Shown here: one piece after another, positions 1-64,000 of the stretch
Layout: each line of letters opens with the position of its first letter
Position numbering within the stretch: the stretch's first letter is position 1
From: Pseudidiomarina marina
Lineage (GTDB): Bacteria; Pseudomonadota; Gammaproteobacteria; Enterobacterales; Alteromonadaceae
Direction of reading: 5' to 3'
NCBI RefSeq assembly: GCF_003987045.1
Contig: NZ_PIPZ01000002.1
Span: forward strand, 496,001 to 560,000
DNA: 64,000 nucleotides
Program-made: the position numbers and the translations under genes
Notes under the pieces: generated by a model
Told to the model about the DNA's origin: nothing
The model's database searches: none
Seen by the model: only the letters and a program-made list of their open reading frames with translations

Positions 1-912
1 ATTCGTGGCGCGCTGAAACTCTTCGTTCAGTTGCTGAACATCCGGTTCGAGGCGCGCATCGAGCTCTTCTTGATCTTGCGGGAAAAAGCCCTGGCGTTTA
101 ATAAATTCCGCCGATTCAAATGTGTGTACCACAATCGTAATTCGGCGGTTACGGGGGTCGTCTGGTGCCGTGCCATCCAGTGGAATCCGATCGGCGGCGC
201 CCATTACCAGTAACAGCCTTTCGGGTTCAAATCCACCGTCTAGCAACGCTTTGCGCGATTCGTTCGCACGGTCAGCAGAAAGCTCCCAGTTACTATAGCC
301 ACGCTCGCCGCCAGCATACGGGAGGCTATCGGTATGACCACTAATGGTCACTTCATTCGGAATTTCATTTAATAATGGCGCTAACGTTCGAAGTAAACGT
401 TCCATATAGGGCGCGATACGGTCACTTCCCACCTCAAACATGGGTTTCGTCTCGGTATCCAGCATCATGATGCGTAATCCCTCACGGGTCACATCAAATT
501 GTAACTGTGCTTTTAAAGCTCGTAACACTGGGTCCGCTTCAATTGCAGATTCAACGCGACGACGAATTTCATTAAAATGCCGACGCACATCCGATGGGCG
601 AGTCTCACGACGCAAGTCAATTCTCGCTTGTTCACCTTCCATATGCGTTGGGTCGGCACCGCCACCTTGAATAACACTTGCGGCATTACTTGAGCGTTCG
701 CCGCCAGCCATCGAAACCAAAAGTGGTGTACGAAAGTATTCCGAAATGCTTTGTCGGTCTTTTTCGCTCGACATCGACAAAATCCACATCACCAAGAACA
801 ACGCCATTAAAGCCGTCATAAAGTCCGCTAGCGCAATCTTCCAACTGCCACCATGGTGCTTTTTGACGATTTTCTTTCGTCGAATAATTATCGGGCGATG
901 GTCTTCAGCCAT
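1..912 (-). CDS. motB: Flagellar stator protein MotB (partial, C-terminus outside window)
   Basis: Stator subunit that anchors the proton-conducting MotA/MotB complex to peptidoglycan. The reading frame is open from ATG at 912 to the window edge, so the C-terminus is missing. Visible features are a basic N-terminus, one membrane segment near residues 25-45 (ALADFMTALMALFLVMWIL) carrying the Asp expected for proton translocation, a periplasmic linker, and an OmpA-like peptidoglycan-binding domain (TISGHTDSLPY, then NWELSADRA and DPRNRRI). It starts 3 nt downstream of the motA stop, as in the enterobacterial flhDC-motAB order, and is presumably co-transcribed with motA from the sigma-28 site at 1815-1841. 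Confidence 0.95.
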   Translation of the reverse strand, partial: MAEDHRPIIIRRKKIVKKHHGGSWKIALADFMTALMALFLVMWILSMSSEKDRQSISEYFRTPLLVSMAGGERSSNAASVIQGGGADPTHMEGEQARIDLRRETRPSDVRRHFNEIRRRVESAIEADPVLRALKAQLQFDVTREGLRIMMLDTETKPMFEVGSDRIAPYMERLLRTLAPLLNEIPNEVTISGHTDSLPYAGGERGYSNWELSADRANESRKALLDGGFEPERLLLVMGAADRIPLDGTAPDDPRNRRITIVVHTFESAEFIKRQGFFPQDQEELDARLEPDVQQLNEEFQRATN

Positions 913-914
913 GA

Positions 915-1778
915 CTACTGCTCCGCTTTCGCACCACGAACATGGTCTTCGAGTTCAGTAAAGGTTGGACGCTCAGAGGTGTGCAGTGCTTTTCGACCGA
1001 ACTCTACTGCCAACTGTGGCGCATAGCCATGCATGCTTGCCAACAAAGTAACACGTATCACTTGTAACGTTTTCACAAGTTCGGCAACTTGACGTTCAAC
1101 TCGGCTTGCTAATGGGTTAATAAAACCGTAACCCAATAGAATACCCAAGAATGTCCCCACTAGAGCGTGAGCAATCATCGTACCCATAACGTCAGGGGGA
1201 ACATCAGCCGTGCTGAGCGCACGCACCACGCCAAGTACCGCCGCCACGATACCAAACGCAGGCATCGCATCACCGACTTTATGCAATGCATCACCAGGTA
1301 TTTCGGCCTCTGCTTCAAACGTCTCTATTTCGTGCAACATGAGTTCATCAAGCTCTTGTGGATTCATGTTGCCACTGATCATGAGACGCAAATAGTCGGC
1401 GATAAAATTCAACATCATGGTGTCTTCAAGAACATCGGGGTGTTCTTGGAAAATGGAACTTTCTTCTGGATTTTCAATATCTCGCTCTACGGCTAACATG
1501 CCATCGCGGCGCATTTTATTGAGCAATTTGTAGATGACCGCGAGAAGTTCAAGATAGGTTTCGCTATTGTACTGTGTCGAACGCTTAAAACGCTTTACTG
1601 ACTGCAACGTTGCTTTAATCGCTTTACCATTATTGGCGGCAATGAAAGAGCCTACACCGGCACCACCAATAATTAGTAACTCAAGCGGCTGAAAAATAGG
1701 CCCTAAAGCTCCGCCGGCTAAAACAAAGCCGCCAAATACGGAAAAAATGACTACAACAAAACCGATAGCTATTAACAC
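915..1778 (-). CDS. motA: Flagellar motor stator protein MotA
   Basis: Integral membrane stator subunit that forms the proton channel with MotB and contacts FliG. The 287 residues match E. coli MotA (295) nearly end to end, including VFGGFVLAGGALG at the N-terminus, ERDIENPEES in the cytoplasmic loop, PAFGIVAAVLGVV and VGTFLGILLGYGF in the later helices, and AVEFGRKALHTSERP near the end. This points to the proton-driven enterobacterial subtype rather than sodium-driven PomA (inference from motifs). The start is GTG at 1778, preceded by AAGGAA. It follows flhC and precedes motB. Confidence 0.97.
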   Translation of the reverse strand: MLIAIGFVVVIFSVFGGFVLAGGALGPIFQPLELLIIGGAGVGSFIAANNGKAIKATLQSVKRFKRSTQYNSETYLELLAVIYKLLNKMRRDGMLAVERDIENPEESSIFQEHPDVLEDTMMLNFIADYLRLMISGNMNPQELDELMLHEIETFEAEAEIPGDALHKVGDAMPAFGIVAAVLGVVRALSTADVPPDVMGTMIAHALVGTFLGILLGYGFINPLASRVERQVAELVKTLQVIRVTLLASMHGYAPQLAVEFGRKALHTSERPTFTELEDHVRGAKAEQ

Positions 1779-1814
1779 GGCCGCTTCCTTTTTCTAAAAA
1801 CACATCTAAGAAGT

Positions 1815-1841
1815 TTATCGGCGCGAACGCTTAAGACTTAA
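1815..1841 (-). promoter_or_regulatory. Sigma-28 (FliA) promoter for motAB
   Basis: On the minus strand the sequence reads TTAAGTCT, 11 nt, GCCGATAA, close to the FliA consensus TAAAGTTT-N11-GCCGATAA (6/8 and 8/8). It overlaps the flhC stop codon and lies 37 nt before the motA GTG. This would place motAB in the late class while flhDC is controlled separately. Confidence 0.75.
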
Positions 1842-2383
1842 ATATCTTTTCGCGATTTTGAGGTTTTTTGCTTGAGCGGCTTACCCGCTCTTGAGGGAGG
1901 TTGACACACCCCACAAATATAATCCGCATCGGGTGTATGAGCATGATTAACAAATTGTAGCCCGCAGCAATTGCATTTAGACAACTGGAACATATCACTT
2001 TCAAAGAAACGCACTAATGTCCAAGCTCGCGTTAGCGCCAGAACCTCTTCTTCACCGCTCAGTTGAATATGTTCTTGGTAGAGTTTGTAGGCTTTAATAA
2101 ATGCCTGCATCCGTTCCAGTTTCTGCCCTTCTCGCAAGCGCGAATATATATTGAAGAAGAACGACGAATGGACGTTAGGTTGCCATGTCATGAACCAATC
2201 GGTTGAAAATGGCAACATTCCTTTGGGAGGTGATTTGCCTGAAACTTCTTTATACAACCGAACTAAGCGGCCGCGATTCAAACTCACCTCTGATTCTAAA
2301 ACTTGCAACCGAGCACCAAGTTCAATGAGCTCTATTGCAAGCTGTACCTGATTGAGTTCTTCAAGAAGTTTCTTAGCAGTCAT
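1838..2383 (-). CDS. flhC: Flagellar master transcriptional activator FlhC
   Basis: FlhC forms the FlhD4C2 complex that activates class-II flagellar promoters. The 181-residue product aligns with E. coli FlhC (192) through ELIELGARLQVLESEVSLNR, SPPKGMLPFSTDWFMTW and LALTRAWTLVRF. It keeps the zinc-binding cysteines (CNCCG and, about 20 residues later, CGVC followed by QPPSR). The C-terminus is about ten residues shorter than in E. coli. The first in-frame codon is a TTG at 2386; I prefer the ATG at 2383. Together with flhD it indicates that this flagellum follows the FlhDC hierarchy, not the FlrA/FleQ one usual for polar flagella of marine gammaproteobacteria. Confidence 0.96.
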   Translation of the reverse strand: MTAKKLLEELNQVQLAIELIELGARLQVLESEVSLNRGRLVRLYKEVSGKSPPKGMLPFSTDWFMTWQPNVHSSFFFNIYSRLREGQKLERMQAFIKAYKLYQEHIQLSGEEEVLALTRAWTLVRFFESDMFQLSKCNCCGLQFVNHAHTPDADYICGVCQPPSRAGKPLKQKTSKSRKDI

Positions 2384-2404
2384 CAAGGATTCTTTATGTT
2401 TAGG

Positions 2405-2704
2405 TTAAGCGGAAGCCATGTGCATCGCTATATGAGTTGCCTGCATACCGGTGTCACGCTTGTTAGTCAAAATCGCTTTTAAGTGGCTTACCGAACCCAA
2501 ATTAGGTTGTAGAAGACTTTGCGGCTGACGCGCCAACATGGTTAATTCCTTCGCAGACATATCAGCAATAAGATCAGCTAATTCATCGTCGATTTTTAAT
2601 CGGAAAATTGCGGTATCGCGATCTTCGACGATTAATTTCTGAACCAACATCAGGTAACTGAAATTTAATTCCTGAAGTTCAGAAATAGTCTTACTGTGAC
2701 TCAT
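2405..2704 (-). CDS. flhD: Flagellar master transcriptional regulator FlhD
   Basis: Partner of FlhC in the class-I master regulator. The 99 residues carry the FlhD signature ELNFSYLMLVQKLIVEDRDTA and the helical C-terminus with MLARQPQSLLQPN; E. coli FlhD is 116-119 residues, so this is a little short at the C-terminus. GGAGAA lies 8 nt before the ATG. It is the first gene of flhD-flhC, with flhC starting 21 nt downstream. The 160-nt upstream region holds a perfect palindrome at 2784-2801. Confidence 0.95.
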   Translation of the reverse strand: MSHSKTISELQELNFSYLMLVQKLIVEDRDTAIFRLKIDDELADLIADMSAKELTMLARQPQSLLQPNLGSVSHLKAILTNKRDTGMQATHIAMHMASA

Positions 2705-2783
2705 GGGGGCATTTCTCCAACACTGCTGTTTATTTTTCTTTCTTTAAGCGATCTTTAACAAATCTTACCACTGTTGGTCAATA

Positions 2784-2801
2784 GTAAAGATCAATCTTTA
2801 C
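2784..2801. promoter_or_regulatory. Palindrome in the flhDC promoter region
   Basis: GTAAAGAT, a 2-nt spacer and ATCTTTAC form a perfect 8-bp inverted repeat about 80 nt before flhD. Reading toward flhD, a TAAGAT hexamer (possible -10) lies about 20 nt further on, so the palindrome would cover the -35 region. A further ATCTTTAA copy lies at about 2751-2758. A repressor or activator site is inferred; the protein that binds is unknown. Confidence 0.4.
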
Positions 2802-2864
2802 AGCCTACATTACATACCTTATTGTTTGTTTTTTGTTAATTGAAGCGAGGTATAAAACGTAAAG

Positions 2865-3134
2865 TCAGCGGCTTGCATCAACCGATTTTGCCCAAATCAA
2901 CAATTCCGCAACAACAAGCCAAAGCGTTTGCGGTATATATTCATCAAGATCAATTTGCGATAAAAGATCGACCAGTTCTGGTGAATCGTGGACAAACACA
3001 TTATGCTCGCTTGCCAGCGCTATAATCTTATCGGCGATCAAACCTTCCCCTTTTGCGACTATTTTAGGTGCCGGTTCGAATTCCTGATATCGCAAGGCAA
3101 CTGCCTTTTTGGTTTTTGAAAGGTCATCTGCCAT
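2865..3134 (-). CDS. FlhB C-terminus-like export-switch protein (FhlB)
   Basis: An 89-residue protein resembling only the cytoplasmic C-terminal domain of FlhB/YscU export-switch proteins. Visible are KAVALRYQ (compare the ALRY element just after the NPTH cleavage site of FlhB), PKIVAKGEGLIADKIIALA, and DLLSQIDLDEYIPQTLWLVVAELL. It has no membrane segments and no NPTH autocleavage motif. Its ATG overlaps the stop of the FliK-like gene (TGATG), so the two are probably translationally coupled. Such small FlhB-like genes are known beside a second fliK-like gene in other bacteria; their role in substrate switching is inferred. It cannot replace membrane-bound FlhB. Confidence 0.75.
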   Translation of the reverse strand: MADDLSKTKKAVALRYQEFEPAPKIVAKGEGLIADKIIALASEHNVFVHDSPELVDLLSQIDLDEYIPQTLWLVVAELLIWAKSVDASR

Positions 3135-3958
3135 CACGGTAACCTCGACACTGGAATGCTATCAATCTCCACGCCGGCTCCTAGTCGCAAGCGCGCCATT
3201 AAACGGGTTGTTGCTTCTTGCAATGATGCAACCAACGGTTCTGCACATTGTAGCTGCATCGTAAGATGCTTTTGTGACAGCCGCATTTGCGCGCGGATCT
3301 CGCCCACCTGCGGCAGGGTGAGCTTTAATTCACTGGTCCATGCCGGCGGTTCTGGCTCTTCTCCTTGTTTACGGCGTTGTTCATCGCGCCAACGTTGTAC
3401 CAAAGGATTCACATCTGGTTGCACTAACCACTGCAAATGCGCTTGTGGCCACAATTCAGATTCAATACGAATAATACCCGAATTCAGCAACTCAAGTTGC
3501 TGACCTAAAATCGCTTGTATTTGTGGTGAGCTTGCTCGAAATTGCCCAAGGTTTTGTGGTTGCTGGCGTACCTGCAGGAATGGGACTTTCTCTGCTGCCC
3601 ACCGGGCTAATAACGCTTCGTAAAATAATCCTGAGTCTTTCACAATTGTCTGTAATCGCCCCATCAACGTGAGTGTGTCGAGCTGCGTTGACGCTGGGAA
3701 TAAAGGTGCATCCGGCTTGATATGCCCACCCATTTGCTGCGAAGACGGTTGCATTTGTTGTGGTACTTGTTGTTGAAACGACTGAATCAATTGGATTAGC
3801 CGAGCAATTTGCTGACCGGCTTGACTAAATTCGGTGGTGCTTGCGGTAGCTTGTATGGGAGCCACTGGCAAGGTGTGGCGAGGGAGGAGGTCCACCGTTG
3901 AACGTTGCTTGGCAACTTGGTGGACCAAAGTATCCAAAAGAGGAGTTATACTACTCAA
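3134..3958 (-). CDS. Second FliK-like protein (flagellar hook-length control C-terminal domain)
   Basis: 274 residues with a Gln-rich N-terminal half, a central part with LQTIVKDSGLFYEALLARWA, and a C-terminal segment resembling the Flg_hook domain of FliK (ELKLTLPQVGEIRAQMRLSQKHLTMQL). The start codon is a TTG at 3958 overlapping the fliT stop (TTGA); no ATG occurs for about 65 codons, so coupled translation from fliT is likely. It pairs with the FlhB-tail-like gene just downstream. The canonical fliK is at 15668-16903, so the system has two FliK-type proteins. The function of this one is inferred only. Confidence 0.7.
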   Translation of the reverse strand: MSSITPLLDTLVHQVAKQRSTVDLLPRHTLPVAPIQATASTTEFSQAGQQIARLIQLIQSFQQQVPQQMQPSSQQMGGHIKPDAPLFPASTQLDTLTLMGRLQTIVKDSGLFYEALLARWAAEKVPFLQVRQQPQNLGQFRASSPQIQAILGQQLELLNSGIIRIESELWPQAHLQWLVQPDVNPLVQRWRDEQRRKQGEEPEPPAWTSELKLTLPQVGEIRAQMRLSQKHLTMQLQCAEPLVASLQEATTRLMARLRLGAGVEIDSIPVSRLP

Positions 3959-4257
3959 CTGCTATAGGTGTGCTCGAGCTTCTGCTTTTTCTGCATGCTG
4001 AGCAACGTCTGCTCCAACATGGTGCGACGCGCGACTAACCGCTCCCGAATCTCACGGTCTTGATCCATGATGGTGCTCAAAAGTTGTAACTTGCTAAGTT
4101 GCTGGTCCTCAGACAACTTAACTCCGGCTTCGGCATGGCTCAACCGCTCAACCTCACGAACGTACTCGACTTCCGTTTCAATTAAGGCTTCCCAGTCTTC
4201 GTTGCGCACACTGGCGAGCATTCTGTTCGAATGTTCCAGTAGCGTCTGATACGACAT
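3955..4257 (-). CDS. fliT: Flagellar export chaperone FliT-like protein
   Basis: A 100-residue, almost wholly helical, charged protein (SYQTLLEHSNRMLASVRNEDWEAL), in the size and position of FliT, the FliD chaperone that in enterics also dampens FlhDC activity. An upstream in-frame start would add 19 residues, but the ATG at 4257 has an excellent GGAGG 5 nt before it, so I chose that. The fliD-fliS-fliT order supports the call. Sequence conservation of FliT is low, so context carries much of the evidence. Confidence 0.75.
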   Translation of the reverse strand: MSYQTLLEHSNRMLASVRNEDWEALIETEVEYVREVERLSHAEAGVKLSEDQQLSKLQLLSTIMDQDREIRERLVARRTMLEQTLLSMQKKQKLEHTYSS

Positions 4258-4319
4258 AATGACCTCCGTCGGTGACATCAGGTAGTCACGTTGTAGTTTT
4301 GGTTGCGCGGCCACGTGCC

Positions 4320-4718
4320 TTACGCCCCCTCAACCTGTGGTTGAATCTCTTTCCATGCAGAGCCGATTTGTTCTAAAAGCTCTGCAGCTTCGTCTAACTT
4401 GGCGACATCGTTCTTTAAATTCGCTTTAAGCAAGAGTTCACTCACGTATAAGTAGATTGACTCTAACCGCTCAGCTAGCTCGCCGCCTTTTTCTTTATCT
4501 AGCGCCGCCAATAAACCCAGGTGCACAATATCTGTTGCTTTAGCAATGGCCTTCCCTTTTTCTGCAACGTTTCCGTTTTCCATATGCAACTTGGCCGCTC
4601 TGATTTGCTTTTGCACGCCATCAAATAACATTACAATGAGCTTGTGCGGGCTTGCAGAAAGCACATGACTCTCTACATCCACACGACCATAAGCTGCTGC
4701 ACCACGCATACCGTACAT
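4320..4718 (-). CDS. fliS: Flagellin export chaperone FliS
   Basis: Cytoplasmic chaperone that binds the flagellin C-terminus before export. The 132 residues show the family hallmarks: an N-terminal aromatic/GAAAYGRVDVESHVLSASP stretch, HKLIVMLFDGV, then a helical bundle with IYLYVSELLLKANLKND. Length is normal. It starts 11 nt after fliD and lies before fliT, so all three probably share the sigma-28 promoter at 6181-6207. Confidence 0.95.
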   Translation of the reverse strand: MYGMRGAAAYGRVDVESHVLSASPHKLIVMLFDGVQKQIRAAKLHMENGNVAEKGKAIAKATDIVHLGLLAALDKEKGGELAERLESIYLYVSELLLKANLKNDVAKLDEAAELLEQIGSAWKEIQPQVEGA

Positions 4719-4729
4719 GATAATTCCCT

Positions 4730-6088
4730 CTAGTTACCTTGGCCTAACTGCGCATTTAATGATGCGAATTGTTGTTGCAAGTAAGCGCTGGTTGAATTCA
4801 TGCTCGCAATCATGCTGTCCATTTGTGCGAATTGCTTACGATAGATTTCCACTGTTGATGCAATTCGTTGTTCTTCTTGGAAGTAACGGTCATCTAAGCG
4901 TTCAAGCGTACTCTCGAACCCTTTGATTCGACTATTGATTGGGCCTTCATCGGCTAAAAGATTGCTCAACGTTGTCTTTGCCTTGTCGGCAAAACCTTCT
5001 ATCGTATCTGTACCTGCGAAAAACTCTTGCAACATTGGCAAGTCATTTTGGACGACATTTGCGAGCGCTTCTTCATCCACTTTTAACTTGCCGCCAAGTT
5101 CTCGCGAAATGCCAATATCACCAAGCCTGGTAAACTGACTTGCAACCGTTTCACTCAGCAGGTTTCGAAGACGAGATTCGATCGTTCTCACGCCACTGTC
5201 ACCTAACAACTGGCCAGCAACTTGTGAGCCTTCGTCGTATTTCGTCATATCAGTAATGAGTTGCTGGAGCTCATTAAATGACTCAACAAAGTCGTTCACA
5301 TTTCCTGAAATTGATTCGGCATCACGCGTAATACTGACTTGCGCTTGCCCTTCTTTCGCCAACGAAAGCGTCACACCTTGAATTGCATTCTCAACAACAT
5401 TTGTCTGGCTCGTAATAGCAACACCATTGACTGAAAGCGTTGCATTCGATGCAGCCACTTCAGTAGAGACATCCGTCGCCACATTGCCGGCAAGAGCGCC
5501 TCCGAAGGTGATATCAGCAATAGCAGAATCGGTTCCTGTGCTCGCGGAACTAAAAACCAACCGATATGGGTTACCGCTTCCATCATTTATAATTGAAGCT
5601 TGAACATCAGTTTGTGCGTTATTTACGGCACTTCGAATATCTTCTAACGACGTTGCGCCATCCGCTAAATCGATACTATGTGTTGTACCATTCGCTAGAG
5701 TGAGGCTTACATTTCCCGTACCTGTTCCAATTTGTGCAGCACTATCAGTAACTCCCTGAGTCGCAATGCTATAGCTTCTAGCTAACCCCGTCACATTGAC
5801 GTCGAAGGTACCCGTCGGTGTATTCGATGCAGCGGCAACAGTCAGCACATCAGAATTAACTGAGCTTTTCGTCGCTTTAAATGTTGGCGTTAAATTGAGA
5901 GCGCTAGTTGCGTCTTGAAATTTAGTTAACGCGCTCTGTAGCTTGCCATAGGCAGAAATTCTCGCTTCAAAGCTCTTTTGCTGTAACGAGATCGGTTGTA
6001 GGCGCTGCCGCTCAGCTGCTTCCAGCTGATTTAGTAAGCCGTTCAGGTCGAGACCCGAACCGATACCTAATGCTGCTATTGATGCCAT
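4730..6088 (-). CDS. fliD: Flagellar filament cap protein FliD
   Basis: Capping protein at the filament tip that promotes flagellin folding. The 452 residues have the conserved N-terminus (ALGIGSGLDLNGLLNQLEAAE, RISAYGKLQSALTKF), a variable middle, and the C-terminal helical region (RYFQEEQRIASTVEIYRKQFAQMDSMIASMNSTSAYLQQQF). AGGGG precedes the ATG. It heads the fliD-fliS-fliT-fliK-like-fhlB string, with a sigma-28 promoter 93 nt upstream. Confidence 0.96.
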   Translation of the reverse strand: MASIAALGIGSGLDLNGLLNQLEAAERQRLQPISLQQKSFEARISAYGKLQSALTKFQDATSALNLTPTFKATKSSVNSDVLTVAAASNTPTGTFDVNVTGLARSYSIATQGVTDSAAQIGTGTGNVSLTLANGTTHSIDLADGATSLEDIRSAVNNAQTDVQASIINDGSGNPYRLVFSSASTGTDSAIADITFGGALAGNVATDVSTEVAASNATLSVNGVAITSQTNVVENAIQGVTLSLAKEGQAQVSITRDAESISGNVNDFVESFNELQQLITDMTKYDEGSQVAGQLLGDSGVRTIESRLRNLLSETVASQFTRLGDIGISRELGGKLKVDEEALANVVQNDLPMLQEFFAGTDTIEGFADKAKTTLSNLLADEGPINSRIKGFESTLERLDDRYFQEEQRIASTVEIYRKQFAQMDSMIASMNSTSAYLQQQFASLNAQLGQGN

Positions 6089-6180
6089 GGTGCTAACCCC
6101 TATTTCTCATGCCAATCAGTTTGCATGAATAAATTCAATTCAAAACCGATAAAAAGCGACGCAAAACACGCCTATTCTGT

Positions 6181-6207
6181 ATATCGGCCACAATTTGTTC
6201 AACTTTA
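6181..6207 (-). promoter_or_regulatory. Sigma-28 (FliA) promoter for fliDST
   Basis: The minus strand reads TAAAGTTG, 11 nt, GCCGATAT, matching the FliA consensus at 7/8 and 7/8 with exact spacing. It sits in the 148-nt gap between the PilZ/HD-GYP gene and fliD. Confidence 0.85.
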
Positions 6208-6236
6208 GTGATTTTTTCGGTTACCGGAGAAATGCT

Positions 6237-7952
6237 TCAACTTTCCGGTATTAAAATATCGCGAATACGCCCCAATTCAGCTAGCGCAGCGCCTTCAATG
6301 GGGGAACCTAATTTATCATCAGGAGCCATTTTATGTGGCGAGATTCGAACACGATTGACGCGCTTTTTAGCGTCTAAGCCAACAACCCAGCCAAACTGAC
6401 CTTTTTCAAAACGGAGCAATGAACCAATAGGTAGCGGCCCGAAATGTGCAACGTAACGCTTCACCCACGCTTCATCAAACTGATCTAGCCTTGTTTGCAT
6501 TGATTTGCCAGCGGCAACAGGCGTTATCGCTGGACGATCAGGTCGGTGCCGCTGCATTGCATCAATTGCATCGACCACCGCAGCTGCCCGCGCCAACTGA
6601 CCCAATTGCTTGTCCTTAAGTCCATTGGGATAACCGGAGCCATCCAAGCGTTCATTGATTTGTGCAATCACATTGTCACGAACAACCGGCGCAAGCCACT
6701 TCACACCGTCTAATTTTTCAATAATCGCTTCCACGTGACTTTGCATTTCTTCGTACACATCGGTACTTAATGTCGTCGCTTTCCAAATTTCCGGGGGAAG
6801 CGTGCCCTTACCAAGATCATGAACCATTGCCGCCGCAACCACTGCTTTACGCAGGTCACGCGGCATTTTTGCCGCATTTAACAAATCAGCCAAACGAACG
6901 GCAACAGCTAACCCATGCTTCACCCAGCGCGATTCGCGATGAATACAATGCACCGAGAATAAGGTTTCTTGGCGGTCATCTTCGAGCATATCCAAAATGC
7001 GGTCGGCATGAAGTGACAACTGCGACGAGTTCACCGGTTGCCCTTGCTTCATCACCACCATCTGACTATCAAGATAACCGGCAATGCGAGCCATTTTTCG
7101 AGCCATCGGTGTCGCATAAGTATGCCCATGGCGGCGACTTAGCTTCTTGTCGTTTTCATCGCGAACGCGGAACAATTCAGATTCACTGCGATTATCTCCG
7201 TTACCCGCACTGCGCGACGCCTCGCGCTCGATTTCACGAACATAACCCCAAATTTCTCGTTCTTGCGGTTTACTCACATCTTCAAATTCAAATCCAACCG
7301 CTAGCACTTGACGATCATTGTCGGTTTTTAAATGCCGCACTTTGGCTTTTACTTCAAACGAGGTACCGTTCGGAAAATACAACTCAATCTCAGTCGCAAT
7401 ATCTGGTAACACTCGCGACACGCCATCTTGCATGAAAAACTCTGCCAAACACCCTGTGGCCGACAGATCTTTCAAGTCGCCCTGTAGCTCGACGAGTTCA
7501 TCTTTATCGTTATCTTTAGTGCGAACATGTACACCCACGTTCATGCCAATACGCAAACTGGCGCGGAAACTCGCGCGACGCTGTTTCACATGAATTTCGG
7601 TAGGCCAATCGACATAGGCTAGAAGACGACTATCAACCGTGGTGAATTCGCGAACAGCCATGGGGTTCGAGCGAACGAGACCACCGGGGGTAAAACCTGA
7701 AAGGATAAACTTACCACCACGTCGCAGTGGTGGCGCTACATCACGAATCGCGGTGAGATCAAAAAGGAGGTAATCTTCTTCGAGTTGTTCAACCAGCACC
7801 ACAGGATGATCTTTTTCCGCAGGCCCAAGCAACGTCAACACCGCCACGCCCGGCTGACTCAATGCGTCATAATATGTCGCAAGCTCAACCAAGCTGTTTA
7901 TTGGCGTAAATTCATTTTCGCTCGTTTGAGCGTGTTGACTGGCCTCGCTCAC
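6237..7952 (-). CDS. YcgR-like PilZ domain fused to HD-GYP domain (c-di-GMP effector, possible flagellar brake)
   Basis: A 571-residue cytoplasmic protein. Residues about 15-120 resemble the YcgR N-terminal (PilZN) domain. Residues about 125-250 are a PilZ domain with the c-di-GMP motifs RRASFR and DLSATG. After a charged linker, residues about 300-500 form an HD-GYP domain: VKHG, VHDLGKGTLP (HD plus the Lys and Pro of the family), SHVEAI and LDGSGYP. The usual HHE before DGxGYP reads INE, so two metal-ligand histidines appear lost and phosphodiesterase activity is doubtful. The start is GTG with AAAGGAG. It lies divergent to fliC and has its own sigma-28 promoter, implying a role in braking or tuning this flagellum. 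Confidence 0.88.
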   Translation of the reverse strand: MSEASQHAQTSENEFTPINSLVELATYYDALSQPGVAVLTLLGPAEKDHPVVLVEQLEEDYLLFDLTAIRDVAPPLRRGGKFILSGFTPGGLVRSNPMAVREFTTVDSRLLAYVDWPTEIHVKQRRASFRASLRIGMNVGVHVRTKDNDKDELVELQGDLKDLSATGCLAEFFMQDGVSRVLPDIATEIELYFPNGTSFEVKAKVRHLKTDNDRQVLAVGFEFEDVSKPQEREIWGYVREIEREASRSAGNGDNRSESELFRVRDENDKKLSRRHGHTYATPMARKMARIAGYLDSQMVVMKQGQPVNSSQLSLHADRILDMLEDDRQETLFSVHCIHRESRWVKHGLAVAVRLADLLNAAKMPRDLRKAVVAAAMVHDLGKGTLPPEIWKATTLSTDVYEEMQSHVEAIIEKLDGVKWLAPVVRDNVIAQINERLDGSGYPNGLKDKQLGQLARAAAVVDAIDAMQRHRPDRPAITPVAAGKSMQTRLDQFDEAWVKRYVAHFGPLPIGSLLRFEKGQFGWVVGLDAKKRVNRVRISPHKMAPDDKLGSPIEGAALAELGRIRDILIPES

Positions 7953-7988
7953 GCGATGCTCCTTTCCTTAGTTATGTTCTGGTTCCAT

Positions 7989-8015
7989 TTATCGGCATGT
8001 GCGCTAATGCCTTTA
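7989..8015 (-). promoter_or_regulatory. Sigma-28 (FliA) promoter for the PilZ/HD-GYP gene
   Basis: The minus strand reads TAAAGGCA, 11 nt, GCCGATAA: 5/8 including the invariant TAAA, and 8/8, with exact spacing. It is 37 nt upstream of the GTG start and back-to-back with the fliC promoter at 8085-8111. Confidence 0.8.
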
Positions 8016-8084
8016 ACTGACCCCTAATATAGCAAGCGTTTGTGCTCCCTTCGAAAATATTTTTAGCTTTTTGAAAAAAATTTC

Positions 8085-8111
8085 TAAAGGTTTTTTTTAA
8101 CCCACCGATAA
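8085..8111 (+). promoter_or_regulatory. fliC: Sigma-28 (FliA) promoter for fliC
   Basis: TAAAGGTT, 11 nt, ACCGATAA, one mismatch in each half of the FliA consensus. It is 59 nt before the fliC start, leaving a leader with AGAAGGAA just before the ATG. Confidence 0.88.
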
Positions 8112-8170
8112 CCCTTAGCGACGGCAGGCCAAACTAGGCAGCCTAATTTGGAAACAGAAGGAATAAGACT

Positions 8171-8995
8171 ATGTCAGTTATCAACACAAACATGACCTCA
8201 CTGATCGGTCAGCAAAACCTCCAGAAGTCACAGTCTTCACTGCAAACTTCAATGGAACGTCTGTCTTCAGGCCTGCGTATCAACAGCGCCAAAGACGATG
8301 CAGCGGGTCAAGCAATTGCTAACCGCATGACTGCACAAATTACTGGTATGCGTCAGGCTCAGCGTAACGCTAACGACGGTATCTCTATGGTGCAAACTAT
8401 GGAAGGCGGCTTAAACCAAATCAACGACAACTTACAACGTATTCGTGAATTGGCAGTTCAAGCAGCGTCTGATACTAACAGCGCTGATGACCGTACTTCA
8501 ATTCAAACAGAAATCACCGAGCGTGTTGCGGAAATCGACCGTATCGCTGGCGGCGCTAGTTTCAACGGCACAAACTTGCTTGACGGAAGCGCTCTAGCAC
8601 CATTACAGATTCAAGTTGGCGCAAACACAACTGCAAATGATTCAATTCAAGTCGCTACTGTAGACGCAACTTCAGCAACACTTGGCGTAAACGCTTTGAC
8701 TGTTGATAGCGCTGTAAATGCTCAAGCAGCGATTGATGCCGTTGATACCGCCATGGCAACAATTGACACCTCGCGCAGCACTTTGGGTGCGACCCTGAAC
8801 CGCTTTGATTCAGTTGTTGAAAACTTAGCAACAACTTCAACCAACTTGTCTGCTGCACGTTCGCGTATTGAAGATGCTGACTATGCAGTTGAAGTATCGA
8901 ACATGACCCGTTCACAAATCTTGCAACAGGCTGGTACTTCGGTTCTTGCGCAAGCAAACCAGGTACCACAGTCAGTATTGTCACTGTTGGGTTAA
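8171..8995 (+). CDS. fliC: Flagellin FliC (short, 274 residues)
   Basis: Filament subunit. The conserved N-terminal D0/D1 (SVINTNMTSLIGQQNLQKSQ, MERLSSGLRINSAKDDAAGQ, ANDGISMVQTMEGGL) and C-terminal D1/D0 (ARSRIEDADYAVEVSNMTR, QILQQAGTSVLAQANQVPQ, SVLSLLG) are complete. The variable central region is reduced to about 60 residues, so the outer domains are minimal. Only one flagellin gene is in the window. It is flanked by a strong sigma-28 promoter and a rho-independent terminator, so it is probably a monocistronic, highly expressed unit. Confidence 0.97.
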   Translation: MSVINTNMTSLIGQQNLQKSQSSLQTSMERLSSGLRINSAKDDAAGQAIANRMTAQITGMRQAQRNANDGISMVQTMEGGLNQINDNLQRIRELAVQAASDTNSADDRTSIQTEITERVAEIDRIAGGASFNGTNLLDGSALAPLQIQVGANTTANDSIQVATVDATSATLGVNALTVDSAVNAQAAIDAVDTAMATIDTSRSTLGATLNRFDSVVENLATTSTNLSAARSRIEDADYAVEVSNMTRSQILQQAGTSVLAQANQVPQSVLSLLG

Positions 8996-9022
8996 TCACT
9001 CAACTAGTGCCAAACTCAATAG

Positions 9023-9050
9023 CAGGCTCCCTCGGGGGCCTGTTTTGTTT
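9023..9050 (+). terminator. Rho-independent terminator after fliC
   Basis: A GC-rich hairpin CAGGCTCCC / GGGGCCTG (one G-T pair, short loop) followed by TTTTGTTTG, 27 nt after the fliC stop. The next gene starts 22 nt later, so read-through would be needed for co-transcription. Confidence 0.85.
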
Positions 9051-9072
9051 GTAAGCAGGTAGGATAATCACT

Positions 9073-9423
9073 ATGAAATCTGCAGGCGCAACCATCACAT
9101 CAGAGCAACTCATCAATGATGTGATTCCTAAGCTAAAAACGGTCGAGTTTATTTTGGAGAGCAAACTCAAAGCCGCCATTGAAAACAGCAAGGATGCGCA
9201 GCAACAGGCTAAATATCAGGTTTATCAGCAAGAATTTCAGTTAGAATTAATGATGATTCAGATGAACTTAGATCACCTGTTAACTCGGTACGCCGATATT
9301 ATTAAACCGCAAGGCCGACGCGCGGAAAATACCTATTTGGAACTCGACGACAGCGAGCGCGTTGCGCTTAGCACTATTATGAATTTGTATAACAAAGTCA
9401 GTGAATTAGCTTCCACTTTATAA
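9073..9423 (+). CDS. Uncharacterised 116-residue helical protein between fliC and flaG
   Basis: I do not recognise this family. The product is 116 residues, predicted all-helical by eye, with heptad-like stretches (VEFILESKLKAAIENSKDAQQQ, then QVYQQEFQLELMMIQMNL) and no signal peptide or membrane segment. TAGGATAA precedes the ATG. It follows the fliC terminator and precedes flaG, whose own sigma-28 promoter lies just past its stop codon. Position and size suggest a filament-related helper such as a flagellin-binding chaperone or regulator, but that is inference from context alone. Confidence 0.7.
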   Translation: MKSAGATITSEQLINDVIPKLKTVEFILESKLKAAIENSKDAQQQAKYQVYQQEFQLELMMIQMNLDHLLTRYADIIKPQGRRAENTYLELDDSERVALSTIMNLYNKVSELASTL

Positions 9424-9438
9424 CCTATAATAATCGGC

Positions 9439-9465
9439 TAAAGTTTGTCCGATTTCAGCCGATAT
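9439..9465 (+). promoter_or_regulatory. Sigma-28 (FliA) promoter for flaG
   Basis: TAAAGTTT, 11 nt, GCCGATAT: a perfect -35 and 7/8 at -10. It is 46 nt before the flaG ATG and starts 16 nt after the stop of the preceding gene. Confidence 0.88.
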
Positions 9466-9510
9466 TCCAATATAAGCGAAAAATATTTTCGTATTTTTGG
9501 AGATGACACT

Positions 9511-9858
9511 ATGGCTACCCCAATTAATGAAGCCACTTCCAATTGGCCGGTGACAACCGCCGCCGCTGAAAAGCAGCGACTAGACCGCGTACTGCAGCAA
9601 TTACCTGCCGTACGTCAAAGCGAAGCGCAACGAGAAATAAAAAAAGACGAGTTAGTGAAACCAGTTCAACAGATTAATGAAGTCATGAATAACTATGGCA
9701 TTCATTTTGAGTTTGATGATGGTTCAGGCCGCACCATTGTCAAAGTGGTCAGCCAAGAAACAGGCGAAGTGATTCGTCAAATTCCAAACGAAGAAGTGCT
9801 ACGTATTGCTCAGCATTTGCATGAAATGAGTGGGTTACTGGTACGCGAAGAGGCTTAA
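9511..9858 (+). CDS. flaG: FlaG family flagellar protein
   Basis: A 115-residue FlaG-domain protein; family members influence filament length. The conserved C-terminal block is clear: NYGIHFEFDDGSGRTIVKVVSQETGEVIRQIPNEEVLRIAQ. An in-frame start 66 nt earlier exists, but it would lie inside the sigma-28 promoter, and the ATG at 9511 has TTGGAG upstream, so I chose 9511. The N-terminal 45 residues are low-complexity and charged. Confidence 0.9.
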   Translation: MATPINEATSNWPVTTAAAEKQRLDRVLQQLPAVRQSEAQREIKKDELVKPVQQINEVMNNYGIHFEFDDGSGRTIVKVVSQETGEVIRQIPNEEVLRIAQHLHEMSGLLVREEA

Positions 9859-9867
9859 CGCCTCTTC
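9847..9867. other. Perfect hairpin between convergent flaG and fliE
   Basis: GAAGAGGC, loop TTAAC, GCCTCTTC: an 8-bp perfect stem that contains the flaG stop codon in its loop. Neither strand has a U-tract after it, so it is at best a weak terminator or transcript-end stabiliser. Confidence 0.5.
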
Positions 9868-9882
9868 ACACCAGCCAACTCG

Positions 9883-10227
9883 TTACACCTGCATATTCAT
9901 AATATCTTTATACGCACTCACCAATTTATTGCGCACCTGAACACCCATTTCAAATGCCAAGCCGGCTTTTTGCTTATCGACCATCACTTGGTTCAACGAC
10001 ACATTCGGGTCGCCAAGTTGAAACGCTGTCGTTGTTGCCGCAGAGGTTTGTTGTAGCGAGTTAATGCGTTCAATTGAATTTTTCAATTCACCTGCAAAAC
10101 TGCCTTTTTGTGTTTGCTCAAGGCCTGGTTGCACATTCAAATTCACCTTAGCAGCGGCTGGTGCAGCAACCTCTGCTTTCATGGTTTGCATTTGTTGTAA
10201 TGCGGTTTGAATAGCCGGTACGCTCAT
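9883..10227 (-). CDS. fliE: Flagellar hook-basal body protein FliE
   Basis: Component linking the MS ring to the rod. The 114 residues include GSFAGELKNSIERINSLQ, DPNVSLNQVMVDKQKAGLAFEMGVQVRNKLVSAYKDIMNMQV, the typical FliE C-terminus. It is transcribed divergently from fliF, as in E. coli, across a 172-nt promoter region. Confidence 0.95.
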   Translation of the reverse strand: MSVPAIQTALQQMQTMKAEVAAPAAAKVNLNVQPGLEQTQKGSFAGELKNSIERINSLQQTSAATTTAFQLGDPNVSLNQVMVDKQKAGLAFEMGVQVRNKLVSAYKDIMNMQV

Positions 10228-10399
10228 TACTAATTCCTTCTAACCCACTTCTTTGATTGCAGCAACTATACCCATTCAATGCAAAACTGAAGCCCGCAAT
10301 AAAGCATAAAAAAGTGCGTTTATTACCACTTTGACTTGTTTTTCCTTGCGCATAATGTGCAGTAGATAAATCCGTGCACAAATTGAATTGAGATACCCA

Positions 10400-12166
10400 A
10401 TGGAAGCAACGCAAGCACAAACAATGAGCAGTCCAGCGGCAGCGAATGCAGCGCCTCCGCAATGGCTGAATAAGCTAAAGCAAAGCGGTTTAGTGCCCTT
10501 ACTAATTGGTGGTGCGGCGTTTATTGGCTTGGTGTTTGCGTTAGTGATGTGGGCAAGCGCACCAGAATATCGGGTGTTGTATAGTAACCTGAGTGAAGCC
10601 GATGGCGGCCGAATTGTCAGCGAACTTGATGCCCGCCAAGTGAAATATCAGCTTAACAGCACTGGTAGTATTTTGGTACCAAGTGATCAAGTACATAAGC
10701 TTCGTTTACAAATGGCAGAACAAGGTTTACCGCAAGGTGGCAACGCCGGTTTCTCCCTTATGGATAATCAAGCGTTCGGTATCAGCCAATTTGCCGAGCA
10801 GGTTAACTTCCAGCGTGCGCTCGAAGGCGAACTCGCCAGCTCCATGGAATCGCTAGGTCCGGTGCAAAAAGCACGCGTGCACCTTGCGATGGCGAAAGCC
10901 TCAGTGTTTGTGCGTGAGCGCGAACCAGCGAAAGCTTCAGTAATTTTAACCTTGCATCCTGGTCGTAAGCTTGGTGACGGCCAAGTACAAGCCATAATTC
11001 ATATGGTATCGAGCAGCGTACCTGAGCTTGCACCGGACAATGTTACTGTTGTTGACCAATACGGTGCGTTACTTTCCCAAAATAACCGCGATGATGCTTT
11101 AAGTGGCTCAAAGCTAGATTATATTCAACAAGTTGAGCGTTCGTATCAGCAACGTATTGAGAACATCCTGATTCCTATTTTGGGTCGTGACAACATCAAA
11201 GCGCAGGTTGTCGCGCAAGTTGACTTTTCGAAGCGTGAAGCGACGGCTGAGCGATACAGCCCAAACCAAACCCCCGAAACCGCCGCTATTCGTAGCATTC
11301 AACGTAATACCAACCTGCAAGGTAACGGTGTTGGTGCAACGGGCGTTCCTGGCGCATTAACGAATACACCACCGGGCGTTGAGCCGTCACCGATTGAAAC
11401 AACTGCCGAAGGCAATGAGACGGAAACGACGGCAGCCACAGGCAATCGCGCAGTGCAACAAGACCAAGTCGTGAACTACGAGCTCGACCGCTTTGTTGAG
11501 CATGTGGATCACCAGCGCGGTCAGCTTGAGCGTTTATCGGTAGCTGTGGTGATAAACCACCGTACCGTGCTTGATGACGAAGGCAATCCTGAGCTCGTTC
11601 GACGCAGCGATGAGGAGCTCGAATACATCAACCGTCTCGTGCGCCAAGCCATGGGCTTTCAAGAAGCGCGCGGTGACCAAATTGAAGTGGTAAACAGTCC
11701 GTTTGTAAGCGAGCAAGAATCTGTTGTTGAAGAACCTTGGTACAAACAACCTGCTGTGATGCAACTGGCGCAAAACGTGGTGCGTTACGTAGTAGCCGGC
11801 ATCGGCATTTTGCTTCTTTACTTATTACTGCTACGCCCTGTCATGAAGCGCTATTTACATGTTTCGCCGGCGGCCGAAGGCTCAGCAACTAACGGTAGAG
11901 GAACGCTACGCGCGGTTGTTGGTGACGATGATGACATGGAAGACGTTGTGGTGAAACGTCGCCGCCGTAAAGATGGGTCCAACTACGATGCTGAAGATGA
12001 CTCGAACGTCGCCGAAGATCAAGGCGATAGCTTCCATTGGCCAGAGCAGCGTAACAACAAGAGCTACACCCAAGCCTTAGCAAAAGCGAAAGAAGTAGCG
12101 CAAACGAATCCGCGCCAAGTTGCTCGTATCTTACAGAATTGGATGAACGATGATGACCACGTCTAA
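10400..12166 (+). CDS. fliF: Flagellar MS-ring protein FliF
   Basis: MS-ring subunit in the inner membrane, the assembly base of the motor. The 588 residues show a first membrane segment (LIGGAAFIGLVFALVMW), the YscJ/FliF periplasmic domain (YRVLYSNLSEADGGRIVSEL, ARVHLAMAKASVFVREREPAKASV), a second membrane segment (VAGIGILLLYLLLLRPVM), and a C-terminal cytoplasmic tail ending ARILQNWMNDDDHV that binds FliG. The TTG at 10388 is in frame, but ATG 10400 is the more likely start. It begins the fliFGHIJKLMNOPQR run and overlaps fliG by 17 nt. Confidence 0.97.
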   Translation: MEATQAQTMSSPAAANAAPPQWLNKLKQSGLVPLLIGGAAFIGLVFALVMWASAPEYRVLYSNLSEADGGRIVSELDARQVKYQLNSTGSILVPSDQVHKLRLQMAEQGLPQGGNAGFSLMDNQAFGISQFAEQVNFQRALEGELASSMESLGPVQKARVHLAMAKASVFVREREPAKASVILTLHPGRKLGDGQVQAIIHMVSSSVPELAPDNVTVVDQYGALLSQNNRDDALSGSKLDYIQQVERSYQQRIENILIPILGRDNIKAQVVAQVDFSKREATAERYSPNQTPETAAIRSIQRNTNLQGNGVGATGVPGALTNTPPGVEPSPIETTAEGNETETTAATGNRAVQQDQVVNYELDRFVEHVDHQRGQLERLSVAVVINHRTVLDDEGNPELVRRSDEELEYINRLVRQAMGFQEARGDQIEVVNSPFVSEQESVVEEPWYKQPAVMQLAQNVVRYVVAGIGILLLYLLLLRPVMKRYLHVSPAAEGSATNGRGTLRAVVGDDDDMEDVVVKRRRRKDGSNYDAEDDSNVAEDQGDSFHWPEQRNNKSYTQALAKAKEVAQTNPRQVARILQNWMNDDDHV

Positions 12167-13178
12167 CGCACCTGACAAAAGTGTCGCTAAAGAAATGACC
12201 GGCCTGCGTCGTACGGCGCTGCTGCTGTTGATGCTGGAAGAAGAATCGGCAGCGGAAGTATTTAAGCATTTTGCGCCAAATCAGATTCAGAAAATCAGCA
12301 AAGAAATGACGAAGCTATCCGATGTGTCGCATGCAGACATTAAAGCTGCGCTTGAAATGTTCCACAGTGATTTAGCGAACACACCTTCACTCGACAAATA
12401 TGATGATTATGTACGCTCGGTTCTCACGAAAGCATTAGGTTCAGACCGCGCCAATACGCTCATTGAAGATGTGTTAGAGCACAAAGTTGGCGGCATTGGT
12501 ATTGATGCATTGAATATGATGGACGTGCCAGAAGTGGCCGAGATGATCAAAGACGAGCATCCGCAGATTATCGCCACCATCTTGATTCACTTAGACCGTG
12601 CGCAAGCCGCTGGTGTGTTGGAGTTGTTTGAAGAGCGCTTGCGTAACGATGTGGTGCTGCGTGTTGCGACGTTTACCGGCGTACAGCCGGCGGCATTGCA
12701 AGAGCTCACCGAGGTACTCGGTGGCATGCTTGATGGTCAGTCGCTGAAACGCAGCAAAATGGGTGGTGTGCGCACCGCCGCAGAAATTCTTAACTTGCTT
12801 AGTGCCGGTCAAGAAGACACCGCACTTGAAAACATTCGCGCTTACAACGATGAATTGGCGCAGAAAATTGTCGACGAAATGTTCTTGTTCGAAAACCTTA
12901 TGGACTTGGACGACCGCAGTATTCAAGTACTACTGCGCCAAATCGAAACCACTTCACTGGTGGTGGCACTCAAGGGTGCCGACGATGCCTTGGTGGAGAA
13001 ATTCTTACGCAATATGTCACAGCGAGCAGCACAGCTTATTCGCGAAGAAATGGAAACCCGTGGGCCAATTCGTGTTTCTCAAGTGGAAAGCGAACAGAAA
13101 GCCATTCTGCAAGTGGTTCGGCGTTTGGCCGACTCGGGTGAAATTGTGTTGAGTAGTGGTGATGATGCCTACGTCTAA
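12150..13178 (+). CDS. fliG: Flagellar motor switch protein FliG
   Basis: Rotor protein that transmits torque from MotA. The 342 residues carry the N-terminal FliF-binding domain (LRRTALLLLMLEEESAAEVFKHF), the middle domain (DEHPQIIATILIHLD) and the C-terminal torque domain (ENLMDLDDRSIQVLLRQIE, LRNMSQRAAQLIREEMETRGPIRVSQVE), including the charged torque-helix residues. ATGATG starts inside the fliF end and the 3' end overlaps fliH. Confidence 0.97.
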   Translation: MMTTSNAPDKSVAKEMTGLRRTALLLLMLEEESAAEVFKHFAPNQIQKISKEMTKLSDVSHADIKAALEMFHSDLANTPSLDKYDDYVRSVLTKALGSDRANTLIEDVLEHKVGGIGIDALNMMDVPEVAEMIKDEHPQIIATILIHLDRAQAAGVLELFEERLRNDVVLRVATFTGVQPAALQELTEVLGGMLDGQSLKRSKMGGVRTAAEILNLLSAGQEDTALENIRAYNDELAQKIVDEMFLFENLMDLDDRSIQVLLRQIETTSLVVALKGADDALVEKFLRNMSQRAAQLIREEMETRGPIRVSQVESEQKAILQVVRRLADSGEIVLSSGDDAYV

Positions 13179-13848
13179 CACCAATAATCAGTGGCGCAGT
13201 TGGAATATGGAGCCGTTGTCTGCCAAGCAGCAACGCGATGCTTCGCAACAGCAAAAAGCAGAACAAGCGCAGTTCGATCAGCAAAGTGAACTACGCCAAC
13301 TGCGTGAGCGAGCTCGCCAAGAAGCCTATAACGAGGGCTTAAAAGCGGGTCATGAAGCCGGCTATCAAGCAGGTTATGACGAAGGTTTAAAAATAGGGCG
13401 CGAAGAAGGACTTACTGAATATAACGCACAGTTACAAGCCGCCTTAGTGCCAATCGCTGACCTGATTAAGGAAGCGGATACAGCTGTGCAAGGTATGGAT
13501 GCGCATTTATCAGAAAGCCTGTTGCAACTGTCGTTAACTGTCGGTCGGCAGCTAGCTGGTGAAGCGTTAGCAGCGAATCCTGAGCAAGTTTTAGAGTTAA
13601 TTCGGGCGATTTTGCACGAAGACCCAATGCTTATCGACAAGCCAGTGTTGTTGCTTAATCCAGATGACTTAGAGCTAGTCAAACAGCATCTAGAACACGA
13701 GATTGCCACGGTCGGCTGGAAACTACGAGCTGATGATCGTCTTGAGCGTGGCGGATGTCGTTTAATTAGCGCTAACGGCGAGCTCGATGCCACTATCGAA
13801 ACCCGTTGGCAACGCATTGTACACCAATTACGAGGACGCCATGGCTAA
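13162..13848 (+). CDS. fliH: Flagellar assembly protein FliH
   Basis: Regulator and stator of the export ATPase FliI. About 228 residues: a Trp-containing N-terminus ([13 protein letters not shown]), a Gln/Ala/charged coiled region, Gly-rich heptads ([26 protein letters not shown], the FliH GxxxG repeat) and a conserved C-terminal domain ([27 protein letters not shown]). Possible starts are GTG 13156, ATG 13162 and ATG 13165, all within the fliG 3' end; I use 13162. Confidence 0.92.
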
Positions 13849-15208
13849 CGCCCAGCAGCAATTGCATCAATGGCAGGTGACACTGAATAGTGTCAACCAG
13901 CGTCTGCAGCACCTACCACAATGGTACCTGTGCGGCCGTTTGATGCGTGCTACCGGCATGGTGCTTGAAGCTGTTGGTTTAAAACTCCCAGTGGGTAGTA
14001 GCTGTGTCATTGAAATGCCGCAGCAAGGCGAGGTTTTAGTTGAAGCGGAAGTGGTTGGTTTTGCCGGTGAGGTGACCTATTTGATGCCTCTTAACGCAGT
14101 TCAAGGGCTGGTACCTGGCGCTCGCGTCATGCCGCTCAACGATGGTCACCATGATAGCCGTCGATTCCCGTTAGGCGAGAGTTTATTAGGCCGCGTTCTT
14201 GATGGTAGCGGACGCCCACTTGATAACAAACCGTTACCGAAGCAATCTGAATACGGCTATTTGGCAACCACAACCATCAACCCAATGCTTCGCGCGCCCA
14301 TTGATACCTCGATTGATGTTGGCATCCGCGCCATCAATGGTTTGCTCAGTGTTGGTCGTGGTCAACGCATGGGGCTTTTTGCTGGCTCTGGTGTTGGTAA
14401 GTCGGTATTACTCGGCATGATGGCACGATTCACCAAAGCTGACGTGATTGTGGTTGGTCTGATTGGCGAGCGGGGTCGTGAGGTTCAAGAATTTATTGAC
14501 CATATTCTTGGCGAAGCGGGTATGGCTCGTTCCGTTGTTGTTGCCGCACCGGCTGACTCCTCGCCGTTACAACGTTTACAGGGTGCATCCTATGCGACAC
14601 GTCTCGCTGAGGATTTCCGCGATAAAGGCAAGCATGTCTTACTGATCATGGATTCATTGACTCGCTTTGCCATGGCGCAACGTGAAATTGCCTTGGCGAT
14701 TGGTGAGCCACCGGCCACCAAAGGTTACCCGCCGAGTGTGTTTGCTAAAATTCCAGCTCTTGTTGAGCGCGCTGGAAACGGTGTTCGCGGTGGTGGTTCA
14801 ATTACGGCGTTTTATACCGTCTTAACTGAAGGCGATGACCAACAAGACCCGATTGCGGATTCTACCCGAGCCATTCTTGATGGCCACATTGTATTGTCGC
14901 GCCACTTAGCTGAGAGCGGTCACTACCCCGCAATTGATGTTGAAGCATCGATTAGTCGCGTGATGCCGTCGGTAACCACGCTTGGTCAACAGCAACAAGC
15001 TCAACGACTGAAAAAGTTGATCTCAGTGTATCAGCGCAATCGTGACTTAATTAGCGTTGGTGCCTATAGCCCCGGACATGATCCATTGTTAGACCAAGCG
15101 GTACAAAAATTCCCGCAAATTGAAGCCTATTTGCAGCAAAAAATGTCGGAACAAGCATCGACTGCACAAGCACAGCAGCGTTTAACTGAATTGGTTGGAG
15201 GCGCCTAA
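13841..15208 (+). CDS. fliI: Flagellum-specific ATPase FliI
   Basis: Export-apparatus ATPase, homologous to F1 beta. 455 residues with Walker A ([13 protein letters not shown]), Walker B ([18 protein letters not shown]) and the family segment [10 protein letters not shown]. The longer frame from 13787 lies within fliH; ATG 13841 has CGAGGAC just upstream and fits the family length. It overlaps the fliH stop by 8 nt, a tightly coupled arrangement. Confidence 0.97.
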
Positions 15209-15210
15209 GC

Positions 15211-15657
15211 ATGAATGGATTTGTTTTAGCCCACTTGACTGAGCAAGCTGAGAAAGCACGCAATGAGGCAGCCAAATTATTGGCAGAAGAACGCCAAAAC
15301 AAACACAAAATTGCGCAACAGTTACAAACGTTACAACAATATCGAAACGATTATGCGGTGCAGCTTCATCAACAGATGCAAAACGGTATCGCGAGCCATT
15401 TACTAAGCAACTATCGTCAGTTTTTAGCGAGTTTAGATAGCGCCGTCGCGCGGGCTCAAAATGCGTTAGTCGATCAAGAAACAAAAGTAGATAAAAGCCA
15501 ACAATTTTGGCAGACCAAACAACGTAAATTGGCATCTTATGAAACCTTAGCTGACCGCAAGCAGGCAGCCGAAGTTAAAGTAGCCATGAAACACGAACAG
15601 AAGCTCGCTGATGAGCTGTCGTTAGCCATGTACATGCGTCAGCGTGGGCTGCGTTAG
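15211..15657 (+). CDS. fliJ: Flagellar export protein FliJ
   Basis: Coiled-coil stalk protein of the FliHIJ export complex. 148 residues, almost entirely helical and rich in Ala, Gln, Lys and Glu, ending in a typical FliJ tail (LADRKQAAEVKVAMKHEQKLADEL). It starts 2 nt after the fliI stop. The identification rests on coiled-coil character, size and position, all of which fit FliJ. Confidence 0.92.
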   Translation: MNGFVLAHLTEQAEKARNEAAKLLAEERQNKHKIAQQLQTLQQYRNDYAVQLHQQMQNGIASHLLSNYRQFLASLDSAVARAQNALVDQETKVDKSQQFWQTKQRKLASYETLADRKQAAEVKVAMKHEQKLADELSLAMYMRQRGLR

Positions 15658-15667
15658 GAGAAAAAAG

Positions 15668-16903
15668 GTGAGTATGATGGTTAATTTCAATAATTTAATG
15701 ACGACTACACCAGCCAGCACCAAAGGCGCTGCTGCATCGACAGATACACAAGCACCGATCTCAGGCTTTGCTGCGCTTTTTGCCGCGCTGTCGAACCACT
15801 CCGGCTCACAATCTGGGGTAAACACCTACTCATTCGACGCCACAACAACAGAAGCTCAGCTTCAGCAATTGGCCAACAATTTAAAGCCAAGTGAGCAAGA
15901 GCAGTTACTAGAGCAGGCCGAGTTGAATCCCGAAGCCATTGCTCAGATTTTAGCGCAGCTACAACAGCAACAAGCTTTGCAACAGCCTCAATCAGCCCAG
16001 TCGGTTGCGAACAAGCCATCTGTGCAGGCCGTTGTTGCGAATGCTGTTAGCGCAGCTCAACCGCAACGCCAACCGGTAGCAACCAACCAGATATCGCCGG
16101 TCATCACTGATGAACCAAGTACAACGACTGCCTCCGCCCCTGTCAGTAATAATGCAGTGTCGACAAAACCTGTCGAGCCATTAGCCGCGTCTGTTCCTGT
16201 CGCTACACCTGAACCTGAACAGGCAAAACCTGACATCCGTGGCTCAAGTGCGCCGCTGACAACTGAGTTGAATTCAGTTAAACCGACCACTCAACTAGAA
16301 ACCACTCGTACCGTTCAAGCACCGGTTTCGACGATGAGCGCAAGCGTCGTCATGGTTGAAGCACCGGTTGCTCAATCAGTGCAATCAGCCCAAACGGCAC
16401 CAACAACACCAAGCACAACAGCAGCGACGGCGTCACTTGCAGCACCGGTCGGTAGCCAAGCTTGGGCGAACCAATTACAACAAAACGTGATGCAAATGGT
16501 CATGCATAATCAAAATGAAATGACTTTACGCTTGCATCCAGCAGAACTTGGCCCGCTACAAGTTCAGTTGCGCATGGATGACAACACGGCGCAGTTAAAT
16601 ATTTTGACGCACAGCCAACAGGTTCGTGGCGCGCTAGAACAAGCTATGTCGACCTTGCGTGATGCACTTGCTAACCAAGGCATTCAATTGGGTGAATCGC
16701 AAGTGAGCGATCAAGGACAGCAATTTGCGCAACAGCAGGCTCGCCAGCAAGCACAACAATGGGCAGCAAATTCGCAAAATAATGGACAAAATACCAACGA
16801 AAGCACTGTAGAAAATTCAGAATCGGCCGAGAATACTGACATGGGCTCAAATTCTCGGCATACTGCCGCCGCTCATAACGGTCAAGTTGATACGTTTGCT
16901 TAA
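15668..16903 (+). CDS. fliK: Flagellar hook-length control protein FliK
   Basis: Secreted ruler that switches export from hook to filament substrates. About 411 residues: a long Pro/Thr/Ser/Gln/Ala-rich N-terminal and central region typical of the ruler, and a C-terminal Flg_hook domain (NEMTLRLHPAELGPLQVQLRMDD, then VRGALEQAMSTLRDALANQG). AGGAG lies 7 nt before a GTG at 15668; ATG codons follow at 15674 and 15677, so the true start is one of these. It is distinct from the FliK-like gene at 3134-3958. Confidence 0.92.
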   Translation: MSMMVNFNNLMTTTPASTKGAAASTDTQAPISGFAALFAALSNHSGSQSGVNTYSFDATTTEAQLQQLANNLKPSEQEQLLEQAELNPEAIAQILAQLQQQQALQQPQSAQSVANKPSVQAVVANAVSAAQPQRQPVATNQISPVITDEPSTTTASAPVSNNAVSTKPVEPLAASVPVATPEPEQAKPDIRGSSAPLTTELNSVKPTTQLETTRTVQAPVSTMSASVVMVEAPVAQSVQSAQTAPTTPSTTAATASLAAPVGSQAWANQLQQNVMQMVMHNQNEMTLRLHPAELGPLQVQLRMDDNTAQLNILTHSQQVRGALEQAMSTLRDALANQGIQLGESQVSDQGQQFAQQQARQQAQQWAANSQNNGQNTNESTVENSESAENTDMGSNSRHTAAAHNGQVDTFA

Positions 16904-16936
16904 TGAGTACGTTGGTAAAAATTAAAGGATAAGAAA

Positions 16937-17428
16937 ATGGCGCGCAAAAATGACACTCAAGCAGCACCTGGCAACAGTAATTCGCCAATTATGCTGATCA
17001 TTTTGATTTTAGTGTTGGTGCTAATTGGTCTCAACACCTATTTACTATGGGATACGCGTAACTTGGCGGCGGCTTCTGCCATCGGCGCAGTTCAAGCAGA
17101 GCCAGAACCAACCGACCCAGTATTTGTGAACATTTCGCCATTTACGGTGAATTTGCAGAGTGATCAATTTGGTCCGCGCTTATTATATGCAGGGCTAACA
17201 TTAGAAGTGCCAAGCGAGAAAGTTAAAGCAACACTCATGAAAAATATGCCGCAAGTTCGTAATCGCTTGTTAGTGTTGTTATCAGGTCAAGAAGCCGAGA
17301 GCATCGCGCAATCAGAAGGCAAGAAAGTGCTCGCGAAAAGCATTATGGATTCACTCAGCGCACCTTATCAAGGTGACGAAGAGCTCGCTATAAACGACGT
17401 CTTGTTTACCGAATTCATTGTTCAGTAA
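16937..17428 (+). CDS. fliL: Flagellar basal-body-associated protein FliL
   Basis: Single-pass inner membrane protein that surrounds and stabilises the stators. The 163 residues have one N-terminal membrane helix (IMLIILILVLVLIGLNTYLLW) and a periplasmic domain (FVNISPFTVNLQSDQFGPRLLYAGLTLEV, VRNRLLVLLSGQEAESI, ending VLFTEFIVQ), all characteristic of FliL. AAAGGA precedes the ATG. Confidence 0.96.
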   Translation: MARKNDTQAAPGNSNSPIMLIILILVLVLIGLNTYLLWDTRNLAAASAIGAVQAEPEPTDPVFVNISPFTVNLQSDQFGPRLLYAGLTLEVPSEKVKATLMKNMPQVRNRLLVLLSGQEAESIAQSEGKKVLAKSIMDSLSAPYQGDEELAINDVLFTEFIVQ

Positions 17429-17471
17429 GCATGAAAATACGACGTGAATAAGCATAAACTAAAGAGAACAC

Positions 17472-18590
17472 ATGAGTAACGGACACCAACTGTCACAAGA
17501 AGAGCTTGATGCATTATTGGCGGGTATCGCTCCCGAGGATGATGTTGATGCTGATGACCAGACTACGGCTCCTCTTAGCCATGATGCTGGCGTCGATGTA
17601 TTGACACCAAAACCCAAGCGTAAGGTGAAACAACAGCCGTTTGATCCGGGATCACAAGCGCGTATTGTACGTGAGCGCTTACATACTCTAGAGGTCATAA
17701 ACGAGCGCTTCGCACGTCAATTTCGCATGAACCTGTTTAACTTGTTGCGCCGTAACGCTGACATTTCGGTTGAGTCGGTAAAATACCAACGCTTTAGCGA
17801 TTTTGCTGACGCGACGCCAACACCGACCAATTTAAATATTATCTCAATGAAGCCGTTGCGCGGCAGCGCACTTGTTGTGTTCCCGCACGCGCTTGTATCG
17901 ATGATTGTCGAGAATTTATTTGGCGGCGATGGCCGTTTTATGACCCGCAACGAAGCGCGAGAATTTACCGGTACTGAACAACGAATCATCAATCGTGTTC
18001 TTAATTTGGCGATCGATGCCTACCAAGAGTCGTGGCGTGCTGTCCACCCGCTAGAAATCAGCTACATTCGCTCAGAAATGCAGCCTAAATTTGCGGCAAT
18101 CACCAGCTCGCCAAGTGAAATCGTCGTAACGACTACATTTCACCTCGAAGTTGGTAACCTCGATAGTAATTTTAAAATTTGTATGCCATACGCCATGGTT
18201 GAGCCGTTGCGTGACAAGCTCACCAACTTACGCGCTGATATCGGCGGAAATAGTAACGACAAAGCATGGCGCCAACGCATCACACATGAACTACAAGCAT
18301 CAAGTGTCGAGCTCATTGCTAATTTTGTTGATATTCCAATGCGAATTCCGCAGGTCATGTCACTGAAACCTGGCGATGTCCTCCCAATTGAGCTACCCGA
18401 AACCGTCACTGCAACAGTGAATGCCTTGCCAATCATGGAATGTGAGTTTGGCAGTCTCAACGACAATCGTGCGCTCAAAGTGAAGCGATTACTCGAAAAT
18501 CATCGATACCCGCAGTCACTTCTGCGTGAACGAAATAAAGGCGGTGTTTTTACCCCGTTGCGTGCCAAGGAGTCCTCTGATGACGAATAA
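17472..18590 (+). CDS. fliM: Flagellar motor switch protein FliM
   Basis: C-ring component that binds CheY-P through its N-terminus. The 372 residues begin SNGHQLSQEELDALLAGI, the CheY-binding EIDALL-type peptide, followed by the CheC-like middle domain (LVVFPHALVSMIVENLFGG) and the SpoA domain at the C-terminus (LKPGDVLPIELPETVTA). Its 3' end overlaps fliN by 11 nt. The intact N-terminal peptide suggests this motor listens to chemotaxis signalling. Confidence 0.97.
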   Translation: MSNGHQLSQEELDALLAGIAPEDDVDADDQTTAPLSHDAGVDVLTPKPKRKVKQQPFDPGSQARIVRERLHTLEVINERFARQFRMNLFNLLRRNADISVESVKYQRFSDFADATPTPTNLNIISMKPLRGSALVVFPHALVSMIVENLFGGDGRFMTRNEAREFTGTEQRIINRVLNLAIDAYQESWRAVHPLEISYIRSEMQPKFAAITSSPSEIVVTTTFHLEVGNLDSNFKICMPYAMVEPLRDKLTNLRADIGGNSNDKAWRQRITHELQASSVELIANFVDIPMRIPQVMSLKPGDVLPIELPETVTATVNALPIMECEFGSLNDNRALKVKRLLENHRYPQSLLRERNKGGVFTPLRAKESSDDE

Positions 18591-18984
18591 AGACAAATTA
18601 AATCCTGATAACGAGCAAGACCCGTGGGCTGATGCGCTGGAAGAGAACGCTGACGCTGCCCCAGATGAAAATGCGAATAGTGTATTTAAACCACTAGAAA
18701 ATTCCGTTCAATCAAGCTCAATGAATGAACTGGATATCATCATGGATATTCCGGTGAAGTTGAGTGTGGAATTAGGCCGTACCCGCATTACCATTAAACA
18801 GCTACTCGAATTAGCACAAGGCTCCGTGGTGGAACTTGATGGCTTAGCCGGTGAGCCAATGGACATCCTGATTAATGGCTATTTAATAGCTCAAGGCGAA
18901 GTGGTTGTTTTAGATGATAAATACGGTATTCGGATCACCGAGATTGTGACGCCGTCTGAACGTGTACAAAAGCTAAACCGATGA
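18580..18984 (+). CDS. fliN: Flagellar motor switch protein FliN
   Basis: Lower C-ring subunit. From ATG 18580 (AAGGAG 6 nt upstream) the product is 134 residues: an acidic N-terminal extension followed by the SpoA/FliN domain (IIMDIPVKLSVELGRTRITIKQLLELAQGSVVELDGLAGEPMDILING). A longer in-frame start within fliM lacks a ribosome site. The stop overlaps fliO by 4 nt (ATGA). Confidence 0.96.
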   Translation: MTNKDKLNPDNEQDPWADALEENADAAPDENANSVFKPLENSVQSSSMNELDIIMDIPVKLSVELGRTRITIKQLLELAQGSVVELDGLAGEPMDILINGYLIAQGEVVVLDDKYGIRITEIVTPSERVQKLNR

Positions 18985-19352
18985 ACGAGCCAATGGCAGT
19001 AGAAGTGGACAGCGGCCTCGCACTCCTCGGCCAAGTAACATTGGTGCTGATTTTAATCATTGGCATTATTCTGCTGTGCGCTTGGTTATTCCGCAAAATG
19101 AATGGCACCTCTTTAGGCCACTCGAAACTGCTCAATGTCGTCGGCTCTGTTGCCGTCGGCCAGCGCGAGCGCGTCGTTATTGTCGAAATCAACAATACAT
19201 GGTTGGTATTAGGGGTGGCATCAGGCAAGGTGAGCAAGCTCCATGAAATGCCTGCTCAAGAACGCCCAGAGGCTCAGCTAAATGGCTTCGCCGCGCGGTT
19301 GCAACAAGCTCTCAATAAAAACGCCTCGGCGCCATCCAAAGAGGCAAAATAA
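18981..19352 (+). CDS. fliO: Flagellar biosynthetic protein FliO
   Basis: Small bitopic membrane protein that stabilises the FliP ring. The 123 residues have a short periplasmic N-terminus, one membrane helix ([23 protein letters not shown]) and a basic cytoplasmic domain ([33 protein letters not shown]) diagnostic of FliO. Start and stop overlap with fliN (ATGA) and fliP (TAATG). Confidence 0.95.
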
Positions 19353-20095
19353 TGCGTCGTATTTGGCTTATCATCATCGCTGTTGGTGTCTTTTGGTTGC
19401 CTGTTGAAACACTCGCCCAGTCTATTCCTGGTGTTTTAGTGGAGCCAACCGAAAATGGCGGTCAGCAATGGTCATTATCGCTCCAAACCTTACTCTTTTT
19501 AACCAGCCTGACATTTTTACCCGCTGTTGTGCTTATGATGACTTGCTTCGTGCGACTTATCATCGTATTTGGTTTATTAAGAACCGCAATGGGTACTCAG
19601 TCAGCACCGCCCAATCAGGTGTTGCTGGGGCTAGCGTTATTTCTGACATTTTTCATCATGGCACCGGTTTTCAACCAAATTTATGACATTGCCTGGTTAC
19701 CATTTAGTCAAGACAATATCGACTTCCCGCAGTTTTTAGAACTCGCGTCCGGCCCACTACGTGAATTTATGCTCGCACAAACCCGCGAGCCTGATTTGGC
19801 ATTATTCGCAAATCTTGCTGACGTTGGTCCCATAGCTTCGCCCCAAGAAGTGCCATTTCACGTACTTGTACCTTCATTTGTAACCAGTGAACTTAAAACG
19901 GCATTCCAAATCGGTTTTACAATTTTTATTCCGTTTTTGATTATCGATTTAGTTGTGGCCAGTGTGCTTATGGCGCTCGGTATGATGATGGTTCCACCGG
20001 CAACCATTTCATTGCCGTTTAAACTCATGCTGTTTGTTCTGGTGGATGGCTGGCAGTTACTGATTGGCTCGCTTGCGGCCAGCTTTTATGTGTAG
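19352..20095 (+). CDS. fliP: Flagellar export-gate protein FliP
   Basis: Core of the FliPQR export gate. The 247 residues have a cleavable signal sequence ([20 protein letters not shown]), helices [31 protein letters not shown], the segment [28 protein letters not shown], and [33 protein letters not shown]. Length matches the family. Confidence 0.97.
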
Positions 20096-20104
20096 GGGGC
20101 AACA

Positions 20105-20374
20105 ATGACACCTGAAACCGTCATGACAATTGCCTACCAAGCCATGTTGCTTTGTGTCTATTTAGCTGGCCCTTTGTTGCTCACAGCTCTGCTACTCGGT
20201 TTGTTGATTAGTTTGTTTCAAGCCGCCACGCAAATTAACGAGATGACCTTAAGTTTTATTCCGAAAATTCTTGGTGTACTTGCGGTACTCGTGCTTATTG
20301 GCCCTTATCTGCTTCAGCTTATTATTGATTTCACCACGCGGTTATTCACCAATATTCCGTCCATGATTCAATAA
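20105..20374 (+). CDS. fliQ: Flagellar export-gate protein FliQ
   Basis: 89 residues with two membrane helices (AMLLCVYLAGPLLLTALLLGLLISLFQAATQINEMTL and FIPKILGVLAVLVLIGPYLLQLI). The QAATQINEMTLSFIPK hairpin is the FliQ/SctS signature. It starts 9 nt after fliP. Confidence 0.97.
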   Translation: MTPETVMTIAYQAMLLCVYLAGPLLLTALLLGLLISLFQAATQINEMTLSFIPKILGVLAVLVLIGPYLLQLIIDFTTRLFTNIPSMIQ

Positions 20375-20385
20375 CGGAGTCGCGC

Positions 20386-21165
20386 ATGATTACGGTCACC
20401 TTCGCGCAACTTCAAGAATGGATTAGCTTATTCTTATGGCCATTCTGTCGATTTACGGGGTTATTACTGATTGCGCCTGTATTCAGCCATTCCAGCATTC
20501 CAAATCAGGTAAAACTGGGGCTAGCTCTCATATTCAGTGTCATTATCGCGCCAGTTCTGCCGCCATTACCGGATATCCCGCTATTCTCATGGGCCAGCTT
20601 TGGCATTATTGTTGAGCAAATCATCATTGGGGTGACTATCGGGCTTGTTGTTCAAGTTGTTTTCGCCGCCGTACAAGCTGCCGGTGAGTACATTGGCTTA
20701 CAGATGGGTCTTGCCTTCGCTACCTTCTTTTCGCCCGACAGCGGCGCGAACACAATGATTTTGTCGCGTGTGTTCTATACCTTCGCTATCCTGATGTTTC
20801 TGGCTATTGATGGGCACTTGATCATGCTAGAAATTTTAGCGCGTTCATTTGAGTTTTTACCGATAGGTACACTCGGTTTGAATGCAGGCGCATTCGAACA
20901 AGTCGCGCGCTTTGGTCTAGTCGTATTTAGCTCGGGGATTTTACTGGCGTTACCTGTTTTCGGTGCGTTACTTATTGTGAACCTGACTCTCGGTATCTTG
21001 AACCGCTCAGCTCCACAACTTACTGTATTCTCAGTCGGTTTCCCCATGTCGCTGACGCTTGGACTGGTCTTGATGACCGTACTAACAACAGAGCTCGGAG
21101 GTTACTTGCAGCGCCTATTCCGTCTAGGCCTCGACATGGTCGAACAAGTCCTCCTCGCGATGTAA
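20386..21165 (+). CDS. fliR: Flagellar export-gate protein FliR
   Basis: Third gate subunit, 259 residues with about six membrane helices (LFLWPFCRFTGLLLIAPVFS, GEYIGLQMGLAFATFFSP, ALPVFGALLIVNLTLGILNRSAPQLTVFSVGFPMSLTLGLVL). It is the last gene of the fliF-R string. flhB, which follows fliR in many genomes, is absent here; an inverted heptamer repeat and convergent flgL come next. Confidence 0.97.
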   Translation: MITVTFAQLQEWISLFLWPFCRFTGLLLIAPVFSHSSIPNQVKLGLALIFSVIIAPVLPPLPDIPLFSWASFGIIVEQIIIGVTIGLVVQVVFAAVQAAGEYIGLQMGLAFATFFSPDSGANTMILSRVFYTFAILMFLAIDGHLIMLEILARSFEFLPIGTLGLNAGAFEQVARFGLVVFSSGILLALPVFGALLIVNLTLGILNRSAPQLTVFSVGFPMSLTLGLVLMTVLTTELGGYLQRLFRLGLDMVEQVLLAM

Positions 21166-21168
21166 AGG

Positions 21169-21277
21169 GCAACTACGATATTAGCTATTGGATATTAGAT
21201 ATTGGATATTGGATATTAGGAAAAGCCCAAAACAACCGCTCTAATATCTAATATCTAACGGCTAATATCGTCGTTGC
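21169..21277. repeat. Heptamer tandem repeats forming a 36-bp inverted repeat between convergent fliR and flgL
   Basis: From 21177 to 21218 there are six consecutive 7-nt units of GATATTA/GATATTG type (one degenerate, GCTATTG). From 21242 to 21269 four units occur in the opposite orientation. With the flanks GCAACTAC and GTCGTTGC, arms 21169-21204 and 21242-21277 pair at about 31 of 36 positions around a loop holding AAAAGCCC. The repeat fills nearly the whole intergenic gap, so a hairpin acting as a bidirectional transcript end is plausible; a mobile or amplifying repeat is the alternative. Confidence 0.8.
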
Positions 21278-21279
21278 GT

Positions 21280-22476
21280 TTAAAGGAACTTAAACAGACT
21301 CATATCTTTCATGTCTACAAACGCCTTCTGTGCCGCCTGCAAACCAACCATCCGCACACTATACTGCGATGCCGCTTCAACATAATCCAAATCAACTAGA
21401 TCAGATAATGCTTGTTCGTAGGCTAATGTGCGATTACCACCAATAGTGTCCAGCGCATCAAGCTCGTTCAACCGTGCACCAACTTCGGCGCGGGTGGTTA
21501 ACACATTGTCCATGCCGTTATCGAATTCACGCATTGCGGTACGTAATGTATTCACTCGCTGCGCTTTTTCAGCATCTGTATTCGCAGCATTATCAAGTAC
21601 TGAAAGTGCTTTCTCAAATGTCCGAAAGATATCCATGTTGTTATCTTGACCACGCGCCACACGCAATGTATCGCCGGTAGCTGGGGCACCTTCCAACTCA
21701 ACTTCAACGCCACCTAACGTAATTGTTGTTGGATCATTGTAGTCGGTCCATGCGCCGCCATTCACGCGGTACTGCATTTGCCCAGCATTATCGGCAAACT
21801 CAATATCATAGGCTTGACCGAAATCAGGATGATTCGAATCAACGATATTAATACCGTTAAATTGCATTGTTCCCTGATTGGTTAATCCCGCGTCAGCTAA
21901 GTAGCCCGCGCTGCTATGCACCGAACGGAAAATTTTGTCGCCTGAGTGACCGACCGCCATCCGACGATCACCATCAACTTGTTGTTCGCGCACATCGGGA
22001 TTGCCAACATAGTTGACGTTACCATTCACATCACGAACAAACGGTGCGGTATCATCTTGATAGCCACCAAATAAATAGCGGCCGTTACCGTCGCGTGTAT
22101 TGCCTAAGCCAATCAATGATTCGTACAACCCACGTATCTCACTGGCAACCGAAGCTCGGTCAGCATCAGACAAGGTATCGCTGGACGCCTGAACCATCAG
22201 GGTCTTGGCGCGTGAATATATATCGTTCACTGTATTCAATACGCTTTCTTCTTGCGATAACGCATTACGGACGCCAACGCGCGCGTCGCTAAACTGACTC
22301 GATACCGCTTTCGACTGCCCAATGTTAATTGCTTGCGTCATTGCCTGCGGATCATCAGAAATGTTCACAATACGCTTACCACTGGCAATTTGTTGACCTA
22401 TTTTCATAAAATCGGTTTGCTGCCGATTCATCGATGACACGCTTTGGTTATACATGGTGAGAGTACTGATTCGCAT
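21280..22476 (-). CDS. flgL: Flagellar hook-filament junction protein FlgL
   Basis: Second hook-associated protein. The 398 residues have the flagellin-like N-terminus (MRISTLTMYNQSVSSMNRQQ, GKRIVNISDDPQAMTQAINI) and C-terminus (LDYVEAASQYSVRMVGLQAAQKAFVDMKDMSLFKFL). It lies 23 nt after flgK and is presumably co-transcribed with it from the sigma-28 promoter at 24132-24158. Confidence 0.96.
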   Translation of the reverse strand: MRISTLTMYNQSVSSMNRQQTDFMKIGQQIASGKRIVNISDDPQAMTQAINIGQSKAVSSQFSDARVGVRNALSQEESVLNTVNDIYSRAKTLMVQASSDTLSDADRASVASEIRGLYESLIGLGNTRDGNGRYLFGGYQDDTAPFVRDVNGNVNYVGNPDVREQQVDGDRRMAVGHSGDKIFRSVHSSAGYLADAGLTNQGTMQFNGINIVDSNHPDFGQAYDIEFADNAGQMQYRVNGGAWTDYNDPTTITLGGVEVELEGAPATGDTLRVARGQDNNMDIFRTFEKALSVLDNAANTDAEKAQRVNTLRTAMREFDNGMDNVLTTRAEVGARLNELDALDTIGGNRTLAYEQALSDLVDLDYVEAASQYSVRMVGLQAAQKAFVDMKDMSLFKFL

Positions 22477-22499
22477 GATTTAAACTCCGCGTTGTTCGC

Positions 22500-24104
22500 T
22501 TAGCGCAACTGTAAAATGGTATCGAGAATGGTTGAACCGGTCTCAATCACTTTGGCATTGGCTTGGTAGAATTGTTGATAGCGGATAAGGTTAGCCGCCT
22601 CTTCATCAAGGTTTACGCCCGATTCCGACTGCTGTAATGAGGTTAATTGTTCAGTTAACCCTTCTTGAGCCGCTAAGTTCGCCTGCACGACATTAATTTG
22701 GTTACCTAAGGTACTCACCATCGTGCCGTAGGCTTGGTTGAATGTACCCTTACCTTCCACGAGCAACTGATTCTGCAAATCGAGCATGGCCAAACCATTA
22801 CGGTTGTCACCGCTAGCCGTTGATTGAGCCGCTGCAAGTTGTGAACCTTCATTGAGCAATAATTCAAAACTCTGTGCTTGATTTACTAATGGCCGAACTC
22901 GGAAGCTGTCACCCGGCTCTACGGTACCTGTCATGGTGATCTCTAAACCATTAAACGTTAGCGTCCCGGTTGCACCATCAAAGGCCGCGTTCACTATCTT
23001 ACCGTTATCCAAACGACGAACTTCATAACCGGTATCGGTCAATCTGATATCGTAATCGGCAGCAAGTAACTCCGTCGAATCGCTAATTTGTACGGCGGCA
23101 GTACCATTACCGGTATTACGAGCATTGCTGTAGGCAACCGCGTTACCTGCGTCAAACATTGCCTGACCCGGGTCTTGGTTTAAATCAACTCCAGCTTGAT
23201 GCTGTTGATTAAATGCGTCAGTAAACACACGAACCATCTGTCCTAGCTGGTTGCGCATGGTGTCTAAACTTTTTGATCGAAATTCCATCAAGCCGCTTAA
23301 ACTGCCTCGATTAAAGGTCGATTCTTTCAACTGAATTTGATTGCCGGCAACGTCGTTATAGAAGATCGCTGTGCGCGTTGGGTCGCCATTGTCGGTCAAC
23401 GCTGATAGTTGGTAAGCGGTATCGCCCGACACTAATGGTGAGCCATTATTCAACGACACCGTATACGAACCTGATTTCTGTTCGTGAACTCGCACATCAA
23501 TCCGTTGCGATAAGTCATGCACTAACTTGTCACGTTGGTTCAACAAGCTGTTGGGCGCCTCACCTGTGCCTGACCGAGCAATCAAAATTTCTTTATTGAG
23601 GGAGCTGATTTGCCCAGTAAGTGCATTAATCGTATCCACCTCAAACTTCATCTCGGCGTTGACACTGCTTTCAATGTCTTCGAGGTAATTATCGAATGAT
23701 TTGAACTGACCGACTAACGTATTGGCTGTTCCTAATACCCCAGCGCGAGCCGCTGGATCAGCAGGACTACTGTTCATTTGGCCAAGCGCATTAAAGAATT
23801 CTTGCATAACCGGCGCTAAGCCTGAGCGCTCATCTGACAACAAGTTATCAATTTGGCGCACCTGACTATAGTAAGTTTCAAGCGATGCTAACGAGCCACT
23901 AGAAGCATTCAATCGCGTGGCAACAAATTGATTAAATTGACGTTCAACACCGTTGACTAATACACCGTTTGTGCGATTTTCACCTAGTTGTACAATCTCG
24001 CGATTGTAACCCGGAGTATTCACGTTACTGATGTTGCCACTAGTGGCATACAACCCAGTTTGAGCCGCGCGTAAACCACTTAGGCCAATTGAAAAGATAC
24101 TCAT
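22500..24104 (-). CDS. flgK: Flagellar hook-filament junction protein FlgK
   Basis: First hook-associated protein, 534 residues. The N-terminal rod/hook-type motif (FSIGLSGLRAAQTGLYATSGNISNVNTPGYNRE) and C-terminal helix (SGVNLDEEAANLIRYQQFYQANAKVIETGSTILDTIL) are diagnostic. The middle is variable, as usual. Late-class expression is indicated by its sigma-28 promoter. Confidence 0.97.
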   Translation of the reverse strand: MSIFSIGLSGLRAAQTGLYATSGNISNVNTPGYNREIVQLGENRTNGVLVNGVERQFNQFVATRLNASSGSLASLETYYSQVRQIDNLLSDERSGLAPVMQEFFNALGQMNSSPADPAARAGVLGTANTLVGQFKSFDNYLEDIESSVNAEMKFEVDTINALTGQISSLNKEILIARSGTGEAPNSLLNQRDKLVHDLSQRIDVRVHEQKSGSYTVSLNNGSPLVSGDTAYQLSALTDNGDPTRTAIFYNDVAGNQIQLKESTFNRGSLSGLMEFRSKSLDTMRNQLGQMVRVFTDAFNQQHQAGVDLNQDPGQAMFDAGNAVAYSNARNTGNGTAAVQISDSTELLAADYDIRLTDTGYEVRRLDNGKIVNAAFDGATGTLTFNGLEITMTGTVEPGDSFRVRPLVNQAQSFELLLNEGSQLAAAQSTASGDNRNGLAMLDLQNQLLVEGKGTFNQAYGTMVSTLGNQINVVQANLAAQEGLTEQLTSLQQSESGVNLDEEAANLIRYQQFYQANAKVIETGSTILDTILQLR

Positions 24105-24131
24105 GCTTGCTCCCTAATGCTACTACCTTAC

Positions 24132-24158
24132 TTATCGGCACTAGCACGCATAACTTTA
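24132..24158 (-). promoter_or_regulatory. Sigma-28 (FliA) promoter for flgKL
   Basis: The minus strand reads TAAAGTTA, 11 nt, GCCGATAA (7/8 and 8/8, exact spacing), 28 nt upstream of the flgK ATG and overlapping the flgJ stop codon. It separates late flgKL from the flgBCDEFGHIJ string. Confidence 0.88.
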
Positions 24159-24470
24159 TGGTTTTTTGCCTTGCTGTTGCTGCAATTGCTGTAATAGTTG
24201 TTCCGCAAGGCCAATACCTTTACCAGCAACCTCTGTGGCTAATTGTTGGTCAAACATATCGGTGTAGTTACGCATCGCCGAGCTATTAAACAGTTCTGAT
24301 TCACCGCCGGCTTCGCGCATCGATTTCATCATTTGTTGAATAAATAGCGCTTCAAACTGTCGCGCCGCCTCAGCTGCCGCTTGCTCCGGCTGCGCATGAC
24401 TTTGCTTCTTTAACTGACTGAGTTGCTGCACGTCTATCGCTAAACCTACTGAAGCGACTGAGTTTGCCAT
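24156..24470 (-). CDS. flgJ: Short FlgJ-like rod-cap protein (no muramidase domain)
   Basis: The 104 residues correspond to only the N-terminal rod-binding domain of FlgJ (AAARQFEALFIQQMMKSMREAG, MRNYTDMFDQQLATEVAGKGIGLAEQL). The C-terminal glucosaminidase domain found in gammaproteobacterial FlgJ (about 310 residues) is absent, and only 51 nt separate the stop from flgK, so it was not lost by a nearby frameshift. A separate peptidoglycan hydrolase must open the wall for the rod. The ATG abuts the flgI stop. Confidence 0.92.
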   Translation of the reverse strand: MANSVASVGLAIDVQQLSQLKKQSHAQPEQAAAEAARQFEALFIQQMMKSMREAGGESELFNSSAMRNYTDMFDQQLATEVAGKGIGLAEQLLQQLQQQQGKKP

Positions 24471-25564
24471 TAAATAATCTCCAATTCAGCGCGTAGCGCA
24501 CCAGACGCTTGCAGCGCTTGCAGAATTGCCATGAGGTCGCTCGGTGTGGCACCTAGGCTATTTAGAGCTTGCACTACTTCCATTAACTCCACGCCTTCAA
24601 CCATTTGCAACGAACCTTCCTCTTGCTCAATCGCAATATCGGCAGTTTCACCCGTAATTGTCTCGCCGCCACTAAGCGCAGGTGGCTGGCTGACAAATGG
24701 ACGGCGCGCAATGGTGACCGACAAGTTACCGTGAGCAACCGCAGCCTGGCGTAGGGTTACAGGGCCACTTAATACGACCGAGCCGGTGCGCGAATTAAGT
24801 ACCACGCGCGGATCGGCTGCCGCCGGTTGCACATCAATATTTTCAACACGAGCCATGAACCGCACGCGGTCGTTCGCGTTCTGCGGGCTTTGTAGTTCAA
24901 TTGAGCCGCCATCGATTGCATTTGCAACTGAGTATCCAAACTCATTATTGATTCGGTCAACCATGTTGAGTGCTGTGGTAAAGTCCGCTTCTTTTAAATT
25001 CAACTGCAAATTCACGCGCCCCAAATCGAGTGCAACTTCACGTTCAACGGTGGCGCCATCAGTAATGCGGCCGCCAGCTTGCTGATTAATAACTGCCGAT
25101 GAACCTTGTGATTCTGCACTAGCACCGTTAATCAATAAGTTACCTTGCGCCAAGGCATACACTTGACCATCAGCACCTTTCAGTGGCGTCATTAATAAAG
25201 TGCCTCCGCGTAAGCTTCGAGCGTTACCTATGGAAGAAACCACCACATCTAACTGTTGCCCAGGGCGGGCAAAGGCGGGCAAGGTTGCGGTAACCATAAC
25301 CGCAGCCACATTGCGTAATTGCATATTCGTACCGGGCGGAATCGTCACACCCAACTGCGCTAGCATATTGGTCATACTTTGCCCAGTAAATGGCGCCTGC
25401 ATGGTCTGGTCACCTGAGCCATCAAGACCGACAACCAAGCCATAGCCAACTAAGCTGTTGCTTCGCACTCCGGCAAAATCTGCAAGATCTTTAATGCGCT
25501 CTGCCTGCGCGTTACCCATCGAGATAGTCGCTAATGCGATGAGCACAATAAACTGTCGCAACAT
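24470..25564 (-). CDS. flgI: Flagellar P-ring protein FlgI
   Basis: Periplasmic P-ring subunit. 364 residues with a signal peptide (LRQFIVLIALATISMGNAQA) and conserved segments RIKDLADFAGVRSNSLVGYGLVVGLDGSGD, FTGQSMTNMLAQLG, NVAAVMVTATLPAFARPGQ and VEGVELMEVVQALNSLGATPSDLMAILQAL. It is one gene downstream of flgH. Confidence 0.97.
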   Translation of the reverse strand: MLRQFIVLIALATISMGNAQAERIKDLADFAGVRSNSLVGYGLVVGLDGSGDQTMQAPFTGQSMTNMLAQLGVTIPPGTNMQLRNVAAVMVTATLPAFARPGQQLDVVVSSIGNARSLRGGTLLMTPLKGADGQVYALAQGNLLINGASAESQGSSAVINQQAGGRITDGATVEREVALDLGRVNLQLNLKEADFTTALNMVDRINNEFGYSVANAIDGGSIELQSPQNANDRVRFMARVENIDVQPAAADPRVVLNSRTGSVVLSGPVTLRQAAVAHGNLSVTIARRPFVSQPPALSGGETITGETADIAIEQEEGSLQMVEGVELMEVVQALNSLGATPSDLMAILQALQASGALRAELEII

Positions 25565-25577
25565 ATGAAACCCCTAC

Positions 25578-26261
25578 TTAAAACGGCGCAATATAGTTAA
25601 AAAAGCGCTGTAACCAACCCTGCTTCTGCGCTTGGTTGATATATCCATCACCAATGTACTCAAGGCGAGCCTCTGCAACCGCACTCGAAAGAACACTGTT
25701 TTGGCCATTAATGCTGCGCGGATTAACGACACCAGAAAAGCGAATGTATTCGGTGCCTTGGTTAATCGCGATTTGCTTTTCACCGCGAACATGCAGATTG
25801 CCGTTCGGTAATACATGCATTACTTGAACGGTGATAATGCCGGAAAATTGATTTGAGGCACTGCTACCGCCTGAACCGGTAAAATCGTTTGTGCTACCAA
25901 TATTAAATCCATACTCAGCGAGCTCCTCCAAGGCATCCGGTAAGCCTTCGAGATCCATACCGATATTACTGGCACGTGACGACTGTGATGAGGCGTTTTT
26001 GGTTGCACTCACTTGTTCTTCAAGCACGATGGTAATAATGTCGCCAGAGCGACGTGGCCGCTGATCTTCGAATAACGGTATATAGCCATTTTGCGCCTGA
26101 TAAATGGAACCATTTGGAACCGCTTCTGCGTTTTTCGGAATCACTACCGGATCATAAGGTTCAACCACTACCGGTTCCGGTGGAGAACTGCTACAGCCCG
26201 CCAACACGATACCACCTGCTATAACCATTGCCGCGCGCATCACCCGTCTACCTCGTCTCAT
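25578..26261 (-). CDS. flgH: Flagellar L-ring lipoprotein FlgH
   Basis: Outer-membrane L-ring subunit. 227 residues with a lipoprotein signal and lipobox (VLAGCSS), then SIYQAQNGYIPLFEDQRPRRSGDIITIVL, NGNLHVRGEKQIAINQGTEYIRFSGVVNPR and GYINQAQKQGWLQRFF, closely matching enterobacterial FlgH. ATG overlaps the flgG stop (TAATG). Confidence 0.97.
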   Translation of the reverse strand: MRRGRRVMRAAMVIAGGIVLAGCSSSPPEPVVVEPYDPVVIPKNAEAVPNGSIYQAQNGYIPLFEDQRPRRSGDIITIVLEEQVSATKNASSQSSRASNIGMDLEGLPDALEELAEYGFNIGSTNDFTGSGGSSASNQFSGIITVQVMHVLPNGNLHVRGEKQIAINQGTEYIRFSGVVNPRSINGQNSVLSSAVAEARLEYIGDGYINQAQKQGWLQRFFNYIAPF

Positions 26262-27043
26262 TACAGCTGACTTAAACGCGCCAGCATTTCGTCACTGCTA
26301 GAAATTGCACGACTATTTATTTCATATGCACGCTGGGTTTGAATCATGTTGACCATTTCTTCCACCACGTTCACGTTGGAAGCTTCAACAAAACCTTGAA
26401 ATAAGGTGCCCGCTCCGTTCATACCTGGCAGTGATTCTGTTGGGGCCCCTGAGGCTTGTGTTTCCACATACAAGTTACCGCCACGGGCTTCTAGGCCAGC
26501 GTCGTTCATAAACATAGCAAGCGTAATTTGTCCTACTTGCATGTTTTGCGTATTGCCAGGTTGGGTCACAGTAACAATACCGTCTTGACCAATTGTCACG
26601 CTCATCGCGTTTGCCGGCAGAAAAATCGCAGGCTCTAATGGAAAACCGTTGGCGGTAACCATTTGGCCATCTTGATTTACCTGAAAGCTCCCGTCACGGG
26701 TGTAAGCAACTGAGCCGTCCGGCATCAATACTTGAAAATAACCCTTACCGCTAATTGCTAAATCACGCGAGTTCTCGGTATTGTTTAAACTACCCTGCGT
26801 GTGCAATCGTTCAGTTGCCACGGCGCGCACACCCGTACCAACCTGTAAACCGGATGGCAAACTGTCTTGCGCATTGTTCATGGCGCCTGGCTGACGCATG
26901 TTTTGGTATAACAAGTCCTCAAAAACCGCCCGCGAGCGTTTGAAACCCGCGGTATTCACGTTTGCCAAGTTATTGGTGATCACGTCCAGCTGTTGTTGCT
27001 GTGCGGTTAAACCTGTTTTGGCTGTCCATAACGCTTTAATCAT
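26261..27043 (-). CDS. flgG: Flagellar distal rod protein FlgG
   Basis: Distal rod subunit, 260 residues, normal length. Conserved segments include [63 protein letters not shown] and [25 protein letters not shown]. It is located between flgF and flgH. Confidence 0.97.
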
Positions 27044-27067
27044 AATCTTTCTCCACTTAAGCGGTGC

Positions 27068-27811
27068 TTAGCCTTTCACCGAGAGCAGGCTATTGGCCTG
27101 TTGCGCTGTTTCATCGGCCGTTGAAATCACACTCATGTTCAGATCATAACGACGCTGGGTATCAATCATTGCCACCATCGCTTCAATGGTATTGACGTTG
27201 CTACCCTCTAGCGCGCCAGAAACCAACTGTGCATTTTCGTCGCGCTGTAATGCCGCGCCAACTGGTGTACGAAACCAGCCATCATCACTGCGTTGCAGCT
27301 GGTTTGGCTGATCAACACGCACCAATTTAAGCCGATCTAAAGGTACTAATTCGTTGGCATCACCGCCCATGCCGATGCCGCTAATCGTACCGTCATTACC
27401 TATGGAGACTTGTGTGCCAAGCGGCAACAATATAGGTCCGCCATCACCTAAAACCGGCATGCCATTTACTTTAAGTTGACCATTAGCATCAACCTGCAAG
27501 TCACCACGTTTGGTGTAAGCTTCGCCATCCGGCGTTTGCACTGCTAACCAGTTGGCTTGATCGAGTGCCACATCTAAATCACGCTCCGTTGTCTGAATAG
27601 CGCCCCCTGAGGTATCGAATAACCCAGTCGTGGTGACTGCCGCCACCCGCGTATCTAATGCGCCAGCACCATTTACCGGGACAGCTCGGGCTGCAGCAAG
27701 CTGCGCCCGAAAACCGGTCGTTGATGCATTACTCAAGTTATTCGTGACCACCGACTGTTCATCAAGAGTCTGGCGCGCCCCATTCATGGCCGTGTATAAA
27801 ATGGCATCCAT
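27068..27811 (-). CDS. flgF: Flagellar proximal rod protein FlgF
   Basis: Proximal rod subunit, 247 residues from ATG 27811 (a GTG one codon earlier is possible; GAGG lies upstream). Motifs are DAILYTAMNGARQTLDEQSVVTNNLSNASTTGFRAQ and the C-terminal ALEGSNVNTIEAMVAMIDTQRRYDLNM. It is located between flgE and flgG. Confidence 0.96.
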   Translation of the reverse strand: MDAILYTAMNGARQTLDEQSVVTNNLSNASTTGFRAQLAAARAVPVNGAGALDTRVAAVTTTGLFDTSGGAIQTTERDLDVALDQANWLAVQTPDGEAYTKRGDLQVDANGQLKVNGMPVLGDGGPILLPLGTQVSIGNDGTISGIGMGGDANELVPLDRLKLVRVDQPNQLQRSDDGWFRTPVGAALQRDENAQLVSGALEGSNVNTIEAMVAMIDTQRRYDLNMSVISTADETAQQANSLLSVKG

Positions 27812-27838
27812 CACTAAGCCTCTTTAGTTAGCTTTGAA

Positions 27839-29023
27839 TTACTTCAACTGCATCGTGGTTTGCAACGCTTCATCCTGAGCTTTAATGCTCTGTGCGTTTG
27901 CTTGATAATTACGCTGAGCAATAATCATCGATACTAACTCTTGAGTTAAATCAACGTTTGAAGCCTCTACTGCACCAGCCATTATCGAACCAAATTGGCC
28001 TTCGCCAGGTACTGATAAAATTGGAACGCCTGAGCCTTTGGTTTCAATCCAAGCATTACCGCCTACTGATTTCATGCTCTCAAGGCTTTTGAAATTAGCC
28101 AATGCAATGGTTCCCAAAACAACTTGTTGCTCATTTGAATAGGTACCAATGAGGTCACCATTTTCAGAAACCGCAACTTGCATCAGCGTGCCTGACATAT
28201 AGCCGTTCTGCTCCATTGATGTGAGCTCGAACTCATTGGCAAACTGGGTCGTGCCGGTAACGTCCATAGCTATGGACATATCAGCCGCACCTTCACCTGG
28301 CACAAATGTGAAGCCATCCATGCCAGTAGTACCAGTCAGTAGGCCATTCGCATCGAAGGTAAGTTGCCCAACTTCTGGCGCAACCTCGTCGCCGCGAGAC
28401 ATCCGTACTTCCCACTGGTTATCCGCAGTTTTCGTAAAATACATCATGCTTGGATGAGCGTTACCTAACGAGTCATACAAGGTCACGGAATTGGCATAGG
28501 AGTAGCTATCTGGGTTCGTGGTATCAAAAGGCACCGTCCCGCGGTCGACAAGGGCTGTGCTGGTGTCTAAGTTAAAAACACCATCAAGCTCGGTTGATGC
28601 CATCGCTGGAATGCCACCAGGTGGTACACGTAAAACCTCAGGTTGACCACCGAAGTCTGCACCTTGCGGGTAACCCGTAAGCTGAGCGCCCTGTGCATTT
28701 ACGATATAACCATTCTTATCAATACTTAATTGGCCATTCCGTGAATACTGCACTTGCCCTTGTTGCTCAAAGCGGAAGAAACCTTTACCGCTAATAGCTA
28801 AATCCATACTGCGATTGGTGGTTTCAATATTGCCTTCGCTGAAATCTTGAAAGACACCGGCAACGCGAGTACCCAAACCAACTTGAGCATTGGCATAGAT
28901 ATCTGCGAACTGAGCGCGGGCGCTCTTGAAACCAACAACCTGTGAGTTCGCAATGTTGTTACTAACGACATCGAGATTCGTGGCCGCTGCACGTAAACCT
29001 GATAATGCTTGTGAAAAACCCAT
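27839..29023 (-). CDS. flgE: Flagellar hook protein FlgE
   Basis: Hook subunit, 394 residues. The N-terminus (GFSQALSGLRAAATNLDVVSNNIANSQVVGFKSARAQFADIY) and C-terminus (AVEASNVDLTQELVSMIIAQRNYQANAQSIKAQDEALQTTMQLK) are fully conserved; the variable outer domain is of modest size, similar to E. coli FlgE (402). It follows flgD. Confidence 0.97.
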   Translation of the reverse strand: MGFSQALSGLRAAATNLDVVSNNIANSQVVGFKSARAQFADIYANAQVGLGTRVAGVFQDFSEGNIETTNRSMDLAISGKGFFRFEQQGQVQYSRNGQLSIDKNGYIVNAQGAQLTGYPQGADFGGQPEVLRVPPGGIPAMASTELDGVFNLDTSTALVDRGTVPFDTTNPDSYSYANSVTLYDSLGNAHPSMMYFTKTADNQWEVRMSRGDEVAPEVGQLTFDANGLLTGTTGMDGFTFVPGEGAADMSIAMDVTGTTQFANEFELTSMEQNGYMSGTLMQVAVSENGDLIGTYSNEQQVVLGTIALANFKSLESMKSVGGNAWIETKGSGVPILSVPGEGQFGSIMAGAVEASNVDLTQELVSMIIAQRNYQANAQSIKAQDEALQTTMQLK

Positions 29024-29034
29024 GATCGAGCTCC

Positions 29035-29712
29035 TTAGATAATTTGCCGAATGTCTTCAAGACGAACGGGTTCTAAAATACCGCCTAAATCTAATCGCGG
29101 ACCTTCTTCCGTCATACTTACCGCGATAACCTGTGCATAGTTGAAGCGCTCTGACGTGACTGGTTCGTCACCATTGGTTGCTTCAACAGTAAAGTTGTAT
29201 GAGCCGGCAGGTGCTGAAGTGCCGTCGTCCATTTTGCCGTCCCATGTAAATGATTGTGGACCCGAGCCGACTTCGCCCATATCCATGCGCCGCACCAACA
29301 TGCCACTGGCGTTGTATATATTAATTTTGACGCTTTCCGCAGGCGCGTTCAGCTCAATGCCGAATGGCGTTGCGCTACCATCAACTTCATTACCCACCAA
29401 AATCCGTTCACCCGGCACTAGTACAGCGCGACCAATTAACGCTGACGCCTGCATTGATTTAGCGGTTTCCATCTGCCCGTTGATGGTTTGCATGGTCTCG
29501 TTCAATGATTCAATGCCACTCACGGTGTTAATTTGTGCCAATTGCGAGGTCATTTCGTTATTTTCCATTGGGTTCAATGGATCTTGATTGCGCAACTGAG
29601 TCACCAACAGCGTCATAAAATTGTCTCGCATTTCTTGGCTATCTGAAGCCACTTGCGAGCTATTGGCAGTCTGATTTACACGGTTTAATACGCTTGCATC
29701 AATAGTACTCAT
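29035..29712 (-). CDS. flgD: Flagellar hook-cap protein FlgD
   Basis: Hook assembly scaffold, 225 residues. The N-terminal region (DNFMTLLVTQLRNQDPLNPMENNEMTSQLAQINTVSGIESLNETM) and the FlgD Ig-like domain (NIYNASGMLVRRMDMGEVGSGPQSFTWDGKMDDGTSAPAGSYNFTVEA) are clear. Confidence 0.97.
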   Translation of the reverse strand: MSTIDASVLNRVNQTANSSQVASDSQEMRDNFMTLLVTQLRNQDPLNPMENNEMTSQLAQINTVSGIESLNETMQTINGQMETAKSMQASALIGRAVLVPGERILVGNEVDGSATPFGIELNAPAESVKINIYNASGMLVRRMDMGEVGSGPQSFTWDGKMDDGTSAPAGSYNFTVEATNGDEPVTSERFNYAQVIAVSMTEEGPRLDLGGILEPVRLEDIRQII

Positions 29713-29722
29713 GACTTACTCC

Positions 29723-30127
29723 CTAGCCTTTTCCAATACTGAGTGTACGCATCAGTAAATCTTTACTGGTGTTCATCACTTCAACGTTGGCTTGATAAGA
29801 CCGCGAGGCAGAAATCATATTGACCATTTCAGCTACAGGGTCGACGTTTGGCATCGTTACATACCCTTGCTCATCGGCAAGCGGATGACCTGGTTGATAT
29901 TCACGGCGTGCTGGTGCTTCTGATTCCACCACTTCTTTAACTTTCACACCGCCAATGCCGCTAGCTTGCAACTGTTGCTCAAAAACAACTTGCTTGGCTT
30001 TGTAGGGTTGTCCGTCTGGACCTGCCACACTATTAGCATTCGCCATATTGCTCGCCGCCACATTCATGCGCTGTGATTGCGCGGTTAGTGCCGATCCGGA
30101 AATGTCTAAGATTGAAAAGATCGCCAT
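29723..30127 (-). CDS. flgC: Flagellar proximal rod protein FlgC
   Basis: Rod subunit, 134 residues. It contains [24 protein letters not shown] at the N-terminus and [41 protein letters not shown] at the C-terminus. It lies between flgB and flgD with gaps of about 10 nt. Confidence 0.97.
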
Positions 30128-30139
30128 AATTTCGCTTCC

Positions 30140-30544
30140 TTATTGTTCTGGTTGCATGGCTTTACGCAGGCCACTAATGCGATCATCTAAAAACTGAATA
30201 TCTGCTTGGTAACGCATCGAGTTATCTAAAAATTGTGTGCGTTCCATATCCATATCGACGGTGTTACCATCCAAGCGACTTTGTGCTGGTACTCGGTACT
30301 GCATATCAACCGTGCTGGTACTCGACGATAAAGGTAAATGGCCTGCATGCGTCGTAGCTAATTTAACCGCGCCGTGTTGCTGCGCTGTCGCTCGCTTGAG
30401 CTCTTGCGAAAAATCAAAGTCACGCGCTTTAAAGTTCGGCGTGTCCGCATTGGCAATATTGCCTGCCAAGGTTTCTTGTCGCTGTTGTCGCAACGCCAAC
30501 GCCTGTTGTTGAAATTGCAACGCACTGGTTAACTTGTCGATCAT
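30140..30544 (-). CDS. flgB: Flagellar proximal rod protein FlgB
   Basis: First gene of the flgBCDEFGHIJ string, 134 residues. A 70-codon upstream extension is open, but ATG 30544 (IDKLTSALQFQQQALALRQQR) is preceded by AGGAGG at 9 nt and fits the family length. The rod motif LAGNIANADTPNFKARDFDF and the C-terminal MDMERTQFLDNSMRYQADIQFL are present. It is divergent from flgA over a 155-nt promoter region. Confidence 0.97.
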   Translation of the reverse strand: MIDKLTSALQFQQQALALRQQRQETLAGNIANADTPNFKARDFDFSQELKRATAQQHGAVKLATTHAGHLPLSSSTSTVDMQYRVPAQSRLDGNTVDMDMERTQFLDNSMRYQADIQFLDDRISGLRKAMQPEQ

Positions 30545-30699
30545 CGTGCAGACCCTCCTGTTCACGTTGCAGAGTACTGCGACTTGTGTAAAGGCAAAGC
30601 AAAGAATAAGCGGTTTTTTTACCCCCAATTCTGAAGATTCCAATTGATAGAACTGTCTATAATTCGAACTGTTGTTTATTAATGTGAAGGAGAGCGTTC

Positions 30700-31416
30700 G
30701 TGCCGAACAGATTATGGAGCACTTTATCTGTGTGCATGCTGGCGTGGGCAACAACCTCTTTCGCCGCCTCTATTTCAGGGCAAACACTCTGGCACCAAGC
30801 TATTGCCGATCTCGTTCAAAAACATTTGCCACCAACGACAACAAAACATTCGTTTCACCTCATCACGCCAGACGTTGCTTTACAGTCATTCGAAAACTGC
30901 AAAAACGTGGCTGCAAGTTTCACCCGAGAACCGCAACGACTAGCGGGACGCACAATGGTCGAACTACGTTGCAACGATGCAAATCGACAAAACCCGTTAT
31001 TTGTTCAAATTGATGTTGCAGTAACTGGAGAGTATTTGGTGGTAGCGCGAGATCTTGCTAGCAATCATACTTTGTCGCGCCAAGACATTACGATAAAGCA
31101 GGGTGACTTAAGCCAATTGCCACGGCACGCGTTACTGGCGACTTCAGCAGAAATAAGTCGTGTTGTTGGGCAGCAATTGCGCCGCTCATTAACCCGACAT
31201 AGTGTCCTGCAGGAGAACCTCCTAACTCGACCAAACGTGGTCAATTATGGTGATGAGCTGATCATTGAGGCGAAGGGAAGCGGCTTTCAAATAACGCGAA
31301 CGGGAGAGGCCATGGATACTGGCTCAATTGGTGATATAATTCGTGTTCGTTTAAATAACAAACAATTATTGCGTGTGGAAATAACCGCAGCCGGCCGTGC
31401 AAAGCCAGCACAGTAA
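30700..31416 (+). CDS. flgA: Flagellar P-ring assembly chaperone FlgA
   Basis: Periplasmic chaperone for FlgI. The 238 residues have a signal peptide (LWSTLSVCMLAWATTSFAA), a variable N-terminal domain and a SAF-type C-terminal domain (VVARDLASNHTLSRQDITIKQGDLSQLP, GDELIIEAKGSGFQITRTGEAMDTGSIGDIIRVRL). The start is GTG with AAGGAGAG upstream; the family motifs only fit this frame. A TATAAT hexamer at about 30657-30662 may be its -10 element. Confidence 0.95.
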   Translation: MPNRLWSTLSVCMLAWATTSFAASISGQTLWHQAIADLVQKHLPPTTTKHSFHLITPDVALQSFENCKNVAASFTREPQRLAGRTMVELRCNDANRQNPLFVQIDVAVTGEYLVVARDLASNHTLSRQDITIKQGDLSQLPRHALLATSAEISRVVGQQLRRSLTRHSVLQENLLTRPNVVNYGDELIIEAKGSGFQITRTGEAMDTGSIGDIIRVRLNNKQLLRVEITAAGRAKPAQ

Positions 31417-31440
31417 CTGTTAAAACTGTGCAAATAAATT

Positions 31441-31467
31441 TAAAGAAATTGGCGTTCGTGCCGATAA
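31441..31467 (+). promoter_or_regulatory. Sigma-28 (FliA) promoter for flgMN
   Basis: TAAAGAAA, 11 nt, GCCGATAA (5/8 and 8/8, exact spacing), 38 nt upstream of the flgM start. FliA-driven flgM gives the usual feedback in which the sigma factor raises its own inhibitor. Confidence 0.82.
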
Positions 31468-31504
31468 CTGAACTAGCAACGCCAATAATAGCGAGGGATT
31501 TCCC

Positions 31505-31777
31505 GTGAAAATCAATGGTTATCAACCACCTAACAGCGTAACCCAATCAGAGTCTAGCCGTTCACAAGCGGCACAAAAATCTGATAAAACAAACGCTGGT
31601 GAGGCGAAACAAGCCGAAGTAGTTACCCACTTGAGTCAACTGCCGCAAGATGCGTCTCAGGACGTTAACATGGCACGCGTTGAAGAACTGCGCGAAGCGA
31701 TTCGCGATGGGAAACTGAACATGAATACCGACAATATTGCCGAAGCATTATTGAAAAGCCTAACTGATGGTGTTTAA
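31505..31777 (+). CDS. flgM: Anti-sigma-28 factor FlgM
   Basis: Inhibitor of FliA that is exported once the hook is complete. The 90 residues begin MKINGYQPPNSVTQSESS (GTG start) and have the sigma-binding C-terminal helices (QDVNMARVEELREAIRDGKLNMNTDNIAEALLKSL). The disordered, Ser/Lys/Ala-rich N-terminus is typical. It is followed 6 nt later by flgN. Confidence 0.96.
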   Translation: MKINGYQPPNSVTQSESSRSQAAQKSDKTNAGEAKQAEVVTHLSQLPQDASQDVNMARVEELREAIRDGKLNMNTDNIAEALLKSLTDGV

Positions 31778-31783
31778 GCCGTT

Positions 31784-32242
31784 ATGAGTTTACGTCAACA
31801 TTTAACCGAACAAGTTGAGCGTTTAGGGCAACTGCAAGCATTGCTTGAACAGGAGCAGCGACTACTTGGCGACGGGAAAATTGATGGCGAGAAACTTAAA
31901 TCGTTAGCTGAACAAAAACACGTCATTCAACAAAACATCGAATCAAGTGAAAGCAAGCGTCGCGCAGCGCAGCAAAAACTTGGGTTTAGTAATGACGCCG
32001 CAGGCGCTCGAAAGGCGGCAGAGCAAGCGAGTTGCACTGATATTTGGCAACAGTTATTAGAGCGTACGCAAAGAATTGCGCAACTGAATAGCCTCAATGG
32101 CGAACTCATTCAACACCGTTTGCATCACAATCAGCAGATGCTCAACATTCTTCGTGATGCGGCTGGCTCGGGCAGCGCAGCAATGTATGGCGCCGATGGT
32201 AGTCAAGAATCTACGCCTCAGCGCCTAAATTCAAAAGCTTAA
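31784..32242 (+). CDS. flgN: Flagellar export chaperone FlgN
   Basis: Chaperone for FlgK and FlgL. The 152-residue helical protein (LTEQVERLGQLQALLEQEQRLLGDGKIDGEKLKSLAEQKHVIQQNIE) and the C-terminal LNGELIQHRLHHNQQMLNIL match the FlgN pattern. It directly abuts the convergent nuclease gene, with no intergenic base and no visible terminator. Confidence 0.93.
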   Translation: MSLRQHLTEQVERLGQLQALLEQEQRLLGDGKIDGEKLKSLAEQKHVIQQNIESSESKRRAAQQKLGFSNDAAGARKAAEQASCTDIWQQLLERTQRIAQLNSLNGELIQHRLHHNQQMLNILRDAAGSGSAAMYGADGSQESTPQRLNSKA

Positions 32243-33058
32243 TTACTTTTCCGCTTTATTGTTAGCGAACAATCCATCCAAAATTGCAGCCAATCGCTGC
32301 GCACCTTGTTGCATGCGCTGCTCTAATAACGGCTCCCATTGCGCGGTGTAATCTTCGCCCAAATCTTGGCCTTCACGGTAGTTTGAATAGATACGGCGGG
32401 TAATCGCCGCTGATTCATTCGCCCACTTTAACGTTTTTTCTCCAGTGATTGTTATTGGCGATTCTGCAACTAAGCCATCAATAAGTTGCTTCGCTTTAGC
32501 AAAAGTATCTTCACCACCGCGACGAAGTAGCATGTCAGTATCCCACAAACGGTGTAAATTGGTTGGTTGATCAAAGTACGTTAAACGTGCACGGTTACCG
32601 CCTAAATCATCGGCGAAGCTAACGTGCATGGGTTGATGCAAGTCACCGATAAAATGCGCCAAAAACGCGAGTGCTTGCCAATCTTCCGGGTCGTGCTTCA
32701 GCACATCATAATGATGCTGTATAGCAGTTAGAATACAGCCGCCTTGAACTGGGCAATCATCTTCGCGCACTTTGGCTGCCGATCTTGGAAAGTTCACATA
32801 GTGGTGTGGTTTTGCCCAATCCCATTTTTTATCACTTTTGATGTCATCAGCCCAGCTACAGAAACTACCAAAATTGTCGTAGTTCGAGTGTTGTGCAACA
32901 AGAGCATCTATATGTTGTCGAGTTTGTGGCTGGGCGAGCTGATAGGCCGCTTCGCAAAATGCGCTATGCCCATGTTTACCATAAGCCATTGCTGTTGATG
33001 GCATCGCTGCAATGAATACACTGACCATCACTGCACCCAAAAATTTGAAGTACATCAT
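32243..33058 (-). CDS. S1/P1-family nuclease (secreted)
   Basis: Zinc-dependent nuclease/3'-nucleotidase of the S1/P1 family, probably periplasmic or secreted. The 271 residues have a signal peptide ending PSTAMA; the mature chain starts YGKHGH, where the family usually starts WGxxGH, so the first zinc-ligand residue is Tyr rather than Trp if cleavage is as predicted. Other zinc ligands are visible: FGSFCSWADDIK, PHHYVNFP, LAFLAHFIGDLHQPMHVSFADDLGGN and NLHRLWDTDML. It likely scavenges phosphate or nucleosides. It is convergent with flgN and 15 nt from the sugar dehydrogenase gene. Confidence 0.92.
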   Translation of the reverse strand: MMYFKFLGAVMVSVFIAAMPSTAMAYGKHGHSAFCEAAYQLAQPQTRQHIDALVAQHSNYDNFGSFCSWADDIKSDKKWDWAKPHHYVNFPRSAAKVREDDCPVQGGCILTAIQHHYDVLKHDPEDWQALAFLAHFIGDLHQPMHVSFADDLGGNRARLTYFDQPTNLHRLWDTDMLLRRGGEDTFAKAKQLIDGLVAESPITITGEKTLKWANESAAITRRIYSNYREGQDLGEDYTAQWEPLLEQRMQQGAQRLAAILDGLFANNKAEK

Positions 33059-33073
33059 AAGTTTGTTGCTTCC

Positions 33074-34147
33074 TTAATCTTCAAAAAAAACTTCTAGTAG
33101 TTGTCCTTCAGCGCTGTCGGTAAGTACTAAAATTCGTCCCGAAGGTGCCACATAAACCGCCCGCAAGCGCGCATTAATATCTTGTAGATATTCGCCTTCC
33201 AACTGCCACTGATCATCGACAAGACGTAATCTCTGCAGCCGCTTTCCGGCTAAATGCGTCACCAACAAATCACCTTTGTACAATGCGAGTCCTGCTGGCG
33301 CCAGTGATGGTGTCCATAGATACAGTGGCGGTTTAACACCCGGCAATTCACGAAACGGCGAAACCTTTGCACCGGTATAATCAATACCAAACGTAGCAAT
33401 CGGCCAGCCATAATTCCCGCCCTTTACAATTTTATTTAACTCGTCACCGCCTTTAGGCCCATGTTCATGCTGCCAAATGGCATCGCGCGCGGCATCGTAA
33501 ATCAGCCCCTGCACATTGCGATGCCCATAGCTAAATATTTCTGGGGCCTGAGAGTGGTTGAATGGGTTGTCATCAGGCGCTTCACCATTGCGGGTGACGC
33601 GAACAATTTTACCGAGGTGATTATCTAATTTTTGCGCCTGCTCGCGATACACAAAACCATCGCCTAGCGCTATTAATAAGGTTGCGTCAGGCAGCCAAGT
33701 CATTCGAGCGCCATAGTGCGCGGCACCTTCCTTTTTAGGTAGCGCCGTAAAGATATTTTGCGTATTTAGAAGACTGTACGGCGGTTGAGGACTCAATATT
33801 CCACGCACCACGCAGGTATTATTGGCACGCTCAGTACCACACGAATAGCTCAGCACTAGTTCTCGAGTCGTCATAAAATCTGGCGCTAACAACACTTCAA
33901 ACAATCCGGCTTGCGCTGCAACATAGAGATCAGGCAGATCGAGTTCCACTGTACGCTTGTTACCAGATTCACTGATAAATACAAGCTGACCCGAACGTTC
34001 GGTCACCAAAAATCCGCCTTCAGGTAATTCGGCAACAGACCAGGGAAAGTTTAATTTTTCAGCCAAAATTTCCGTGCGTAGCGTGGCTGCTTGCGTTACT
34101 GCGCTTGTCGCAATCAGTAAAACTAAACCCATCATGAGTCGTTTCAT
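33074..34147 (-). CDS. PQQ-dependent sugar dehydrogenase (GSDH/YliI-like)
   Basis: Periplasmic soluble aldose dehydrogenase of the six-bladed GSDH family. 357 residues with a signal peptide (MKRLMMGLVLLIATSAVTQA) and typical segments EKLNFPWSVAELPEGGFLVTERSG, WLPDATLLIALGDG, FSYGHRNVQGLIYD, IWQHEHGPKGGDELNKIVKGGNYGWP and WTPSLAPAGLALY. Family members oxidise aldoses with PQQ; whether this organism makes PQQ is not visible here. Its start overlaps the stop of the upstream membrane-protein gene by 4 nt. Confidence 0.92.
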   Translation of the reverse strand: MKRLMMGLVLLIATSAVTQAATLRTEILAEKLNFPWSVAELPEGGFLVTERSGQLVFISESGNKRTVELDLPDLYVAAQAGLFEVLLAPDFMTTRELVLSYSCGTERANNTCVVRGILSPQPPYSLLNTQNIFTALPKKEGAAHYGARMTWLPDATLLIALGDGFVYREQAQKLDNHLGKIVRVTRNGEAPDDNPFNHSQAPEIFSYGHRNVQGLIYDAARDAIWQHEHGPKGGDELNKIVKGGNYGWPIATFGIDYTGAKVSPFRELPGVKPPLYLWTPSLAPAGLALYKGDLLVTHLAGKRLQRLRLVDDQWQLEGEYLQDINARLRAVYVAPSGRILVLTDSAEGQLLEVFFED

Positions 34148-34605
34148 CGCGGCAACTCCTCGGCAAGTTCACGTGGTTGTGGATGCCATAATCTATCGAA
34201 AATCCAACCCGCAAAAGCACCGGTTGCACTCATCAACAAGAATCCGAGTAATGTCCGATTGGCTGCTATTAACGTCGGCATTGGCGCCAGACTATCGACG
34301 ACAATGAAAGCACAAGCAAGGCCAACACCGCCACCAACAATAAACCAAATACGTTCAAATTTAGGCAAGAAATGACTGAGTCCACGCGCAACAATAAACG
34401 CAATCAATAAAGTTGGCGTTAAGATAAGCGCAATGACGGGTCCAAAATGAAGTAGATCATGAAGAATCGTCTCCATTCGGGTCGACATTTCAATATCGAC
34501 CGACAGCGCGGTTAGCTCGGCAAGATTAAACTGGGTTTGAATGACAGTGCCGACCAAAGCAGCACCAACTACAGCACATAGAAAAGCGATAAACATGCGC
34601 ACCAT
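34144..34605 (-). CDS. Uncharacterised four-helix membrane protein
   Basis: I do not recognise a named family. The 153 residues have four hydrophobic segments: residues about 4-24 (FIAFLCAVVGAALVGTVI), 52-73 (FGPVIALILTPTLLIAFIVA), 86-106 (IWFIVGGGVGLACAFIVV) and 119-138 (LLGFLLMSATGAFAGWIF). It ends in a short cytoplasmic tail. The 3' end overlaps the sugar dehydrogenase start by 4 nt, implying co-translation. Confidence 0.8.
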   Translation of the reverse strand: MVRMFIAFLCAVVGAALVGTVIQTQFNLAELTALSVDIEMSTRMETILHDLLHFGPVIALILTPTLLIAFIVARGLSHFLPKFERIWFIVGGGVGLACAFIVVDSLAPMPTLIAANRTLLGFLLMSATGAFAGWIFDRLWHPQPRELAEELPR

Positions 34606-34620
34606 GGCATGCCTCCTGAC

Positions 34621-35118
34621 TTAGAAGCGAACTTCCAGCCACTCGTCTTTTTGCTGGAATGTCACGCTTTGAATGGGTCCAAGACCTTCAACATTAACCA
34701 AATTTTGCTGATTTGGCCAAATATCATGCAACGCTTTGTGGCGAATCCGTAAGCCGTCTAGACCGTCTACAATAGGTGTTTCTTGATAAATCCAAAAGTT
34801 ATTTCCATCAATTTCATAACCAACTTCGCTTAATTCAAGCGTGTCGCCTGTTAAAGTTTGAAGCCCAAAGCGCTCAATTACATAAGCGCTGAATTGCGCT
34901 TGAGTGCGCTTGAGTTGATGGATATCCGCTTTCTTATCAAATAATTGTTTTACAGCATGTTCAGCATCGTGCAGAAAAAATCGATGCAGCACCTCGATAT
35001 GGCCGGTGCGCTCATTAAATAAAACCGTTGTACTTGCAGTGTGCAGTTGATGAGCGCTGGTCGCGCTCATCAACCCTATTGCAATCACACTCAACAATGC
35101 TAAAAACAACTGACGCAT
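34621..35118 (-). CDS. Secreted DUF6702-like protein
   Basis: 165 residues with a signal peptide (LFLALLSVIAIGLMSATSA) and a mature domain beginning HQLHTASTTVLFNERTGHIEVLHRFFLHDAEHAV, which resembles the DUF6702 family. Function is unknown. It lies 6 nt after the M1 metallopeptidase gene; this pairing recurs in marine bacteria in my recollection, suggesting a functional link with the peptidase. Confidence 0.75.
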   Translation of the reverse strand: MRQLFLALLSVIAIGLMSATSAHQLHTASTTVLFNERTGHIEVLHRFFLHDAEHAVKQLFDKKADIHQLKRTQAQFSAYVIERFGLQTLTGDTLELSEVGYEIDGNNFWIYQETPIVDGLDGLRIRHKALHDIWPNQQNLVNVEGLGPIQSVTFQQKDEWLEVRF

Positions 35119-35124
35119 TGTTGA

Positions 35125-37566
35125 TTACTCCTTATCTTCCGACTTATCGTCTTCTGACTTTAGCTTTGTTTTCGCATCTTGCATGATGTCACGCGAGACG
35201 TGGTCTGTCGTACGCTGCCATTTATAAGCTTCAATGCGAGACTTCATAATGCGGCGAGGATAATAGTTATTTTCAATATCGACATCCGCCGTTTCCCAAT
35301 TTGGATCGACAGCAAATTCAGTCACTTCTTTCTCAGTCACAATTAGCTTACTGACCGATTTCGCATTACGGCGCCAAATTTCAGCCGGAATATACATATC
35401 CTCTTTGCTGCCATCAGCATAGGTCATTTGCAACAAAATAGGCATAACCAAGCCGCCGACGTTATTAAAGTCTAAAACATAGTAGTTTTTATCTTCGGCA
35501 ATGGCGCGATCAAATACACGGCGCTCCCATGGCTCTAATTTTTCGAGGAAGCTTTGATACGCATTACGTTGCTTGTTAGTAACGGTAAAACGATCGTTTT
35601 CATCATGAAAATCGCGGATATTTGGGTTCTTTTCAACCCAAGTTTTGCGACCTTCCGCTTCGTTGCGCTGCACAAACAATGAGGTTGGCTTGTTGGCTTC
35701 CTCTTGGCGACGACGTTCCCAATCAATGTCTGGGTTTTCAGTATCAAGTTGTAACTGATAGACACGATCTAAACTGATATCGACGTGATCAGTCGAGTAG
35801 AACCAGCCACGCCAGAACCAATCGAGATCAACACCAGACGCTTCTTCCATAGTACGGAAAAAGTCTGATGGCGTTGGACGTTTAAATGCCCAGCGCTGCG
35901 CGTATTCTTTGAAAGCGAAATCGAATAATTCACGACCCAAGATAACTTCGCGCAAAATGTTTAACGCTGCCGCCGGCTTGGTATACGCATTTGGGCCCAA
36001 ATTTAAAACGCTATCCGATTGCGTCATAATCGGTACTTGGTTGGTCGATTTCATGTAGTCCACTATTGAACGTGGTTCTACGCCCCAAGGAATTGTCGGA
36101 TCCCATTCACGTCCAGCAACACCATCTAGAAAGCTATTTAAGCCTTCATCCATCCAGGTCCACTGACGTTCATCTGAGTTCACAATCATTGGGAAATAAA
36201 TATGCCCAATTTCGTGAATAACCACGCCAATCAAGAAACGTTTTTCAGACAAGCTGTACGTGCGGCTTCCATCGTCCTGTAAAACAGTACGCGGGCCGTT
36301 AAACGTGATCATTGGATATTCCATACCGCCCACTGGGCCATTGACTGACTGTGACGTTGGGTACGGGTAATCAAACGAGAAACGCGAGTAAACTTCCATG
36401 GTGTGAATCACGGATGCTGTTGAGTATTTCTCCCACAGCTCACCACCTTCTTTCGGGTAAAATGACATGGCCATAACGAGTGGCTGCACATCGCCACCTT
36501 GCTGATAACCTTGAGCATCCCAAATAAATTTACGCGACGATGCCCAAGCAAAATCACGTACGTTTTCAGCCTCAAACTTCCAGACTTTCCGTTTATCTGT
36601 ACCTTCTTTCTCGTTCTCAAGCGCTTCTTCTGGCGTTACTACGAATACTGGCTTATCGGCATCTTTAGCTTCTTCAAGGCGTTTACGTTGCGTTGGGGTT
36701 AATACCGCGCGTTCATTTTTCAATACGCCTGTTGAAGACACGATATGATCAGCTGGTACATCAATTTCAACGCTGTAATCGCCGAATTCTAAGGTGAATT
36801 CACCGCTACCTAAGAACTCTTTATTGGTCCAAGCTTCATAGTCCGTAAAAGCAACAACGCGCGGGAACCATTGCGCCATTAAGAAAATATCATTACCGCC
36901 TTCACGAGCATCATCTGGAAAATGCTCATAACCTGAGCGTGCACCAACCGCATCTTCTTCAACAATGTTAAAGCCAAAGTCAATTCCTAACTCGGTTTTT
37001 TGCCCTGGTTTGAGTGGAGTCGGCAAATCAACACGCATGTTGGTACCAACAATCACAAAGTCGAGATCATTATTTCCATTCGCAACTCGCTTAATGTTAA
37101 AGCCAAGCTCGTTGTCGGCCATAAATTGTTGGCGGCGTAGCTGATTCAGCGAAATACGTGCTGGTTTATCAACACCTCCCAAGCTGACATCTGGCTTGCT
37201 ATTAAACGTAGCGGTGCGCTCAGCCATCGAGTCCGAACGAAAAATATTCTGATCTAAATGAACCCAGATATATTTAAGGGTATACGGCGAGTTATTGTGA
37301 TATTGAATGGTTTGTTGTGCGTCGATACGGCGCTTATCTTCATCCAAACGCACTTTAATGTTGTAGTCTGCTTGCTGTTGCCAATATTTTTCACCTGGCT
37401 CACCCGCTGCGTTACGGTAGACGTTTGGGGTTGGTAACACTTCATCAAGCTGACGAAATTTATCAACAAAAGACCCTTTGGTTTGCGACACAGCCGAGGC
37501 TTCGGCTAGGTTTAACGACATAGATGCGACAAATCCCGTCGCAATCAAAATAAATGATTTTTTCAT
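35125..37566 (-). CDS. M1-family metallopeptidase (secreted)
   Basis: A large zinc aminopeptidase-like protein, 813 residues, with a signal peptide (SFILIATGFVASMSLNLAEA). The catalytic site HEIGH lies near residue 457, followed after 18 residues by the third zinc ligand in DEGLNSF (HExxH-x18-E). An N-terminal beta domain (IDAQQTIQYHNNSPYTLKYIWVHLDQN) precedes it, with GPVGGMEYPMITF at the position of the usual GAMEN exopeptidase loop, here GGMEY. The C-terminal 200 residues are charged. It probably degrades peptides in the periplasm. It heads the minus-strand group that includes the DUF6702 gene. Confidence 0.92.
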   Translation of the reverse strand: MKKSFILIATGFVASMSLNLAEASAVSQTKGSFVDKFRQLDEVLPTPNVYRNAAGEPGEKYWQQQADYNIKVRLDEDKRRIDAQQTIQYHNNSPYTLKYIWVHLDQNIFRSDSMAERTATFNSKPDVSLGGVDKPARISLNQLRRQQFMADNELGFNIKRVANGNNDLDFVIVGTNMRVDLPTPLKPGQKTELGIDFGFNIVEEDAVGARSGYEHFPDDAREGGNDIFLMAQWFPRVVAFTDYEAWTNKEFLGSGEFTLEFGDYSVEIDVPADHIVSSTGVLKNERAVLTPTQRKRLEEAKDADKPVFVVTPEEALENEKEGTDKRKVWKFEAENVRDFAWASSRKFIWDAQGYQQGGDVQPLVMAMSFYPKEGGELWEKYSTASVIHTMEVYSRFSFDYPYPTSQSVNGPVGGMEYPMITFNGPRTVLQDDGSRTYSLSEKRFLIGVVIHEIGHIYFPMIVNSDERQWTWMDEGLNSFLDGVAGREWDPTIPWGVEPRSIVDYMKSTNQVPIMTQSDSVLNLGPNAYTKPAAALNILREVILGRELFDFAFKEYAQRWAFKRPTPSDFFRTMEEASGVDLDWFWRGWFYSTDHVDISLDRVYQLQLDTENPDIDWERRRQEEANKPTSLFVQRNEAEGRKTWVEKNPNIRDFHDENDRFTVTNKQRNAYQSFLEKLEPWERRVFDRAIAEDKNYYVLDFNNVGGLVMPILLQMTYADGSKEDMYIPAEIWRRNAKSVSKLIVTEKEVTEFAVDPNWETADVDIENNYYPRRIMKSRIEAYKWQRTTDHVSRDIMQDAKTKLKSEDDKSEDKE

Positions 37567-37766
37567 TAGTTATTCTCTATATGTAGGCGCGCACGACGTT
37601 ACTTTAACAACTTCACGGTACTAGCTCCATTGCATTGACAGGTAAAATCCTGTTGTTTGTCGCTTTCTTTGGTTTTTCAAGCCTTGTCATGCCATTAAAA
37701 ATAGTGCAACAATCAATCCATCTTTCGTGTTTTTGAATCTTAAAAACAAACTCGAGGAAAAATTTC

Positions 37767-39170
37767 GTGAAAACGAGCGCCTATGTGCTCCTGTTCCTTT
37801 TTTGGATAGGCACATTTTATGCAGCAAACATTATGGCTTTCGCGGAATTTATCAGCCTCTGGTACATGCCTGCGGGAGTTTCCATTGCCGGATTCTTAAT
37901 CTTCGGTAAACGCGCTTTCATCCCTATATTTCTTGCCGTATTTTTCGTGTCTTTTCGATTCGCAGAACAATTTGAGCAAGGCTTTGACCCTGCGCATCTT
38001 GCATCGGCGACCCTCTTCGCTCTTGCTCATACTGTCCCTTACGGCCTCGGTGGATTATTAGCACGACACTGGCTAAGCCACTTTGCTCAACATGGTTTGC
38101 CACAACGTATTATCGGATTACTCGTTATTTATGCACTTGCCGCGTTACTTGCTGCATTATCTGGTTTGATGGTGTGGGAATTCACGACAGAAACGAACAG
38201 TGGTATTTTGGAAGAAGGTTGGTTTGCTTGGTGGCTCGGCGACTTGGTTGGGGTGATGGTTATCGCGCCATTAATGTGCCTCATTCTGCCAAGATTTTCT
38301 CGTAAACGGCTGCCATGGCTTGATGAATTCTATGCCCACGACCGTAGGCTTCGCGCTGATTTAAAACCCTTTTTATTAAAACTGATTGTCGCTGTTTCGG
38401 CAGTTATCGGAATTCTCATTCTCGACAGTAAAATAACGCATCCTGGTGTCGCCTATTTCGTATTTTTTGTCAGTATTCCACAACTTTGGATTGTATTAAC
38501 TGAACGAACTTCTTATGCAACAGCCAGTTTGGTCACTATCACAGTTTTTATGGCCTTTGGTGTCGGTGTATTCGATGTTACCGATCAATCAATAACATAC
38601 CAATTTGCCCTATATATCACCGCAGCCATTTCGTACTTTGCTGTATCTATTCCGGCTCTTATGCAACGCAACAATCAATTGGCCGAGCTAAGTATGCTCG
38701 ACTTATTAACCGATTTACCGACCAAATGGCTATTTAAATCGTTGGTCACCCAAGTCGTGAAATCTTCTCGACCCAATCAGAATCATTGCATCGCGTTGTA
38801 CAATCTGGATAACTTCAAAAAAATAAATGACGAATACGGTCAAACGACCGGCGATGAAGTACTTCGACAATCGTCGCAAATTATCAAAAATGAACTTCGC
38901 GACAGTGAACTTTTATGCCGCTGTGAGCAAGATACCTTTGTGGTGTTCCTCCCTAATTTAGATATTGAAGAGGCAACAAAACGCGCAAACGAGCTTCGCC
39001 ATAAGCTCCCAGTACTCCATATCGACGATTTAATTTTACCAATACGTGGCAGCTTTGGTGTTGCCCAAGTACAATTTGGTGAAAGTATTGATAAAACCGT
39101 TGAGCGCGCAACTCGCGCTTTACAACAAGCAAAACTGGAGGGTCGCAATAAAGTCGTGGCCATCAGTTAA
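37767..39170 (+). CDS. MASE1 membrane sensor with degenerate GGDEF domain
   Basis: 467 residues. Residues 1-300 hold about eight membrane helices of MASE1 type (FISLWYMPAGVSIAGFLIFGKRAFIPIFLAVFFVS, GDLVGVMVIAPLMCLILP). The C-terminal 165 residues are a GGDEF-type fold (DLLTDLPTKWLFKSL, LYNLDNFKKINDEYGQTTGDEVLR). The active-site loop reads RCEQDTFVVFLP, so GGDEF is EQDTF: the catalytic glycines and the metal-binding Glu are lost, and diguanylate cyclase activity is unlikely. The start is GTG with GAGGA. It lies 11 nt before mioC, on the left flank of oriC. Confidence 0.9.
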   Translation: MKTSAYVLLFLFWIGTFYAANIMAFAEFISLWYMPAGVSIAGFLIFGKRAFIPIFLAVFFVSFRFAEQFEQGFDPAHLASATLFALAHTVPYGLGGLLARHWLSHFAQHGLPQRIIGLLVIYALAALLAALSGLMVWEFTTETNSGILEEGWFAWWLGDLVGVMVIAPLMCLILPRFSRKRLPWLDEFYAHDRRLRADLKPFLLKLIVAVSAVIGILILDSKITHPGVAYFVFFVSIPQLWIVLTERTSYATASLVTITVFMAFGVGVFDVTDQSITYQFALYITAAISYFAVSIPALMQRNNQLAELSMLDLLTDLPTKWLFKSLVTQVVKSSRPNQNHCIALYNLDNFKKINDEYGQTTGDEVLRQSSQIIKNELRDSELLCRCEQDTFVVFLPNLDIEEATKRANELRHKLPVLHIDDLILPIRGSFGVAQVQFGESIDKTVERATRALQQAKLEGRNKVVAIS

Positions 39171-39181
39171 GAGAGCCAACT

Positions 39182-39631
39182 ATGCAAACTATCGACATCC
39201 TTGTTGCAACCACTTCTGGCAATACCGAATATCTTGCTGATCAACTATCAACTCAACTTCAAGAAGCCGGCTACAGCACCACCCTTCATTACGAACCAGA
39301 CTACTCTGATCTAATGGAAAGCCTGACTGAACAGTCGGTCTGGCTTTGCTGTGTGGCAAGCCATGGTGCCGGTGAATACGCTGATTCCATGCTTAATTTT
39401 GCAGAGGAACTGCACACTCATAAACCTCAGCTTTCCGGCCTTCGTTACGGTGTTATTGCTGTTGGTGATAGCTGCTACGATACATTCTGCGCCGCAGGTC
39501 GTGATTGTGACGCCATGCTAGCAATTTTAGGTGCAAAACGACTGATCACACACCTAGAAATTGATATGTCACAAGACGATCCGGACGAAAAATCATCAAC
39601 ATGGCTGCATTCTTTTATCCAATTACTGTGA
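39182..39631 (+). CDS. mioC: Flavodoxin-like protein MioC
   Basis: FMN-binding flavodoxin-type protein. The 149 residues show the phosphate-binding loop TTSGNTEYLAD, the FMN-contact regions SHGAGEYADS and VGDSCYDTFCAAG. It is adjacent to oriC and transcribed into it, as in E. coli, where mioC transcription crosses the origin. The last codons overlap a near-consensus DnaA box (39627-39635). Confidence 0.94.
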   Translation: MQTIDILVATTSGNTEYLADQLSTQLQEAGYSTTLHYEPDYSDLMESLTEQSVWLCCVASHGAGEYADSMLNFAEELHTHKPQLSGLRYGVIAVGDSCYDTFCAAGRDCDAMLAILGAKRLITHLEIDMSQDDPDEKSSTWLHSFIQLL

Positions 39632-39993
39632 ATAGTCGTTGTATAAGATCGGTTAAAGTCTGTTTATATCCACTTAATAATTCTGTGAATAACTTCACCT
39701 GTGTATAACTCGCTAGGTTATCCACCGTTTGATCACCGAAAGGATCATGATCTGATCACATCTTTACCGATCGTTCTGATCCTTGCCTCATATAGCGTTG
39801 CGATGGTTATCCACAAAAATCTCAACACTAATAAGAATAGAAATAAAAGATCAAAAAAAAAGATCTTAATTTATTAATTAGATCCTTTACCAATTCGGGA
39901 CTAAAATTTAACCGTTTTGATCTTGACTAAATCAGGTTAAAATAACCGGCTACGTTCTACATTCACGCAGAGTTAATTCTAGGATCGCAAAGT
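39632..39993. other. oriC: Chromosomal replication origin (oriC)
   Basis: The 362-nt non-coding region between mioC and mnmG. DnaA boxes: TTATCCACA at 39807-39815 (perfect), TTATTCACA at 39684-39692 (minus), TTATACACA at 39700-39708 (minus), TTATCCACC at 39718-39726 (one mismatch) and CTATTCACA at 39627-39635 (minus). Twelve GATC sites occur (39647, 39731, 39743, 39749, 39754, 39769, 39778, 39849, 39862, 39881, 39919, 39983), far more than the one or two expected by chance, indicating Dam/SeqA control. An AT-rich stretch at about 39830-39912 with A-tract/GATC elements is the likely unwinding element. Gene context is exactly that of gammaproteobacterial origins. Confidence 0.93.
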
Positions 39994-41895
39994 ATGCCAA
40001 ACACCTCTTCTTACCATCAGCATTATGACGTGATCGTCATTGGTGGTGGACATGCAGGCACAGAAGCAGCGCTTGCCGCAGCTCGTATGGGCTGTAATAC
40101 GCTGTTACTGACACACAACATTGACACACTGGGTCAAATGTCGTGTAACCCAGCTATCGGTGGTATTGGTAAAGGGCATTTGGTTAAAGAGATTGATGCA
40201 CTTGGCGGTGCAATGGCACATGCAGCGGATCTCGCTGGTATTCAATTTCGTACATTAAATTCCTCAAAAGGTCCTGCCGTTCGTGCCACACGAGCTCAAG
40301 CCGATCGTGCGTTATACAAAGCGGCCATTCGGCATATGTTAGAAAACCAACCCAACTTGAGTTTGTTTCAGCAAGCTTGTGATGATCTGATCGTCGAAAA
40401 CGATCGCGTGGTTGGTGTTGTTACCCAAATGGGATTGAAATTCTCTGCAAAAACCGTCGTATTAACTGTTGGAACCTTCCTTGGTGGTCAAATTCATATT
40501 GGTTTGAACAATTATCAAGGTGGTCGTGCTGGCGATCCTCCAGCCAACAACTTGGCGAAACGGTTACGTGAATTGCCGTTACGAGTGGATCGTTTAAAAA
40601 CCGGCACACCACCGCGTATCGATGCTAAAACTGTTGATTTCAGTGTCATGCAAGAACAACCCGGTGATACCCCAACACCAATATTTTCATTTATGGGATC
40701 ACAAGCTGATCATCCGCAGCAAATTTCGTGTTACATCACACACACCAATTTGCGCACACATGAAATTATTCATGGCGGTTTAGATCGTTCACCAATGTAT
40801 TCAGGTGTTATTGAAGGCGTAGGGCCTCGCTATTGTCCATCAATTGAAGACAAAGTAATGCGCTTTAGCGATAAAGATGCCCACCAAATTTTCGTTGAAC
40901 CTGAAGGTTTAAATACCAATGAACTTTATCCAAATGGTATTTCAACTAGTCTGCCATTTGATGTGCAAGTGGCTCTTGTGCGTTCAATAAAAGGTTTTGA
41001 AAATGCTCACATTACGCGCCCTGGTTATGCCATTGAGTATGACTATTTTGACCCGCGGGATTTGAAGCAAACACTCGAAACCAAGCATATTCATGGTTTA
41101 TTTTTCGCCGGCCAAATTAATGGCACAACCGGTTATGAAGAAGCGGGTGCTCAAGGCCTTGTGGCAGGTGCAAATGCTGCACTGCAAGTACAGGATAAAG
41201 AGGGTTGGGCACCGCGGCGCGACCAATCATACATGGGCGTATTGATCGATGATCTAAGTACGTTAGGCACAAAAGAGCCTTATCGTATGTTCACTTCACG
41301 CGCTGAATATCGTTTGTTATTGCGAGAAGACAATGCCGATATGCGGCTAACGGAAACCGGTCGTCAGCTTGGTTTAGTTGACGATACACGATGGGCTGCA
41401 TTCAACGCTAAGATGGAAGCCATCGAACAAGAACAGCAACGTTTGCGAACCACTTGGATCCACAAAGATCATCCAGCTGTGGCACAAGTCAATGCGTTAG
41501 TAAAAACACCAATTACCCGTGAAGTGAATGGTGAAGAACTCCTGCGTCGACCAGAAATTACCTATGCCGATTTAATGAAAATTGAGAGTATAGGACCAGG
41601 CTTAACTGATGAAAAAGCGGCCGAGCAAGTTGAAATTCAAACCAAGTACGCAGGCTATATAGCGCGTCAGCAAGACGAAATAGCGAAGCAGCAACGTCAT
41701 GAAAATACACAGTTGCCACATAATTTTGATTACGCGACTATCAAAGGATTGTCCAATGAAGTGGTTGCGAAGCTAAATCAACATCAACCTGAAACAGTGG
41801 GCAAAGCATCGCGAATTTCAGGTATTACCCCGGCAGCTATTTCGATGTTGTTGGTACACTTAAAAAAACAAGGACTGTTGCGTAAAAGCGCTTAA
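39994..41895 (+). CDS. mnmG: tRNA uridine-5-carboxymethylaminomethyl synthase subunit MnmG (GidA)
   Basis: FAD-dependent enzyme that with MnmE modifies U34 of certain tRNAs. The 633 residues match E. coli MnmG along the whole length: the FAD motif [66 protein letters not shown] and C-terminal [23 protein letters not shown]. It is the first gene right of oriC and 3 nt before rsmG. Confidence 0.98.
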
Positions 41896-41898
41896 CTC

Positions 41899-42519
41899 AT
41901 GCTGTCACAATTAAAACAATTACTCGCTCAAACAACGTTAGATATTACAGAATTGCAGCAACAACAACTGGTAAAGTTGGTTGAGTTGCTGCATAAATGG
42001 AATAAAGCTTATAACTTAACGTCGGTGCGTGACCCGCAACAAATGCTCAGCCGTCACATCATGGATAGCTTAGTAGTATTACCGCACTTACAAGGTCAGC
42101 GGTTTATTGATGTTGGCACGGGGCCTGGTCTTCCGGGTTTGCCATTGGCGATTACCGCGCCTGATAAAGAGTTTGTCTTGCTCGATAGTTTGGGTAAACG
42201 TATTCGATTTATTCGTCAGGTATGTCACGAATTAGATCTTAAGAATGTAACGGCTGTGCAAAGTCGTGTAGAAGACTATCAACCTGACCTAAAATTTGAT
42301 GGTGTGATAAGTAGAGCGTTTGCCTCGCTTGATGATATGCTGAGTTGGTGTGAACACTTGCCAAACGAACATGGTAAGTTTTATGCCTTAAAAGGCGTCT
42401 ACCCAGCGGCCGAATTAGAGCAATTACCGCCGCAATTTAATGTTGAAGATATTATTCGATTACAGGTTCCCGACGCCGAAGGCGAACGCCATTTGGTTAT
42501 AATAACAACGAGAGGTTAG
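41899..42519 (+). CDS. rsmG: 16S rRNA (guanine527-N7)-methyltransferase RsmG
   Basis: SAM-dependent methyltransferase of 16S rRNA G527. The 206 residues include [26 protein letters not shown], the SAM loop [32 protein letters not shown] and [11 protein letters not shown]. It is one gene downstream of mnmG; the stop lies 4 nt before parA. Confidence 0.97.
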
Positions 42520-42523
42520 TCCT

Positions 42524-43321
42524 GTGGGCAGAATTATTGCGATTGCCAACCAAAAAGGCGGCGTGGGCAAAACCACCACGGCGGTGAATTTAGCTGCATC
42601 CATGGCGGCAACACGTCGAAAAGTTTTACTCATTGATCTCGATCCGCAAGGCAACGCAACCATGGGGAGCGGTGTTGATAAATATGACGTTGAAAATACC
42701 GCCTACGAACTTTTGGTTGAGCAGAAGCCAGCGCAAGATGTCATTATTCGAGAAACCAACGGGAAATATCACTTAATTGCTGCCAATGGTGATACCACCG
42801 CTGCCGATATCAAATTAATGGAAGAGTTCGCTCGTGAACAACGCTTAGCAACAGCACTTAAGCCGGTTGTTGACCAATACGATTTTATTTTTATCGATTG
42901 CCCACCTTCACTGAGCATGCTAACAGTGAACGCAATGGCGGCAGCTGATTCGGTTCTGGTGCCTATGCAGTGTGAGTACTTTGCACTCGAGGGGCTTACC
43001 GCTTTAATGGATACGATTGAGCGTCTTTCTGAGGCCGTAAACCCGCGCTTAACAATCGAGGGAATTCTGCGTACTATGTATGATCCGCGCAACAGACTTG
43101 CCAACGATGTATCCGAGCAGTTAAAAAATCACTTTGGCGAAAAAGTCTATCGCACGGTCATTCCACGAAACGTACGTTTAGCAGAAGCCCCAAGTTTTGG
43201 CTCGCCTGCAATGTATTACGATAAATCATCGGCGGGTGCAAAAGCTTATTTGGCGCTTGCTGGTGAATTGATACGCCGTGCTGAACAACAAAAAAAGGCC
43301 GAAGCAGCGGCTGAAGCTTAA
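42524..43321 (+). CDS. parA: Chromosome partitioning ATPase ParA (Soj)
   Basis: Walker-type ATPase that moves origin regions together with ParB. 265 residues with the deviant Walker A (ANQKGGVGKTTTAVNLA), FIFIDCPPSLSMLTVNAMAAAD and RTVIPRNVRLAEAPSFG. The start is GTG with AGAGG. It is coupled to rsmG upstream and parB downstream (14-nt gap). Confidence 0.97.
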   Translation: MGRIIAIANQKGGVGKTTTAVNLAASMAATRRKVLLIDLDPQGNATMGSGVDKYDVENTAYELLVEQKPAQDVIIRETNGKYHLIAANGDTTAADIKLMEEFAREQRLATALKPVVDQYDFIFIDCPPSLSMLTVNAMAAADSVLVPMQCEYFALEGLTALMDTIERLSEAVNPRLTIEGILRTMYDPRNRLANDVSEQLKNHFGEKVYRTVIPRNVRLAEAPSFGSPAMYYDKSSAGAKAYLALAGELIRRAEQQKKAEAAAEA

Positions 43322-43335
43322 GGAAAAAACGCTTT

Positions 43336-44238
43336 ATGTCTGCAAAAAAACGAGGACTTGGACGCGGTCTCGACGCGTTATTAACCACCAGCAAAACCGC
43401 TCGCGATAAAGAGCAACATGACGGTGCACCGGAAGTTGATTACAGCAAAGGTGAATTACAAAAGTTACCTATTGAGTGGTTGCAACCAGGTAAATACCAA
43501 CCTCGCAAAGACATGACACCTGAGGCGTTAGAAGATCTTGCTGCCTCAATTAAAGCCCAAGGTATTATTCAACCCATTGTGGTGCGTGAAGTTGCTCACG
43601 AAAAGTATGAAATTATAGCCGGTGAGCGACGTTGGCGCGCAGCTCAGATGGCACGTTTACAAGAAGTACCTTGCTTAATTAAATCAGTGCCAGATGAAGC
43701 GGCCGTTGCCATTGCATTAATAGAGAATATCCAGCGTGAAGATCTTAATGCGATGGAAGAAGCGACCGCGTTGCAACGCTTATTAACTGAATTCCAATTA
43801 ACCCATCAAGAAGTAGCAGATGCGGTTGGTAAATCGCGTGCAACTGTCACGAACTTGCTGCGCTTAAATAACTTACAGCAAGAAACGAAAACCTTGTTAG
43901 AACGCGGTGATATTGAATTAGGTCACGCCAAATTATTGCTCGCATTAGAGGGCGAACCACAGGCAGAAATTGCGCGTTTGATTGCCGCCAAAGGTATGAC
44001 GGTTCGAGAAGCTGAAAAAGTTGTCCGTCAAGCCTTAGAGCCGGCAAAGGAAAAGCCAGCAAAAGCACAGCCTGACGCAGATATTCAACGCTTAGAACAA
44101 CGTCTCAGCGAACGGCTTGGTGCCAATGTTGCGATCAATCATGGGCGCAAAGGAAAAGGTAAAGTTGTCATTAATTACAGCAGCTTAGATGAACTAGATG
44201 GCATACTCACCCACTTTCAGGTAGAACACGATAGTTAA
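43336..44238 (+). CDS. parB: Chromosome partitioning protein ParB (Spo0J)
   Basis: CTPase/DNA-binding clamp that loads at parS. 300 residues with the N-terminal ParA-interacting GRGLDAL motif, the nuclease-like box (GIIQPIVVREVAHEKYEIIAGERRWRAAQMA), ALIENIQREDLNAMEEA, the helix-turn-helix region (HQEVADAVGKSRATVTNLLRLNNL), and a dimerisation C-terminus. I found no parS (TGTTTCACGTGAAACA-like) in the window. Confidence 0.97.
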   Translation: MSAKKRGLGRGLDALLTTSKTARDKEQHDGAPEVDYSKGELQKLPIEWLQPGKYQPRKDMTPEALEDLAASIKAQGIIQPIVVREVAHEKYEIIAGERRWRAAQMARLQEVPCLIKSVPDEAAVAIALIENIQREDLNAMEEATALQRLLTEFQLTHQEVADAVGKSRATVTNLLRLNNLQQETKTLLERGDIELGHAKLLLALEGEPQAEIARLIAAKGMTVREAEKVVRQALEPAKEKPAKAQPDADIQRLEQRLSERLGANVAINHGRKGKGKVVINYSSLDELDGILTHFQVEHDS

Positions 44239-44252
44239 CCATCCCAATTTGT

Positions 44253-44280
44253 TTGCAATTCAACGCCAAATCTTTATACT
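44253..44280 (+). promoter_or_regulatory. Sigma-70 promoter for the atp operon
   Basis: TTGCAA, 16-nt spacer, TATACT, 32 nt before the atpI start and just after the parB stop. It is the only good sigma-70 match in the parB-atpI gap. Confidence 0.6.
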
Positions 44281-44311
44281 ATCGCGGGCTTTTAACCGAG
44301 GTTTTTAGCCC

Positions 44312-45581
<1,270 letters not shown>

Positions 45582-45598
45582 TTTTTGTTTTTATTTAG

Positions 45599-45874
<276 letters not shown>

Positions 45875-45921
45875 TAAGCCATTCAACTTTCGAACGATAG
45901 AACTTATAGGAGGGGGGGTTA

Positions 45922-46392
45922 ATGAATATAAACATGACCCTGATCGGAGAATTAATCGCGTTCATCGTCTTCGTACTGTTTTGTATGAAGTTCGTATGGC
46001 CTCCGCTAAATAATGCGATTGAAGCTCGTCAGAAGAAAATTGCTGATGGTCTTGCAGCCGGCGAACGTGCCGAAAAAGACTTAGAGCTTGCTCAGGCAAA
46101 AATTGCTGACGAACTGAAAGAAGCGAAAGCGCAAGCTGCTGAAATCATTGCTCAAGCGAAGAAACGCGCTGAGCAAACGGTTGAAGAAGGCAAGCAACGT
46201 GGTGAGACTGAGCGCGAAGCAATTATCGCCGCTGGTCACGCTGAAGTTGAAGCTGAACGCAATCGCTTACGCGAAGAATTGCGCAAGCAAGTAGCTGTAT
46301 TAGCTGTTGCTGGTGCAAGCAAAATCATCGAGCGTGAAATTGATAAAGACGCTCACAGTGACATCGTTGAAAAACTGGTCGCTGAACTCTAA
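45922..46392 (+). CDS. atpF: ATP synthase F0 subunit b
   Basis: Peripheral stalk, 156 residues: a single N-terminal membrane helix ([20 protein letters not shown], then CMKFVWPPL) and a long charged coiled coil. An unusually G-rich ribosome site (AGGAGGGGGGG) precedes the ATG. Its first 17 residues are echoed by the small gene at 54825. Confidence 0.97.
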
Positions 46393-46410
46393 CCAAAGGG
46401 GTTTGTGCAA

Positions 46411-46944
46411 ATGTCAGAATTGACTACGGTTGCTCGCCCCTATGCAAAAGCAGCTTTTGATTTTGCAGTAGAGAACGGCGCTATCGAAAAATGGCACGAA
46501 ATGTTGGCCTTTGCTGCTGCGGTAGCAAATGATGCCACCATGGCTATGTTTTTGAGCAGCGCCGAAACGCTAGAAAAGAAAGTTGAAGTTTTCATCAACG
46601 TATGTGGTGAGCAACTGGACGATAAAGCCCAGAATTTTGTTCGCGTTATGGCTGAAAATGGCCGTTTGAAAGCTTTATCTGCTGTGGTTGCGTTGTTCGC
46701 TGAACTGCGCGCCGACTACGAAAAAGAAATCGCTGTAGACGTAACTTCAGCGGTGAAATTGACGAAGAAACAGCAGGACAATCTAGCGAAAACGTTAGAA
46801 AAACGTTTTTCACGCAAAGTTAAGCTGAATTGCACTGTCGATGCAGCAATTGTCAGTGGCTTATACATTAAAGCCGGTGACACGGTAATCGACGGCACGG
46901 TGCGCGGCAAGTTAGATCGACTTGCACACGCACTGCAATCCTAA
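46411..46944 (+). CDS. atpH: ATP synthase F1 subunit delta
   Basis: Links the peripheral stalk to F1. 177 residues; [21 protein letters not shown] at the N-terminus and [29 protein letters not shown] at the C-terminus are diagnostic. ATG 46411 has AAAGGGG upstream. Confidence 0.97.
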
Positions 46945-46958
46945 TTGGGGACTTGAGC

Positions 46959-48500
46959 ATGCAACTGAATTCAAATGAAATCGCAGAGCTGATCAAAAAA
47001 CGAATTGAACAGTTCGAAGTGGTCAGTGAAGCTCGTAACGAAGGTACCATCGTATCTGTAACCGACGGTATTATTCGCATTCACGGCCTTGCAGACTGTA
47101 TGCAAGGTGAGATGGTTGAGCTTCCTGGCAATCGTTACGCTATCGCATTGAACCTTGAGCGCGACACCGTTGGTGCCGTTGTTATGGGTCCATATGCCGA
47201 TTTGCAAGAAGGCGTTAAAGTTAAATCTACTGGCCGTATCTTAGAAGTACCGGTTGGTCGTGCCTTATTAGGCCGTGTGGTAAACACCTTAGGTGAGCCA
47301 ATTGACGGTAAAGGTCCGATTGAAGCAGACGGCTTCGAGCCAGTTGAAAAAATCGCACCAGGTGTAATCGAGCGTCAATCAGTTGATCAACCAGTACAAA
47401 CTGGTTACAAATCAATCGATGCTATGATTCCAGTAGGTCGTGGTCAGCGTGAGTTGATCATCGGTGACCGTCAAACCGGTAAAACGGCTTTGGCAATCGA
47501 TGCCATCATCAACCAGAAAAACTCAGGCATTAAGTGTGTCTACGTTGCTATCGGTCAGAAAGCCTCGACCATCGCGAACGTGGTACGCAAGCTTGAAGAA
47601 CACGGCGCATTGGAAAACACCATTGTTGTTGCAGCATCTGCTTCTGAATCAGCAGCGTTGCAATACTTGGCAGCCTACTCAGGTTGTACCATGGGTGAAT
47701 ACTTCCGTGACCGCGGTGAAGACGCATTGATCGTATACGATGACTTGTCGAAGCAAGCTGTTGCTTATCGTCAAATCTCATTGTTGCTGCGTCGTCCGCC
47801 AGGTCGTGAAGCATACCCAGGTGACGTTTTCTATCTTCACTCACGTCTACTTGAGCGTGCAGCGCGTGTAAACGCTGACTACGTTGAAAAGTACACCAAC
47901 GGTGAAGTGAAAGGTAAAACGGGTTCATTAACAGCGCTACCGATTATCGAAACCCAAGCGGGTGACGTATCAGCGTTCGTACCAACCAACGTGATTTCAA
48001 TCACCGACGGTCAGATCTTCTTAGAAACTGACTTGTTCAACGCCGGTATCCGTCCAGCTGTTAACGCTGGTATCTCGGTATCGCGTGTAGGTGGTGCAGC
48101 ACAGACCAAGATCATTAAGAAACTTGGTGGTGGTATCCGTTTGGCATTAGCACAGTATCGTGAATTGGCAGCGTTCGCGCAGTTCGCTTCAGACTTAGAC
48201 GAAGCAACGCGTTCACAGCTTGAGCACGGTCAGCGTGTTACTGAACTGATGAAGCAAAACCAATATAAGCCAATGAGCGTGGCTGAAATGGCAGTGTCTA
48301 TTTTCTCTGCAGAAAAGGGTTACCTGAAAGATGTAGAGAAAGACAAAATCCTCGACTTCGAAGGTGCGTTAATTTCGTACATGCGTAGCGAGCACGCTGA
48401 ACTGATGGCTGATATTGATAAAACTGGCAACTATAACGACGACATCGAAGCGAAGCTGCACGAAGGTTTGAAAGCCTTCAAGAAAACGCAGTCTTGGTAA
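46959..48500 (+). CDS. atpA: ATP synthase F1 subunit alpha
   Basis: 513-residue non-catalytic nucleotide-binding subunit. It has the Walker [10 protein letters not shown], the signature [13 protein letters not shown] region and the conserved N-terminus [23 protein letters not shown] 46959 is chosen over an in-frame TTG two codons earlier. Confidence 0.98.
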
Positions 48501-48557
48501 GCGGAGCGTGGCTACACAATGTGTGGCCACAAGTCGTTGAGTTAACAGGAGAATATC

Positions 48558-49424
48558 ATGGCCGGCGGTAAAGAGATAAAAACCAAGATCGGGAGTATTA
48601 ATAATACTCAGAAGATCACCAGTGCAATGGAGATGGTTGCTGCGTCTAAAATGAAAAAGGCGCAGGAACGTATGGCTTCAAGCCGTCCGTATGCGGACAG
48701 CATTCGCAAGGTGATCGGCCATGTTGCCCATGCCAACTTAGAATATAAGCATCCGTACTTAGAAGAGCGCGATGTGAAACGAGTTGGTTACATTGTGATT
48801 TCAACTGACCGCGGTTTGTGCGGCGGCTTAAACACCAACGAATTTAAAGCGGTGGTTAAGCATGCTAAAGCATATAAAGACAGCGGCGTGGATGTTGATT
48901 TCGCAGCCATAGGTAACAAGGCTACGGGTTTCTTTAAACGCTTTGGAGGCCGTTTACTGGCGCAAAAATCAGGTCTTGGTGATAAGCCAAGCGTGAATGA
49001 TGTGCTCGGGACTGTACAGGTAATGTTAGATGCCTTTGATGAAGGCAAAATCGATCGCCTGTTTGTGGTGTACAACAAGTTTGTGAACACCATGAAGCAA
49101 GAACCAACGATAGCGCAATTGCTACCGTTGCCAAAAGCTGAGTCTCGTGACGAAGTTCAATCAGGTAGCTGGGACTACTTGTATGAGCCGAATCCACAGC
49201 CAATTTTAGAATTACTGATTCGTCGTTATGTTGAAGCGACAGTGTATCAGGGCGTAGTGGACAACATCGCTAGTGAACAGGCAGCGCGGATGGTGGCAAT
49301 GAAAGCCGCTACCGACAACGCCGAAGACCTCATCGATCAACTGCAATTGGTGTACAACAAAGCACGCCAAGCAGCGATCACGCAGGAAATTTCGGAAATT
49401 GTATCGGGCGCCGAAGCGGTTTAA
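48558..49424 (+). CDS. atpG: ATP synthase F1 subunit gamma
   Basis: Central shaft, 288 residues. N-terminal helix [34 protein letters not shown] and C-terminal [38 protein letters not shown] are characteristic. It is 57 nt after atpA. Confidence 0.97.
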
Positions 49425-50849
<1,425 letters not shown>

Positions 50850-50866
50850 TAAACCGGGAGGTTTAA

Positions 50867-51283
50867 ATGGCAGCTAAAACTGTACAGCTTGATGTGGTCA
50901 GCGCCGAAGAACGTTTGTTCTCTGGTGCCGTTGAGACCCTGCAAGTGACCGGTAGCGAAGGTGAGCTGGGTATTCACCCAGGTCACGCCCCGCTTTTAAC
51001 CACAATCAAGCCAGGTATGGTGCGAGTGGTTAAAGAAGGTGGCGAAGAAGAAATCATCTACGTTGCTGGTGGTGTGCTTGAAGTGCAGCCGCATAACGTC
51101 TCGGTCCTTGCTGATACGGCCATTCGTGGTGAAGAGCTTGATGAACAAAAAGCTCTAGAAGCTATGAAACATGCTGAAGAAGCAATTGCAGATCAAAGTT
51201 CTGATTTAAGCTACGCAGAAGCGGCGGCAGAACTGGCTCGAGCGATGGCTCAGTTGCAGGTTATTCGCAAACTACGCAAATAA
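50867..51283 (+). CDS. atpC: ATP synthase F1 subunit epsilon
   Basis: 138 residues: an N-terminal beta-sandwich ([40 protein letters not shown]) and a C-terminal helical hairpin ([17 protein letters not shown]) used for autoinhibition in this family. It is the last gene of the operon, followed by a strong terminator. Confidence 0.97.
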
Positions 51284-51310
51284 TCAGCACGCCAAGCTTT
51301 AAGAAAATGA

Positions 51311-51347
51311 AAAGACCCGTAAATCTCGGTTTGCGGGTCTTTTTTTC
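51311..51347 (+). terminator. Rho-independent terminator of the atp operon
   Basis: AAAAGACCCG / CGGGTCTTTTTTT hairpin with an AT-rich loop and a seven-T tract, 28 nt after the atpC stop. Confidence 0.92.
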
Positions 51348-51419
51348 GCCTGTTAATTTGTTGTAAACGGCTTTAAAATAGCCCATCACTTTTATTCGAA
51401 TACAGAAATGGAAGGATTC

Positions 51420-52784
51420 ATGTCTCTGAGTGTTGTTGTACTTGCTGCGGGTAAAGGCACTCGCATGCGTTCGGCGCTACCGAAGGTATTGCATCCAGTT
51501 GCCCATAAACCGATGGTTCAACATGTGATTGATACAGCGCGTTCGCTAGAACCAGACCACGTGCATGTCATTTATGGCCACGGTGGCGATGTATTAATGG
51601 AAAAACTTGCCGGACAAACGCTTAATTTTGTTGAGCAAGCACAGCAGCTGGGCACTGGTCACGCGGTGCAGCAAGTTGTGCCGCACATTCAAGACAATCA
51701 AAGGATTTTGATTTTATACGGTGATGTGCCGTTAACTCGTACAGAAACGTTGCAAGCCTTGTTAGCTGCAGCTGCGAATACTGATTTAGCATTACTCACC
51801 GTGACTTTGCCTGATCCGACCGGTTATGGCCGTATTGTGCGTGATGCGAATCATGCGGTTGTCGGCATTGTTGAGCAAAAAGATGCCAGCGCCGAGCAGT
51901 TAAACATTACCGAAGTAAACACCGGCATGATGGCGGTGAGTGGGGCGGCATTGAAACGCTGGTTAGGCAAGTTGTCGAATAACAATGCTCAAGGTGAATA
52001 TTATCTGACGGATATTGTTGCCATGGCCGCCGCGGAAGGCGTGAACATCGCAACGGCGCAGCCACAGGCGATTAGCGAAGTGGAAGGTGCGAACAATCGG
52101 GTGCAATTGGCAGGGCTAGAGCGCGCGTACCAAGCGCGTCAAGCCGAGCAATTGATGTTAGACGGCGCCACGTTAATGGATCCAGCTCGTGTTGATGTGC
52201 GCGGTGAGGTGATCATTGCCAACGACGTTGTGGTTGACGTGAATGTTATTTTTGAAGGCCGAGTGGAACTTGGCGAAGGCGTCGTTATCGAAAGCAACTG
52301 TGTACTGCGCAATTGTAAAATTGGGGCTGGCTCACGCGTGAAAGCAAACAGCGTCATAGAAGATGCCGTGTTAGCTGAAAATTGCGCCGTTGGTCCATTT
52401 GTTCGCTTACGCCCAGGCGCTGACTTAGCTGAAGGCGTGCAAGTTGGTAACTTTGTTGAAATTAAGAAAACGCGCATGGGTAAAGGCTCAAAAGCGAGCC
52501 ACCTCACCTACCTTGGTGATGCACAAATTGGTGCTGACGTGAACATAGGCGCGGGCACTATCACCTGTAACTACGACGGTGTAAATAAATTTGTGACCGA
52601 GATTGATGATGGCGCGTTTATCGGATCAAATAGCTCGTTGGTTGCTCCGGTTCGTGTTGGTAAAAACGCAACGGTAGGAGCCGGTTCAACGGTGACCAAG
52701 AGTGTGGAAGACGAAGAACTAGCGGTTGCGCGCGGTAAACAACGGAATATTAGTGGCTGGCAACGTCCAGTGAAAAAAGGATAA
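51420..52784 (+). CDS. glmU: Bifunctional UDP-GlcNAc pyrophosphorylase / glucosamine-1-phosphate acetyltransferase GlmU
   Basis: Makes UDP-GlcNAc from glucosamine-1-phosphate. 454 residues: an N-terminal nucleotidyltransferase domain ([27 protein letters not shown]) and a C-terminal left-handed beta-helix with hexapeptide repeats ([41 protein letters not shown]). An ATG at 51408 is in frame, but AAGGA lies just before ATG 51420. It is 5 nt before glmS. Confidence 0.97.
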
Positions 52785-52789
52785 GCGAT

Positions 52790-54622
52790 ATGTGTGGAAT
52801 TGTTGGCGCAACTTCTGAGCGCCGTATTAGCGAAATTCTCATTGAAGGTTTAAAACGTCTTGAATACCGCGGTTACGATTCTGCGGGTTTGGCTGTATTA
52901 AACGAACAAGGCGTAATCGAGAGCGTTCGTCGAACTGGTAAAGTTCAAGCGCTTAAAGATGCCGTTGGTGAGCACCCACTATCGGGTACAACTGGTATCG
53001 CACATACCCGTTGGGCAACCCATGGCGGCGTTACTGAAGCAAACGCTCACCCACATATTTCAGAAGACTGCATTGCCGTGGTGCACAACGGTATTATCGA
53101 AAATCACGATAAACTACGTGAGCAGTTAAAAGGCTTAGGTTATACCTTTGCGTCAGATACCGACACCGAGGTGATTTGTCACTTAGTGCATCATGAGCGT
53201 AAAACTCACGACGACTTGTTTGAAGCCGTTCAAGCAGCAGTGCGCCAATTAGAAGGTGCTTATGGCACGGTGGTTATGGATTGCCGCGAACCAGGCCGCT
53301 TGATCGTGGCTCGCTCTGGCAGTCCGTTGGTGATCGGTTTAGGTATTGGCGAGAATTTTGTTGCCTCTGACCAACTTGCATTGTTACCAGTCACGCGTAA
53401 GTTCATGTACCTCGAAGAAGGCGACATGGCTGACATTAACCGTACCGAAGTGAAAGTTTATGACGCCAACGGCGAACGTGTTGAACGCGAAATTCACGAA
53501 TCAGACGGTAACTATGACGCTGGTGGTAAAGGCGAATATCGCCACTTCATGCTCAAAGAAATTCATGAGCAACCAAGCGCCGTGCGTAACGCCTTAGAGG
53601 GCCGTATTGTGGATGGTCATGTGGCAGACGATGTGTTCGGTAACGGTTCGTTAGATTTATTAAAAGATATTGAACATGTGCAAATTGTCGCGTGTGGTAC
53701 GTCGTATCATGCGGGCATGGTTGCGCGCTATTGGCTCGAATCGATGGCGGGCGTGTCATGTAACGTCGAAATTGCCTCAGAATTCCGTTATCGCCAATCG
53801 CACGTGCATCCCAATAGCTTGTTGGTCACTATTTCACAGTCTGGTGAAACGGCGGACACTTTAGCGGCACTGCGTTTAAGCAAAGAATTGGGCTATAAAG
53901 GCAGCCTCACCATTTGTAACGTCAGCACCTCGTCGATGGTGCGTGAATCCGACTTAGCTTATATGACGCGTGCCGGAACCGAAATAGGTGTGGCATCAAC
54001 CAAAGCATTCACCACCCAGTTAGTCGGTTTGTTGATGTTAACATTGGCCATAGGTCAGTTCCGCGGTATGCCAGCTTCACAACAAGAAGCTGTGTTGAAA
54101 TCGCTGAAGACGTTGCCAGCGAAGCTCGAAGAAGCGTTATTGCTGAGTGATGCCATTGAAGCCTTGGCGCCTGAGTTTGCGGACAAGTTCCATAGCTTGT
54201 TCTTAGGGCGTGGCACGCAATACCCCATTGCGATGGAAGGTGCGTTAAAGCTCAAAGAAATTTCTTATATTCACGCTGAAGCTTATGCCGCCGGTGAATT
54301 GAAGCACGGCCCGCTGGCACTCATTGACGCAGATATGCCAGTGATTGTGGTGGCACCAAACGATGAATTGCTTGAGAAACTTAAATCAAATGTTGAAGAA
54401 GTGCGTGCTCGTGGCGGCATCATGTATGTGTTTGCCGACAAAGACGCCCACTTCAAGGGTGATGACAGCATGCGCGTCATCAACGTCACGCACTGTGACG
54501 AACTGATTGCACCGATTGTTTATACCATTCCGCTTCAGTTGCTCTCCTACTTCGTTGCTATCATTAAAGGCACTGATGTGGATCAGCCGCGAAACTTGGC
54601 GAAATCGGTTACGGTGGAATAA
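52790..54622 (+). CDS. glmS: Glutamine-fructose-6-phosphate aminotransferase GlmS
   Basis: First enzyme of the hexosamine pathway, 610 residues. The catalytic N-terminal Cys is in MCGIVGA; the glutaminase domain has [18 protein letters not shown]; two SIS isomerase domains include [29 protein letters not shown] and [21 protein letters not shown]; the C-terminus is [13 protein letters not shown]. It pairs with glmU, so the two enzymes flank the GlmM step. Confidence 0.98.
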
Positions 54623-54636
54623 ATTTGTTCGATTGG

Positions 54637-54662
54637 AAAAGGCCCGCAAGGGCCTTTTTTGT
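54637..54662 (+). terminator. Rho-independent terminator after glmS
   Basis: AAAAGGCCC, GCAA loop, GGGCCTTTTTTG, 15 nt after the glmS stop. Confidence 0.92.
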
Positions 54663-54824
54663 TGGTGCCATACTCTACTTTGCACAGCAATAGCATCTTG
54701 CCTTGCATCGCTGATAAATATGTCTTACTTTCAATTACATATTTTAAACAATGCTCCTGTTGTCACTTATAGCAAAATGAGCGTGCACACTATACAAAGG
54801 TTATAAACCACAGGGAGAGTTCAA

Positions 54825-55046
54825 TTGAATATTAATGTGACGTTGCTCGGCGAGTTCATCGCATTATTCGCCTTCATAATGGGTGTATTGTGTTATTACC
54901 TTGGTCGTCGCAAAACACAGACTCCAGTTTTAGCCGGTTTGCTCGGTGTAGTACTTTCAATTATTCCACCGTTTGCCCTAGTTTATCTGGTGGTACTGGT
55001 ATTTAAAAAAGATTTAGGTTCAACATCGGCGGCAGTGAGTGGGTAA
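54825..55046 (+). CDS. Small two-helix membrane protein with an AtpF-like N-terminus
   Basis: 73 residues with a TTG start preceded by GGGAGAG. Two hydrophobic segments: residues about 5-26 (VTLLGEFIALFAFIMGVL) and 36-61 (LAGLLGVVLSIIPPFALVYLVVLVF), with the basic loop GRRKTQ between. The first residues MNINVTLLGEFIALFAF closely resemble the start of subunit b of the ATP synthase in this same window ([17 protein letters not shown]), while the second half does not. The function is not recognised. The 3' end runs to the edge of the ccdB relic on the opposite strand. Confidence 0.7.
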   Translation: MNINVTLLGEFIALFAFIMGVLCYYLGRRKTQTPVLAGLLGVVLSIIPPFALVYLVVLVFKKDLGSTSAAVSG

Positions 55047-55224
55047 ATTCGGATGTTGGGTTTAATCGTGATAGGCGAATCGATGCCGTATCGTCAGTTG
55101 CCATGAGCAGAATGACAACCGTTGTTTTTAATTCACTCAATAAGTTAGTTTGAACGTCCAACAAATATGGATACTTGTGGCGTGTAAGCGGATTCGGGTT
55201 ATGGTAAGCACAAAATTACCTCAT
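55045..55224 (-). pseudogene. ccdB toxin relic (nonsense at codon 3, 3' end deleted)
   Basis: On the minus strand ATG AGG TAA is followed in the same frame by about 57 codons giving FCAYHNPNPL, TRHKYPYLLDVQTNL, LSELKTTVVILLM and SRLNPTSEF. CcdB toxins read MxQFxVYxNPNPxTRxxYPYLLDVQ...LLxxLxTxVVIPL...SRLNPxFE, so the TAA replaces a Gln codon (CAA to TAA). Similarity ends at about 55045, where the neighbouring gene on the other strand ends; about half of a normal CcdB (roughly 100 residues) is missing. No functional toxin can be made. Family recognition is from memory of CcdB motifs. Confidence 0.8.
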
Positions 55225-55381
55225 CAAAACTTCCTAACGCTGTCGCTAAATGTTCTTCCTCAAGCTTACGTAAACCCGCTCGAATAACTTCACTTACTGA
55301 AGCATATCGACCACTTTCAATAAGTTGATCGACAAACTGGTCGAAGTGAGCGCCTAAGCTGATACTCGTATTTTTCGCCAC
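55199..55381 (-). CDS. Truncated ParD-like antitoxin (orphan, overlapping the ccdB relic)
   Basis: 60 residues with GTG start and GAGGGGG upstream. The N-terminal 45 residues (AKNTSISLGAHFDQFVDQLIESGRYASVSEVIRAGLRKLEEEH) are a good ParD ribbon-helix-helix domain. The usual toxin-binding C-terminal tail of about 25-30 residues is replaced by LATALGSFDEVILCLP, whose GSFDEV resembles CcdA tails (inference). There is no parE; the next downstream sequence is the ccdB relic, which overlaps by 26 nt. It may still bind its own operator. Confidence 0.75.
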   Translation of the reverse strand: MAKNTSISLGAHFDQFVDQLIESGRYASVSEVIRAGLRKLEEEHLATALGSFDEVILCLP

Positions 55382-55394
55382 AACACCCCCTCAA

Positions 55395-55419
55395 TACCAA
55401 TAAATATTAAAATTTGGTA
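55395..55419. promoter_or_regulatory. Inverted repeat upstream of the ParD-like gene
   Basis: TACCAA and TTGGTA arms separated by 13 AT-rich nt, 14 nt before the GTG start. Position and symmetry fit an antitoxin autoregulatory operator; the six-base arms are short, so this is tentative. Confidence 0.4.
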
Positions 55420-55529
55420 CTAAAAGGGGTTTAGTCGAAAATGTTATTAAAGCAATACCTCGGCTGATAGTCAGCAGCCCAGATACATAGTATTCTGACC
55501 TTCAAAGCCTTAATACTTAAAGTTTATTC

Positions 55530-55778
55530 ATGTTAAAAAAATTACTCAACGTTGTACTGGCTACCGGGGTTGTTGCGGTAGCTTTTGCCATTTTCTGTTT
55601 GCCAAGTATTGGCCTCACCTATTTGGGCGCGTGGCTTATTAGCTTTGTGGTTGATATTAATTTCGATAGTTGGATTACCCACACGGTTATTCTGGTTCTA
55701 TCAGCGGTTTGGTCGCTGATTACGTTAAACACCGATACCGGTGATGACATGCTAAAAACACTCACGATGAAGCGTTAA
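55530..55778 (+). CDS. Uncharacterised small membrane protein
   Basis: 82 residues with two hydrophobic stretches, LLNVVLATGVVAVAFAIFCLPSIGLTYLGAWLISFVV (residues about 4-41) and WITHTVILVLSAVWSLITL (about 47-66), and a short basic tail. I do not recognise a family. It ends 10 nt before the CDF transporter gene, so it may be co-transcribed with it. Confidence 0.7.
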   Translation: MLKKLLNVVLATGVVAVAFAIFCLPSIGLTYLGAWLISFVVDINFDSWITHTVILVLSAVWSLITLNTDTGDDMLKTLTMKR

Positions 55779-55788
55779 CGGAATACTT

Positions 55789-56703
55789 ATGGGCCATCAC
55801 CATCACGATCACAGCAAAGATATGGCATCGGAGCGCTTGGGTTGGGCATTCCTGCTCAACTTTTGCTTCACCATTATTGAGTTTATTGGTGGTGTGCTGA
55901 CCAACAGTACGGCGATTTTGGCCGATGCGGTGCATGATTTGGGTGATAGTCTATCGCTGGGCATGGCGTGGATACTCAACAAGTTAGGCCGTAAGCGCGC
56001 GAATAGTCAGTTTACTTACGGGTATCGTCGTTTGAGTTTAGCGGGTGCCTTTATTAACGCTGTCGTGCTGATCGTTGGCTCAACTTGGGTGTTATTGGAA
56101 GCAATTCCACGGCTGTGGGATCCGCAAATGCCCATGGCTAATGGCATGATTGCTTTAGCGGTTCTCGGCATTGCGGTAAATGGTTTCGCTGCGTTTAAAT
56201 TATCGAAGGGTAAAAGTTTAAACGAGCGCATCATCAATTGGCATTTAATAGAAGACGTGTTGGGTTGGGTTGCGGTGCTGATTGTCGGCATTGTGTTACT
56301 GTTTGTGGATTGGCCGATTCTCGATCCACTGTTGTCGATTGCGTTCACGGTGTTCATATTATTTAACGTGATTCGCAACTTACATGAAACTGCCCGCTTA
56401 TTTTTCCAAGCGGCACCGGACAATGGCACGGTGGAAGCAGTCACAGCAACCCTGAAGCAATTACCGAATGTGGTAGACGTGCATCACCTGCATTTTTGGT
56501 CACTTGACGGTGAGCATCACGTGCTAACAGCCCATTTGGTGCTTGATGAGGATATCGAAAGTGAGCAACGCCGCTATTTGAAGGAAGCGATAGACAAAGC
56601 ATTGCTACCGTATCAGTTAAGTCATACCACGATTGAACTCGAACTGCCCGGCGAAGTTTGTCGTGATGAGAGCGCTCACCACGACCGCCATCATGATCAC
56701 TAA
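55789..56703 (+). CDS. Cation diffusion facilitator (CDF) metal efflux transporter
   Basis: Proton-coupled exporter of divalent metals, probably zinc. 304 residues; His-rich termini (MGHHHHDHSKD and HHDRHHDH) for metal binding; six membrane helices; metal-site residues in TM2 (DAVHDLGDSLS) and TM5 (HLIEDVLGWVAVLIV); and a cytoplasmic C-terminal domain (VDVHHLHFWSLDGEHHVLTAHL). It resembles the ZitB/CzcD group. Substrate is inferred. Confidence 0.93.
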   Translation: MGHHHHDHSKDMASERLGWAFLLNFCFTIIEFIGGVLTNSTAILADAVHDLGDSLSLGMAWILNKLGRKRANSQFTYGYRRLSLAGAFINAVVLIVGSTWVLLEAIPRLWDPQMPMANGMIALAVLGIAVNGFAAFKLSKGKSLNERIINWHLIEDVLGWVAVLIVGIVLLFVDWPILDPLLSIAFTVFILFNVIRNLHETARLFFQAAPDNGTVEAVTATLKQLPNVVDVHHLHFWSLDGEHHVLTAHLVLDEDIESEQRRYLKEAIDKALLPYQLSHTTIELELPGEVCRDESAHHDRHHDH

Positions 56704-56711
56704 CCTAGCCT

Positions 56712-58070
56712 TCAAAACCCAAATATTAGTGGGAAAATAAATACGACAATTGCGGCCCAGATCGCGTACACCGGAATCAACCGAGTTTGCCATTGTTCAA
56801 GTAAAGCAAATGACCATTGGCCGCGAATAAACTGCCAATACAACCATGCGTAACCGCTTAAACTAACCAATAATATGAGGTTTTCGCCGAGTGCTGCGGT
56901 ACGGTTGGCAGTAAATCCCATGTCGGCGATGCGGCTGGCTATGGCAGCTAATGCCAACAAATCAACCAATAACGCCGAGACAATCAATAGCCATTGCAGG
57001 CGGTCGAAAAGACTCGGTGCTTTACCAGATTCGCGCGACGACACGGCATATAAAACCAAGCCCAGCACAACAATCAGCAAGGCATCAAGGCCAATAAGCA
57101 GTTCACGTTCGACGTCAAACGTACGTCCACTCACCAGCATAATCACCAAGAATGTCAGTAGCAACAACGTGAATAGTGGCGTGAAAATACGTGCCAATAC
57201 TGGTGCCATATTCTCGACAGCCCCTTGTTTTGCTTCGACCAACCAGCCAACAATAATCACGGCGCCCATAACACCTGAGGGAATCAACCATTGCTGTGCG
57301 AACCACTCAATGTTCATGCCGATAAACGAGAACATACCAATGGTTAATGCAGTTAGAACCGCGCCACCAAGTGCCAGTAATACAAAATAAATCGCGTATT
57401 CACCCGAGTAGCGAACAAAGTCCATGCGTCGCCCATCGGTTTGCCACCAGTTGCCGGTGTAGAGAATACCAACTAAAAACCAGAGGAATAGAGGCAGGTG
57501 GAGCAGACTTAACGACTGCGTGGCTGATGGATCTTGCCAGGGCATCAGGTTAATCACCGTGGCAATTCCTAGAGAAGCAACGATTAACCAGTACCAACCC
57601 CGTTGCCCAAGTTGATGCTTCACCACGTAGTAAGCGCCGAGCATAGGCAAGCAAAACAACATAAAGTTACGCGCAAACACCCATTCGTGGGTTTCGGGCG
57701 TGAATCCAAACAGTTTGGGCAGGTGAAATAGCACGGCCGCGCAGCATGCCAGCAGTAACGCCAGATAAAAGTCGGTGTTCCATGACTGTTTATCGCCGCC
57801 CCAAACAATATTGCGCCACAGACGCCCTGCATGTACTTCGGCATACTCTTTGGAGACAGCTTCGAGATTACCGATTCGTTTCGTGGCGACGAGAAACGCT
57901 TCATCGACGTGCAATCCACGCTCTAATAGCGCGTCAATTTGGTCGCGCAAATGGCTTTCGAGTTCGTCAGCATCTTCTTCAAGAATCGCGGCACGCCGAA
58001 GTACAAATTCGCGCCACTGTGCAATGTTTTGCTCGAGTTCAAAGGGTTGATTAGACGAATTGGACATCAT
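56712..58070 (-). CDS. PadR-linked membrane protein with HAAS/permease-prefix domain
   Basis: 452 residues. The N-terminal cytoplasmic domain (LRRAAILEEDADELESHLRDQIDALLERGLHVDEAFLVATKRIGN) is of the HAAS/permease-prefix type that accompanies PadR regulators. About nine or ten membrane helices follow. ATG codons at 58076, 58070 and 58067 are possible; GGAG is 8 nt before 58070. The start lies inside the padR 3' end, so the two genes are translationally coupled. Transport function is unproven. Confidence 0.85.
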   Translation of the reverse strand: MMSNSSNQPFELEQNIAQWREFVLRRAAILEEDADELESHLRDQIDALLERGLHVDEAFLVATKRIGNLEAVSKEYAEVHAGRLWRNIVWGGDKQSWNTDFYLALLLACCAAVLFHLPKLFGFTPETHEWVFARNFMLFCLPMLGAYYVVKHQLGQRGWYWLIVASLGIATVINLMPWQDPSATQSLSLLHLPLFLWFLVGILYTGNWWQTDGRRMDFVRYSGEYAIYFVLLALGGAVLTALTIGMFSFIGMNIEWFAQQWLIPSGVMGAVIIVGWLVEAKQGAVENMAPVLARIFTPLFTLLLLTFLVIMLVSGRTFDVERELLIGLDALLIVVLGLVLYAVSSRESGKAPSLFDRLQWLLIVSALLVDLLALAAIASRIADMGFTANRTAALGENLILLVSLSGYAWLYWQFIRGQWSFALLEQWQTRLIPVYAIWAAIVVFIFPLIFGF

Positions 58071-58413
58071 GGTCATCGCTCCGTGTCATATCGCGCCAAA
58101 TTTGGTTGAGCGCCTTGTTAATTACTTGCCATTGCTGGCGTTGCTCGTTCAAGGTCGCCATGCCCTCGTCGGTGATAGCGTAGTACTTGCGCTTTCTATT
58201 GGAGTCACCAACAAGCCAGCGCGAGGTTAAATAGCCTTGCTTTTCGAGCCGATGAAGTAACGGGTACAACATGCCGTCAGTCCATTGCAGCGCACCACCC
58301 GAGAGCTCTTCAACGCGTTTGACGATTTCGTATCCATAAGTCTCCCCTTCAGCAATAACACCTAAAACGATTGGTGTAGAGGAGGCTGCCATCAGATCTT
58401 TTGAGAGGTTCAT
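58051..58413 (-). CDS. PadR-family transcriptional regulator
   Basis: 120 residues: a winged-helix PadR domain (SSTPIVLGVIAEGETYGYEIVKRVEELSGGALQWTDGMLYPLLHRLEKQGYLTSRW, RKRKYYAITDEGMATL) and a short C-terminal helix. A longer frame to 58500 would cross the operator palindrome; ATG 58413 fits the family start. It is coupled to the HAAS-domain gene downstream. It likely represses its own operon through the palindrome at 58442-58464. Confidence 0.92.
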   Translation of the reverse strand: MNLSKDLMAASSTPIVLGVIAEGETYGYEIVKRVEELSGGALQWTDGMLYPLLHRLEKQGYLTSRWLVGDSNRKRKYYAITDEGMATLNEQRQQWQVINKALNQIWRDMTRSDDHDVQFV

Positions 58414-58441
58414 AAAACTTATCCGCTTATACATAGAACTG

Positions 58442-58464
58442 CTAGGTATAAATCTTATACCTAG
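58442..58464. promoter_or_regulatory. Perfect palindromic operator upstream of padR
   Basis: CTAGGTATAA, 3-nt spacer, TTATACCTAG: a perfect 10-bp inverted repeat 28 nt before the padR ATG. In addition AGAACTG(C/T)TAGGTAT occurs twice as a direct repeat (58435 and 58463). The site lies between divergent padR and the glsB-like gene, so it may control both. PadR autoregulation is inferred from symmetry and position. Confidence 0.7.
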
Positions 58465-58548
58465 AACTGTTAGGTATGCAAGTTTATTTATTTCTAACAC
58501 CTGCTACGCTTACTAAGAACCTGTTAAAACAAGAAAAAGGAGATCATC

Positions 58549-58794
58549 ATGGGCATTTTATGGTTCTTATTGGTCGGTATCATTGCTGGATGGCTAGCCG
58601 GTACTTTAGTGAAAGGCGGCGGTTTTGGCCTAATCGGCAATATGGTTATCGGCGTGATTGGTGCAATGATAGGTGGCTTTTTGTTTAACTTTTTAGGGGT
58701 CTCCAGCGGTGGCGGTATTATCTGGAGTATTGTGGTTGCAACTATTGGTGCAGTGGTTCTGCTCTTTATTGTCAGGGCTTTTAAGAAAGCCTAG
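58549..58794 (+). CDS. GlsB/YeaQ/YmgE-family stress-associated membrane protein
   Basis: 81 residues, three hydrophobic helices and the glycine-rich family pattern (IIAGWLAGTLVKGGGFGLIGNMVIGVIGAMIGGFLFNFLG). AAAGGAG lies 6 nt before the ATG. Such proteins are small transglycosylase-associated or stress membrane proteins of unknown activity. Confidence 0.93.
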   Translation: MGILWFLLVGIIAGWLAGTLVKGGGFGLIGNMVIGVIGAMIGGFLFNFLGVSSGGGIIWSIVVATIGAVVLLFIVRAFKKA

Positions 58795-58805
58795 CTACCT
58801 GAAAT

Positions 58806-58837
58806 AGCCGCGCAACGGCAATCGCTGTGCGGCTTTT
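58806..58837. terminator. Terminator between convergent glsB-like and yghU genes
   Basis: AGCCGCGCA and TGTGCGGCT form a 9-bp stem (one G-T pair) followed on the plus strand by TTTTCTGATTATTTTTT, 11 nt after the glsB-like stop. Confidence 0.8.
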
Positions 58838-58841
58838 CTGA

Positions 58842-59708
58842 TTATTTTTTCTCTAATTTATCCTGAGTTTTTAATTTAAAATCACTGGCATCATGACGTT
58901 CATGCAACTGCTTATTTAAATCTCCCCAAGTTTTATTAACGATGCGACCGCGTTGCACAGCTGGGCGTTTGGCAATTAATTCCGCCCAACGCAGTACATT
59001 TTTGTACTTATGAGCTTCAATGAACTCGGCAGCGTCATAGACTTGATTGGTCACTAGCGCACCGTACCACGGCCAAATTGCCATATCAGCAATGGTGTAT
59101 TCGTCACCGGCAATGTACTTATTGTTGGCGAGTTGGCGGTCTAATACATCCAGTTGGCGTTTAACTTCCATGGTGTAGCGGTTAATCGGATACTCGTACT
59201 TTTCGGGTGCGTAAGCATAAAAATGACCGAATCCACCACCCAACAGCGGGGCACTCCCCATTTGCCAAAATAACCAATTTAATGTTTCGGTTCGTTTAGC
59301 CGGATCGTGGGGTATGAACGCATTAAATTTTTCAGCCAAATACAGCAAAATAGAACCCGATTCGAATACGCGCGTCGGTGGCTGGGTGCTCACATCGAGC
59401 AACGCAGGAATTTTTGAATTCGGATTGACCGCAACAAAACCGCTGCCGAATTGGTCCCCTTCAAGAATTTGTATCAAATGCGCATCGTATTCAGCGTCGG
59501 TGATACCCAGTTCGAGTAGTTCCTCTAACATCACCGTCACTTTCACGCCATTGGGTGTGGCTAGCGAATAAAGTTGTAATGGATGTTTACCTACAGGCAA
59601 CTCTTTATCATGCGTTGCGCCAGCAATTGGGCGATTAATTGAGGCAAACTTACCGCCACTTTCTTGATCCCACTGCCAAACTTTTGGCGGTGTATAAGTA
59701 TTCGACAT
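58842..59708 (-). CDS. yghU: Glutathione-dependent disulfide-bond oxidoreductase YghU
   Basis: Nu-class glutathione transferase-like protein with disulfide reductase activity in the family. 288 residues, the same length as E. coli YghU and colinear with it: PKVWQWDQESGGKFASINRP, LPVGKHPLQLYSLATPNG, NPNSKIPALLD, RVFESGSILLYLAEKF, LGGGFGHFYAYAPEK and KRPAVQRGRIVNKTWG. GAGCAG-type ribosome site upstream. Confidence 0.95.
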   Translation of the reverse strand: MSNTYTPPKVWQWDQESGGKFASINRPIAGATHDKELPVGKHPLQLYSLATPNGVKVTVMLEELLELGITDAEYDAHLIQILEGDQFGSGFVAVNPNSKIPALLDVSTQPPTRVFESGSILLYLAEKFNAFIPHDPAKRTETLNWLFWQMGSAPLLGGGFGHFYAYAPEKYEYPINRYTMEVKRQLDVLDRQLANNKYIAGDEYTIADMAIWPWYGALVTNQVYDAAEFIEAHKYKNVLRWAELIAKRPAVQRGRIVNKTWGDLNKQLHERHDASDFKLKTQDKLEKK

Positions 59709-59799
59709 GCTCTGCTCCTTGATTCAAAATTTTTCTACATTGAGTGTAACGCATACCAGCAGGGTTTGGATTATTCGACTTTGGCATAAGGCATAGCAA

Positions 59800-59826
59800 A
59801 ACGGCGCCATTAGGCGCCGTTTTATG
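59800..59826 (-). terminator. Rho-independent terminator of the BON lipoprotein gene
   Basis: ACGGCGCC, ATTA loop, GGCGCCGT, flanked by AAAA on the left and TTTTA on the right, so it could act on both strands. On the minus strand it lies about 15 nt after the BON gene stop. Confidence 0.85.
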
Positions 59827-59841
59827 TATCAAAGATTATGT

Positions 59842-60246
59842 TTACTCTTGCACTTCAATATCATTTTCTACTGATTTCACACCTTCCACGCCCTGCGCCA
59901 GTTGCGCGGCAAGTTCCGCCTCTTCAGATGTCGCGACGACCCCACTGAGCACCACGTGGCCGTTGATGGTTTCGACGTTTATGTTGCCGGCACTCACTTG
60001 GTCGGCTTCAAATAACGCCGTTTTTACACGTGCCGTAATGGCACTGTCACTTAAAAAGTCCCCAGTGCGCTCAGCAGTTTCGCGGGTATAATCGGCTGCG
60101 TCACTCGCGGCCTGTTGGGTAGCTTCAGTGGCTTGCTCTAATGACGATTGTGCTTTTTCACGGGTATCGTCTTGCTCTTGTTGCGAACAAGCGGACAATA
60201 CCAACGCTGCCAAAGATGCCAAAATCAATGCCTGCAAAGTTTTCAT
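59842..60246 (-). CDS. BON-domain lipoprotein (OsmY-like)
   Basis: 134 residues with a lipoprotein signal and lipobox (LVLSACSQ), an Ala/Gln/Glu-rich linker, and one BON domain (DSAITARVKTALFEADQVSAGNINVETINGHVVLSGVVATSEEAELAAQLAQGVEGVKSVENDIEV). It is probably periplasm-facing at a membrane and stress-related. It is transcribed alone. Confidence 0.92.
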   Translation of the reverse strand: MKTLQALILASLAALVLSACSQQEQDDTREKAQSSLEQATEATQQAASDAADYTRETAERTGDFLSDSAITARVKTALFEADQVSAGNINVETINGHVVLSGVVATSEEAELAAQLAQGVEGVKSVENDIEVQE

Positions 60247-60376
60247 AATGAACCTCCTGTTTTGAAGTTACATCTAAACATAGTAAAGCAAGACAAAAAT
60301 TCGAGGTGGTTTACAAACCTTTTGCGATTTACACTGGAAGCATCTGCTACATTTTGCGCGAACAGGGACAAACACT

Positions 60377-60835
60377 ATGCGTACATTAGGAAATATTCTG
60401 TGGTTCATCTTAGGCGGCGCCATTATGGGGCTCGGCTGGTGGTTAGCAGGCTTAATTGCATTTATTACCATTGTTGGCATTCCTTGGGGACGCTCTTGTT
60501 TTGTGATTGGCATGTTCTCGTTCTTTCCGTTTGGACAAGAAGCGATTGATCGCGAAGAGTTAACGCAACGAGGTGATCTGGGTACCGGCAGCCTTGGCTG
60601 TTTGGGTAACGTATTATGGTTCATTTTCCTCGGTTGGTGGCTCGCGCTGGGGCACCTCGTTTCAGCGATCGCCCTATTTATCACCATCATCGGCATTCCA
60701 TTCGGTATTCAGCACTTAAAACTGGCTGGCGTCGCATTATCACCAGTAGGTAAAACCATTGTCAGCAAAGAAGTTGCTGCTGCCGCGCGTATGCATAATG
60801 CCAACAGCGCCGTCTCAAAAATGCGAGAGAAATAA
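60377..60835 (+). CDS. YccF-family inner membrane protein
   Basis: 152 residues with two copies of the YccF domain: LGNILWFILGGAIMGLGWWLAGLIAFITIVGIPWGR and LGNVLWFIFLGWWLALGHLVSAIALFITIIGIPFGIQHLKLA. Several membrane helices. Function of the family is unknown. It ends one base before the next gene. Confidence 0.94.
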   Translation: MRTLGNILWFILGGAIMGLGWWLAGLIAFITIVGIPWGRSCFVIGMFSFFPFGQEAIDREELTQRGDLGTGSLGCLGNVLWFIFLGWWLALGHLVSAIALFITIIGIPFGIQHLKLAGVALSPVGKTIVSKEVAAAARMHNANSAVSKMREK

Positions 60836-60836
60836 T

Positions 60837-61871
60837 ATGAAATGGATGATTTATGGTGCCAATGGTTACACCGGCACATTGATGGCAAAACATGCCAAAT
60901 CACTCGGGCTAACCCCGGTCCTTGCGGGACGCAAAAGCGAGGCCATTCATCGTCTTGCCGGTGAGCTCGAGTTGCCGTCGGTGGTTGTTGATTTAACCGA
61001 TACTCAAGCACTGCAACAGGCCTTGGCAGAAATTGATGTGGTAGTGCATTGTGCGGGCCCATTTGAAATAACCGCAGCACCAATGATTGAAGCTTGCCTC
61101 GCCACCAAAACGCATTATACCGATATCACCGGCGAGTTAAGTGTATTTGAGTATGCGCACGCGCAACATCAACGTGCTGTGGATGCAGGTGTGGTGTTAT
61201 GTCCGGGCGTGGGTTTTGACGTTATTCCTACCGATTGCGTGGCGGCAAAACTCAAACAAAAGCTAGCGGATGCGACATCTCTGACATTAGGTTTCGATTC
61301 TGCATCGCGGATGAGCCGCGGCACGGCAAAAACCAGTGTTCGCCGTTTAGGTGACGGCGGTGCGGTTCGCCAAGATGGCAAAATCATCAGTGTGCCATTG
61401 GCTTATCACACGCGCCATATTGATTTTGGCAATGGTGAGAAGTTCGCCATGACGATTCCTTGGGGCGATGTTTCGACGGCCTACTACACCAGCGGTATTC
61501 CAAACATTGAGGTTTATATTCCGGCTTCACCAAAGCTTGTCAAAAAACTAAAACGTTTGAATTGGTTCCGTTGGTTGCTGCGTTTTGAATGGATGAAAAA
61601 TTTTCTTGCGAAGAAAATTGATCAGCAACCACCTGGGCCAAGCGAGAAGCAACTTGAACAAGCGATTACCTATGTATGGGGTGAGGCGCGAAATGATAAA
61701 GGTGATGTCGAGACATTACGTATAAAAGTCATGAACGGTTATAAACTGACGAGTCGCGGCGGCGTAGACGTGGCGCAATTTATATTGAACCATCAACCTC
61801 AAGGTGGTTATTACACACCGTCTTTATTGTGCGGTTCTGAGTTGGTGGAGAAGTATTATGTGGATGCGTAA
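60837..61871 (+). CDS. Saccharopine dehydrogenase-like NAD(P)-binding protein
   Basis: 344 residues; Rossmann loop at the start (WMIYGANGYTGTLMAKHAK), LAGRKSEAIHRLAGEL, VVHCAGPFEITAAPMIEACLATKTHYTDITGE and a downstream GVGFDVIPTDCVAAKL, as in the trans-acting enoyl reductase/saccharopine dehydrogenase-like family. Substrate is unknown; true saccharopine dehydrogenase activity is unlikely. A frame extending to 60759 lies within yccF; ATG 60837 is used. It overlaps pldA by 14 nt. Confidence 0.88.
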   Translation: MKWMIYGANGYTGTLMAKHAKSLGLTPVLAGRKSEAIHRLAGELELPSVVVDLTDTQALQQALAEIDVVVHCAGPFEITAAPMIEACLATKTHYTDITGELSVFEYAHAQHQRAVDAGVVLCPGVGFDVIPTDCVAAKLKQKLADATSLTLGFDSASRMSRGTAKTSVRRLGDGGAVRQDGKIISVPLAYHTRHIDFGNGEKFAMTIPWGDVSTAYYTSGIPNIEVYIPASPKLVKKLKRLNWFRWLLRFEWMKNFLAKKIDQQPPGPSEKQLEQAITYVWGEARNDKGDVETLRIKVMNGYKLTSRGGVDVAQFILNHQPQGGYYTPSLLCGSELVEKYYVDA

Positions 61872-62796
61872 AGGGAGTATTCTGGCGTTACTTGTGATGA
61901 TGCCTTTGGCTTACGGACAAGATGTGGCAGAAGCCGAAAAAGAACTCGATATTAATGCCGAAGAGTTCAAGAAAATTGACCTGATTGGCCGCTTTTGGGA
62001 GCTTGGTGAAGATCAGAAACGCGGTATATTTGAACTTCGTACATTTCAACCAAATTTCATTCTCCCAGTTCACCACAGTTCCGATATCAACACTCAACCA
62101 AGCTCGCCTTCGCGCGGTGCTGGAACGCCATTAGAAAGTCACAAACCGAACGAGGTGAAGCTGCAGTTGTCACTGCGTACCAAGTTGCTTGAAGATGTAT
62201 TATTAGACGGTGACTTGTGGGTCGCCTACTCGCAAACATCACTATGGCAAGCGTGGAACTCAGAAGATTCCTCACCGTTTCGCAGTACCAATTACAGGCC
62301 TGAAGTATTTTATATATTACCTTGGCAGGATAACTGGGATTTCCTGCCAGGTGATGCTCGAGTGCGTTTTGCAAAAGCCGGTTTAGCTCATGAATCAAAC
62401 GGTCAACGGGAACCCGATTCGCGCAGCTGGAACTATATTTATTTCGGCGGTGCTGCTGAGTGGGGACCGGTGATTTGGGAAACCACTTGGAAGCAACGGA
62501 TTAATGAAACTGGCGAAGACGATGATAATCCAGATTTGGTGCGCTACCGAGGTAACTTTGAAAATCGTTTCTCATGGCGCAGTTCACTGAGTACTTATAG
62601 TTTGACGCGAACGACCCGAGAGCTTTCGTGGGACAAAGGGTCATGGCAACTTGATTTCACCCATCCAGTGAATTCAAGCAAGCCTGATGGGCTTCGCTTC
62701 TATATTCAGTTCTTTTCTGGCTACGGTGAAACATTACTTGACTATAATCATCGTCAGAACCGAATTGGCTTTGGATTCTTGCTATTGAACATCTAA
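61858..62796 (+). CDS. pldA: Outer membrane phospholipase A (OMPLA)
   Basis: Outer-membrane beta-barrel phospholipase that removes misplaced phospholipids. 312 residues with signal peptide (ILALLVMMPLAYGQ). The catalytic His and Ser are in LAHESNGQ and the Asn in DSRSWNYIYFG, matching the OMPLA H-x-S-N-G...RSWN pattern. The chain ends in alternating beta-strands with a hydrophobic C-terminal residue. GGAG is 7 nt before ATG 61858, which lies within the preceding gene's 3' end. Confidence 0.92.
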   Translation: MWMRKGSILALLVMMPLAYGQDVAEAEKELDINAEEFKKIDLIGRFWELGEDQKRGIFELRTFQPNFILPVHHSSDINTQPSSPSRGAGTPLESHKPNEVKLQLSLRTKLLEDVLLDGDLWVAYSQTSLWQAWNSEDSSPFRSTNYRPEVFYILPWQDNWDFLPGDARVRFAKAGLAHESNGQREPDSRSWNYIYFGGAAEWGPVIWETTWKQRINETGEDDDNPDLVRYRGNFENRFSWRSSLSTYSLTRTTRELSWDKGSWQLDFTHPVNSSKPDGLRFYIQFFSGYGETLLDYNHRQNRIGFGFLLLNI

Positions 62797-62810
62797 AAAT
62801 GGCGTAAATC

Positions 62811-63287
62811 ATGACTGATAATTACTTGTTGAAGCTTTACCATAAAACATTGAAGTACCCATTTGGGCGCGCATTGTTTTCGCGCATGTTTGCCGCAAAA
62901 GCACCTTACTTTAAAACCATTAAGCCGACCATTGAAGTGTTAGAGCCGAATCACTGCGTGCTGACATTTAGAAAACGTAAGGCGGTGGCGAATCATATTG
63001 GTACCGTGCATGCCATAGCACTGTGTAATGGTTTAGAAATGGCGATGGGAGCATTAGCGGAGGCAACTATTCCAAAGCATTTGCGTTGGATTCCAAAAGG
63101 TATGCAGGTGAACTATACCGCGAAAGCCGACAGTGACATTCGAATTGTTGCGAAAAGCGATCCGGCCGCTTGGCAAGTTGGTGATTTACCGGTATCCGTG
63201 CAAGGCTTTCGAGCCGACGGGACCATGGTGATTGAAGGCACGATCACGATTTACGTTTCAGAAAAGCCGGCGAAGAAACAAGCCTAA
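62811..63287 (+). CDS. DUF4442-family hotdog-fold protein (thioesterase-like)
   Basis: 158 residues. Segments YFKTIKPTIEVLEPNHCVLTFRKRKAVANHIGTVHAIALCNGLEMAMGALAEATIPKHLRWIPKGMQVNYTAKA follow the DUF4442/PaaI-like hotdog pattern. An acyl-CoA thioesterase role is inferred from the fold only. Its 3' end overlaps the convergent ChaC-like gene by 4 nt. Confidence 0.85.
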   Translation: MTDNYLLKLYHKTLKYPFGRALFSRMFAAKAPYFKTIKPTIEVLEPNHCVLTFRKRKAVANHIGTVHAIALCNGLEMAMGALAEATIPKHLRWIPKGMQVNYTAKADSDIRIVAKSDPAAWQVGDLPVSVQGFRADGTMVIEGTITIYVSEKPAKKQA

Positions 63288-63850
63288 ACCTGTTCTTTTA
63301 GCGCCGCCTCAATGGCGAATACATGGTCATCGTGTTCGCCTAATTCTCGCAAGGCATCAGCCAGTTTGAGTAAATACTCGTCATTTGGGCCTCTCGGCCC
63401 TTCTGAACGTGCAATATGCGCTGCAATTTCCGTTTCCGGTGCTTCGCCTAAAAAGGCTTCGTTATCTGGGCCGGCTACATAGACTAAGCCGCTGACCGAA
63501 CCTGAGCCGTCCAACCACTCGAACTCGGTGAAAATGCGCAAGTAACCATTTTTTTCCCGATGATCAAGGTGGGCGAACACATCGGGCGTGACTTCATAGG
63601 CCATACCGGCGCATACTGCGTCTGGCGTTTCAATTAATGTCGCAACGCGGCCCGGTGCCTCAGGGGTGCCACGATGATCATGAGAACCTTGCCAAAAGCG
63701 CCGTAACCAGCCATGAATTTTTGCAGGGCGGCGTTGTATGTATGGGAAATCCGCTTTATAAATCAGTGAGCCATAGCCAAATAACCAGACCGACTCAAGG
63801 TGGTCTAGTGGCTGACGTTGTTGATTCAGTGCAATGGTATTGTGCGACAT
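63284..63850 (-). CDS. ChaC-like gamma-glutamylcyclotransferase
   Basis: Glutathione-specific gamma-glutamylcyclotransferase family, cytosolic. 188 residues; the substrate loop is WLFGYGSLIYKADF, and RRFWQGSHDHRGTPEAPGRVATL and the catalytic Glu in LDHREKNGYLR are present. It releases 5-oxoproline and Cys-Gly from glutathione in characterised relatives. Confidence 0.92.
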   Translation of the reverse strand: MSHNTIALNQQRQPLDHLESVWLFGYGSLIYKADFPYIQRRPAKIHGWLRRFWQGSHDHRGTPEAPGRVATLIETPDAVCAGMAYEVTPDVFAHLDHREKNGYLRIFTEFEWLDGSGSVSGLVYVAGPDNEAFLGEAPETEIAAHIARSEGPRGPNDEYLLKLADALRELGEHDDHVFAIEAALKEQV

Positions 63851-63897
63851 AACAATGCGAATTTTATCAAATTTGACAGCGAATAAGGAGTGCTAAC

Positions 63898-64000
63898 ATG
63901 CGCTCATTAGAATTAAAAATACCACCCGTGATTATCGTGCTTGTGATTGCGGGGCTGATGGCACTGACGTCTCGTTTATTGCCGATGGACCCGTGGCATT
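63898..64000 (+). CDS. Partial CDS, probable isoprenylcysteine carboxyl methyltransferase-like membrane protein
   Basis: The first 34 codons of a gene running off the window. AAGGAG lies 7 nt before the ATG, so the start is firm. The visible residues begin RSLELKIPPVIIVLVIAG and continue into LMALTSRLLPMDPW, an N-terminal membrane helix typical of small bacterial ICMT-like methyltransferases. The family call is tentative because the catalytic part is outside the window. Confidence 0.5.
   Translation, partial: MRSLELKIPPVIIVLVIAGLMALTSRLLPMDPWH

Follow-up and report, generated by a model that had tools for sequence, protein, structure and literature searches.

A fliK-like gene coupled to a gene for a stand-alone FlhB C-terminal domain at a flagellar locus of Pseudidiomarina marina and across genomes

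Gene array and candidate promoter at the locus

The window, by which the whole stretch of 64,000 nucleotides analysed is meant (contig NZ_PIPZ01000002.1 of Pseudidiomarina marina), carries a tight minus-strand array of fliD, fliS, fliT, fliK2 and fhlB, in which fhlB is the last gene and is followed by flhD, flhC and mot-like genes. The features used in the analysis are as follows:

6181-6207, minus strand: sigma-28-type promoter-like site TAAAGTTG-N11-GCCGATAT, upstream of fliD (14/16 matches to the consensus)
4730-6088, minus strand: fliD-like gene at the head of the array, a 452-aa open reading frame named from its position and by eye
4320-4718, minus strand: fliS (PF02561, E 1.2e-35)
3955-4314, minus strand: fliT (PF05400, E 6e-17), overlapping the fliK2 start
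3134-3958, minus strand: fliK2, second FliK-like gene, 274 aa, TTG start at 3958 and stop at 3134
3593-3673, minus strand: FliK2-specific central motif, residues 96-122 (LTLMGRLQTIVKDSGLFYEALLARWAA), from the motif search
3146-3370, minus strand: Flg_hook (T3S4) domain of FliK2, residues 197-271 (PF02120)
2865-3134, minus strand: fhlB (flhX/ylqH type), 89 aa, ATG start at 3134; by sequence a stand-alone FlhBCC homologue
3066-3071, minus strand: FhlB A22-P23, aligned with Salmonella FlhB A286-P287 (first half of the pocket)
2898-2909, minus strand: FhlB A76..L79, aligned with Salmonella A341 and L344 (second half of the pocket)
1838-2704, minus strand: flhC and flhD, directly downstream of fhlB (PF05280, E 2.2e-80; PF05247, E 1.9e-21)
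15644-16903, plus strand: canonical fliK, 419 aa, product ending in VDTFA

In a preliminary description made from the sequence alone, fliK2 and fhlB had been presented as overlapping genes after fliT, and reading of the open reading frames bore out both the coordinates and the two junctions, with the fliT stop overlapping the fliK2 start as TTGA and the fliK2 stop overlapping the fhlB start as TGATG. A GTG at 3137 is an alternative fhlB start and would give a product of 90 aa. Full-length canonical flhB (an open frame of 397 codons) lies before the window start on the same contig, and the FlhB encoded by it has NPTH. The closest named relatives are Pseudidiomarina and Idiomarina species, with FhlB identities of 64 to 87%. 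Idiomarina loihiensis carries the pair (locus L008), and in Bacillus subtilis 168 it corresponds to ylqG/ylqH. The array is not a product of chance, since 34 genomes of the class sample described below, each of a different family, have a Flg_hook gene and fhlB in this same order; chance resemblance or an annotation artefact as the source of fliK2 and fhlB was ruled out by the profile matches and the recurrent pairing.

The candidate sigma-28-type site was found at the same place in the window and in the related loci L003-L009 and was absent there in L084 and L085, and so occurs in 8/10 loci of the window's clade. On the strength of this candidate site upstream of fliD, the pair is probably made after hook completion in this clade, that is, expressed after the export switch. 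In loci of other families a late promoter-like site was recorded in 5/37 (at or under 2% of background windows); outside the window's clade the data thus do not support a late promoter as something common to these pairs.

Sequence features of FhlB and FliK2

FhlB matched PF01312 with an E of 9.4e-16, only profile positions 259-334 of 335 being covered; the first 258 positions were unmatched and NPTH was absent, which means that both the membrane domain and the self-cleaving motif of FlhB are missing. In the alignment to E. coli FlhB it covered only the part after the cleavage motif. Together with the match to TIGR00789 (flhB_rel, E 1.8e-22), these results agreed with the earlier reading of an 89-residue protein that resembles the FlhB tail and lacks NPTH. 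The TIGR00789 score of 79.3 bits lies under the curated cut-off of 117.35, which was passed by no genome among the 40, 94 and 120 searched and therefore does not discriminate here. FhlB was 42% identical to the genome's own FlhB over residues 8-86, and its best PDB sequence match was chain B of 3b0z, an entry of Salmonella FlhBC. Judged from its sequence, FhlB is homologous to FlhBCC, the product of FlhB self-cleavage, and is encoded by a gene of its own; by profile it is assigned to the known family FhlB/FlhX/YlqH, whose three names we take to denote one family.

In a tree built from few columns, with many weak forks and with no named FlhX or YlqH included, FhlB (53 rows) was split from FlhB (21 rows) with a support of 100/99, and this separation ruled out that fhlB arose from the flhB of the same genome by a recent duplication on the spot. 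Long N-terminal read-through in some open reading frames was trimmed ahead of alignment, and L073, in which the FhlB frame loses similarity halfway, was excluded from the column statistics, the tree and the motif counts. The structure model of FhlB (mean pLDDT 50.4, alignment of nine rows) returned EscU C-terminal chains in the first four Foldseek rows with E of 0.14 to 0.33, and was given no weight because of the weak pLDDT and these E values. For the idea that FhlB replaces Fluke, E. coli Flk gave 0 matches in 40 relatives, a result without weight because no positive control gave a signal in that sample.

According to the available parts of PMC9307174, residues A286, P287, A341 and L344 of Salmonella FlhBCC form the pocket in which early substrates dock, and secretion was wild-type with Ile or Val at the last of these positions. 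The corresponding residues were A-P-A-I/L in 49/53 FhlB and A-P-A-L in 21/21 FlhB, and the window's FhlB has A-P-A-L. The Arg of the PLARALY stretch (E. coli 319), invariant in the 21 FlhB, was kept in 6/53 FhlB, and one residue of the same stretch (E. coli position 322) was absent in 53/53 FhlB. The beta2-beta3 loop comprised 5 residues in 37, 6 in 13 (window included) and 7 in 3 of the 53 FhlB, and 7 residues in 20 and 6 in 1 of the 21 FlhB. In Salmonella FlhB a five-residue deletion in this loop blocked export of hook protein and flagellin (PMC3640470, available part), and by analogy the shorter loop suggests that FhlB may be unable simply to take the place of FlhBCC.

The C-terminus of FliK2 matched the PF02120 Flg_hook profile with an E of 7.6e-7 and 29.3 bits (Pfam cut-off 29.8), and the same place reached 32.8 bits, above the cut-off, in the genome search; the product can thus be called FliK-like, as had been claimed, on a borderline match. 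FliK2 lengths vary strongly between genomes, e.g. 262 and 988 aa. The central motif, built from 21 FliK2 including that of the window, was found in 36/49 FliK2 (five of the 49 being close relatives, window included) and 0/20 FliK, and in 15/28 of the FliK2 outside the motif-building set; all FliK2 starting at a contig end (L081, L083, L087 and L114) were among the 13 without it. The switch tail, defined as the last five residues with the pattern [LIVMF]D.[FYL][AVIL], was present in 18/20 FliK, the exceptions being those of the genomes G009 and G084 (in G084 the sequence stretch probably ends before the gene does), and in 3/45 FliK2, all three with Leu where the aromatic residue would stand. 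When no aromatic was required, the loosened pattern was found in 36/45 FliK2; the window's FliK2 ends in ...VSRLP, and neither the window nor L003-L009 has any such tail. In Salmonella FliK the last five residues and residues 301-350 matter for switching (PMC10965912, available part).

Taken by its sequence, FliK2 is a distinct FliK paralogue, with a central motif of its own and mostly without the aromatic tail of FliK. It matched TIGR02514 (yscP) weakly (E 3.5e-4, below the cut-off), the FliK2 profile gave no match among PDB sequences, and the FliK2 of four other genomes gave none with the NCBIfam models at E <= 0.1 except one weak match to a chaperone model. For the C-terminal part of the FliK2 model, which is weak overall (mean pLDDT 49.8, alignment of eight rows), the first structural match was the PscP SS domain 5cuk (Z 6.7) and the fourth the FliK C-domain 2rrl (Z 5.6), where Z < 8 may merely reflect a common arrangement.

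Pairing and neighbourhood across genomes

Two gammaproteobacterial samples were used, namely 40 relatives, which are not independent since 24 of them belong to the window's genus, and 94 genomes spread over the class, in which FhlB was recognized by length as an open frame of < 250 codons. Among the relatives, FlhB-family matches were found in 27/40 genomes and a short FhlB in 24, and for 22 of these 24 fhlB the next gene upstream, in the same orientation, gave a Flg_hook match. The class sample gave FlhB-family matches in 51/94 genomes and a short copy in 31, with a Flg_hook match upstream in 31/31; three long-frame copies (G100, G101 and G103) that fall in the FhlB clade also have an upstream Flg_hook, which makes 34/34. 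Co-conservation of the two genes, the absence of which had been named beforehand as speaking against the idea, was therefore strong, with 55/57 fhlB copies paired in both samples together (G000, present in both, counted once). The control with full-length flhB was partly circular, the pairing script having counted any place with an upstream Flg_hook as FhlB: among 84 unique open frames of at least 250 codons (G000 counted once), three had an upstream Flg_hook, all of FhlB type, and the other 81 had none. The 17 class genomes with FlhB and without FhlB had no second Flg_hook above the cut-off (16 have one, G113 none).

In all 45 loci were fetched, some of them cut by contig ends, and for G034 and G035, the two unpaired relatives, the open reading frame upstream of fhlB was taken, with no Pfam Flg_hook match in either; the FliK2 central motif was present in that of G035 (iE 3e-4) and absent from that of G034. 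The nearest in-frame fhlB start overlapped the fliK2 stop as NTGA in 25/45 of these loci, L091, L101, L109 and L113 having been excluded from the first start-stop overlap count.

Outside the class, 34 genomes were searched with the Flg_hook profile, most of them chosen for short copies among the matches listed. Again among the matches listed, 22/40 short copies (33 genomes) were paired with an upstream Flg_hook and 18/40 were unpaired, 11 of the 18 in family f122; for two other unpaired copies an upstream Flg_hook match lay 3.9 and 8.3 kb away. In the gammaproteobacterial samples nearly every fhlB is thus paired, beyond them pairing is frequent without being the rule, and the unpaired copies indicate that FliK2 is not always needed. 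One paired and one unpaired fhlB copy were found together in G151, G158, G168, G187 and G203 (f122) and in G211 and G242 (f142), and two kinds of FhlB may coexist in such genomes.

FhlB without FlhB was seen in two class genomes, G118 (81% complete) and G073. The latter, a one-contig genome of 3.4 Mb and 100% completeness, has FliK2 and the FhlB frame that loses similarity halfway (L073, about 5150-6354) and gave no FlhB match at E 0.001; its pair looks like a remnant left behind when flagella were lost.

Only loci of the window's clade showed the pair in a fliD array. Of the 45 fetched loci, 25 had a DUF2802-type gene and 23 a CheW-type gene at a distance of up to about 6 kb, mostly converging on the pair; ParA-like, MotB-like or CheB-type genes were near it in about twenty, and an ABC transporter gene in seven, accompanied in six by a gene for cytochrome c assembly. 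In the window's genus, g1, FlhB and FhlB occurred together in 15/24 genomes and neither in 9, and FlhC was found in 14 of the 15 FlhB-bearing genomes, none being found in G021, where the pair (L077) lies beside ABC transporter and cytochrome c assembly genes. In the tree, which holds FlhB of three g1 genomes only, G021 FlhB fell within a clade of 18 (99/95) to which the FlhB of G000, G009 and E. coli do not belong, and the FhlB of the window and nine relatives formed a clade (99/95) that excludes G021 FhlB. Since G021 is without FlhC and has a different type of both FlhB and FhlB, the simplest reading of these sequences would be that in g1 one flagellar system replaced another, each with its own pair. 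FlhC also gave weak matches, with E between about 1e-14 and 1e-17, in G054, G075 and G128 and at a second place in G015.

Possible role in the flagellar export switch

According to the available parts of PMC13344023 (June 2026), FliK-dependent loss of FlhBCC flips the export switch in Salmonella, FlhBCC is the dock for early substrates, FlhB without FlhBCC exports no hook protein, and the transition is termed irreversible; the words FlhX, Helicobacter and paralog are absent from the main text of that paper. The Yersinia homologue YscUCC dissociates too (PMC3504009, available part). FlhX is counted among flagellar components in the available parts of PMC10746217 and PMC9321776, and an flhX-fliK locus is mentioned in passing for Nitratiruptor. 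For the FliK2-FhlB pair as such, no dedicated paper was found in the literature searched, outside which most subscription papers lie. The earlier remark that the system is little described accordingly holds for the pair and does not hold for the stand-alone FlhB tail, which belongs to a known family that includes HP1575. This protein of Helicobacter pylori was reportedly described by Wand in 2006 as a 'spare part' that stands in when FlhBCC is deleted. To our knowledge, Salmonella has no FhlB.

The window's FhlB shares with the FhlB/FlhX/YlqH family (TIGR00789), HP1575 included, the form of a stand-alone FlhBCC without NPTH or membrane domain, and differs in that its gene lies in a fliD array, overlapping there the stop codon of a FliK paralogue, and in that it scores below the TIGR00789 cut-off. 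It has the same domain and the same pocket residues as FlhBCC, whereas in comparison with FlhB it is without the membrane part, the cleavage motif, the invariant Arg and one PLARALY residue, and stands separate in the tree. FliK2 has a C-terminal Flg_hook domain as do FliK (PF02120) and PscP/YscP, but unlike FliK it is without the FliK-type aromatic tail and has its own central motif, which is absent from 20/20 FliK. What was known already is the FhlB family; what is added here is the conserved coupling of fhlB to the gene of a FliK paralogue that is distinct from FliK.

The preliminary description had proposed that the two proteins, as a soluble pair, could modulate the switch or control a different substrate step. 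The identities and the co-conservation on which it built have held, and the interpretation is made more specific by the kept pocket, the missing FliK2 tail and the late promoter-like site, on which the pair may be seen as modulating the export switch. Our tentative preference, held at somewhat less than an even chance, is that FhlB is an interchangeable FlhBCC able to dock on FlhBCN and that FliK2 is its dedicated T3S4-type partner. The loss of FlhBCC in Salmonella, the dissociation of YscUCC and the reported activity of HP1575, together with the kept pocket, favour this view of FhlB over the others; the effect might be to prolong early mode, to bring it back or to adjust the timing. From the sequence side the proposal draws on the identities of the two proteins, the near-obligate gammaproteobacterial pairing, the pocket, the motif and tail of FliK2, the in-step difference of FlhB and FhlB in g1 and the late-type site; docking on FlhBCN, binding between FliK2 and FhlB and the direction of the effect are what we infer from them. 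FhlB would be a free version of FlhBCC, the part that carries the early-substrate pocket and is lost at the switch from rod and hook to filament. Where the native FlhBCC is absent, FhlB would sit on the FlhB stump (FlhBCN) and keep or restore docking of early substrates. FliK2 would bind FhlB as FliK binds FlhBCC, and would hold, deliver or remove it, itself being presumably unable to perform the canonical switch. Against the proposal count the Arg and the residue at 322 that FhlB mostly or always lacks, its shorter loop, the 18 unpaired copies outside the class, the weak structure models and the patchy occurrence of the late-type site.

Several other readings were weighed against this one. 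FhlB might be a soluble decoy that stays in the cytosol and, with FliK2, adjusts when the switch occurs, through competition with FlhBCC over FliK or early substrates and without ever docking on FlhB. A protein that consists of the C-domain only, without the FlhB membrane part, and that keeps the substrate pocket yet lacks positions invariant in FlhB would suit such a role, as would a FliK2 that without the FliK tail could compete unproductively; the activity reported for HP1575 as a spare part, however, implies docking on FlhB, and the near one-to-one pairing of the genes suggests a dedicated complex and not a titrator, so that this reading is considered unlikely. A second, later checkpoint, at which the pair would act after the switch on late substrates (FliD, flagellin) or chaperones and not on the early dock, is decidedly unlikely in our judgement. 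It draws on the place of the pair at the end of a fliD-fliS-fliT array behind a sigma-28-type site in those 8/10 loci of the window's clade, but none of the fliD, fliS and fliT genes of the window belongs to a gene group common to at least 4 of 46 loci, roughly half of the remaining loci have DUF2802-type (25) or CheW-type (23) genes instead, and the conserved pocket is the one described for early substrates.

A redundant back-up, with little effect in normal cells and serving only as insurance against loss of FlhBCC, is given a similarly small weight. The 'spare part' of the HP1575 title is in line with it, and so is the full-length FlhB of 20 FhlB-bearing genomes, which keeps a cleavage-type motif (16 NPTH, 2 NPEH and 2 NPSH); pairing over many families and the in-step difference in g1 are nevertheless hard to explain without regular use. 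The FlhB with NPEH are L144 and L147 (G028 and G026), and those with NPSH are L153 and L154 (G061 and G122).

A bolder form of the preferred reading of FhlB as an interchangeable FlhBCC is a module for resetting or reloading the switch, in which FhlB, expressed late and brought by FliK2 once the ejection of FlhBCC by FliK has put the machine into late mode, would re-dock on the stump and restore docking of early substrates. We regard this form as rather improbable. If it were true, a switch supposed to be irreversible would be reversible, or could be refitted with a different dock, and this would apply to many flagellated members of the Gammaproteobacteria and to some lineages beyond them. Most of what is known of the flagellar export switch comes from Salmonella, and a widespread pair of a free FlhBCC and a FliK-like protein suggests a further layer in many bacteria, by which a component of the switch that is ordinarily discarded may be replaced or reset.

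Some minor observations were made around the pair and within the window. A gene for a pentapeptide-repeat protein lies near the pair in several families (L095:3663-4574, minus strand, and its group in 14 loci), as does a GGDEF-EAL gene (L093:6428-8263, plus strand, and its group in 12 loci). Further candidate sites of the sigma-28 type, agreeing at 13 to 15 of 16 positions, were located in the window at 1841, 8015 and 24158 on the minus strand and at 8085 and 9439 on the plus strand; sites of this type precede the mot-like ORF 915-1778, ORF 6237-7952, which has a weak match to a c-di-GMP phosphodiesterase, the flagellin-like ORF at 8171 and others.
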